This document shows positions 1 to 33,729 of a stretch of DNA of 33,729 nucleotides, one piece after another. Under the pieces are notes generated by a model. That model was given only the letters and a program-made list of their open reading frames with translations. It was not told where the DNA came from and searched no databases. The translations under genes and the position numbers were made by a program. Numbering within the stretch: position 1 is the first letter of the stretch; each line of letters starts with the position of its first letter. This DNA is from Verrucomicrobiota bacterium (lineage in GTDB: Bacteria > Verrucomicrobiota > Verrucomicrobiia > Limisphaerales > UBA1100), in the NCBI GenBank assembly GCA_030747505.1, contig JASLKQ010000032.1, positions 1 to 33,729 of the forward strand, given 5' to 3'.

Positions 1-1
1 T

Positions 2-79
2 CAAATGGGCGGCGGCATGATGGGCGGTCAAATGGGCGGTGGCATGATGGGCGGTCAAATGGGCGGTGGCATGATGGCG
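2..79 (+). repeat. 27-bp tandem repeat, about 2.8 copies, coding for QMGGGMMGG
   Basis: Units start at 2, 29 and 56; the third is cut short after 24 bp, where the sequence changes to gcgaaaagg. Copies 1 and 2 differ by one silent change (ggc/ggt). The array probably continues to the left of the window. Confidence 0.85.
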
Positions 80-262
80 AAAAGGCAACGTTCAGGGCAA
101 TTAACTATGGGTTTTGGATACACGAGGGTTAATTTAAGGACCGGTGGAAAAGCTGCACCACCTAAAACTACACGCTCAACAAGCAGCACAGCTCCATCGC
201 AACCAAAACAAACATTGGCTTCCCTTAGACGGTCGTTGCGCTTACACCAAACGATCGACTGA
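2..262 (+). CDS. C-terminal part of a Gly/Met-rich repeat protein (5' end outside window)
   Basis: The reading frame is open from the window edge (first full codon CAA at 2) to TGA at 260-262, so the true start lies upstream. The first 25 or so codons are almost three copies of a nine-residue unit, QMGGGMMGG, encoded by a 27-bp tandem repeat. A basic, Ser/Thr/Pro/Gln-rich tail follows, ending LRRSLRLHQTID. The function is not recognised. Gly/Met repeats of this kind are low-complexity and occur at the ends of secreted or metal-binding proteins and of some chaperonins, but nothing here decides between these. An internal ATG at 5 is unlikely to be the start because the repeat continues to the edge. 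The gene converges on the helicase, whose stop is 14 bp away. Confidence 0.5.
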   Translation, partial: QMGGGMMGGQMGGGMMGGQMGGGMMAKRQRSGQLTMGFGYTRVNLRTGGKAAPPKTTRSTSSTAPSQPKQTLASLRRSLRLHQTID

Positions 263-276
263 TATTACCCCACCCT

Positions 277-2739
277 TTAACGGCGTCGTAATTTCAACCG
301 ATGTTCACAACGCTGGGTTTGTTTGTATTCCAGAGGGGGTAATTCAGTAAGCGTCGGACTCTCAGTTTCATTGAGGATTTGATTGGACTTCTCCTGGAGT
401 GCTGTCCATCGCGGACAATCTTCCAGTCCAGGAGAGTGTGTAATACGACGCAACAAACTACGCCATTCAATGAATACGCGATCAATATCACCCTCCTCAG
501 CAACCTCCTGAATCCATCTTTGTTTCAGAGCAGGATTATGATGAAGATCAGACACAACATCATTTGCCCCATACCCGTACTCTGGCGGAGTGCCCCGTTC
601 AAGATAACCGAGCACCGAATGCATTCCATAGGTCTGACGGCATACCCAAGCTAACCTACCCTCCCAGCGGTCGTCCTCACCATGAAACCTGAATCCACCA
701 CGCAAGTTTGCCAGATCATAAATAAGTTCTTCAATTGGGTAGCCTTCATCCTCTGTTGCTGCAGCAATCGCAAGTCCATCTCCACCGGTAAAGAAGCTAA
801 CAATCAAACCCCGGCGTGTGGGAGCCCCATTCCTATCAATTAAACCAAACCGTTTCCAGTGATACACCACTCCGTTTGCCCGCGGGAGCTTCCGACAGGA
901 GGAAACCAGATCGCACTTCCCGCAATCTGATGAAAGCACTTCCCTCATGGGAGTCCTCCACAGCGCCACACCGTGGCGATCAATCACCGCCTTGCGCGTT
1001 TGTTTCTCCAGGCTAAACCAAGCCACGATTTTTCCGCGGTCATTGCGATAATGCAAAATAGGCGTGCCTCGCTGTTCCATTTTCTTTCTCAATTGCGGTC
1101 CAAACTTTTGCTCCCATAGTGAACGGGTCATTGCCTTGCCTCGCCAACCTAGAATGCGACGAACCCAGCGTTGCATAAGGAGTTTCCCTTTTTCATTTCG
1201 CTCTGCCACGGTGGAAATACGGCCGTAAATCGGTTCAGGCCCATTTGGGTCGATAACACTCAAGGCACCGGGCCCATGATCCCCCAACAATTCAGGACGG
1301 GAAAGAAGCGGTTGCAATTCCATAGGCTGTCCTTCACCCGCATTGGAAGAGCATACCCGGATATCATTCATCGGAACATCTTCACGAGGTGGATTGCGTT
1401 CCCATTCACCGCGACTGTTAAGAATTTCCTTGTCCTGTTTGCGAACATGCCGTGCCCGATCCGCATCAGTTTGCAGGCCACACGGAGCATCGGGGTATTC
1501 GAGCGCCTTTTCCACCCCCAGTGTGATGGGGCGCGTGGTAAACAAACGTGACTGAACACGAATGGCCTCGGCAAACGGCTCGTTCCCATCCTGTATGGCT
1601 GCGTGCATAATCCCCAATAGGGCCCCCCAGTCCACCAAACCACTGCGTGATAATTGGGCGGGAAACGCATCACGAAGACGCACATCATTTGCACCCACCA
1701 AAACATAACCTACCTCATCAAGCCCGCGACGCCCTGCCCTCCCGAACATTTGCAGAATTTCATCCCCTCCAATGGGGTATTCCACACCGGCCCGCTTGTA
1801 GGAATCAGCTGACAAAGCACAGCTGCGCAAAGAGAAATTAATCCCTGCAGCCAGTCCCATGGTCGCCACCACCACGCGTAATTGGCCAGCCTTTGCCAAG
1901 GGCTCAATCACCCCGGCACGGGCGGCATAACTTAACCCGCTATGATGATAAGCCACACGATTCTCTAACATACGGGCCATGTGATCCCCCACCATCTGCT
2001 TCTGTTTATCGGTCAACACCAAAGGATCTTGGTTGGGTAGCTGCAATGAAAGTTGACGCGCAAGTTTCTCGGCATTGGACCGGCGCGGAGCAAAAAGCAA
2101 AACCGGTCCCATGTCCTCTGCCAAAGCGGTAGCGATAAACTTGGGCCAGTATCCCCTAACCTCCCGGGGCAATCGAATTCGGTGGGTATTGGGATAGGCT
2201 TCCTCCAAGGGAACCGGCCTCACATCATGTCGAACCAAAACCGCATCGCGGCCGAGCCGACGCAACCATTTCACTACCTGATCAGGATTAGCCACGCTTC
2301 CGCTCAGCAGTAGCAACTGGGTGTGAGGCGGCGCCAAAGCCAGAGCCAATTCATAATTCAAACCACGATCCAAATCCCCAATCATCTGATATTCATCAAT
2401 TACCAGCAAATCCGGACCCTTACCGTGAATGAGACGGCTCTTTTGGGTTTCCAAAGTAGCAGCAAGAATCGGAGCATCCAGATTCTCTGCCAAATCCCCG
2501 GTGGCAATCCCCACCGGCCAGTCCCGCGCACGCCATTCAGCCAGTTTATCATTGGCCAGTGCGCGAGTAGGCACCGTGTACACCGATTTCCCTTTGGGTT
2601 TACCCATGTTGGCCCAGAGCTCAAAAATGAGGGTTTTACCCGCGCCTGTCGGCGCATGAACCACCACATCCTGACCTTTATGCAATGCCCTCACCGCTTC
2701 CTGCTGCCAGAGGTCAGGCACGGTAACTGAATCAAGCAC
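277..2739 (-). CDS. DEAD/DEAH-box (Ski2-like) superfamily 2 helicase
   Basis: This is an ATP-dependent nucleic-acid helicase of superfamily 2, probably cytoplasmic. Counting from an upstream TTG at 2817, the visible motifs are motif I APTGAGKT (55-62), motif Ia TVPTRALAND (81-90), motif II DEYQ (141-144), motif III SGS (172-174), motif V around ATMGLAAGINF (318-328) and motif VI QMFGRAGRRG (356-365). The QMFGRAGR form of motif VI is typical of Ski2/Brr2/Hel308-type enzymes. The C-terminal half is longer than the core and has a small Cys cluster (CGKC, then a third Cys six residues on). I chose GTG at 2739 because GGAG sits nine bases upstream. TTG at 2817 adds 26 residues but has no clear ribosome site and lies inside a short palindrome. 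Whether the substrate is RNA or DNA cannot be told; the gene is divergent from the que operon. Confidence 0.88.
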   Translation of the reverse strand: MLDSVTVPDLWQQEAVRALHKGQDVVVHAPTGAGKTLIFELWANMGKPKGKSVYTVPTRALANDKLAEWRARDWPVGIATGDLAENLDAPILAATLETQKSRLIHGKGPDLLVIDEYQMIGDLDRGLNYELALALAPPHTQLLLLSGSVANPDQVVKWLRRLGRDAVLVRHDVRPVPLEEAYPNTHRIRLPREVRGYWPKFIATALAEDMGPVLLFAPRRSNAEKLARQLSLQLPNQDPLVLTDKQKQMVGDHMARMLENRVAYHHSGLSYAARAGVIEPLAKAGQLRVVVATMGLAAGINFSLRSCALSADSYKRAGVEYPIGGDEILQMFGRAGRRGLDEVGYVLVGANDVRLRDAFPAQLSRSGLVDWGALLGIMHAAIQDGNEPFAEAIRVQSRLFTTRPITLGVEKALEYPDAPCGLQTDADRARHVRKQDKEILNSRGEWERNPPREDVPMNDIRVCSSNAGEGQPMELQPLLSRPELLGDHGPGALSVIDPNGPEPIYGRISTVAERNEKGKLLMQRWVRRILGWRGKAMTRSLWEQKFGPQLRKKMEQRGTPILHYRNDRGKIVAWFSLEKQTRKAVIDRHGVALWRTPMREVLSSDCGKCDLVSSCRKLPRANGVVYHWKRFGLIDRNGAPTRRGLIVSFFTGGDGLAIAAATEDEGYPIEELIYDLANLRGGFRFHGEDDRWEGRLAWVCRQTYGMHSVLGYLERGTPPEYGYGANDVVSDLHHNPALKQRWIQEVAEEGDIDRVFIEWRSLLRRITHSPGLEDCPRWTALQEKSNQILNETESPTLTELPPLEYKQTQRCEHRLKLRRR

Positions 2740-2810
2740 TGTAAATGGCTCCGAATCTGGTGAGGAATGCGACACGAATGAGAAGGTATCCAGCAGTAAA
2801 CCCGTTTGCC

Positions 2811-2827
2811 CAAACAAACTTGTTTAC
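2811..2827. promoter_or_regulatory. 17-bp palindromic element, copy 1 (upstream of helicase)
   Basis: The 17 bases caaacaaacttgtttac contain the inverted repeat AAACAA-AC-TTGTTT. The identical 17-mer recurs at 4884-4900 upstream of tRNA-Leu, and TTGG follows both copies (directly here, after one extra C there). Here it lies between the divergent helicase and queF genes, about 70 bp upstream of the preferred helicase start. It could be an operator, but no known regulator is recognised. Confidence 0.4.
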
Positions 2828-2923
2828 TTGGAAAACGAAAGAGAATGAAAAACGGGTCTTCTTTTTTGTTATACGATTTTTTCTAGGGTTTTTCCTCATC
2901 ACTGATTAGGCTGGAGAGAGACC

Positions 2924-3322
2924 ATGGCCGAAGAACTGAATCTACTGGGTTCCAATACCGAAATGCCCTCTTCACGCGAAGAAGCCGTAATTGAAACCTT
3001 TGCCAACCCGAGCCCGGGGAGGGATTATTGGATCGAACTCCACACCAAGGAGTACACTTCCAGATGCCCGGTCACCAATCAGCCGGATTTCGGCAATATT
3101 ACCATACGATATATTCCTGATAAAACCTGTCTGGAGACCAAGTCGCTCAAGTTCTACCTGAGTTCCTACCGGAACGAACTGTGCTTTAACGAAATGGCCG
3201 TTAACTGGATGCTCGATGATCTGGTCAAGGCATGCGCACCCAAGAAAATGGTTATCAAGGGCGAATTTGCCAGTCGGGGGGGTATTCGTGTAACCGTTGA
3301 GGTAACTCATCCCGAGTTATAA
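2924..3322 (+). CDS. queF: NADPH-dependent 7-cyano-7-deazaguanine reductase (preQ0 reductase)
   Basis: QueF reduces the nitrile of preQ0 to the aminomethyl group of preQ1, the last free-base step before insertion into tRNA for queuosine. The 132-residue protein has the length of the short, unimodular QueF type. The nucleophile is Cys48 in SRCPVTNQPDFG, with the general acid Asp55. The NADPH-binding QueF motif is ETKSLK (71-76), and RGGI occurs near the C-terminus. The start ATG has a GGAGAG ribosome site just upstream. The substrate-contact pair usually read as FHE is FNE here (88-90), so the conserved His appears to be Asn. It is the first gene of a queF-queC-queE operon; queD and a GTP cyclohydrolase are not in the window. 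Confidence 0.93.
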   Translation: MAEELNLLGSNTEMPSSREEAVIETFANPSPGRDYWIELHTKEYTSRCPVTNQPDFGNITIRYIPDKTCLETKSLKFYLSSYRNELCFNEMAVNWMLDDLVKACAPKKMVIKGEFASRGGIRVTVEVTHPEL

Positions 3323-3336
3323 AAACTGAACAGGAA

Positions 3337-4128
3337 ATCAAAAAAAAAGCGGTCCTCAGCCTGAGCGGAGGCATGGACTCCACGGGCCTTCTGGTTCACT
3401 TATTGGCGCGCGGATGCAGGGTGTATGGCATCTCATATGATTATGGCCAGAAACATAAACTGGAGCTGGACCGGCTGAAATCCAACCTGAACTACCTATC
3501 TTCTCGGGGCCATGAGATTTCCCATGAGGTCGTGGATATATCAGTCCTGGGCACGCTCTATAACTCCTCCCTCACCACTGAAGGATGGGATATTCCTGAG
3601 GGCCATTATGAGCAGGATACCATGAAGCAAACTGTCGTTCCCAACCGGAACGCCATTTTCAGTTCCATCGCCTACGGCTACGCTTTATCGATTGCCAACA
3701 AAACTGATGAGGACGTCAACCTCTGTCTTGGGGTTCACAGTGGAGATCATGCAATCTACCCTGATTGTCGACCTGAATTTTATGATGCCATCCATCAAGC
3801 CTTCACCATAGGCAACTGGGACTCAGAACGGGTGTACATGTACCTGCCTTACTTAAATGGAGACAAGTACACCATCCTCAAAGATGCGCAGGAGTCGATC
3901 GAGAAGCTGGGGTTGGATTTTGATGAAATCTTTCGCAACACCAATACCAGCTATAATCCAGACAGCAAGGGCCGGGCCAGCGGAAAAACCGGTGCGGATG
4001 TGGAGCGTATTCTTGCCTTTCACCAATTGGGAGTGCCTGACCCGGTTACCTATATAAAACCGTGGGAGGACGTTTTGGCGGACGCCCTGAAATTGCAACA
4101 GAAGCACAAGCAAGCCCCCTCCTGCTAA
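3337..4128 (+). CDS. queC: 7-cyano-7-deazaguanine synthase-like protein (non-canonical start, no zinc cysteines)
   Basis: QueC uses ATP and ammonia to convert 7-carboxy-7-deazaguanine to preQ0. The PP-loop SGGMDST, the FDYGQ-like YDYGQKH, VPNRN and PDCRPEF match the family. The first ATG (3373) lies inside SGGMDST and would delete the PP-loop. Upstream in frame, back to the stop at 3298-3300, there is no ATG, GTG or TTG. ATC at 3337 gives the family's usual N-terminal length (xKKKAVLSLSGG). ATA at 3319, overlapping the queF TAA, is the other candidate. The zinc-site region that usually reads CGxCGTCVER reads SGKTGADVER here, and the earlier CYN reads SYN, so all four ligands are replaced. The neighbours queF and queE still support a role in deazapurine synthesis. 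Confidence 0.85.
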   Translation: MKKKAVLSLSGGMDSTGLLVHLLARGCRVYGISYDYGQKHKLELDRLKSNLNYLSSRGHEISHEVVDISVLGTLYNSSLTTEGWDIPEGHYEQDTMKQTVVPNRNAIFSSIAYGYALSIANKTDEDVNLCLGVHSGDHAIYPDCRPEFYDAIHQAFTIGNWDSERVYMYLPYLNGDKYTILKDAQESIEKLGLDFDEIFRNTNTSYNPDSKGRASGKTGADVERILAFHQLGVPDPVTYIKPWEDVLADALKLQQKHKQAPSC

Positions 4129-4141
4129 ACCCCTTTTCGGC

Positions 4142-4834
4142 ATGCTCATCTCAGAGATATTCCATTCCCTCCAGGGCGAAGGTGAATTAACCGGGATCCC
4201 ATCGGCTTTTATTCGCACTTGCGGATGTAACCTGCGCTGTGACTGGTGTGACACCCCCTACGCATCCTGGGAACCTGAAGGAAGGGAGATGAGTTCTGAA
4301 GAAATTCTTGATGAAATCAGAAAGTATCCCGCCCAAAATTGTGTAATCACTGGAGGCGAACCGATGATTACCAAGGGAATCCACGATCTGGCTGCCCAAA
4401 TCAAGGCAATGGATAAACACATCACCATTGAAACAGCGGGCACCGTTTCTCCTGATGGAATCCCCTGTGATCTGGCATCGATCAGCCCAAAGTTAAGCCA
4501 CTCGACACCACCCGATACTCGTGACAGTGCCTGGAGCGATAAACATGAGAGAACCCGCTTACAACACGAGGTCATTTGCCAATGGATTGATAATTATCCT
4601 TATCAATTGAAATTTGTAGTCAGGACGGCTGATGACCTGCCAGAGATTCAGACCTTACTCGAGTCATTGCAATGCGATATCCCTGCAAACAAGGTTCTAC
4701 TTATGCCTGAAGGAACCGATATCGACACCATCCATAACAGGAATGACACTTTGATCGAGATATGCAAGGACCACGGCTACCGATACTGCAACCGGTTACA
4801 GATTGAACTGTTTGGCAATACCCGGGGAACATGA
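4142..4834 (+). CDS. queE: 7-carboxy-7-deazaguanine synthase (radical SAM)
   Basis: QueE rearranges 6-carboxy-tetrahydropterin to 7-carboxy-7-deazaguanine with S-adenosylmethionine and a [4Fe-4S] cluster. The N-terminus SEIFHSLQGEG is typical of the family. The cluster motif CxxxCxxC is C29-NLR-C33-DW-C36, and the SAM-contacting GGEP is at 71-74. The 230-residue length is normal. The start ATG is 13 bp after the queC stop, consistent with an operon. The enzyme acts one step before QueC, so this operon covers three consecutive steps from 6-carboxy-tetrahydropterin to preQ1. Confidence 0.94.
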   Translation: MLISEIFHSLQGEGELTGIPSAFIRTCGCNLRCDWCDTPYASWEPEGREMSSEEILDEIRKYPAQNCVITGGEPMITKGIHDLAAQIKAMDKHITIETAGTVSPDGIPCDLASISPKLSHSTPPDTRDSAWSDKHERTRLQHEVICQWIDNYPYQLKFVVRTADDLPEIQTLLESLQCDIPANKVLLMPEGTDIDTIHNRNDTLIEICKDHGYRYCNRLQIELFGNTRGT

Positions 4835-4883
4835 TCTTCCTGAAGTTAAAAGCCCCTCTCTTGTGGGAGCTAGTGACAATACT

Positions 4884-4900
4884 CAAACAAACTTGTTTAC
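4884..4900. promoter_or_regulatory. 17-bp palindromic element, copy 2 (upstream of tRNA-Leu)
   Basis: The bases are identical to 2811-2827 (AAACAA-AC-TTGTTT core). TTGTTT at 4893-4898 could also act as a -35 box for the tRNA, with a weak attaaa-type -10 near 4917. It lies 41 bp before the mature tRNA 5' end. Confidence 0.35.
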
Positions 4901-4940
4901 CTTGGCAAATGCACGGATTAAAGTGCGTCTTCTCCACGGT

Positions 4941-5027
4941 GCCGGAGTGGCGGAATTGGTAGACGCGGCGGATTCAAAATCCGCTTCTCGCAAGGGAGTG
5001 AAGGTTCGATTCCTTTCTCCGGTACCA
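4941..5027 (+). tRNA. tRNA-Leu (anticodon CAA), intact
   Basis: The 87-nt sequence folds as a class II tRNA with a long variable arm. The acceptor GCCGGAG pairs with CTCCGGT (one G-U), the anticodon stem GCGGA/TCCGC encloses the loop TTCAAAA with anticodon CAA (decodes UUG), the T-loop is TTCGATT, and CCA is encoded. A run of five T follows. The tRNA is the integration target of the element that begins immediately after it: bases 4945-5032 are copied exactly at 7003-7090. Confidence 0.95.
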
Positions 5028-5032
5028 TTTTT
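4945..5032 (+). repeat. 88-bp direct repeat, left copy (attL-like)
   Basis: It runs from acceptor-stem position 5 of tRNA-Leu through the CCA and five T, and matches 7003-7090 base for base. Bases on either side of the two copies differ. Confidence 0.93.
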
Positions 5033-5084
5033 CTATAGCTGTATAACAGAGTTAAACAGCAATCCTTCTTAGTGAACCCGACTC

Positions 5085-5113
5085 GTAAGACGCACTGCTA
5101 CTCAGTGTCTTAC
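5085..5113. other. Hairpin at left inner end of the element
   Basis: GTAAGAC (5085-5091) pairs with GTCTTAC (5107-5113). Inside it ACTG pairs with CAGT around the loop ctact, leaving a two-base bulge (gc). No T-run follows, so a terminator is unlikely; it abuts the 17-bp arm-like repeat. Confidence 0.5.
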
Positions 5114-5127
5114 ACAGTTTTAACACA
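5111..5127 (+). repeat. 17-bp direct repeat, left copy (arm-site-like)
   Basis: tacacagttttaacaca, identical to 6909-6925. It begins 78 bp after the left 88-bp repeat and lies just upstream of the integrase fragment. Confidence 0.6.
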
Positions 5128-5137
5128 CTGAAATGTT

Positions 5138-5392
5138 ATGTCTGAGAAGGTTTGTTTTCCAATCTGCTACGGCAGAGGCCGTTGCCGTGTCACCATCTAT
5201 AACCGCACTACTGCCCTACCCTATTACCGAATCTCCTATCAAATTGGATCCATTCGGCATCAACGAACATTCAAAACCCTAAAGGATGCAAAAGCGTATG
5301 CCAAGGAGGTCTCCGCAAAGCTAAAGTCTGATGACATCATTTCAGAAATCGCAGACCGGTTCTTTGGTCGAGATATCCGTTGCCGTGTCTAA
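5138..5392 (+). pseudogene. Probable N-terminal fragment of a tyrosine recombinase
   Basis: The 84-residue product contains YRISYQIGSIRHQRTF followed by KTLKDAKAYAKEVSAKL. This beta-strand/helix pattern resembles the arm-binding N-terminal domain of tyrosine integrases, where a three-stranded sheet is followed by a helix rich in Ala and Lys. The reading frame then stops (DIRCRV), and no catalytic domain (R...HxxR...Y) is found in any frame up to the next gene. A second short open stretch (about 5412-5507, FYIRNQGRR...) may be part of the same decayed gene. Its place directly inside the left end of a tRNA-targeted element supports an integrase origin, but sequence similarity alone is weak. An intact small DNA-binding protein is the alternative. 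Confidence 0.45.
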
Positions 5393-5516
5393 AGACAGCG
5401 GCAAATTCGGGTTTTACATCAGGAATCAGGGGCGTAGGGTTGGGGCGTCGATACGAAAAAGAATCAAACGGTCGGAAATCAAGAATATCAACTTAGATTG
5501 GCACTAGCAGATATTG

Positions 5517-6215
5517 ATGAGGTATATAAAAAAATTCATACACAAACTCGTGACACGAGGGCAGCGTAGATTCGCTCGAAAATCTTCCTTCAAATACGAA
5601 ACACCTATAAATGTGGACAAAAGGACGCGGCTCTCGGAAAATTCTTTTGTCGGGCGCTACTCTTACATAGGATCAGGCACTATTTTCGGAGATGTGCGGA
5701 TTGGGCGCTTCTGCTCAATCGCTGGCGATTTTTCAATTATCTCAGGCGATCACCCCCTCGACTATCTAAGCACCCATCCATTTGCCTACAACAACGAAAT
5801 TTTTGGCGACGACCCGGAATATAGAAATATAGACTTTAAAATCAACAGACCGATACCTAAGCCCAGTCCACCTCTAGAAATTGGAAACGATGTCTGGATT
5901 GGAAGCCGAGCAATTATTCTAAAGAAAGTTCGTTCGATTGGCAACGGCGCGGTCATTGGAGCAGGCGCGATCGTAACAAAGGATATCCCGGCTTATGCCG
6001 TGGTAGGTGGCAATCCTGCCAGAATACTCAAATACAGGTTCGACGAAGCGACAATTTGCAAACTAGAGGATCTCAGGTGGTGGGAGCTACCACTATGCCA
6101 AATCAAACATCTGGATTTTTCAAACCCTTATGATTGCATTTCACGCTTGGAAGAAATCCGAAAAAATTCAAAAATCACTTCACCCGCCCTCATTCCTCCC
6201 CGTGAAAGTTCTTGA
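5517..6215 (+). CDS. CatB-like hexapeptide acetyltransferase (xenobiotic/sugar O-acetyltransferase)
   Basis: This is a left-handed beta-helix acetyl-CoA transferase of about 232 residues. Hexapeptide turns are visible in [20 protein letters not shown] and in the later [15 protein letters not shown] and [28 protein letters not shown]. The catalytic His is expected in [13 protein letters not shown], as in CatB/Vat xenobiotic acetyltransferases. The C-terminal RWWELP also fits that group. ATG at 5517 is preferred over TTG at 5514. It is cargo of the tRNA-Leu element. The family includes both drug acetyltransferases and surface-polysaccharide O-acetyltransferases, and the sequence does not decide which. 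The Lys/Ile-rich product suggests a base composition different from the flanking genes. Confidence 0.85.
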
Positions 6216-6301
6216 GGGCTTGGGCGGTCTTCACCACTCACTATAAAATCCCCTGCCAGTTACAGTATGCAGACTCAAGGGCGATGACGTATCCTCACGT
6301 C

Positions 6302-6544
6302 ATGAAACAGCTACTCTTGATATTTGCGGTGGTGGCGTTGGTGGGGTGTGGGCCTACCATTTCCGACCCCATTGTTGAGAAGGCGATTCGAGAGGAACTC
6401 AAGAAACCGACAGGCGTACTCACTCAAGCGGATTTGGAGAAGGTGACGGAGCTGAGTCTCAGAGACAATCAACTGACTGATGTGAAGGGTCTGGAGAAGC
6501 TCACGCGGTTAACGGGTTGTAATGTCATCTCGATTTTTGGTTGA
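6302..6544 (+). pseudogene. Truncated leucine-rich-repeat lipoprotein
   Basis: ATG at 6302 gives MKQLLLIFAVVALVGC, a lipoprotein signal peptide with Cys16 as the lipidation site. A short helical segment follows, then the start of a leucine-rich repeat (VTELSLRDNQLTDVKGLEKLTRLT). In this protein type the repeats normally run on for several more units; here the frame breaks off after one and a half repeats in GCNVISIFG, so the gene appears cut. An upstream in-frame ATG at 6284 would add six residues. It lies within the tRNA-Leu element. A genuinely short 80-residue lipoprotein cannot be excluded. Confidence 0.5.
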
Positions 6545-6613
6545 GTTCCGTGATGAAAACCCCCGAGCAGTTTCAGGCTCGCCATTCGGGTTCGGGGCGG
6601 TAACGTGGGGGAC

Positions 6614-6814
6614 GTGAAGCTCCTGCTGCCATTACTGCTGATTGCCTTCTGTGGATGTTCAAGCCCTTTTAGAATAAAAAGCACATACCCGCAGCACCGA
6701 GGCCTCATTGGCGAATGGCAATGGCAGCGGCAATTTAAAAAGGAAAAGACCGCGCAAAAGGCCGAGGAGGTTCAGCGGCGATTAGAAAAAGAAAGGGCCG
6801 AGGAGCCTTTTTAA
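6614..6814 (+). CDS. Small putative lipoprotein with basic/acidic coiled tail
   Basis: GTG at 6614 (or GTG at 6605, three residues longer) gives MKLLLPLLLIAFCGCSS, a plausible lipoprotein signal with Cys in the lipobox. A roughly 50-residue soluble part follows, ending in a charged helix (KEKTAQKAEEVQRRLEKERAEE). No family is recognised. It lies inside the tRNA-Leu element, 70 bp after the truncated lipoprotein, and could be cargo. Short length and a non-ATG start keep confidence moderate. Confidence 0.4.
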   Translation: MKLLLPLLLIAFCGCSSPFRIKSTYPQHRGLIGEWQWQRQFKKEKTAQKAEEVQRRLEKERAEEPF

Positions 6815-6908
6815 ATCACTCCGAAAAAAAGAGGGGGTGTATATACAAGCAGCCCTCGTTGGGGGGTGGTGGGTATGGCGTGGTGGTATCCTCCGGAGGT
6901 TAATTCTC

Positions 6909-6925
6909 TACACAGTTTTAACACA
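6909..6925 (+). repeat. 17-bp direct repeat, right copy (arm-site-like)
   Basis: Identical to 5111-5127 and in the same orientation. It ends 77 bp before the right 88-bp repeat, mirroring the 78-bp spacing at the left end. Confidence 0.6.
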
Positions 6926-6983
6926 ACTTCACTCGCTTTTAGGTGCGGTTTGCGTTGTCAAAATTAGTGTTTAGACCAATAAT

Positions 6984-7003
6984 CTTCTCAGTTCACTGAG
7001 AAG
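6984..7003. other. Hairpin abutting the right 88-bp repeat
   Basis: CTTCTCAG (6984-6991) and CTGAGAAG (6996-7003) form a perfect 8-bp stem with loop ttca. The 3' strand replaces the natural 5' acceptor bases of the tRNA copy. No T-run follows. Confidence 0.6.
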
Positions 7004-7085
7004 AGTGGCGGAATTGGTAGACGCGGCGGATTCAAAATCCGCTTCTCGCAAGGGAGTGAAGGTTCGATTCCTTTCTCCGGTACCA
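6999..7085 (+). tRNA. Second tRNA-Leu(CAA) copy with broken acceptor stem (probably non-functional)
   Basis: Everything from acceptor position 5 to CCA is identical to the tRNA at 4941-5027. The first four bases are AGAA instead of GCCG, so positions 2-4 cannot pair with the 3' acceptor strand CTCCGGT. Automatic tools may call it a tRNA, but it is best read as the displaced tRNA end left at the right junction of the element. Confidence 0.7.
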
Positions 7086-7090
7086 TTTTT
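7003..7090 (+). repeat. 88-bp direct repeat, right copy (attR-like)
   Basis: Exact copy of 4945-5032. It ends in five T shared with the left copy; the sixth T here (7091) is C at 5033. Confidence 0.93.
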
Positions 7091-7147
7091 TCTCCCATTA
7101 TTGAGAAGGTTTGCTTTAGCTCATTAATTTAGCGTAGCTTCACGCGC

Positions 7148-7525
7148 GTGAGTGAAGAGACTGAAGAACTCAAGAAGATCAGGGCCGAATTACAATGGCT
7201 CACGTGGGGGCTCGTTAAAATCCCCCTCATAGGGCTGGTCATCTTTCTGGTATTCCAAGTTTTAACTGGAGGCTCAGGAGCTCCTGAAGAACCCATCCCT
7301 GTAGGCCCTGCTACATCTCTGGATAAAGTATGCAGAGAAACTAATGACGGTCGACTGGCTGTGGAAGTAGGCCAACGCACCCTTTACATCGACACCCCCG
7401 CCAGCTACCAGAAACTGAGCCCTGAGGAGAAATGGAAACTTTGGGACAAAAACGGCGACGGCACCGCCACGACAGAGGAAATTGAAGCGGGCATCAGTGA
7501 ACTTCAGGCCTCTGAAAACGAGTAG
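7148..7525 (+). CDS. Small membrane protein with C-terminal EF-hand
   Basis: The 125-residue protein starts at GTG 7148. A short acidic N-terminus leads to ELQWLTWGLVKIPLI and one hydrophobic helix (about 20-40). An extracytoplasmic part follows and ends in DKNGDGTATTEEI, a complete EF-hand calcium loop (D-x-N-x-D-G-x-x-T-x-x-E). The N-terminal 15-residue motif recurs almost unchanged in the next gene (ELRWLSWGLVKIPLI), so the two are paralogues sharing the membrane anchor. It lies 57 bp after the right end of the tRNA-Leu element. No named family is recognised. A calcium-responsive membrane sensor is possible but inferred only from the EF-hand. Confidence 0.7.
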   Translation: MSEETEELKKIRAELQWLTWGLVKIPLIGLVIFLVFQVLTGGSGAPEEPIPVGPATSLDKVCRETNDGRLAVEVGQRTLYIDTPASYQKLSPEEKWKLWDKNGDGTATTEEIEAGISELQASENE

Positions 7526-7628
7526 CACTACCGACTCTTCTTCCCAATCTTAAGAAAGTCCCTGAGAACTTAATTGCAGGATGTGTTGTGTGGCCTTTTC
7601 CTGAGGCCTTTGCTATGGTGAAACCCTT

Positions 7629-7892
7629 ATGAGTATCAAGGGTTTTCTGGTAAAGGGAGACAACGACAAAGATGAGGGCGTTAGCCGGGAACAGGCCGAC
7701 AAGATAATCTGTGAGTTGAGATGGCTCTCTTGGGGGCTAGTGAAGATTCCCCTTATTGTGGGGGCATTAGTGGGTGCGTTCTTCCTTGTTACGTTTATTT
7801 CAATGAAACTCTCAGTCAGTAATGAACCGAAACAAACAGAAAAAGAAATGCAGAGTTTCCCGGCCGAAGAGAAAGAGGCGTCGGATCAATAA
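7629..7892 (+). CDS. Small single-pass membrane protein, paralogue of the preceding gene
   Basis: The 87-residue product has a charged N-terminus, then ELRWLSWGLVKIPLI leading into a long hydrophobic helix (about 33-58), and a polar acidic tail without an EF-hand. The anchor motif matches the gene at 7148 in 13 of 15 positions. It converges on the sprT-like gene, overlapping its 3' end by seven bases. Function unknown; the shared anchor suggests both proteins are held by, or act on, the same membrane partner. Confidence 0.6.
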   Translation: MSIKGFLVKGDNDKDEGVSREQADKIICELRWLSWGLVKIPLIVGALVGAFFLVTFISMKLSVSNEPKQTEKEMQSFPAEEKEASDQ

Positions 7893-8404
7893 GACCTGTC
7901 AAACTCCTTGAGATCTTGTTGGAGCGGACTCTGGCACTTTTTACAGAGATACAGTCCCCCCCGCTGAACCCGGTTATGGCGGATTGAGGTCAGCTCGTAG
8001 GCTGAGTCAGGGCATTCGCATCGATAGGCAAACCTTTTTAACCGACGGCTTGAAACAACCTTAAAACCATGGGTTCTTGTCGGTTCCACGCCAAAAGCAA
8101 GCATGACCGATTTCCATTCCATACCATGAGGCTTTATTTTTGGACCGAATTTGCGATAGGCAACCAAGTGAGCAAACTCATGCGGCACAGTTTGATGCAC
8201 AAACTCATGAGTATATTTCTCAAGCAGATCACGATTAAACCGAAGTCTGTTTTTCCTGTAGTTTGCCTGTCCGGCAGCCTGTCCTTTGAGGTCGTATGCT
8301 GTTTCAGGCTCCACCGATAGATTGAACAACTCTTCTGCTTTAACACGTAACTCCTTCAGCTTATCAGAAACAAGGCTTTCAACTTTACTAAAGGATTCGC
8401 CCAT
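7886..8404 (-). CDS. SprT-like zinc metalloprotein
   Basis: The 172-residue protein has the SprT-family layout. An N-terminal helical region with RFNRDLLEKY precedes the metal site HEFAH in TVPHEFAHLVAY (HExxH), followed by the third-ligand region KPHGMEWKSVMLAFG. A C-terminal zinc ribbon has YRCEC and YLCKKCQSPL. ATG at 8404 was chosen because it gives the usual family length; the frame continues upstream to an ATG at 8563, but that extension shows no family features. The family is related to the SPRTN/Spartan DNA-protein crosslink protease, but the role of bacterial SprT is poorly defined. Confidence 0.85.
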   Translation of the reverse strand: MGESFSKVESLVSDKLKELRVKAEELFNLSVEPETAYDLKGQAAGQANYRKNRLRFNRDLLEKYTHEFVHQTVPHEFAHLVAYRKFGPKIKPHGMEWKSVMLAFGVEPTRTHGFKVVSSRRLKRFAYRCECPDSAYELTSIRHNRVQRGGLYLCKKCQSPLQQDLKEFDRSY

Positions 8405-8686
8405 AGCCGATAGAATCAAAAATATTAGCCTGATGCTATTACATTTTCTTATAGAGATACCTTCGATGAGGTTAATGTTCCGGGAGATGCCAGATCGGCT
8501 GGTTACGGCTTCCATCCCACGGAACAAAAATTTCGAGCCTAGGCACTCAATAAAAGACTTCAAAGCAAAGTGCCACCCAGTGGCGGCGGTGATGATTCAA
8601 CTGGAGGCCCCGCTCAGGTTCCGGTGACCCGACTCAGGAACCCGGATCAAATTTATCTTGCACTTTCTTCAAACAAGAAGCACAGA

Positions 8687-8715
8687 AGCCGTGCCTGAAA
8701 CGGCTGGCTTTTTTT
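8687..8715 (+). terminator. Rho-independent terminator
   Basis: AGCCGT (8687-8692) pairs with ACGGCT (8700-8705) around a 7-nt loop, followed by ggc and seven T (8709-8715). It points away from the minus-strand sprT gene, so it implies a plus-strand transcript ending here. Confidence 0.65.
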
Positions 8716-8742
8716 GTAACCCGAGTGTTTCAGTTAAACGTC
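8715..8742 (+). promoter_or_regulatory. ECF-sigma-like promoter upstream of the thioredoxin/hydrolase gene
   Basis: TGTAAC (8715-8720) and CGTC (8739-8742) are separated by 18 bp, close to the TGTAAC-N17-CGAC and GGAAC-N17-CGTC layouts known for ECF sigma factors. A start site near 8750 would leave a leader of about 45 bases before ATG 8795. Confidence 0.4.
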
Positions 8743-8794
8743 TTATTAATAAGTACGGGAAAGATTAAATAAAACAGGTAAAAAAACGTTTGCT

Positions 8795-10666
8795 ATGAAA
8801 ACAATACTTACTGCCTTGATGATTCTGTTCAGCGCAAATCTGTATGCGAGCGATGACTGGTTAACAGACATTGAAAAGGCTCAAGAACAGGCTAAGGCCG
8901 AAAAGAAAATCGTTCTACTGTTGTTCACCGGATCCGATTGGTGCCCTCCCTGTAAAGCTTTGAAGAAAAACGTATTTGATACCGATAAATTCAAAACGTA
9001 CGCGAAGGAGAATCTGGTACTCGTGGAGCTCGATTTCCCCCGTGATAAAAATAAAATCACTAAGGAGCAGTCGGCTTACAATTGGTCCCAAGCCAAAAAA
9101 TTTGAGGTCAAGGGATATCCAACGGTTATTGCGCTGGACACAGACGGCAAGAGAATAACTAAAGGGTGGCAAGAGATACTCAAAGCGGTTAAATATGATC
9201 ATCGCAAAGGCCAAACTGGTGGAAAACCTGATGGTGAACAAGGTGGAAAACCAGTCGGCCCTCCAAATAAAGTCGACGGAAAAGGTGGTAAAAAACCAAA
9301 TAGAGAAGTTTTAAGAAAACCGGGAAGTAAGGGCGGGAGGAAACCTAGTGGCGAACAAGGCAAAAAACCTAGTGGCGGACAAGGCAAAAAACCTAGTGGC
9401 GGACAAGGCAAAAAACCTGATGGTGAACAAGGTAGAGAAAGGCTCAACTGGAAAGAGTTGCTCGGATTAACCGACGAACAGGCAAAAAAGTTCCACGCAG
9501 TCATGAAGAAGTTCCGCGAGGAACTCGAAAAGATTAATGCGGATAAGTCGTTGAATCCCGAGAAAAAGATGAAGGCCCGCGATTCGGCACGCAAACGAAG
9601 GAATGCAAAGCTGGCTCAAATCCTCACCGAAGAGCAAATGAAAAAGTTTAGGAAGATCTGGCGCGCAAACGCCCGTCCTGGCAATGCAGAAGGAGATGAC
9701 AGCTCAATCACTCCTCAACAAAGGGCAGCAATGGCTAAACTAATGCGTTGGTTCAGATCTCAAGTAAGACAAATTCTAAAATTGAATCTGTCAAAAGAGG
9801 ATAAAAACCAGAAAATTGCTAAACTCAAAAACATTTATCGTCAAAAGAGATCTCAAATCCTTTCTCCTGAGCAGGCGCGTGCTTGGGCGGCCAAAGACGG
9901 CGTAAGCGTCTCTGAGGGAGGCCAATCTGCTGAAGGCTCCGACTCAGGTCCCGATCCAACTGAAGTGCCAACCATTGGTAAACTTGGTGACGACCTGGCT
10001 AATAAAGCCAATTCGCTCAACCCCGAGTATCTGGTCTTCTCACCAAAACAAAAGCTCACGCAAGCAGTACCTCTGGTGATCTTTCTTCATGGCAGCGGAG
10101 TCATGGGAGATGACATCCAGAAAGTCAGAGGCCCGTCCGAGCAAGTGTGGAAAGGAATTGAGAAATACAAAAAAAGCCCCTGCATCGTTGTCGCTCCACA
10201 GGCAAGCAAGAAAGCGAGTGAGCCCAGAGGCTGGGTCCCCGAGCACCTGAATATCCTTCTGGACCATCTTAAAAAAACACTTAAGGTGGACGAAAAAAGA
10301 ATCTATCTCACGGGCAACAGTATGGGCGGATATGGTTCGTGGGCTTGGGGAGGACATAATCCCGAGAATTTTGCGGCCATTGCGCCTGTATCCGGAGGCC
10401 TCGGCGAACGCGGACCGAAAGATGTAACACCAGATTTGAACAAATGGGCGGCTAATCTGGCCAAAGTCCCAGTCTATGCATTTGCTGGAGGCAAAGACCG
10501 GGTGGTTTCTGCCGAAAGATCTGAACGAATGATAGCTGCAATTATAAAAGCGGGCGGTAAAGAGGCAAAAATTAAAATTTACCCCGACGAAGGCCATGGC
10601 GCCTCGCGTGTTGTTTTCGGTGGTTCCGATTTTTACCAGTGGATATTCTCTAAGAAACGGCGGTAA
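8795..10666 (+). CDS. Exported thioredoxin-like / repeat linker / alpha-beta hydrolase fusion
   Basis: The 623-residue protein has a signal peptide (1-18) and a thioredoxin-like domain (about 20-135) with redox motif WCPPC at 49-53 and the cis-Pro in KGYPT (106-110). A Gly/Lys/Pro-rich linker (about 140-213) is built on GKKPSGGQ repeats. A charged helical region (about 218-365) has LTDEQAKKF and LTEEQMKKF, repeats reminiscent of Spy/CpxP-type LTxxQ motifs. The C-terminal alpha/beta hydrolase (about 400-620) has an oxyanion-type LHGSG, the nucleophile Ser509 in GNSMGG, Asp568 in GGKDRVV and His601 in DEGHGAS. The last domain resembles predicted esterases/peptidases related to polyhydroxybutyrate depolymerase and feruloyl esterases. 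The combination suggests a periplasmic or surface enzyme. Substrate unknown. Confidence 0.85.
   Translation: MKTILTALMILFSANLYASDDWLTDIEKAQEQAKAEKKIVLLLFTGSDWCPPCKALKKNVFDTDKFKTYAKENLVLVELDFPRDKNKITKEQSAYNWSQAKKFEVKGYPTVIALDTDGKRITKGWQEILKAVKYDHRKGQTGGKPDGEQGGKPVGPPNKVDGKGGKKPNREVLRKPGSKGGRKPSGEQGKKPSGGQGKKPSGGQGKKPDGEQGRERLNWKELLGLTDEQAKKFHAVMKKFREELEKINADKSLNPEKKMKARDSARKRRNAKLAQILTEEQMKKFRKIWRANARPGNAEGDDSSITPQQRAAMAKLMRWFRSQVRQILKLNLSKEDKNQKIAKLKNIYRQKRSQILSPEQARAWAAKDGVSVSEGGQSAEGSDSGPDPTEVPTIGKLGDDLANKANSLNPEYLVFSPKQKLTQAVPLVIFLHGSGVMGDDIQKVRGPSEQVWKGIEKYKKSPCIVVAPQASKKASEPRGWVPEHLNILLDHLKKTLKVDEKRIYLTGNSMGGYGSWAWGGHNPENFAAIAPVSGGLGERGPKDVTPDLNKWAANLAKVPVYAFAGGKDRVVSAERSERMIAAIIKAGGKEAKIKIYPDEGHGASRVVFGGSDFYQWIFSKKRR
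9341..9436 (+). repeat. Four 24-bp tandem repeats inside the hydrolase gene
   Basis: Units begin at 9341, 9365, 9389 and 9413. Units 2 and 3 are identical; units 1 and 4 differ at a few bases. They encode the GKKPSGGQ linker and may vary in number between strains. Confidence 0.85.
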
Positions 10667-10712
10667 TCTTGAGGCAGAGAGAAAAACAGGCACAGAAACG
10701 CACAAAGCTCTT

Positions 10713-12023
10713 TCAACGCTTTTTCTTTCGCTCTTTAATCAATTTCTCCAGCTGAACCAAGCGAGGCTCAACCTCCAGCAGATAATCCGACCGCGCACGC
10801 CAGGCTTGCCCAATCTCATTCTGCAACTTCACAAAGGCCGGGTCAGTTTCCCTCAACCGCACATGCGCCTTTCTTCGCCCTTCCACCACGTCTTCATTGG
10901 AAACATTGAGTTGCGGATATGCCTTCTGCAAATCCTTCTCCAGTTTTTCGCGCTGAGCAACCAGTTCCCTAAATACTGTATCCTTTTTTATTGCCGTAAG
11001 GCGCACCCTCTCCAAAGCAGCACGATATTGACTGGCCGGAAGCTCCTTCAACCCTTTCACTTTATCTTCCAGATACTCCACCTCCCTGCGCTTGGATTTA
11101 TTGATGGCATTTACCGATTCTTTATAGGCTGAATTCTCCTTGCGCAGCTTGGTTCTCAGCTTGGCAACTGCTTTCTGACCCTCCTTGGAAGTCCGGTAGG
11201 CCGCCGGATACTTTGTCTTGGCCAATGCCTGCAACTCTTCATGACGTGCGACAACCGCACGGTACTTTGCATCAGTTTGGTACACCCGATCGATCGTGAC
11301 CATTTTCAAATCCTTCAATTCCTCCTCTGGAGCACGCTTTGACCAAGGCCTGGCTGATTGTCTTTTGAATAATGGTCGTCTTGCAGACTCCCAACCTTTC
11401 TTCGCCTTGGCATGCCAGATACCTACATTATCAAAAGCAGCACCGGATTGATCCACCTGAAAGGCAAAGTATTCCCTTTTCCGGTTCAGCATCGGGTGTT
11501 TACCCACCACAAAATGTTTCGCATCCAATCGCGCCAAAATTTCATCACCCACCACTTCCACCTGCATCGTGTACCACTTGCCTTTCTCAAACCGGAACGG
11601 ACACTCACCAAGGATTGTTGGGAAATACGGCACACTCTTGTCATCAGCTGTCTTGAGGCGAAACCGGTTGCGGCGAATGTGCACACCAAAATTGTAGTGC
11701 CCTCCTCCACCGCTCACCAAGCGGATCTCTTCAGCTCCACGAAACTGAAAATCGAAACGTATCACCACATCCTTATATTCGGGTTTCTTGATAAAGATGC
11801 GCTTATTCTCTCCGGGCAAATCATTACGCACTAGAATTCCATCACGAGCTTCCCACCACTCCAGAAAATGCCACGTATCCCTATCCTCACCTTCAGCAAA
11901 TGCTTCAGCCTTATAAACTGCAGTCGGATCTGCCAGAAGCGGTGGCAGATTCAAATCCAAAGCCCACGCAGACTGCATGGCTACCAGACTAATAACACCC
12001 AAAGGGAATCTCACGGGACTCAT
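10713..12023 (-). CDS. Exported LamG/DUF1080-like protein with C-terminal coiled coil
   Basis: The 436-residue protein starts with a signal peptide ending near SAWA-LD (about residue 21). Residues about 30-215 form a beta-rich domain with VIRFDFQFRG, GHYNFGVHIRR, FEKGKWYTMQVEVVGDEILARLD and FDNVGIWHA, the pattern of a concanavalin-like jelly roll of the DUF1080/LamG type. Residues about 225-436 are highly charged and helical (many Lys, Arg, Glu), consistent with coiled coil. DUF1080-type domains are common in PVC bacteria next to sulfatases and esterases and are thought to bind or cleave sugars. The gene is divergent from the double esterase and converges on the hydrolase fusion. Exact activity unknown. 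Confidence 0.7.
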   Translation of the reverse strand: MSPVRFPLGVISLVAMQSAWALDLNLPPLLADPTAVYKAEAFAEGEDRDTWHFLEWWEARDGILVRNDLPGENKRIFIKKPEYKDVVIRFDFQFRGAEEIRLVSGGGGHYNFGVHIRRNRFRLKTADDKSVPYFPTILGECPFRFEKGKWYTMQVEVVGDEILARLDAKHFVVGKHPMLNRKREYFAFQVDQSGAAFDNVGIWHAKAKKGWESARRPLFKRQSARPWSKRAPEEELKDLKMVTIDRVYQTDAKYRAVVARHEELQALAKTKYPAAYRTSKEGQKAVAKLRTKLRKENSAYKESVNAINKSKRREVEYLEDKVKGLKELPASQYRAALERVRLTAIKKDTVFRELVAQREKLEKDLQKAYPQLNVSNEDVVEGRRKAHVRLRETDPAFVKLQNEIGQAWRARSDYLLEVEPRLVQLEKLIKERKKKR

Positions 12024-12119
12024 TAAGGCAAATCAGTCTTATTTATGCCAGCCACAAAGGATTCGGTTGCAGCAATCCCCTACCCAAGGCATCCTCTTTT
12101 CCATCCAATGGAAATTCTC

Positions 12120-14000
12120 ATGATAAATCGAATAATGTTTATACGAACATTCTGTGCACTGCTTATTTTACTGGGGTCAGTTCGCGGCGAAACGGCTGAA
12201 ACCGCCAAAAAGAAGCTGCAGATCTTTATCCTTGCAGGCCAGTCGAACATGGTGGGCCACGCAAACCACCATACCATCGCAACCCTTTACCAATCGGATA
12301 ACGCCAGAGACAAGAGACTCCTTCAAATGGTGTTCAGGAACCGAAGCGGTCTATCCAAAAAAGTGCTAAACGAACAACTAAAGCGAACCAGAAGGATCGA
12401 TGAACTCACCGGCGGGATTTCAAACGAGAAAATCAAGGCGATGAGGGCTGGCCCTGAGAAAACGGCTTTGGAAACGGAGGTAAAGAAGCTCAAGGAGGAG
12501 TCTGAGGCTTACAAGAACAAGATCATTTCAGCGTTCGTCGTCTCCGATCAGGTTTACATCACGTCTATTGCAGACGGCAACCGGGCCTCCGGCCCTTTAA
12601 GTGTGGGTTATGGCGGCAACCGTGATAAAATCGGTCCTGAATTCGGATTCGGCCTCTCAATGGCTCAAAAAATGGATGCGCCCATCCTGATTATCAAGAC
12701 CTCCTGGGGAGGCAAGTCCCTGAATTATAATTTCAGGCCGCCTTCAGCCGGGCCTTACAAACTCAATGAAAAGGAAAAGGCCGCAAAGAACGCTGCAGAT
12801 ATTGGCAAGAACGCGAGCCTCAATTGGAGGATGATGAATGAGGCCGTCCACAAAGTGCTTAAGGACCTGAAAAAACATCACCCGGCCTATAATGCAAAAG
12901 TGGGCCATGACATGGCAGGTTTTGTCTGGTTCCAGGGCTTTAACGACCAGTTTTCCGATGAGTTCCGCAATAACTACCGAAATAACATGGTTCATTTTGT
13001 GAAGGACGTACGAAAAGAATACAAGGCACCCTCTATGCCCTTTGTAATTGGGGTACTGGGAACCAATATGACCAAGGAAGGCGTCGACAAGAACGCGGTC
13101 TCGGTGGCTCAACGTGAGGCAGCTGCTGCTCCTGAATTCAAGGGTAATGTTGTTTCGGTGGATAGCTACAAGGTTTATGATCTGGAAGCACGCAAGGTTT
13201 ATGATAGCGGTTGGCCAAAGCATTTTGCCGAATGGTGTGTTGTAGGCAGCGACCGACCTTATCATTACCTGGGTAGCGGCAAGTTTTTTGTTCGCCTGGG
13301 TGACGCCTTTGCCAACGCCATGATTGGCCTGATAGAGAACCCGAAAGGGTCAAATTCAGAAAAAATCGCCGTTAAGAATGGAGAAAAGATCGCCTTTTTA
13401 GGCGACTCCATTACTGCTGCAGGCAAAAGGCCCGGTGGCTACTGTCAATTGGTTTTAGCAGCACTAAAAGATCAAGGCATCGAAGCGAAGCCGGTATTTG
13501 CCGGAATTGGCGGACATAAATCCAACCAGATGCTGGCACGTCTGGAAAGGGATGTCCTTAGGCACAAACCTGACTGGATGACCCTAAGCTGTGGAGTCAA
13601 TGATGTGTGGCATGGCCAACGCGGAGTGGATTTGGAGTCCTACAAAAAGAACATCAGAGAGATTGTAGACAAGACGCAGGCCGCCGGAGTAAAGGTGATG
13701 CTACTCACCTCAACCATGATCAAGGAAGACCAGGGTAATGCCCTTAATCAAAAATTGATGGGTTACAACGAGTTCCTCAAGGCATTGGCAAAGGAGAAGA
13801 AATGTTTATTGGCTGACTTAAATGCCGATATGCAGGCTGCACTGAAAACCTTCCCGACGGATGCACCCAAGGGAAAGCAGTTGACCAGTGATGGAGTGCA
13901 CATGAACAAGGCCGGCAACATCATGATGGCAAGAGGTGTTGCCAGAGCTTTTGGACTCACAGACCAGCAACTGGATCAATCGGCAAAAAACTGGAAATAA
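12120..14000 (+). CDS. Double esterase: SASA acetylesterase domain plus SGNH/GDSL hydrolase domain
   Basis: ATG at 12120 gives a clean signal peptide (MINRIMFIRTFCALLILLGSVRG); in-frame ATGs at 12108 and 12045 are less likely. The N-terminal half begins FILAGQSNMVGH, block I of sialate O-acetylesterase-like (SASA/DUF303) carbohydrate esterases, with Ser42 as nucleophile; a charged helical insert follows. The C-terminal half is a second SGNH hydrolase with Ser430 in FLGDSIT, Gly/Asn in CGVND (Asn494) and the Asp591-x-x-His594 pair in DGVHMN. Both domains keep their catalytic residues, so the protein may remove two acyl groups or act on two positions of a polysaccharide. Its place beside the sulfatase cluster supports a role in glycan de-esterification. 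The start falls in the gap divergent from the DUF1080-like gene. Confidence 0.88.
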   Translation: MINRIMFIRTFCALLILLGSVRGETAETAKKKLQIFILAGQSNMVGHANHHTIATLYQSDNARDKRLLQMVFRNRSGLSKKVLNEQLKRTRRIDELTGGISNEKIKAMRAGPEKTALETEVKKLKEESEAYKNKIISAFVVSDQVYITSIADGNRASGPLSVGYGGNRDKIGPEFGFGLSMAQKMDAPILIIKTSWGGKSLNYNFRPPSAGPYKLNEKEKAAKNAADIGKNASLNWRMMNEAVHKVLKDLKKHHPAYNAKVGHDMAGFVWFQGFNDQFSDEFRNNYRNNMVHFVKDVRKEYKAPSMPFVIGVLGTNMTKEGVDKNAVSVAQREAAAAPEFKGNVVSVDSYKVYDLEARKVYDSGWPKHFAEWCVVGSDRPYHYLGSGKFFVRLGDAFANAMIGLIENPKGSNSEKIAVKNGEKIAFLGDSITAAGKRPGGYCQLVLAALKDQGIEAKPVFAGIGGHKSNQMLARLERDVLRHKPDWMTLSCGVNDVWHGQRGVDLESYKKNIREIVDKTQAAGVKVMLLTSTMIKEDQGNALNQKLMGYNEFLKALAKEKKCLLADLNADMQAALKTFPTDAPKGKQLTSDGVHMNKAGNIMMARGVARAFGLTDQQLDQSAKNWK

Positions 14001-14023
14001 TGTTCGTTGGGTTCGATTCCCAA
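14000..14023 (+). repeat. 24-bp T-arm-like direct repeat, left copy
   Basis: atgttcgttgggttcgattcccaa is not longer than its exact partner at 14911-14934. It contains TTGGG-TTCGATT-CCCAA, a 5-bp stem with a perfect tRNA T-loop sequence. Its first base is the last base of the esterase stop codon. Confidence 0.8.
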
Positions 14024-14225
14024 AACACATCCAACTCTTTTCTAGGTTATTCCAATTGGAATCTGTGGGTTCCTGGAATTCCTGTAATTGGGTTCAGGGG
14101 TGAATCCAGAGAATTAGTCGTGGAAACAACTGTGGAATCTGTATCGAGACATGTGAGATCTCCCGGGAGACTTGGGTCTCATCGGGATTGATGAATTACC
14201 TGAGATGATCGGGTGGAAATAAATA

Positions 14226-14243
14226 GCCGCTATTCGCTGCGGC
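14226..14243 (-). terminator. Possible terminator downstream of the membrane-protein gene
   Basis: On the minus strand GCCGC and GCGGC pair around an 8-nt loop and are followed by tatttattt. It lies 15 bp after the stop codon at 14259. Confidence 0.4.
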
Positions 14244-14258
14244 ATAGTGGGAACACGT

Positions 14259-14801
14259 TTATTCTCCTGATGATTTGTTATTACTCTTACCTAAGAGCTT
14301 CATAAGCCATACAACAGCCAAGGTTACAATAAGTAAAACTATGACAAGCATACCAATTACAAAAACCCCACGTACTCCCTCCAATCCTAGATGGTGACTT
14401 ATTACGGCAAAGAGAAAGAAAGCTGCCAATGAACCAAAAGCAAACAAGAATTGAACGCCTGGGGTTGGGAATTTTTTGAAAAACCAAACGAAAAAAAACG
14501 CTGCGAGGGTGGTAGCAATTCCCGCTACAAAAACTCCTGCTACATCTGTTCGGGATTCCGGAATGAGGAGAAAGGCTACTAAGGTAATGGCTGCAGATAT
14601 ACAGCCAGCGGCAAATATGATCTCTCCGAATTTTTTGAAGAAGCTAATTCACGTAGTTATCAAGTATCCATTGTCCAAATCAAGGTATTTACCCTCTCTC
14701 CACCCTGATTCAGAGAAGTTCAGAGGATCATCACTTCTATCCCAATGGTCTCCCCAATTCCCACGAGAAATACTGAGATTCGTTAAACCGAAAAATCCCA
14801 C
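14259..14801 (-). pseudogene. Small four-helix membrane protein interrupted by an in-frame TGA
   Basis: From GTG 14801 the frame reads a polar N-terminus rich in Trp and Asp (NWGDHWDRSDDPLNF, later GWREGKYLDLDNGYLITT) for 50 codons, then meets TGA at 14651-14649. The same frame continues without interruption for 129 codons, ISFFKKFGEIIFAAG and so on, to the stop at 14259. That second part has about four hydrophobic helices in two similar halves (VAGVFVAGI and VRGVFVIGM occupy matching places). It has no ATG or GTG; its only usual start, TTG 14447, would remove half the helices. One base change from TGG to TGA would explain the break. Recoding of UGA or start at a rare ATT codon are alternatives. 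Family not recognised. Confidence 0.5.
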
Positions 14802-14910
14802 ATACCAACATCACTCTAGAAATAGGGAGAACATTGGGAGAATTGGGTCTCTCAGTGTTTTCTGAGTGATCAGTGTGATAGCCGTATTTCCCCTGAAAAC
14901 TGATGATTCG

Positions 14911-14934
14911 ATGTTCGTTGGGTTCGATTCCCAA
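14911..14934 (+). repeat. 24-bp T-arm-like direct repeat, right copy
   Basis: Exact copy of 14000-14023, 911 bp downstream in the same orientation and 12 bp from the end of the sulfatase gene. Confidence 0.8.
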
Positions 14935-14946
14935 GTTACAACTGGT

Positions 14947-16254
14947 TTAGTTGAGTCCAGGATGTTTGGCCTTGAATTCAGGGAAAGGTGCCGGAGCATT
15001 CTTCGGGAACCGGTCCAGAATCATCTGTAACCGCTGACGGCGGCCCGGGGCAATTTTATCCAGAGGGTTCACCTCTCGCTCCTGACGTGGATCCTTGATT
15101 AGATTATGAAAGGCACCCTTGTTGTCGACGATATGGTACCAGTCACGTATCATGCGAAAGTCACCAATCTGGGAATAGATCCAGCTGCGCTTTTTAAAGG
15201 GATCCTCATCGCCGCGCAAACTGGGCAGAAAGGATTTACCATCCAGCTTAAGCGTTTTGGGCGGCGTTACTCCCCCCAGATCCAGAAAGGTCGGATAGAG
15301 GTCGGTAAAATCAATCAGGTCACGCGACACAACACCGCCCTTGTTAATATAGGGCCTAAGAAAAGGTGCCCGGACAATAAACGGCACGTGCGCACCCCAG
15401 TCAGCCTGACGCCCCTTACCTTTGGGATAAGGTTCTCCATTGAGTGTACCCGGTGAGGCCGAACCGTTATCTCCGGTAAATACAATGAAGGTGCGGCCCT
15501 TCAAACCCGATTCATCCACTGCAGCGACCAGCTTGCCCACCAAATGGTCCATGTAGGTAACATTGCCTGCGTACAGAGCCGGTTTTCCTTCCGGTGCACT
15601 GGCTTTATTCATTGGTGTAGTGGTATGCGGTCCGTGGGTCAGGAGCATTGGATAATAAATCAGGAAAGGGTCATCCTTGTGGCGCTTTACATAATCAATC
15701 AGGAAGTTGTTGATCGTGTCCGGACCATAGGGAACCTTGCTGCGCTTACCATTGGTCACGAGTAACCCATTCCAGAAACGTTCTTCGGTCTCAGGTTTAC
15801 CTTCCTCGACTCCCGGCCACACACAGTGCTCATCAAACCCGTGTTTCTTCAAGGCATCAGGATCCTTCCCCAAATGATTGACCTGCCACTTGCCTCCAAT
15901 GGCCGTGGCATAGCCTGCTTCGCGCAATAATCGGGCAAAGGTAACAAACCGATCGGCACGCAATCCCGCCCCGCCCCATCGAGGCACATCGTAATGCTGC
16001 ACCCAGCCGTGGTGGCAGGGGTATTGACCCGTTAGCAATGTCACCCGGGTGGGTGTACAAATTGGAGTACACCAAGCGGTTTGGTAAAGCACTCCCTCCT
16101 TGGCCAACCGGTCAATATTGGGGGTCGGATGCTTTGCTCCATAGCAACTAATCCAGTCGCGCCCCATATCATCAACCATTATAAAAATGATATTGGGTTT
16201 CTGGGCTGCTCCAGCCTGTACAGCGAATAGCAGTAAAAGAATCAGCTTTTTCAT
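14947..16254 (-). CDS. Exported formylglycine-dependent sulfatase (CTPTR type)
   Basis: The 435-residue type I sulfatase has a signal peptide (1-17). KPNIIFIMVDDMG carries the metal-binding Asp pair (28-29), and the modification motif is Cys66-TPT-Arg70 followed by LLTGQYP. The metal-site segment FTGDNGSASPG is near the middle. The usual GKWHLG motif reads GKWQVNHLG here, so the common His may be displaced by three residues. It is the last gene of a three-gene set: its ATG overlaps the stop of the PSCyt/DUF1592 gene as ATGA, implying coupled translation. The enzyme needs a formylglycine-generating enzyme, which is not in this window. The natural sulfate ester is not evident from sequence. Confidence 0.92.
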   Translation of the reverse strand: MKKLILLLLFAVQAGAAQKPNIIFIMVDDMGRDWISCYGAKHPTPNIDRLAKEGVLYQTAWCTPICTPTRVTLLTGQYPCHHGWVQHYDVPRWGGAGLRADRFVTFARLLREAGYATAIGGKWQVNHLGKDPDALKKHGFDEHCVWPGVEEGKPETEERFWNGLLVTNGKRSKVPYGPDTINNFLIDYVKRHKDDPFLIYYPMLLTHGPHTTTPMNKASAPEGKPALYAGNVTYMDHLVGKLVAAVDESGLKGRTFIVFTGDNGSASPGTLNGEPYPKGKGRQADWGAHVPFIVRAPFLRPYINKGGVVSRDLIDFTDLYPTFLDLGGVTPPKTLKLDGKSFLPSLRGDEDPFKKRSWIYSQIGDFRMIRDWYHIVDNKGAFHNLIKDPRQEREVNPLDKIAPGRRQRLQMILDRFPKNAPAPFPEFKAKHPGLN

Positions 16255-18674
16255 TTCGTATGAAAAGGTTCGCTGGCTACCACCTGCTGGATGAGTTCAC
16301 GCAGACCATAGTTGTGCTGAGGCATGGCCGCAACAATCCGGTCAATATCATCGCGATCGGTAAAGCTGATCCTTCGACCCATCGCGTAGATGAAGAGTTT
16401 CTCGGTCAGGCAGCGGGTGAATTGATCCGGCCGCGCCTTAAGGTAAGTCTTTATCCCAGGGGGCCCATCAATCACCGTGCCATCAGGCATTTCCCCGGAG
16501 CCATCAATGGGAAGTCGTTTGGCATAACGGTCGCGCCAGACTCCCACGTAGTCATAATGTTCCATGGATAAACCAATCGGATCAATTTTGCGGTGGCATT
16601 CATAGCAGGTGGGATTATTGCGGTGTTTTTCCATCAGAGCACGAATCGTGGTCACACCCCGGGTGTCGGGTTCAATCGGATCGACATCCGGCGGAGGGGG
16701 ACTGGGGGGAGTACCCAATAAATTTTCCAGTACCCAAACACCGCGCATCACCGGTTGGGTTTCCACTCCATTTGATGTTGCAGTCAGAATACTACCGTGA
16801 CCGAGCAATCCTCCCCTGTGGTGCTCGGGCTTGAGAGAAACCTTTTGGAATCCCTCCCCTGCAACACCGGAGATTTTGTAGTGGCGGGCAAGGGCCGCAT
16901 TAAGAAAGGTGTAATCCGAATCAACAAAATCCAGGATGCTCCGGTTATTGGAGAGTACATGTTGGAAGTAGCGTTGAGTTTCCTCGCGCATGGCCTCTTC
17001 AAGGTTATCGGCGTAATAGGCCCTGTTCTTTTCCGGGTCAGGAGGCATTTCACCGAGTTTGCGCAGGTGCAGCCATTGCCCGACAAAATTGTCGGTCAAG
17101 GAGCTTGCCTTGGGGTCTTTAAGCATGCGCTCCACCTGCAGGCGTAATTCTGCCGGGGTATTGAGTTTACCTGAAGCAGCCGCCTCACGCAGTAAATCAT
17201 CAGGCATCGAACTCCAAAGGAAATAGGACAGCCTTGAGGCCAACTCATAACTATCCAGTTTACCCACACCCTGCTTCGGGGCCGATTCAGTGAGGTACAG
17301 GAAACGCGGGGAAGTCAGTATCGCCCGAACCCCATAACGGGCGGCCGACCAGAAATCCTCGTTCTCTTCCAGGTAACGCTCGGCGAGATCCAGGTACGGC
17401 TTGATCTCTGCATCCGTTACAGGCCGCCTAAAGGCTGTGTTGGCAATCCGGGTCAGGCAGCTGCGTAGATATGCCGCATCGGGTGCCACCGGTGATGGAG
17501 GAAAAAACCGGTCAAAACCCGGCAGAGGCCACTCTTCATAAAAAGGCCCCTCAATCTCGAGCGTTTTAATGTGAAGTTCAGGGCCCGAACCCACGTACAT
17601 CTCAGGCGGGTTGCGCATGGGGTAGAGGGCATCCTTATTGTACTTGGGTAAAACCTTGCGCAGGATACGCTTGAAGGATCCATTGGGGCCATTGGCCCAA
17701 TGCACATGGAAGGTAAAACCCTTTTCCAGCCAAACCCGGTGTTCAATTTCAACCACCTTATCATCAGGGATTTCGTATTCGCCAATAATTCGATGGGCGG
17801 TTGCTCCCAGTTCACGTGAGTCGATGGAAATTGAAAGCCGCATGGGCTCATTGGAATTGAACCGCAAATCCGAATCCTTGTAGCGGGACTTTCTGCGAAC
17901 TGCCTGGGCGGAAAAACGAATCGCGTATTCACCATCAGCGGGTACTCCTCGTTTTTTATCCAATGCAGGAAATCCCAGCGGTTGACGAAACTTAATGTAT
18001 AAACGACCGGCTTCCCGCCGGGCCACCTTGTCGATCCCCACCCCGTTAAGGATAACCTGCTTAACATCTGCTTTCTCCCGAATTCCCGACTGGTACTTGA
18101 TCATCTTCGGACGGGGTCCGGGACGAATCACCTTGGCGGCCACTTTACGGGCCGCTTCCAGATAATTTTGGAGCAGTTGATCTGAGGCAATCAGGCCTTC
18201 ACCCACATTATCAAAACCATCAAGGGAATCATCGGGAGGAAACGTGGTGGTGGGATCAAAATCCACCATCTTCAACTCAAACAGATCCCGGATTGTGTTC
18301 AGATATTCAACGCGGTTTAAGCGGCGCAACACCACCTTGCCGGAGTTTTCGCGGGCCATCTTACGTGCACGCTCCAGTGCCTGGGTCAAGTGTGCCACCA
18401 CCTTCGTGGTCTCGGCAATCGGCGGCTGTTTCTTTCCTTCAGGGGGCATTTGGGCCAAATTAAGCTGATCCAGGATCTCCTGAAAGGTTTCTGCCTCAGC
18501 CACCTGGGTAAAGTCGCCACTCAGCTGATCAAAACGTCGGTCTCCCTTTTGTTTCTTGGCACCATGACAATCATTACAATAGGTCTTAAGATAAGGCTGA
18601 AGCAAGTCGGCCGGTTCAGCCGCCTGCACACAGGCAGCCAACAGGCACCCGACAATGAGAAGGTGCAACCTCAT
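16251..18674 (-). CDS. Planctomycete-type cytochrome c / DUF1587-1595-1592-1588-1585 protein
   Basis: The 807-residue exported protein starts at ATG 18674, which overlaps the stop of the DUF1552 gene as TGATG. The signal peptide is at 1-18. A c-type heme motif Cys33-ND-Cys36-His37 lies in the PSCyt1 domain. The DUF1587 segment LRRLNRVEYLNTIRDLF follows, then DUF1595 (NTAFRRPVTDAEI), DUF1592 (LTSPRFLYLTE to SRLSYFLWSSMPDDLL), DUF1588 (HHRGGLLGHGSILTATSNG to a second CYECH) and DUF1585 (LFIYAMGRRISF). This architecture is nearly confined to Planctomycetota and Verrucomicrobiota and is habitually paired with DUF1552, as here. The biochemical role is not established; an extracytoplasmic redox function is inferred from the two CxxCH motifs. 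The frame extends upstream to 18767, but that part overlaps DUF1552 and lacks a signal peptide. Confidence 0.92.
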   Translation of the reverse strand: MRLHLLIVGCLLAACVQAAEPADLLQPYLKTYCNDCHGAKKQKGDRRFDQLSGDFTQVAEAETFQEILDQLNLAQMPPEGKKQPPIAETTKVVAHLTQALERARKMARENSGKVVLRRLNRVEYLNTIRDLFELKMVDFDPTTTFPPDDSLDGFDNVGEGLIASDQLLQNYLEAARKVAAKVIRPGPRPKMIKYQSGIREKADVKQVILNGVGIDKVARREAGRLYIKFRQPLGFPALDKKRGVPADGEYAIRFSAQAVRRKSRYKDSDLRFNSNEPMRLSISIDSRELGATAHRIIGEYEIPDDKVVEIEHRVWLEKGFTFHVHWANGPNGSFKRILRKVLPKYNKDALYPMRNPPEMYVGSGPELHIKTLEIEGPFYEEWPLPGFDRFFPPSPVAPDAAYLRSCLTRIANTAFRRPVTDAEIKPYLDLAERYLEENEDFWSAARYGVRAILTSPRFLYLTESAPKQGVGKLDSYELASRLSYFLWSSMPDDLLREAAASGKLNTPAELRLQVERMLKDPKASSLTDNFVGQWLHLRKLGEMPPDPEKNRAYYADNLEEAMREETQRYFQHVLSNNRSILDFVDSDYTFLNAALARHYKISGVAGEGFQKVSLKPEHHRGGLLGHGSILTATSNGVETQPVMRGVWVLENLLGTPPSPPPPDVDPIEPDTRGVTTIRALMEKHRNNPTCYECHRKIDPIGLSMEHYDYVGVWRDRYAKRLPIDGSGEMPDGTVIDGPPGIKTYLKARPDQFTRCLTEKLFIYAMGRRISFTDRDDIDRIVAAMPQHNYGLRELIQQVVASEPFHTK

Positions 18675-19954
18675 CAGGTTAGCAGATGATTCAGGTTGCC
18701 GGTACTGGTGGAAAAACGGTCGGCTTCCACTCCCAACTGCTGGAGGATCGAGACGTAAAGATCGCAAAGAGGCCGACCATCCCGGCCATGCCGTTCAAAA
18801 CGGTGATGGTGGCCGTGCTTAAATCCGCCACCTGCCAACATGATGGGCAGGTTGCGACTGGAGTGGGAACTGGCGTTACCCATCCCACTGCCAAACATCA
18901 CCACCGTGGATTCAAAAAGCGAACGACCTTCAGCATCCCTGGCAGCCTTGAGACGATCCAGGAACCGCGAGAACTGCTGTGAATAGTAGAGTTCAATGAT
19001 GGTCAGTTGCCGCAGCAGGTCCGGGCGCTTTCCATGGTGACTTAAGGAGTGATACCCCAGAGTAATCCCCTCAAAAGGAAACAAACGGTTTCCGCCCGGA
19101 TGACCAAAGGTGATGATATTGGTCAGGTTGGACTGCAAAGCCAAAATCATCAGGTCATACATCACCGAGGTGTTGTAGGGATAAGACAAATCCACCACCA
19201 TTTCATCATCCCCTTTGACAACCTTGTCGCTGGCCTTGGGCTTGGGCACATCAATCCAGTTCTCCCTCCGCTCCAATTTACGTTCCACCTCGCGGATGGC
19301 CGTAAGGTATTCATCCAGCTTAGCCTGATCGGTTTTGGAAAGGAGCGGATTAAGCCGGCGCGTGTCCTCGCGCACCACATCCAGGATACTGGCGTCCTCA
19401 CGAAGATGTTCCCGGGCCTTGGCCTTGACCTTCGGATTGTCATCAAGAAACAAGCGGGCAAAAATTTGCGTGGGATTACCCGTGCTGGGCAGCATCACAC
19501 CCGCACGCGACCAGGAGGTACCTCCTGAACCCATCCGCAGCGTGGGAAAGCGTGTGTGTTGGCCGATCTTCTCGGACAAAAACTGATCCAGAGACAACAA
19601 CCGTTGGGGGTTATCCTTGGTATCCTTGAGTTCCATCCCGTTGAGCAGGGTATTGGAACAACCATGCCCACCACCCACCTCGGGATGATCCAGGTTGGTG
19701 AACACGGTAAGGTCACGGCGATGCTTCTCCAGAGGCTTTAGAAGCGTGGGCATCGCGTAGTCTGCCCCAGTCTGCTCAGGGAAAAACCCGCCCGGATTCA
19801 TCCCGTAATTGGGGGCAACACAAACAAAACGTTTGGCCGGGCCAGATTTAACCGGAGCAGCACCCAAAGACTCCAGCGCGGGAAGAGCGATGGAAACCCC
19901 GACACCGCGCAAAAAGTTTCTTCGATTTAATGAACGCATATCCATTGATTTCAT
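18674..19954 (-). CDS. Tat-exported DUF1552 protein
   Basis: The 426-residue protein has a twin-arginine signal (NRRNFLRGVGVSIALPAL) near the N-terminus, which implies export in a folded state. The body matches the DUF1552 family: FVCVAPNYGMNPGGFFP, GHGCSNTLLNG, YDLMILALQSNLTNIITF, YHSLSHHG and MFGSGMGNASSHSSRNLPIMLAGGG. The His-rich, metal-site-like segments recall the alkaline-phosphatase/DUF1501 superfamily, but no activity is proven. In-frame ATGs at 19945 and 19939 are alternative starts. It is the first gene of the DUF1552-PSCyt-sulfatase set and overlaps the next gene by one base. The sulfatase gene upstream ends 83 bp away, so read-through from the larger cluster is possible. Confidence 0.92.
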   Translation of the reverse strand: MKSMDMRSLNRRNFLRGVGVSIALPALESLGAAPVKSGPAKRFVCVAPNYGMNPGGFFPEQTGADYAMPTLLKPLEKHRRDLTVFTNLDHPEVGGGHGCSNTLLNGMELKDTKDNPQRLLSLDQFLSEKIGQHTRFPTLRMGSGGTSWSRAGVMLPSTGNPTQIFARLFLDDNPKVKAKAREHLREDASILDVVREDTRRLNPLLSKTDQAKLDEYLTAIREVERKLERRENWIDVPKPKASDKVVKGDDEMVVDLSYPYNTSVMYDLMILALQSNLTNIITFGHPGGNRLFPFEGITLGYHSLSHHGKRPDLLRQLTIIELYYSQQFSRFLDRLKAARDAEGRSLFESTVVMFGSGMGNASSHSSRNLPIMLAGGGFKHGHHHRFERHGRDGRPLCDLYVSILQQLGVEADRFSTSTGNLNHLLT

Positions 19955-20037
19955 GAAATCTACTACCAGTGAACTTTTCTGTCTTGTAGTAATCGGACGA
20001 AAAATATCATGAAGAATTCAGCCCTAAAAAGAAACCA

Positions 20038-21420
20038 TCAATTCAAGCGTGCCTTCAGTTGTTTAAGTAAGGCAGCCGCTTTTGCAGGGTGACTTTTGGC
20101 TAAATTTCTCGTTTCAACGCCGGAACTTTCATGGTCATACAATTCCAGTTCACCCCCTTTATGGGCAATCAGCCGGTGGGTTTCTGTACGAATAGTTTGC
20201 GCTCCGCGTTTGTAGGCGAAGGCCGGATGCCCTTTAGCTGCGGGGTTATCCAGCAAGGGTTTGAGAGATGTTCCATCCAGATCGGCTGGCGGCTTCAGGC
20301 CAGCCAGTTCACAAAGTGTTGGAAAAATATCCAAAGTTTCAACCATGGCACGCGTGGATTTACCGGGAGCAGCCATTGTCGGATAAGAAATAATCATCGG
20401 CGAACGCAATGATTCCTCAAACAACGCGTGCTTGCCCCAGATGGCATGTTCCCCCAGATGCCAGCCATGATCCCCCCATAATATAACGATGGTCTTCTCG
20501 CGTTGTTTCAACTCTTCGAGTCGACCCAGCAATCGTCCCACCATGGCATCGGCATAAGTCACACAGGCCGCATAATGTTTGCGCACCTCCAGGGCGAAGT
20601 CCGCATCGGTATTGGGGTTGCGTTTCCACCGGTTGTATTTCATGAATTCACCTGAGCCATGCCAGGTTGTTTTGCCCTCGGGCTTCTGTGGGTGCGGCGT
20701 GTCAGGCAGGTTCACCTCACGGTAGTATTTCATGTACTTGGCCGGCGCACCAAAAGGCAGGTGCGGACGAATAATGCCCACTGCCAGAAAGAAGGGTTTA
20801 CCATCCTTGGCCAAACCATCCATCTGCTTTAGAGCCTCATCAGTAATTAATCCATCAGGGTAGGCGCTATCAGGCCCCTTGAAGGATTGGAATAAATCCA
20901 TGTCCTTGGCGTTTTTACGGATCTCTCCATTGGCCAAGCCATGCATCGCGCCTCTCGGATGCCGCCATGGACCCGCAGGCAAAATATGCCGGGTCCAGGC
21001 TTCGGGCATCTCGGGCTTGTCAGCCTCATCCCAATTTGCACCACCCCGACCGCCCGGATGATGAGACACCTTACCAACCGACACGGTGGAATAACCATGC
21101 TTACGAAACCAGGCAGGAAGACTCTTCCCTTTCATCGCCTCAGCCTGACGAAATAATGCGCCATTATCCGCAGGCCCGTAAGTACCGGTAAGCAGCGTGT
21201 AGCGTGAAGCCCCACAGGTGGGCGCCTGCACATAATGCCGGTGAAAAGCACGGCCCCGGGAGGCAAGTTTATCAATATTGGGCGAATGGATATAATCCAC
21301 CCCGAAACACTTCAGCTCCGGCCGCAGATCATCGACGCAAATCAGCAGAACATTCGGCTTCCCTTCCGCATTGGAAACAAGCGGGCACAGGAACAACAAA
21401 AAAAGAATGTATTTACGCAT
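20038..21420 (-). CDS. Exported sulfatase, iduronate-2-sulfatase-like (CGASR type)
   Basis: ATG 21420 gives [20 protein letters not shown], a signal peptide, and a 460-residue protein. The frame runs on to 21522, but that part overlaps the nitrilase gene and lacks family features. The metal-binding pair is in [13 protein letters not shown]. The formylglycine motif is Cys69-GAS-Arg73, the CxAxR variant accepted by the modifying enzyme. PHLPFGAP and [17 protein letters not shown] are typical of iduronate-2-sulfatase-like enzymes (SulfAtlas S1_7 type by eye). It is the last gene of the six-gene train that starts at 26821, 67 bp after the nitrilase gene. Substrate is inferred only to be a sulfated sugar. 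Confidence 0.92.
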
Positions 21421-21487
21421 CAGAAGAAAGGACGATGAGTAAAACCCGCACCATTTGCAATGCCGCAAATCCAATTTTACCCGCAAA

Positions 21488-22276
21488 TCATAATGCCCAC
21501 CAATCTCGACGACTATCCCCAAGGGCCGGGAACCTATTACGCCAATCCTGCACCGAACTGATATTCAGATCAGCAAAAATGACCGACTCCTCAGGACCCG
21601 CCTCAACAAGGCGATCCCCATGTGGATCAACCACCACACTGGCCCCATCATACTCAAGATGAGGATCGGACCCGCACCGGTTCACTCCAACCACGTAAGC
21701 CAAATTTTCTATTGCCCGCGCCTCCAATAATTTCGTCCAATGATGCGTTCGCATATTTGGCCAACTGGCAATGACCGTAAAGATGTGTGGCGGGTTCTCC
21801 ATCATCATTGCCTTACGAAAAAGTTCAGGGAACCTTAAATCATAACAAATAAAAGGACAGAGCCTGAGCCCGCCGGGTAATTCAAAGCATTGAATATCAT
21901 TACCCGCCTCATAATTCTCGCCCTCCTTACCCATGTTAAAGGGCTGTATCTTGGAATAGTACCCCACCCGTTTCCCTTCAGGGTTGATCAGTAGCGCATC
22001 ATTGGTCGGGTTTCCTCCTGGGCGCGCAAAAGCCAATCCGCCCATAACATAACAGGCTGTGTCGCGAGCCAGTTCCTTGAGAAAGGATTCTGTGGGGCCA
22101 TCCTCCGGTTCCTGCAACGATTGGCTCTCCATTGAAAACCCCATGGCAAATAGCTCAGGCAAAACCAAGAGACTGCCTGATTGCGGCTCAGTGCGACTTG
22201 TCCATTCACGCACCTTTTGAAAGTTGGACTCCTTATCCTCCCAAACAATATCCAACTGGTAGGCGTAGACGTTCAT
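21488..22276 (-). CDS. Carbon-nitrogen hydrolase, omega-amidase (YafV/Nit2)-like
   Basis: The 262-residue cytoplasmic protein of the nitrilase superfamily has the catalytic triad Glu41 ([11 protein letters not shown]), Lys109 (YYSKIQPF) and Cys144 ([11 protein letters not shown]). The GFSM after the Glu and the short length match the YafV/NIT2 omega-amidase branch, which hydrolyses alpha-ketoglutaramate and related omega-amides. It lies three bases after the stop of the WrbA-like gene in a train of exported sulfatases. Its place there is unusual, since its expected substrates have no obvious link with sulfated glycans. Another amide substrate is possible. Confidence 0.87.
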
Positions 22277-22279
22277 ACC

Positions 22280-22852
22280 CTACTCCACATCAGCCGGGCT
22301 AAGACGGGGGATATCCTTGGCATCAGGATGTTGATCCTTACGGCCGTGCATATAAAAGGCGGTCCACTCGGCAAGGCGACGACCGAGAAGCTTGCAGGAT
22401 TCCTGAGCCTCCGGTTCACGCGGCGACTTGCACGCAACCGCACCGTAATGGCCGGTCATCTTGCGGCCCGCATACTCGGTAACGCCAAAAACCAGAAAGC
22501 CAAAATTCATCAGCACAGTGTGGATCGACTGGCAGGCCAGTTCCATTCCCCCACCCCAACCCCCGGCACTGGAAAAGGCACAGGCAATTTTCCCATCCAC
22601 CTTCATCCACGAACCGATCATTTGCTCATCCCAAAAACGTTTCATCTTCCACGAAAGCACCCCCATGTTGGTGGGGCTACCCACCGCCAATCCATCACAC
22701 CACTCCACATCAGCAGGCTTGGCTTCCTCCACAGAAAGAACACGCACCTCGGTGTCCGGCACCAACGCAGCCCCTTGCCCAACAAGATTGGCCATCTCCT
22801 TGACGTTTCCGGTTGCTGAATCAAAAAGGATAAGAATTTTGTTTTGCGCCAT
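22280..22852 (-). CDS. WrbA/flavodoxin-family FMN protein, probable NAD(P)H:quinone reductase
   Basis: ATG 22852 gives a 190-residue protein; upstream codons would overlap the preceding gene. LILFDSATGNVKEM carries the FMN phosphate-binding loop of flavodoxins (S-A-T-G-N). GSPTNMGVLSWKMKRFWDEQ and FSSAGGWGGGMELACQSIHTVL match the flavin-ring loops of the WrbA type. These proteins reduce quinones with NAD(P)H or act as flavin carriers. The C-terminus is somewhat longer and more polar than in classic WrbA. It starts one base after the stop of the sulfatase gene and is followed closely by the omega-amidase, so co-transcription is very likely. Confidence 0.85.
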   Translation of the reverse strand: MAQNKILILFDSATGNVKEMANLVGQGAALVPDTEVRVLSVEEAKPADVEWCDGLAVGSPTNMGVLSWKMKRFWDEQMIGSWMKVDGKIACAFSSAGGWGGGMELACQSIHTVLMNFGFLVFGVTEYAGRKMTGHYGAVACKSPREPEAQESCKLLGRRLAEWTAFYMHGRKDQHPDAKDIPRLSPADVE

Positions 22853-22853
22853 G

Positions 22854-24341
22854 TTATTTACTATCCACAACAATTTTATCCAGCGCCTTACTCAAGCGTT
22901 TACGAACCGGGATGTGCTCATTATTCGTGGCAAGATTCACCCATTCATTCGGATCCTTCCTGCGGTCATAGAGCTCTTCACTGCCATCTTGATAGCGGAT
23001 ATAGCGCCAGCGCGTTCCGCTCAACGCATGGTTCCCCTTATCAAAGGTCGTCACCACAAGACGATCACTGGCCTGCCCGGGATTTTGCAGCAAAGGGCGC
23101 AAAGAAACTCCATCCAAACGTGTGACCTTCGGCAATTTACATAAATCCAAGAGTGTCGGGTACAAATCAATCAAGCCAACCGGGCTGTCACATTGTTTTC
23201 CAAGGGCATATTTTTCGCTGGAGCCAGATGGCGGAACCAATAACAAGGGCACCCGGGTCGACCGCTGCCAGCCGGTCCATTTTCCCCAATGCTGCTTCTC
23301 TCCCAGGTGCCAGCCGTGATCACTCCAAAGAACCACCCAGGTATTCTCCTGCAGCCCTTCAGTCTTCAATTGCGCCAGCAACCGCCCCACCTGCGCGTCC
23401 ACAAAGGTAACACAGGCCAAATAAGCCTTCACTGCCGCCTTCCATTGGCCGTGCTTCACCGTGGTGGCATGCGACCCTGCAGTCACTGCCTCCAGTGCCC
23501 ATTTTCGCCCCGCAGGACTCAGGTCGTCCAGATCGTCCTTTTGAACCGGCGGCAGCTTGATGTCTTTGCCCCTGTACAAATCAAAATATTTCCTTGGCGC
23601 ATACAGTGGTATGTGCGGGCGGTAATAACCCACTGCCATAAAAAACGGCTTGGACTCCTCATGTTTTTCCAGTTCGCCGATGGCCCAGTCGGTAATCCTT
23701 CCATCCCCCATCGCATTATCCGGAACATCCAGCGCGGCCCAGTCAAAAGATTCCCCCTTGGGATCATCAGGACTGCGGTCACTGGGCATACGGTTAAAAG
23801 GCAGCACATATTCCCGCTGCCCTAATTTCACGACATGCCTGGGATTGGCAGTCCCCTTACTGGGCAAATCGGCCTTCGTGTAGCTGACTTCCTTGCTGGG
23901 AAAAGGACTCCAACGTTGACCGGTATAATATTCATTCTGAAAGAGCCCCTTACTCCCGCTGTGCAATAACTTACCCGTACCATAGGTAACATAACCTCCT
24001 GCCTCTACGGCTTTTGGCAAAAGCAGCACCTTCTTGTGCTTTTTGTACCAACCCTTGTCACCGTTATTGTACATGCCGGTTCGGAAAGGCTGACGCCCGG
24101 TAAAGATTGAGGTGCGCGAAGGCCCGCACAAGGGAGCCGCACAATGGGCATTGTTGAAGCGAATACCTCGCTTTGCCAGCTGATCTATATGAGGCGTAAT
24201 CGCCTGGGGATGCCCCCCGAAACACCCGACCCAGTCATTCAGGTCATCAATGGCAATAAAAAGGATGTTCGGCTTTGCTGCTGCATTTTGAGAATAAAAA
24301 ATTCCTCCCAACAAACAAACAAGGCAAGAGAGATAACGCAT
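22854..24341 (-). CDS. Exported sulfatase, iduronate-2-sulfatase-like (CGPSR type)
   Basis: The 495-residue protein has a signal peptide (1-22). FIAIDDLNDWVGCFGG carries the metal Asp pair, and the formylglycine motif is Cys72-GPS-Arg76, followed by TSIFTGRQPF. GYYRPHIPLYAP and [20 protein letters not shown] are typical of iduronate-2-sulfatase-like enzymes, close to the product at 20038. The gene follows the sialidase-like gene by nine bases and precedes the flavoprotein gene by one, so it belongs to the same operon. Substrate not determined by sequence. Confidence 0.93.
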   Translation of the reverse strand: MRYLSCLVCLLGGIFYSQNAAAKPNILFIAIDDLNDWVGCFGGHPQAITPHIDQLAKRGIRFNNAHCAAPLCGPSRTSIFTGRQPFRTGMYNNGDKGWYKKHKKVLLLPKAVEAGGYVTYGTGKLLHSGSKGLFQNEYYTGQRWSPFPSKEVSYTKADLPSKGTANPRHVVKLGQREYVLPFNRMPSDRSPDDPKGESFDWAALDVPDNAMGDGRITDWAIGELEKHEESKPFFMAVGYYRPHIPLYAPRKYFDLYRGKDIKLPPVQKDDLDDLSPAGRKWALEAVTAGSHATTVKHGQWKAAVKAYLACVTFVDAQVGRLLAQLKTEGLQENTWVVLWSDHGWHLGEKQHWGKWTGWQRSTRVPLLLVPPSGSSEKYALGKQCDSPVGLIDLYPTLLDLCKLPKVTRLDGVSLRPLLQNPGQASDRLVVTTFDKGNHALSGTRWRYIRYQDGSEELYDRRKDPNEWVNLATNNEHIPVRKRLSKALDKIVVDSK

Positions 24342-24350
24342 AAGATTCAG

Positions 24351-25418
24351 CTATTTTATTTGACCCGGGTCCAGCACCGCGTGCTTCACCGATTGGCGCA
24401 GGTAGGTATAGGTGATGTGCACCTTGCCGTCCTTCGCTTGAATGACTGCCGGGTACGAATATTCACCCTTGGCACGTTCCAGGGTAAGTACTGGTTTCCA
24501 GTTTTTCCCGTCACTGGAAATAGCCACGTTAAGCATATTGCGTCCGGAGGGAAACCTGAGGCCGCGGGTGGTATGATTATAGACGATGAGCTGGCGGCCA
24601 TCCTTGAGGGTCACTGCATCGGTGCCGGCATTCGGATTGGGCAGAATGGAGGCAGTCATTTTACCCCAGGTTTTACCTCCATCATTCGATTCACTTTGAG
24701 TCACTACTTTTTGCTGACTGCGACACATCACCTGCATGCGACCATCGGCGTAAGTGAGGACACTGGGTTGAATCGCACCAAACTCCTTTCCATCATTGAT
24801 GGGGCCAATCACTTTCCATGTCTTCCCGAAATCCTGCGTAGTCTCAAAGTGTACCCTCCACCCCTTGTGCTCCGTACTGGAGGGACAAAGGATGGTGCCA
24901 TTGGCAAGTTGAACGGGCTTGTTTTTTACCGGGCCGATCAGGTGCCCGATTTTGTCATCCCTGCCGAGCTTGCGACGGTTACCCCAGGTCCTGCCATTGT
25001 CCTCGGAAACCAACAGTACACCCCACCAACGACTGGGCGTGGGGCCCACCTTATAGAAGAGCATTAGTGGCCCCTTTTTGGGCTGGAACAAAACCGGATT
25101 CCAGCAGGAATATTCCTTATCCTCCCCTTCCGAACCATCGGCCACTTCAATTGATGCAGTCCACCTACCTTCCACCAGCCGTGATAGGCGAATACCCACG
25201 TCAGTGTGTTTCTCGCGGGTGCCTGCAAACCATGCAGCTACTAACCCATGGGGGGTTTCGGCTATGGTTGAAGCATGGCATTGCGGGGTCGGCCGGTTCT
25301 CCAACGAGTAAATTAAATCGGCCGAGACCAACGCGCCCTGCCCTGGCACAGCCAAGGGCGGCAACTCGGCAGCCGTAACAATCCCGGCGGCACAAAGGAG
25401 AATACTGATCAATTTCAT
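24351..25418 (-). CDS. Exported BNR-repeat sialidase-like six-bladed propeller protein
   Basis: The 355-residue protein has a signal peptide (1-17). Asp-box motifs S/T-x-D-x-G-x-x-W recur as SEDNGRTWG, TQDFGKTWK and SNDGGKTWG, with a shortened SSDGKNWKP; together with the length they point to a six-bladed sialidase fold. ASTIAETPHGLVAAWFAGTREKHTDVGIRLSR is the start typical of the exo-sialidase-like group common in PVC bacteria. The catalytic arginine triad and Tyr/Glu pair of true sialidases cannot be confirmed by eye, so activity on sialic acid is uncertain. Its ATG overlaps the stop of the upstream sulfatase as ATGA. Confidence 0.85.
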   Translation of the reverse strand: MKLISILLCAAGIVTAAELPPLAVPGQGALVSADLIYSLENRPTPQCHASTIAETPHGLVAAWFAGTREKHTDVGIRLSRLVEGRWTASIEVADGSEGEDKEYSCWNPVLFQPKKGPLMLFYKVGPTPSRWWGVLLVSEDNGRTWGNRRKLGRDDKIGHLIGPVKNKPVQLANGTILCPSSTEHKGWRVHFETTQDFGKTWKVIGPINDGKEFGAIQPSVLTYADGRMQVMCRSQQKVVTQSESNDGGKTWGKMTASILPNPNAGTDAVTLKDGRQLIVYNHTTRGLRFPSGRNMLNVAISSDGKNWKPVLTLERAKGEYSYPAVIQAKDGKVHITYTYLRQSVKHAVLDPGQIK

Positions 25419-26821
25419 TTTAAGCGTCTCTTAAGCCAGGCACCGTACTCGGGCCGCTTACTCCATTCAGGGAAAAAGGGCTTATAGGCATCAACCGTGT
25501 TCCAGAAAATGCGCGGCGGCTGCGGACCCACCTTGCCTTCAGGATAATCCTTACCCGCCACACTGGCTTCAATGGAGGCATTGATGGCCTCCGCCTTTTT
25601 CTTCAGGCGCTGAGCAATCCTGGGTTCCTTTTCAAAAAGGTTTGTGGCCTCCGCAGTGTCTTTTTCGAGGTTGTACAGCTCCAACTTTACCCCCCTCTTG
25701 TTGGGCAGCGAGATTAGCTTGTATTCATTGTCAATTATCACCAACCGGTCACGACTCCGAAATGGTAATGGCTTTTTGCGTGGTCCAATCTCGTTCGAAA
25801 ACAGGGGCTTTAAACTTACCCCGTCCTGCGGTTGGAGCATGGAGGAAGCGGACAACCCCGCCGCCTGCGCAATCGTTGGAAAAATATCCACTGCCCCTGC
25901 CGGGTATTTTGTTATGCGCGGTTTTGTAATGACTTTAGGCCACTCAATAATAGCGGGCACACGCAACCCACCCTCGTACATGCTGCTCTTGTAACCGCGC
26001 AAACCACCGGTGGTGTCCGGATCAAACCCCGGCAACCCCCCGTTATCACTGGTAAACCATAGCAGGGTATTCTGTTCCACGCCCAGTTTGCGCAGGCCCC
26101 GGCGCAAAGTGCCAATACTGCGATCCATGGCAACCAGCTCCCCGTAATGTTCCTGGGCCTTGGCACTGAGCTTGGTGAAAGGTTTTTTATCCACTTCAGC
26201 CGCCACCCACGGACTGTGCGGTGTGCCGTACCAGAGCACCGTAAAGAAGGGCTGCTTTTCCTTCACCTTGGCAGTGATGAATTTCAATGCCTCATCGACC
26301 ACGATCTCAGAGGAGTCCCCTTTGAAATCCTCGAATTTTCCTCCGCGACTCATCAGGGGGTCACGCTCAAAAAAGTTGGTGACTGACACCCACACATCAA
26401 AACCAAACCTCTTAGGCCCATGGGTATCGTTCTTAAGGATCGGCACACCGGGACCACGCAGCCCGTTCAGATGCCACTTGCCAAAATGACCTGTCCCATA
26501 ACCTGCCTTCTTCATGGCTTGCGCCAGCGTTTTCTCCTGTGAGCGCAACGCGTAGCCATGATCAAACACACCGGTGCGGTCATGCGTGCGGCCGGTTAAC
26601 ACCGTGGCCCGGGTGGGCGAACAAACCGGGCCACCGGCATAAAACCGGTCGAAGCGCAGTCCGGCCCTGGCCATAGCATCCAGATGCGGCGTCTTGAGTA
26701 CAGGATGATTGTAATAGCCCATCTGACCCCAGCCCTGGTCATCAGCCATCACCAACACCACATTCGGCCGGGGCGCCGCCAAGGCAGCAAAGGAAAGCAT
26801 AAAGGCAAAAAGGAAACGCAT
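25415..26821 (-). CDS. Exported sulfatase (CSPTR type), first gene of the large minus-strand train
   Basis: ATG 26821 gives the signal peptide MRFLFAFMLSFAALA and a 468-residue protein; longer in-frame starts (up to 26914) add sequence without a better signal. VLVMADDQGWGQMGYY carries the metal pair and the formylglycine motif is Cys67-SPT-Arg71 before VLTGR. GTGHFGKWHLNG keeps the Lys/His pair, and FTSDNGGLPG the later metal ligands. These features resemble arylsulfatase A/N-acetylgalactosamine-6-sulfatase-like enzymes. The gene shares an 87-bp divergent intergenic region with the NIPSNAP-domain gene and overlaps the next gene by four bases. Confidence 0.93.
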   Translation of the reverse strand: MRFLFAFMLSFAALAAPRPNVVLVMADDQGWGQMGYYNHPVLKTPHLDAMARAGLRFDRFYAGGPVCSPTRATVLTGRTHDRTGVFDHGYALRSQEKTLAQAMKKAGYGTGHFGKWHLNGLRGPGVPILKNDTHGPKRFGFDVWVSVTNFFERDPLMSRGGKFEDFKGDSSEIVVDEALKFITAKVKEKQPFFTVLWYGTPHSPWVAAEVDKKPFTKLSAKAQEHYGELVAMDRSIGTLRRGLRKLGVEQNTLLWFTSDNGGLPGFDPDTTGGLRGYKSSMYEGGLRVPAIIEWPKVITKPRITKYPAGAVDIFPTIAQAAGLSASSMLQPQDGVSLKPLFSNEIGPRKKPLPFRSRDRLVIIDNEYKLISLPNKRGVKLELYNLEKDTAEATNLFEKEPRIAQRLKKKAEAINASIEASVAGKDYPEGKVGPQPPRIFWNTVDAYKPFFPEWSKRPEYGAWLKRRLK

Positions 26822-26908
26822 GGGCTCAAGGATAACCAAACCCACCTGAAGGAACAGGTTTTTCATTTCTCTTGCCCGCAATGCATCATTCACGCACCGT
26901 CCGGTCTG

Positions 26909-29059
26909 GTGCAAATCTTCAAAACAACCCTGCTACTTGGACTCCTGATACTGGCTTTTCCAACCGCCATGGCCGCCCCGGCCAAATGGCAGCAAAGTTA
27001 TGATGCGGGCTATCTGGACGGGGAAGGTCAGTGGGCCGGCGGTTCGGAGATCATGCATTTGGCCGCTCACAAGGGAAAACTCTATGCAGCCAATGGCTAC
27101 TGGCTGGATGCGCGTTGGGTGATTCCCCCCGACGGCCAAAAACAGTCCGCACAGGTGTTGCGACTGGATCAGGCCGATGGCCGATGGCAGGTGGACCTTG
27201 ATCTGGGCGAGGCCAATGACTTGGGCCTGCAATATATGAAGGGTAACATTCTCAAGTCAGTCACCTTCACACGGGATAAACAGGGGCACCCGTTAAAAAC
27301 ACCGGTTCAACTTCTGGTCATGGCCGCGGGCGCAAACTTTGAACGGGGCGGCGCCGTCTCCTGCTGGGTGCGCAATGATGATAATGAAAAGTGGAACCAC
27401 ACACTGGTGCGCCATGGATCCAATAGTGGCGGGGTACGCTGGGTGCCGCGTGATTTGCAGGTATACCGTGACAAAGTAACAGGTGTAGAACGGATTTTTC
27501 TGCTGCTCGGAAACCCTGGCATCATCAGCGGAGTGTATGACCCCGGCGAAGCCTCACGCATTCGTTGGGATCGACATGTGGAGTTTCCCTTCCTGACCAA
27601 AGGCACTTTCTTCACGCGACCCCTGGGTATTGCCCAAGCCAATAACGCGCTGCACTTTTCAGAAGGCCCCTCCATCTTCCGCCGCATTGATGGTGAGCAG
27701 CCAAGGTACGAAGAGATACTCAACCTGGCTGAGGATACTGACACCGATGTGGGCGGCATCCGCGGGCTGACCGCCATTAAAAACCCGAACGGCCAAGGGC
27801 AATCACTGCTCTTTGTATGGGCACCGGGTGAACGCTCCCAAAGTCAGGTGAAGCGACTCGATCCCGATGGCAAAGGCGGCTACACGCTGCATAACGAGGC
27901 AAACCTCGGCCAGCTGATGAGCCTCAAGCTCGGAGTGAAGGTGCCCTACACCTTGGGTGGACATAACATGATGTACCCGGTAACCCACCCGGCCACCGGT
28001 AGGCGGGTTCACATTATCGGGTTCTACGGCAGCATGTCGGGTAAAGCGGAATTAACGTGGAAAGGTAGCCGTTTTTATGGCGGAGCACTCTTTGCGGTAC
28101 GCACCCTGGATGGAAAATATTCCGTGCAGGAGGTCAATGGCCCTTACGCACAAGCCAAGACGCTGCTGGTTTCTCCGCGCGCCTTCTGTCTTTCACCCTT
28201 TAATAAGAATGAAATTTTTATTGGCGGCCACGATTCCAGCAACAAGATCTCTGACAACCTCGCTTGGATATTGCGCGCGCCACTCACTGTAGCGCTCGGG
28301 ACAGAAAAAGGCCTGGCTGCCCCCGCCCTGCCCGATCATTCACCCCGCATGGCGCGTGTGGATGAGGGTCCGGTATATGAACTACGCATTTATGCGGCGG
28401 CTGAGGACCGGCTTGGACACTTGGTGAAACGCTTTCGCGAACACACCGACCGCCTGTTTCGCAAACACAAGATGGAACCGGTTGGTTACTGGCTTCCCAC
28501 TGATGGCACTGCGAAGGAGAAACGGCGGTTCGTTTACATTCTCAAGCACCCTTCCCGCTACGCAGCGTATAAGAACTGGAATGCCTTCACCCATGACCCG
28601 GACTGGAAGCGCGGCGTCCTGGAGCAGCCGGAATTCCAGCGCCTGCTCAGTGAACGGCCCACGAGTATTTTCATGACGGCCACTGATTATTCGGCAAAAG
28701 CGCCCACTCTCAGCACCAAGATCGGTGGAGTTTACGAATTACGCACCTACACAGCCGCTGAAAATAAACTGGCTATGCTCAACGCACGATTTGCCAACCA
28801 CACCACCAAGTTTTTTCTGAAACACGGCATAGGTAATATCGGCTACTGGACCCCTTATGACCGGCCTGAAAGCGAAAATACCCTGATCTATCTGATCCAG
28901 CACGAGAGCCGTGAAAAGGCGGATAAAAACTGGCAGTCTTTCAGTCAGGATCCCCAATGGAAAAAGGTTGCGCGCGATTCACAGCGCCAGGGCAAGCTGC
29001 TTAAAGGAAAGCCGGAGAGGCTCTACTTAAAACCACTGGATTTCTCGCCGGCCAAATAA
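26909..29059 (+). CDS. Exported large protein with two C-terminal NIPSNAP domains
   Basis: GTG 26909 gives a signal peptide (MQIFKTTLLLGLLILAFPTAMA) and a 716-residue protein; the frame extends upstream to 26684, but that part overlaps the divergent sulfatase and shows no family features. Residues about 23-465 look like an all-beta, propeller-type domain with repeated phrases such as HKGKLYAANGYW, NALHFSEGPSIFRR and RRVHIIGFYG; no named family is certain. Two NIPSNAP domains of about 105 residues follow: VYELRIYAAAEDRL (from 489) and VYELRTYTAAENKL (from 608), each with an HT...F..H..GYW core. NIPSNAP domains have a ferredoxin-like fold of uncertain activity. It is divergent from the sulfatase operon and probably shares its regulatory region. 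Confidence 0.83.
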   Translation: MQIFKTTLLLGLLILAFPTAMAAPAKWQQSYDAGYLDGEGQWAGGSEIMHLAAHKGKLYAANGYWLDARWVIPPDGQKQSAQVLRLDQADGRWQVDLDLGEANDLGLQYMKGNILKSVTFTRDKQGHPLKTPVQLLVMAAGANFERGGAVSCWVRNDDNEKWNHTLVRHGSNSGGVRWVPRDLQVYRDKVTGVERIFLLLGNPGIISGVYDPGEASRIRWDRHVEFPFLTKGTFFTRPLGIAQANNALHFSEGPSIFRRIDGEQPRYEEILNLAEDTDTDVGGIRGLTAIKNPNGQGQSLLFVWAPGERSQSQVKRLDPDGKGGYTLHNEANLGQLMSLKLGVKVPYTLGGHNMMYPVTHPATGRRVHIIGFYGSMSGKAELTWKGSRFYGGALFAVRTLDGKYSVQEVNGPYAQAKTLLVSPRAFCLSPFNKNEIFIGGHDSSNKISDNLAWILRAPLTVALGTEKGLAAPALPDHSPRMARVDEGPVYELRIYAAAEDRLGHLVKRFREHTDRLFRKHKMEPVGYWLPTDGTAKEKRRFVYILKHPSRYAAYKNWNAFTHDPDWKRGVLEQPEFQRLLSERPTSIFMTATDYSAKAPTLSTKIGGVYELRTYTAAENKLAMLNARFANHTTKFFLKHGIGNIGYWTPYDRPESENTLIYLIQHESREKADKNWQSFSQDPQWKKVARDSQRQGKLLKGKPERLYLKPLDFSPAK

Positions 29060-29079
29060 TTTAGGTTCGTAGTCAGGGC

Positions 29080-30549
29080 TCAACGGATTTGCATGAAGGA
29101 CTTGTAGCCAAGAGCCTGCCTTTTGGCGGTACCCGCTTCCCGGATCAAGGAAAAGAGTTTTTGTGCCATGGCAGGATCAAGCAAGGCATCGCCTGTCCTC
29201 TTTTGCCACGACGTCAGTTCAGATCTCAGCCGACCGAGTGTCTTGGCTTGTGCGGGGTCTTGCGCCAGATTCTTGAATTCGTACGGGTCCTCCTTCAGGT
29301 CATACAACTCATACCTGGGCGGTTGTTTCATCAACCCATAAGCCGCTTGAACCTGTTCTGGGGCAGCAGCCATAAGTTCGGCCTCAGGAGCCTCAAAAAA
29401 CTTTTTACCCATGGTAAAGGCATAGCCGGGATTCACCTCTCCGGCGAGCGGATTGTAGATCAGCTTATAGCGTGGGCCACGCACTGTCCGCTGGGGCCAG
29501 GGATTGTGATTGGAGTGAACGTGAAACTCAGTGAAAAGATAGTTTCGCCATTTTGGGCTCGCCCCATGAATAATAGGCTTAAGGGACTGGCCGAGCAGTG
29601 ACTTGGGTATCTGAACCCCGGCAATTTCGCAGAAGGTCGGGAATAGATCGAGGGTCGTGACCAGCTCCTTCCTTTTCTGCCCACTCTTTGCCCCGGGCCA
29701 GCGGATAATCATGGGAATTTTTACTCCGCCTTCATAAGAGGTGCGTTTACCCCGCAGAAGATCGGCCCCGTGATCGCCAATATAAACCACCACGGTATCC
29801 CTGGCTTTCCCAGAAGCTTCAAGTGCCCTGAGTAGATCACCAATATACGAATCCAATCGCATCATGCAGTTGTAATAGTCGGCTGTCTGCTGGCGCAATT
29901 CAGAATGGTTGATTCCCATGTAGGGGATGGCATCGACATCCTTCCCGGTCAGGGGTTTGATCGGAAGCTTATCAACTGTCTTTATAAACGGGCGATGGGC
30001 ATCAGGATAATTTACCTGCAAATAAAAAGGTTTATCACTTTGCTTGATAAACTTCGCTGCATTCTCCACGTAGGCAGCCATGTCCCTGCGGCTGAAATTG
30101 GCACTGGGGATGGCCTCAAAATCAAACGGGAAGGCACTCTTGGGATTGATGTGCAATTTACCGATAATGCCGGTGCGGTAACCCTCCTTGCCAAGGGTCT
30201 TCACCACGTTCTTTACCTTGCCTGAGTACATCGCGTACTTCCAGGTAGCCAACCCGATCTGCCCGTTCTGGTGAGGATAAAGACCCGTCAGAAAAGCAGC
30301 ACGCGATTGCGAGCACCCTGCCTGTGGAACATAGGCATTGCGAAACAACGTTCCCTGAGCTGCTAGTTTATCAAGGTGAGGCGTCTTAACCGGCGCACCA
30401 TAACATCCAATCTCAGGGCCGTTATCTTCTGAAACAATGAATAGGATGTTGGGTTTCTTTTTTGATTCGGACGCCTGCCCCCATAACGAGAGGCCCATTA
30501 AAAAAAATAAAAGCACCGCAACTGGAGATACTACTTTGGAGAGGCTCAT
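29080..30549 (-). CDS. Exported sulfatase, heparan N-sulfatase-like, with unusual CSQSR motif
   Basis: ATG 30549 has a strong AGGAGG ribosome site and gives a 489-residue protein with a signal peptide (about 1-26). LFIVSEDNGPEIGCYG is the metal region (Glu-Asp instead of Asp-Asp). The modification site is Cys79-SQS-Arg83 in QAGCSQSRAAFLTGLYPHQNG, where the usual Pro or Ala is replaced by Gln. The HQNG after the motif and the overall layout recall heparan N-sulfatase (sulfamidase) relatives. YIGDHGADLLRGKRTSYEGG keeps the later metal ligands. It lies 117 bp downstream of the FecR gene on the same strand, so it may be controlled by the sigma/FecR pair. Confidence 0.9.
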   Translation of the reverse strand: MSLSKVVSPVAVLLFFLMGLSLWGQASESKKKPNILFIVSEDNGPEIGCYGAPVKTPHLDKLAAQGTLFRNAYVPQAGCSQSRAAFLTGLYPHQNGQIGLATWKYAMYSGKVKNVVKTLGKEGYRTGIIGKLHINPKSAFPFDFEAIPSANFSRRDMAAYVENAAKFIKQSDKPFYLQVNYPDAHRPFIKTVDKLPIKPLTGKDVDAIPYMGINHSELRQQTADYYNCMMRLDSYIGDLLRALEASGKARDTVVVYIGDHGADLLRGKRTSYEGGVKIPMIIRWPGAKSGQKRKELVTTLDLFPTFCEIAGVQIPKSLLGQSLKPIIHGASPKWRNYLFTEFHVHSNHNPWPQRTVRGPRYKLIYNPLAGEVNPGYAFTMGKKFFEAPEAELMAAAPEQVQAAYGLMKQPPRYELYDLKEDPYEFKNLAQDPAQAKTLGRLRSELTSWQKRTGDALLDPAMAQKLFSLIREAGTAKRQALGYKSFMQIR

Positions 30550-30665
30550 CTTTGCCTCCTTATATACGCTCAGATTAAATGGAGAAAGAATTTCCCAAAT
30601 ATCAATACCGATCCGGTCCTCAATCCTTCTCAAGTAAAACTAAAGACTTAAATGCAGTTTAAGTG

Positions 30666-32030
30666 TCAGTTGCCCGGTTTTTCAGGCGCAAGGATTTCCA
30701 TTTTACTGACCTGTAGACCAACCGAATCCCATAGCGAGTGACACCAGACGCTGCCAACCTTGAGATCGAACGGGGTTTTTGCCAAACCCGCAGCCCATTT
30801 CTTTAATGAAGGATCCAGGTGATACTCTTCCGGGTTCAGGGTAACATCAAAAGTCTCCCCGGGCTGAAACCGCTCAACCGGCTCAATAATCTGGAAGTGT
30901 CCGGCAAAATCGCCATTCGGCCTGCGTAGAGTCACACCAAACCAGATTGCGTGGGGCGTATCCATTTTACCCTGCACACGAATCCTCGAGCCCGGTTTTA
31001 GAATCACCGACGGACTATCTTTCTGCGAAACTCTCGTTGAAATAGTGTAGATCGTTCTCTGCTGCTTATCCAGCTTGGCGCTAATAGTGTAAGGGATGGC
31101 TCTAAGATGAGCCGGTTCACCTTCTTGGGCTGGAACCCAGTCTCCGTTACCCTCTTTTGAACCTCTCTCAAGTCGACTTTCCCAAATGGATATCGAATCA
31201 GGCAGGCGCTTTGGAGTCAGTTCATGATCCTGAGAAGCCACCACGCGGTGCTTGGCCGGCACGTCCACTGAAAGGTTGTCACTCAGTCGAGTAGCCCGCA
31301 CGCGACCTTCGCTCACAGTGAGGGTGGCGGCAGTCGGCTCGGCATCCACGCTGAAGCGCGTACCGAGCACCTCGAACATCGCCGTGCGGGTCTGCACAAG
31401 CATCGGCCTGTCCTTCGGTTGAGGTTTAACGTTGGCCGAAAATCCGCCCTCCTTGAGGCGCAGTTTCTTCTGGCCATCATCAGAAAAGGTCAGCATGGAG
31501 TTGCCGGAGATCATTACCGTGGACCCATCGACAAACTTCAGCTCAAACCATGCGTCAGGCGTCATGCCTTCAATGGTGCCGCCTTCCAGAGAATCCCCCT
31601 CCTTGAGGTCTTTGCGCACGATGCCACGGTCGCCGGTGTATATCAGTGAGCCGCTCAGGGCATTGATGGTGGCGATGGACTTCGGCGTCTTGGCTGCGAT
31701 TGTAGACGGCACTGTAGCGGGTTGATTCACGAGGGCATTGATAAAAAAGCCAATCATCACCAGCGCCGCCATGGCCAGCAGTGGGCGAATGTAAGAGGGC
31801 TGCGGCTGCGCGATGATGCCCTTATCCACGGCAGTAAAGTCGGGAATGGCCAACTGCTCGGCCAGCGCCTCATGCACGTCCATAAACGCGTGATAGTCCT
31901 CGCGCGCCTCGGGTTCGTCGCGGAGGATGTCGTTTAGCCGCGCGGTCTCTGCCTCGGTCAATTCGTCGTCGACCAGTCTGTTGAGCAGCGTATCCAGTTC
32001 GTTCCGCCAGGTTTGTTTGTTTTTACTCAT
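30666..32030 (-). CDS. FecR-type membrane anti-sigma/sensor protein
   Basis: ATG 32030 has an AGGAG ribosome site eight bases upstream and overlaps the sigma gene's stop as ATGA. The 454-residue protein has a cytoplasmic N-terminal region (1-82) with LVDDELTEAETARLNDILRDEPEAREDYHAFM, typical of anti-sigma segments in PVC bacteria. One membrane helix (83-101) follows, then a FecR domain (about 115-255: LEGGTIEGMTPDAWFELKFVDGSTVMISGNS and MFEVLGTRFSVDAEPTAATLTVSEGRV). The C-terminal part is about 170 residues of unknown, probably beta structure. Such proteins bind and control the sigma factor encoded just upstream. What it senses is not evident. Confidence 0.88.
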   Translation of the reverse strand: MSKNKQTWRNELDTLLNRLVDDELTEAETARLNDILRDEPEAREDYHAFMDVHEALAEQLAIPDFTAVDKGIIAQPQPSYIRPLLAMAALVMIGFFINALVNQPATVPSTIAAKTPKSIATINALSGSLIYTGDRGIVRKDLKEGDSLEGGTIEGMTPDAWFELKFVDGSTVMISGNSMLTFSDDGQKKLRLKEGGFSANVKPQPKDRPMLVQTRTAMFEVLGTRFSVDAEPTAATLTVSEGRVRATRLSDNLSVDVPAKHRVVASQDHELTPKRLPDSISIWESRLERGSKEGNGDWVPAQEGEPAHLRAIPYTISAKLDKQQRTIYTISTRVSQKDSPSVILKPGSRIRVQGKMDTPHAIWFGVTLRRPNGDFAGHFQIIEPVERFQPGETFDVTLNPEEYHLDPSLKKWAAGLAKTPFDLKVGSVWCHSLWDSVGLQVSKMEILAPEKPGN

Positions 32031-32539
32031 GCTTGGTTCTCCTGTAATTGATTTTGGACGCAGTCCCGGAGACTGCACCGGAGTCGGTGCAGCTTAACCC
32101 GAACCGCGCCAACTTTCTTGCCAACTTTCATGGCTATTTGTTCCATGGCAAACCCACCTTCGTACCGTAATTTTATGACCAACTGATTTTCACTCGACAT
32201 GGCCTCCAAGCAGGATCGCAGATATCTCAATACTTTCTCATGCATTTCGTTTTCATCTTCCCGCTCGGCGACAACTGCAAACACTTCATCGGTAAACACC
32301 AGCCGATCGCGCGCCTGCGTTTTTCGATACGACAAGACCTGGTAATGTGCCACGGTAATTGCCCAGGCATTGAAATTGGTGCCGGGTTCAAAGTCATTGG
32401 CCTTGCGACAGAGCATGAGGTTGGTCTGCTGCAACACCTCCCGGGCCTGTTCACGATTGGCCACGCGCCGAAAAATATACCCGTAAAGCCGCTGTTGGCA
32501 CTGCGTCAGATCCAGAACAAATTCATCGGATAATTCCAT
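32027..32539 (-). CDS. ECF-type RNA polymerase sigma factor
   Basis: The 170-residue protein has sigma region 2 (LYGYIFRRVANREQAREVLQQTNLMLCRKANDF, then FNAWAITVAHYQVLSYRKTQ) and region 4 (SSENQLVIKLRYEGGFAMEQIAMKVGKKVGAVRVKLHRLRCSLRDCV). The layout matches the Rhodopirellula/Verrucomicrobium ECF subfamily often found with FecR partners. Its stop overlaps the FecR start (ATGA), implying one transcript. Upstream at 32677-32711 is an inverted repeat AAAGTTACA-N17-TGTAACTTT; read toward this gene, TGTAAC followed by TATTAG after 17 bp could be its promoter. Confidence 0.93.
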   Translation of the reverse strand: MELSDEFVLDLTQCQQRLYGYIFRRVANREQAREVLQQTNLMLCRKANDFEPGTNFNAWAITVAHYQVLSYRKTQARDRLVFTDEVFAVVAEREDENEMHEKVLRYLRSCLEAMSSENQLVIKLRYEGGFAMEQIAMKVGKKVGAVRVKLHRLRCSLRDCVQNQLQENQA

Positions 32540-32676
32540 TTTACTTCTGCAAAAAATTAATCACAGGGCGCGCCCGGTTATCGTACCCAACCGAAGGCAC
32601 CAGACACATCATCAAATCCTTTCAGGAGAGAAGAATTCGACTGCCCTGCACCCTATCTAATAGCCCTAGGCTGAGA

Positions 32677-32711
32677 AAAGTTACAAATTTATCTGAAACA
32701 TATGTAACTTT
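32677..32711. promoter_or_regulatory. Inverted repeat AAAGTTACA-N17-TGTAACTTT between sigma and Fis-like genes
   Basis: Perfect 9-bp arms (32677-32685 and 32703-32711) with a 17-bp spacer lie between two divergent regulator genes. TGTAACTT occurs again at 33037-33044 upstream of the cytochrome gene. Each copy could be a -35 element or half of an operator. Confidence 0.5.
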
Positions 32712-32738
32712 CCCAAGATTCAGACCTTAAAGAGGGTA

Positions 32739-32975
32739 ATGGACAGTCAATACAGGATTGAAGGAGTTATCAGACCGCAGGACGCCGCGAAGACTGTATA
32801 TATGATGGTCGATCTGGATCCAGCCGATGGGCTGGATACAGCTCTGGAAAAATTTGAACGCCAGATGATACAAAATGCTCTCCGGCGCAATGAATCCAAT
32901 GTCACGACGACTGCTAAAGAGCTAAAAATGACCCGCCACGCTCTCTCTTACCGAAGAAAAAAACTCGGCTTATGA
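32739..32975 (+). CDS. Stand-alone Fis-type helix-turn-helix protein
   Basis: The 78-residue product has a short, unmatched N-terminus (1-30) and then LDTALEKFERQMIQNALRRNESNVTTTAKELKMTRHALSYRRKKLGL in two segments, the Fis/HTH_8 DNA-binding domain that normally ends NtrC-family activators. The helix-turn-helix covers about 55-77. No receiver or AAA+ domain is attached, so it resembles Fis itself or a cut-off activator tail. GAGGGT lies a few bases upstream of ATG as a ribosome site. It is divergent from the sigma/FecR pair, with the inverted repeat between them. Confidence 0.75.
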   Translation: MDSQYRIEGVIRPQDAAKTVYMMVDLDPADGLDTALEKFERQMIQNALRRNESNVTTTAKELKMTRHALSYRRKKLGL

Positions 32976-33036
32976 TCCAATTCCAGGAGTAAAAATTGGG
33001 CTTCCGCACTTGTGTTATGCTAATTTGGACCGAAAA

Positions 33037-33065
33037 TGTAACTTCCCAGATATTTAGGCTATAAT
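33037..33065 (+). promoter_or_regulatory. Promoter of the cytochrome gene
   Basis: A perfect -10 box TATAAT (33060-33065) is preceded, after 17 bp, by TGTAAC (33037-33042), the same motif as in the inverted repeat. ATG follows at 33084. Confidence 0.5.
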
Positions 33066-33083
33066 ATACTCCAGACACAGGCC

Positions 33084-33729
33084 ATGCACACCGCCAAATC
33101 ATATTGGATACTGTCCCTAGCGGGCATATTGCTGATTACCGGTCTTCCCCTGTCTGCTGCCGAAAAGAAGCCCGATAAGTCTATCGAGGAGAAAACCAAA
33201 ATCCACAGGCTCAATACCAAACAACGTTCGGCCTACGATGCCTTCGTATACCTCAACCGCATTCCCGCTAAAGCAGATGAAGGTGAGGAGATACTCGATT
33301 TCACGGCACGCGTTTACAGCCTGCTAGCCAACCAGGAAGGTCGGGTCCTGATCAAGCTCCCCAAGGGCATGGGGCGCGAGGCCTATCTTGGTTACAAGAC
33401 TTTCATGCGCACCGATGCCAAGGTGAGCAACGGCAACTGCGTCACCTGCCATACCCCGGAAAAGTTTACCGATCTAAAAAAACACGTCGTAAATCAAAAC
33501 GGCAAAGCACTCCCCACCCCCTCACTGCGCAATCTGGCCAAAGATAAAGTGAATATCGCCAAAATGCTGCAATCCAAACTTGCCGCAGCCAAGGAACCCG
33601 ATGCATCGAAGGATTATAAGTTAATGAAGCTAAACAAAACCGACCTCACCCATCTCGAAGCGTTTCTTAAACAGATGAACGATGTCGACGACAAAACTTT
33701 CCGAGAACTCATTCTTAAATCCAATGTTT
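33084..33729 (+). CDS. Exported c-type cytochrome protein (3' end outside window)
   Basis: From ATG 33084 the frame is open to the window edge for 215 codons. The signal peptide is MHTAKSYWILSLAGILLITG followed by LPLSAAEKK. A single heme-binding motif Cys119-VT-Cys122-His123 lies in SNGNCVTCHTPEKF. After it, TPSLRNL resembles the segment that follows the heme in many diheme or monoheme electron-transfer cytochromes, and LEAFLKQMNDVDD ends the visible helical part. It is probably a periplasmic electron carrier or the start of a larger cytochrome. A clear TATAAT promoter lies upstream, and it is transcribed in the same direction as the Fis-like gene. Confidence 0.75.
   Translation, partial: MHTAKSYWILSLAGILLITGLPLSAAEKKPDKSIEEKTKIHRLNTKQRSAYDAFVYLNRIPAKADEGEEILDFTARVYSLLANQEGRVLIKLPKGMGREAYLGYKTFMRTDAKVSNGNCVTCHTPEKFTDLKKHVVNQNGKALPTPSLRNLAKDKVNIAKMLQSKLAAAKEPDASKDYKLMKLNKTDLTHLEAFLKQMNDVDDKTFRELILKSNV

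Follow-up and report, generated by a model that had tools for sequence, protein, structure and literature searches.

What occupies the 0.9 kb between two exact, tRNA T-arm-like repeats that lie between a pair of convergent genes in a Verrucomicrobiota bacterium, at a place where no tRNA is attached? The locus is part of a stretch of 33,729 nucleotides that was analysed as a whole and is called the window here. A reading made from sequence alone had reported exact 24-bp repeats between two convergent genes without an attached tRNA, and this description was confirmed. The repeat ATGTTCGTTGGGTTCGATTCCCAA, which includes TTGGG-TTCGATT-CCCAA, is found on the + strand at 14000-14023 and again at 14911-14934, 911 bp from start to start. 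Copy 1 is overlapped by the stop codon of an esterase-like gene (12045-14000, + strand), and a sulfatase gene (14947-16254, - strand) ends 12 bp beyond copy 2. The 3' ends of these two genes form the host flanks, with the left end of the element following copy 1 and its right end preceding copy 2. No tRNA was detected by ARAGORN at 14000-14934. By simple counting, an exact 24-bp pair would be expected to occur by chance about 2e-6 times in 34 kb.

We consider it likely that 14000-14934 holds a gene cassette, non-autonomous and integrated site-specifically at a core derived from a T-arm, and that a tyrosine integrase acting in trans moves it. The anatomy of the cassette is well supported; the enzyme that moves it and its present-day mobility are only inferred.

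The core belongs to a family of dispersed sites

In the genome from which the window comes (a MAG of 3.46 Mb in 253 contigs), the 20-mer GTTCGTTGGGTTCGATTCCC is present in five exact copies, and variants occur besides. The core pattern was matched in 15 of the 98 genomes searched, the window's own included, and a reversed control pattern gave no match in any of the 98; the repeat is therefore not a chance motif. Exact matches to a 21-mer in public genomes were mostly in Verrucomicrobia MAGs, many of them from seawater according to their titles. The core is present at many chromosomal sites with unrelated DNA alongside, and many copies lie 30-100 bp from a contig end, as expected because repeats break assemblies. 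The few exact core matches in Acetobacterium, Neomarinimicrobiota and Flavobacteriaceae carry neither of the long ends described below and were taken as chance or unrelated, and the single exact match among viral contigs has unrelated flanks.

Some related sites run on into a tRNA-Gly-like 3' end, CACCCGCTCCA, and no complete tRNA was found at the cassette loci that end in this way. At six sites of cassette type (L098, L100, L124, L168, L089 and L018:4408), the right side is a tRNA-Gly 3' end (CCCATCACCCGCTCCA or close to it), which suggests tRNA-Gly as the ancestral target. We infer that the core derives from the T-arm and 3' end of a tRNA, most likely tRNA-Gly.

Two conserved ends enclose different cargo

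The conserved unit extends well past the 24-bp repeat. A left end (LE) of about 220 bp including the core occupies 14002-14217 (+ strand, nhmmer 224 bits), and a right end (RE) of about 240 bp including the core occupies 14700-14942 (+ strand, nhmmer 249 bits) and forms the 5' leader on the cargo strand. The order is host-core-LE-cargo-RE-core-host. Elsewhere the same ends enclose different cargo, often head to tail with common cores. Further complete units with other cargo were found at L106 35-1613, L093 7532-5376, L104 5033-6303 and L136 1151-119; in L106, L136 and L093, among others, consecutive units stand head to tail with one core between them. Of the 91 distinct core sites, RE, core and LE are all present at 25, RE alone at 33, LE alone at 12 and neither end at 21. 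The arrays and the boundaries between core and arms are thus shown directly.

Host-left flanks cease to agree with the consensus to the left of GTTGGG, and host-right flanks do so beyond the right edge of GATTCCCA, so the exchange is placed within roughly GTTGGGTTCGATTCCC. We first took TTCGATT for the central overlap in a core of 12-7-12 layout; this is uncertain, as the integrase loci suggest the arms GGAATCGAA and TTCGATTCC with a 7-bp spacer. The exact overlap can be placed no more precisely than within GTTGGGTTCGATTCCC.

The distribution of these ends is narrow. The LE model matched 18 of 196 genomes, namely all nine members of g1 and all seven of g5 that were searched and two of g6, which belongs to another family than g1 and g5. 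No match was found among the 196 genomes in any other genus, including g2, g3 and g4 of the same family. Separately, a 127-kb contig of a Pirellulaceae MAG (L172) carries LE and RE and a 70-kb contig of a Planctomycetaceae MAG (L145) carries RE; either inter-phylum transfer or misbinning could account for these Planctomycetes-binned contigs.

Fixed slots with variable content and empty sites

The sulfatase gene to the right of the cassette marks a slot that can be followed among relatives. In G019, G017, G008, G001 and G002 its orthologues likewise stop at this core, which is degenerate in G002, and beyond the core no two of the six genomes, the window's included, have the same DNA. Apart from the window's cassette, what lies there is a different cassette bearing an acetylesterase gene, a gene for an integrase, a further RE cassette, a phosphoesterase gene and unrelated sequence. 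Orthologues of the esterase-like gene in G015 and G017 also stop at the core with other DNA beyond, and clustering of flanks revealed the same pattern of fixed slot and changing content at other slots. Conversely, G017 and G018 have the same LRR cassette (90.8% identity as far as the core) in different slots.

Empty sites were also found. G019 and G001 share a slot in which left flank, core and right flank follow each other with one core; in G002, LE adjoins the corresponding left flank on one contig and RE the right flank on another. A contiguous pair is also available: L149 has one core where the matching region of G012 (L097) has an insert of 2.07 kb, bounded by a degenerate core on one side and an RE-core on the other. 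Both the empty sites and the changing content of fixed slots are therefore observed rather than inferred. The window's own slot was never seen empty in the relatives examined, because the esterase-like and sulfatase genes are not neighbours there.

Cargo and a shared leader

The cargo of the window's cassette is an open frame of 129 codons (14259-14648, - strand) for a small, very hydrophobic and probably membrane protein. No ATG, GTG or TTG is present in the first half of the frame, so its 5' end is unusual or decayed. An open frame in G004:C286 is 38% identical to it, and no cassette ends were found near that frame.

Cassette cargo is usually a single gene read from RE towards LE. Pfam domains identified in it include sulfatase, GH5 cellulase, SASA esterase, exo/endo-phosphatase and peptidase M90, as well as laminin-G, LRR, GYF_2 and zinc-ribbon. 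Homology to RE continues, in eight cassettes whose genes are otherwise unrelated, through the ribosome-binding region and codons 1-18, which encode a signal peptide, mostly of lipoprotein type (e.g. MKVLIPIVIGLLVVGC). Mean pairwise nucleotide identity of this leader is 0.71 over codons 1-18 and falls to 0.31, 0.28 and 0.26 in the next three blocks. The shared leader is thus shown: in several relatives RE gives unrelated cargo a start codon and a lipoprotein signal peptide. Export itself is inferred from the sequence. The window's cassette does not have this signal-peptide leader. At about position 2412 of L090, the shared signal peptide terminates in a stop codon (MKVLIPIVIGLLVVGGGK followed by the stop) directly before the cargo's own start codon, as though a gene had been inserted downstream of the leader.

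Two other repeats were noted in the window. At 4941-7090, an insert of 2.06 kb separates a tRNA-Leu (CAA) from an exact 88-bp duplicate that covers almost all of it but lacks its first 4 nt. Within the insert are what remains of an integrase N terminus (5138-5392), an ORF resembling hexapeptide acetyltransferases and a short ORF for an LRR lipoprotein, whose LRR motif also occurs in cassette cargo. At 9224-9436, 24-bp tandem repeats lie within an ORF (AAACCTAGTGGCGGACAAGGCAAA), apparently encoding a low-complexity repeat protein.

Tyrosine integrases associated with the core

Complete cassettes contain no integrase ORF, and no complete cassette was found that has its own integrase together with both LE and RE. 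Integrase genes do, however, adjoin the core or LE at three loci. Two of them, in G000:C214 and G005:C193, share 32% identity over 369 aa; the third, of tyrosine type, is in G017:C6 and occupies precisely the slot that core copy 2 marks in the window. In this one relative, the position of an integrase gene at the shared core is a direct observation; only a 133-aa N-terminal fragment of the gene is present, at a contig end, and it matches phrog_1 (phage integrases) with an E-value of 1.7e-6. An integrase ORF in L098 with a weak phmmer match was not confirmed by Pfam.

Relatives of the G017 fragment were found in 31 of 117 genomes. Of 25 loci of this family that were examined, 20 (that of G017 among them) have a T-arm 97-128 nt upstream of the gene start, in a fixed orientation opposite to the gene; the background is 1.7% of random 75-nt windows. 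Except at G017, each of these T-arms leads on to the CCA-bearing acceptor end of a tRNA, frequently tRNA-Gly, and a complete tRNA was found at none of these loci. The core of the cassettes thus resembles a target site of this integrase family that has been moved to non-tRNA slots. In the window's own genome, a remnant of the same family was also observed beside a tRNA-Gly 3'-end fragment (G000:C220:62391-62735, L253).

Three cassette-bearing genomes (G001, G014 and G015), all incomplete MAGs, have only two strong Xer-like tyrosine recombinases each, and it remains possible that Xer proteins act as the cassette recombinase. The core does not appear to resemble known dif sites, and the reading as an Xer/dif site was set aside on this ground.

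Both identities that the sequence-only reading had offered for the repeat are supported, that of a portable att core and that of a miniature mobile element's end. The core recurs at many sites and bounds elements with conserved ends, single-copy sites exist in relatives, and one relative has a tyrosine integrase gene at this core. It had also proposed looking for other copies in the genome and for a single-copy empty site in relatives. The former were found (five exact 20-mers and variants), and the latter was found at other slots, not at the window's own. Neither observation that it had named as refuting, the same content without the repeats or repeats present at random, was made. What it overlooked were the conserved ends of about 220 and 240 bp, the cargo and the link to tRNA 3'-end integrases.

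Discussion

In the explanation that we favor, a tyrosine integrase of the family targeting tRNA 3' ends would be supplied in trans. An excised circle (RE-core-LE) would recombine at its core with a single chromosomal core, giving host-core-LE-cargo-RE-core-host; repeated integration would build head-to-tail arrays, and excision or replacement would change the content of fixed slots at gene 3' ends. Captured genes would be exported because RE would provide them with a leader and a ribosome-binding region, to which the RE of several cassettes adds a signal peptide of lipoprotein type. The circular intermediate, the action of the integrase in trans and the benefit of swapping surface hydrolases are inferred. 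Several points count against this explanation: circle forms were not observed, no complete cassette has an integrase of its own, G001, G014 and G015 have only the two strong Xer-like recombinases, the window's slot was not seen empty, the occupied state in G002 is split between two contigs and the G017 integrase is merely a fragment. A bolder reading, which we stop short of calling probable, is that integron-independent cassettes with a T-arm core swap single exported-protein genes among many fixed slots in three genera of marine Verrucomicrobia, their ends bearing a translation start and a lipoprotein signal peptide for immediate export.

Other explanations account for part of these observations. 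It is unlikely that the cassette is a non-autonomous transposon, of DDE type or other, that targets a T-arm-like sequence and duplicates about 24-31 bp of it. Target duplication would also yield one core when empty and two when occupied, and the ends are conserved and non-coding; however, the core hardly varies between unrelated loci and is part of the recurring RE-core-LE junctions in arrays, a 24-bp target duplication would be unusually long, integrase genes are located at the core and no transposase was recognised in the complete cassettes examined. We similarly doubt that dispersed gene leaders and trailers are exchanged by homologous recombination between similar 200-bp ends without any dedicated recombinase. 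LE and RE are long enough for this, mosaic and internal partial ends are common and no single integrase is common to every cassette-bearing genome. Yet many sites have only the core in common with their neighbour (the 12 LE-only and 33 RE-only sites), homology ends near the core and empty sites are known.

Two further readings are very unlikely. An integron cassette or CALIN array would fit the single-gene cassettes, the head-to-tail arrays and the common recombination site, and GTTGGGT in the core conforms to GTTRRRY. Against this, the integron integrase (TIGR02249) was above its curated cut-off in none of 16 genomes, both ends are conserved over more than 200 bp whereas attC is found at one end only, and the common core extends well beyond GTTRRRY on the host-right side. 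Intergenic repeats encoding a structured RNA, tRNA-like or regulatory, without mobility are equally hard to sustain. In some single sequences a fold is obtained for the hairpin CCCCTGAAAACGGGG and for the T-arm stem, but no Rfam family reached threshold (best tRNA-type match E=1.6), covariation in the hairpin and core arms was not clearly above the control, and the content between copies varies and empty sites exist. A whole tRNA or tRNA-like RNA was set aside, with no complete tRNA and no Rfam match at threshold, and a phage or plasmid origin was rejected as no DNA match was obtained in phage or plasmid collections.

Reading the locus as a site-specifically integrated cassette would account for the T-arm-like repeats that these genomes have in the absence of tRNA genes, and for the frequent breaks of MAG contigs at them. 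If true, it would amount to a second, integron-like route for single-gene exchange among free-living ocean bacteria. The cargo (sulfatases, glycoside hydrolases, esterases, peptidases and surface lipoproteins) plausibly affects which algal polysaccharides can be used, and a cassette end with its own export signal is a testable gene-capture device.

In the open-access literature searched we found nothing close to these cassettes; most subscription papers were outside the search, and their novelty is a matter of judgement. The nearest published ideas found are tycheposons and the tRNA-linked integrase elements of picocyanobacteria. Tycheposons are tRNA-bordered elements of 4-200 kbp with a tyrosine recombinase, described in Prochlorococcus and other marine bacteria (PMC10872708). 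Like the cassettes, they are marine, involve tyrosine recombinases and tRNA-type sites and move ecological cargo, but the window's cassette measures 911 bp and has neither a recombinase inside nor a whole tRNA gene. The picocyanobacterial elements (PMC10187409) likewise differ in size and in carrying a recombinase. Tyrosine-integrase islands, IMEs and satellites at tRNA 3' ends share the T-arm-type core at both ends of the element, a related integrase family beside tRNA 3'-end fragments and single-core empty sites; in contrast to them, the cassettes are about 1-2 kb when complete, as a rule without an integrase, and sit in arrays at non-tRNA slots at gene 3' ends. MITEs and other non-autonomous elements are also small, have conserved ends and, as inferred for the cassettes, are mobilised in trans. 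In the cassettes, however, no terminal inverted repeats or link to a transposase were seen, and they bear protein-coding cargo with a shared start region. Integron gene cassettes resemble them in being small, mostly of one gene, head to tail and variable in cargo at a fixed site. No integron integrase was found and no attC recognised (attC folding was not modelled), and the cassettes described here differ from those of integrons in having two conserved ends, many dispersed slots and a built-in leader with a signal peptide.
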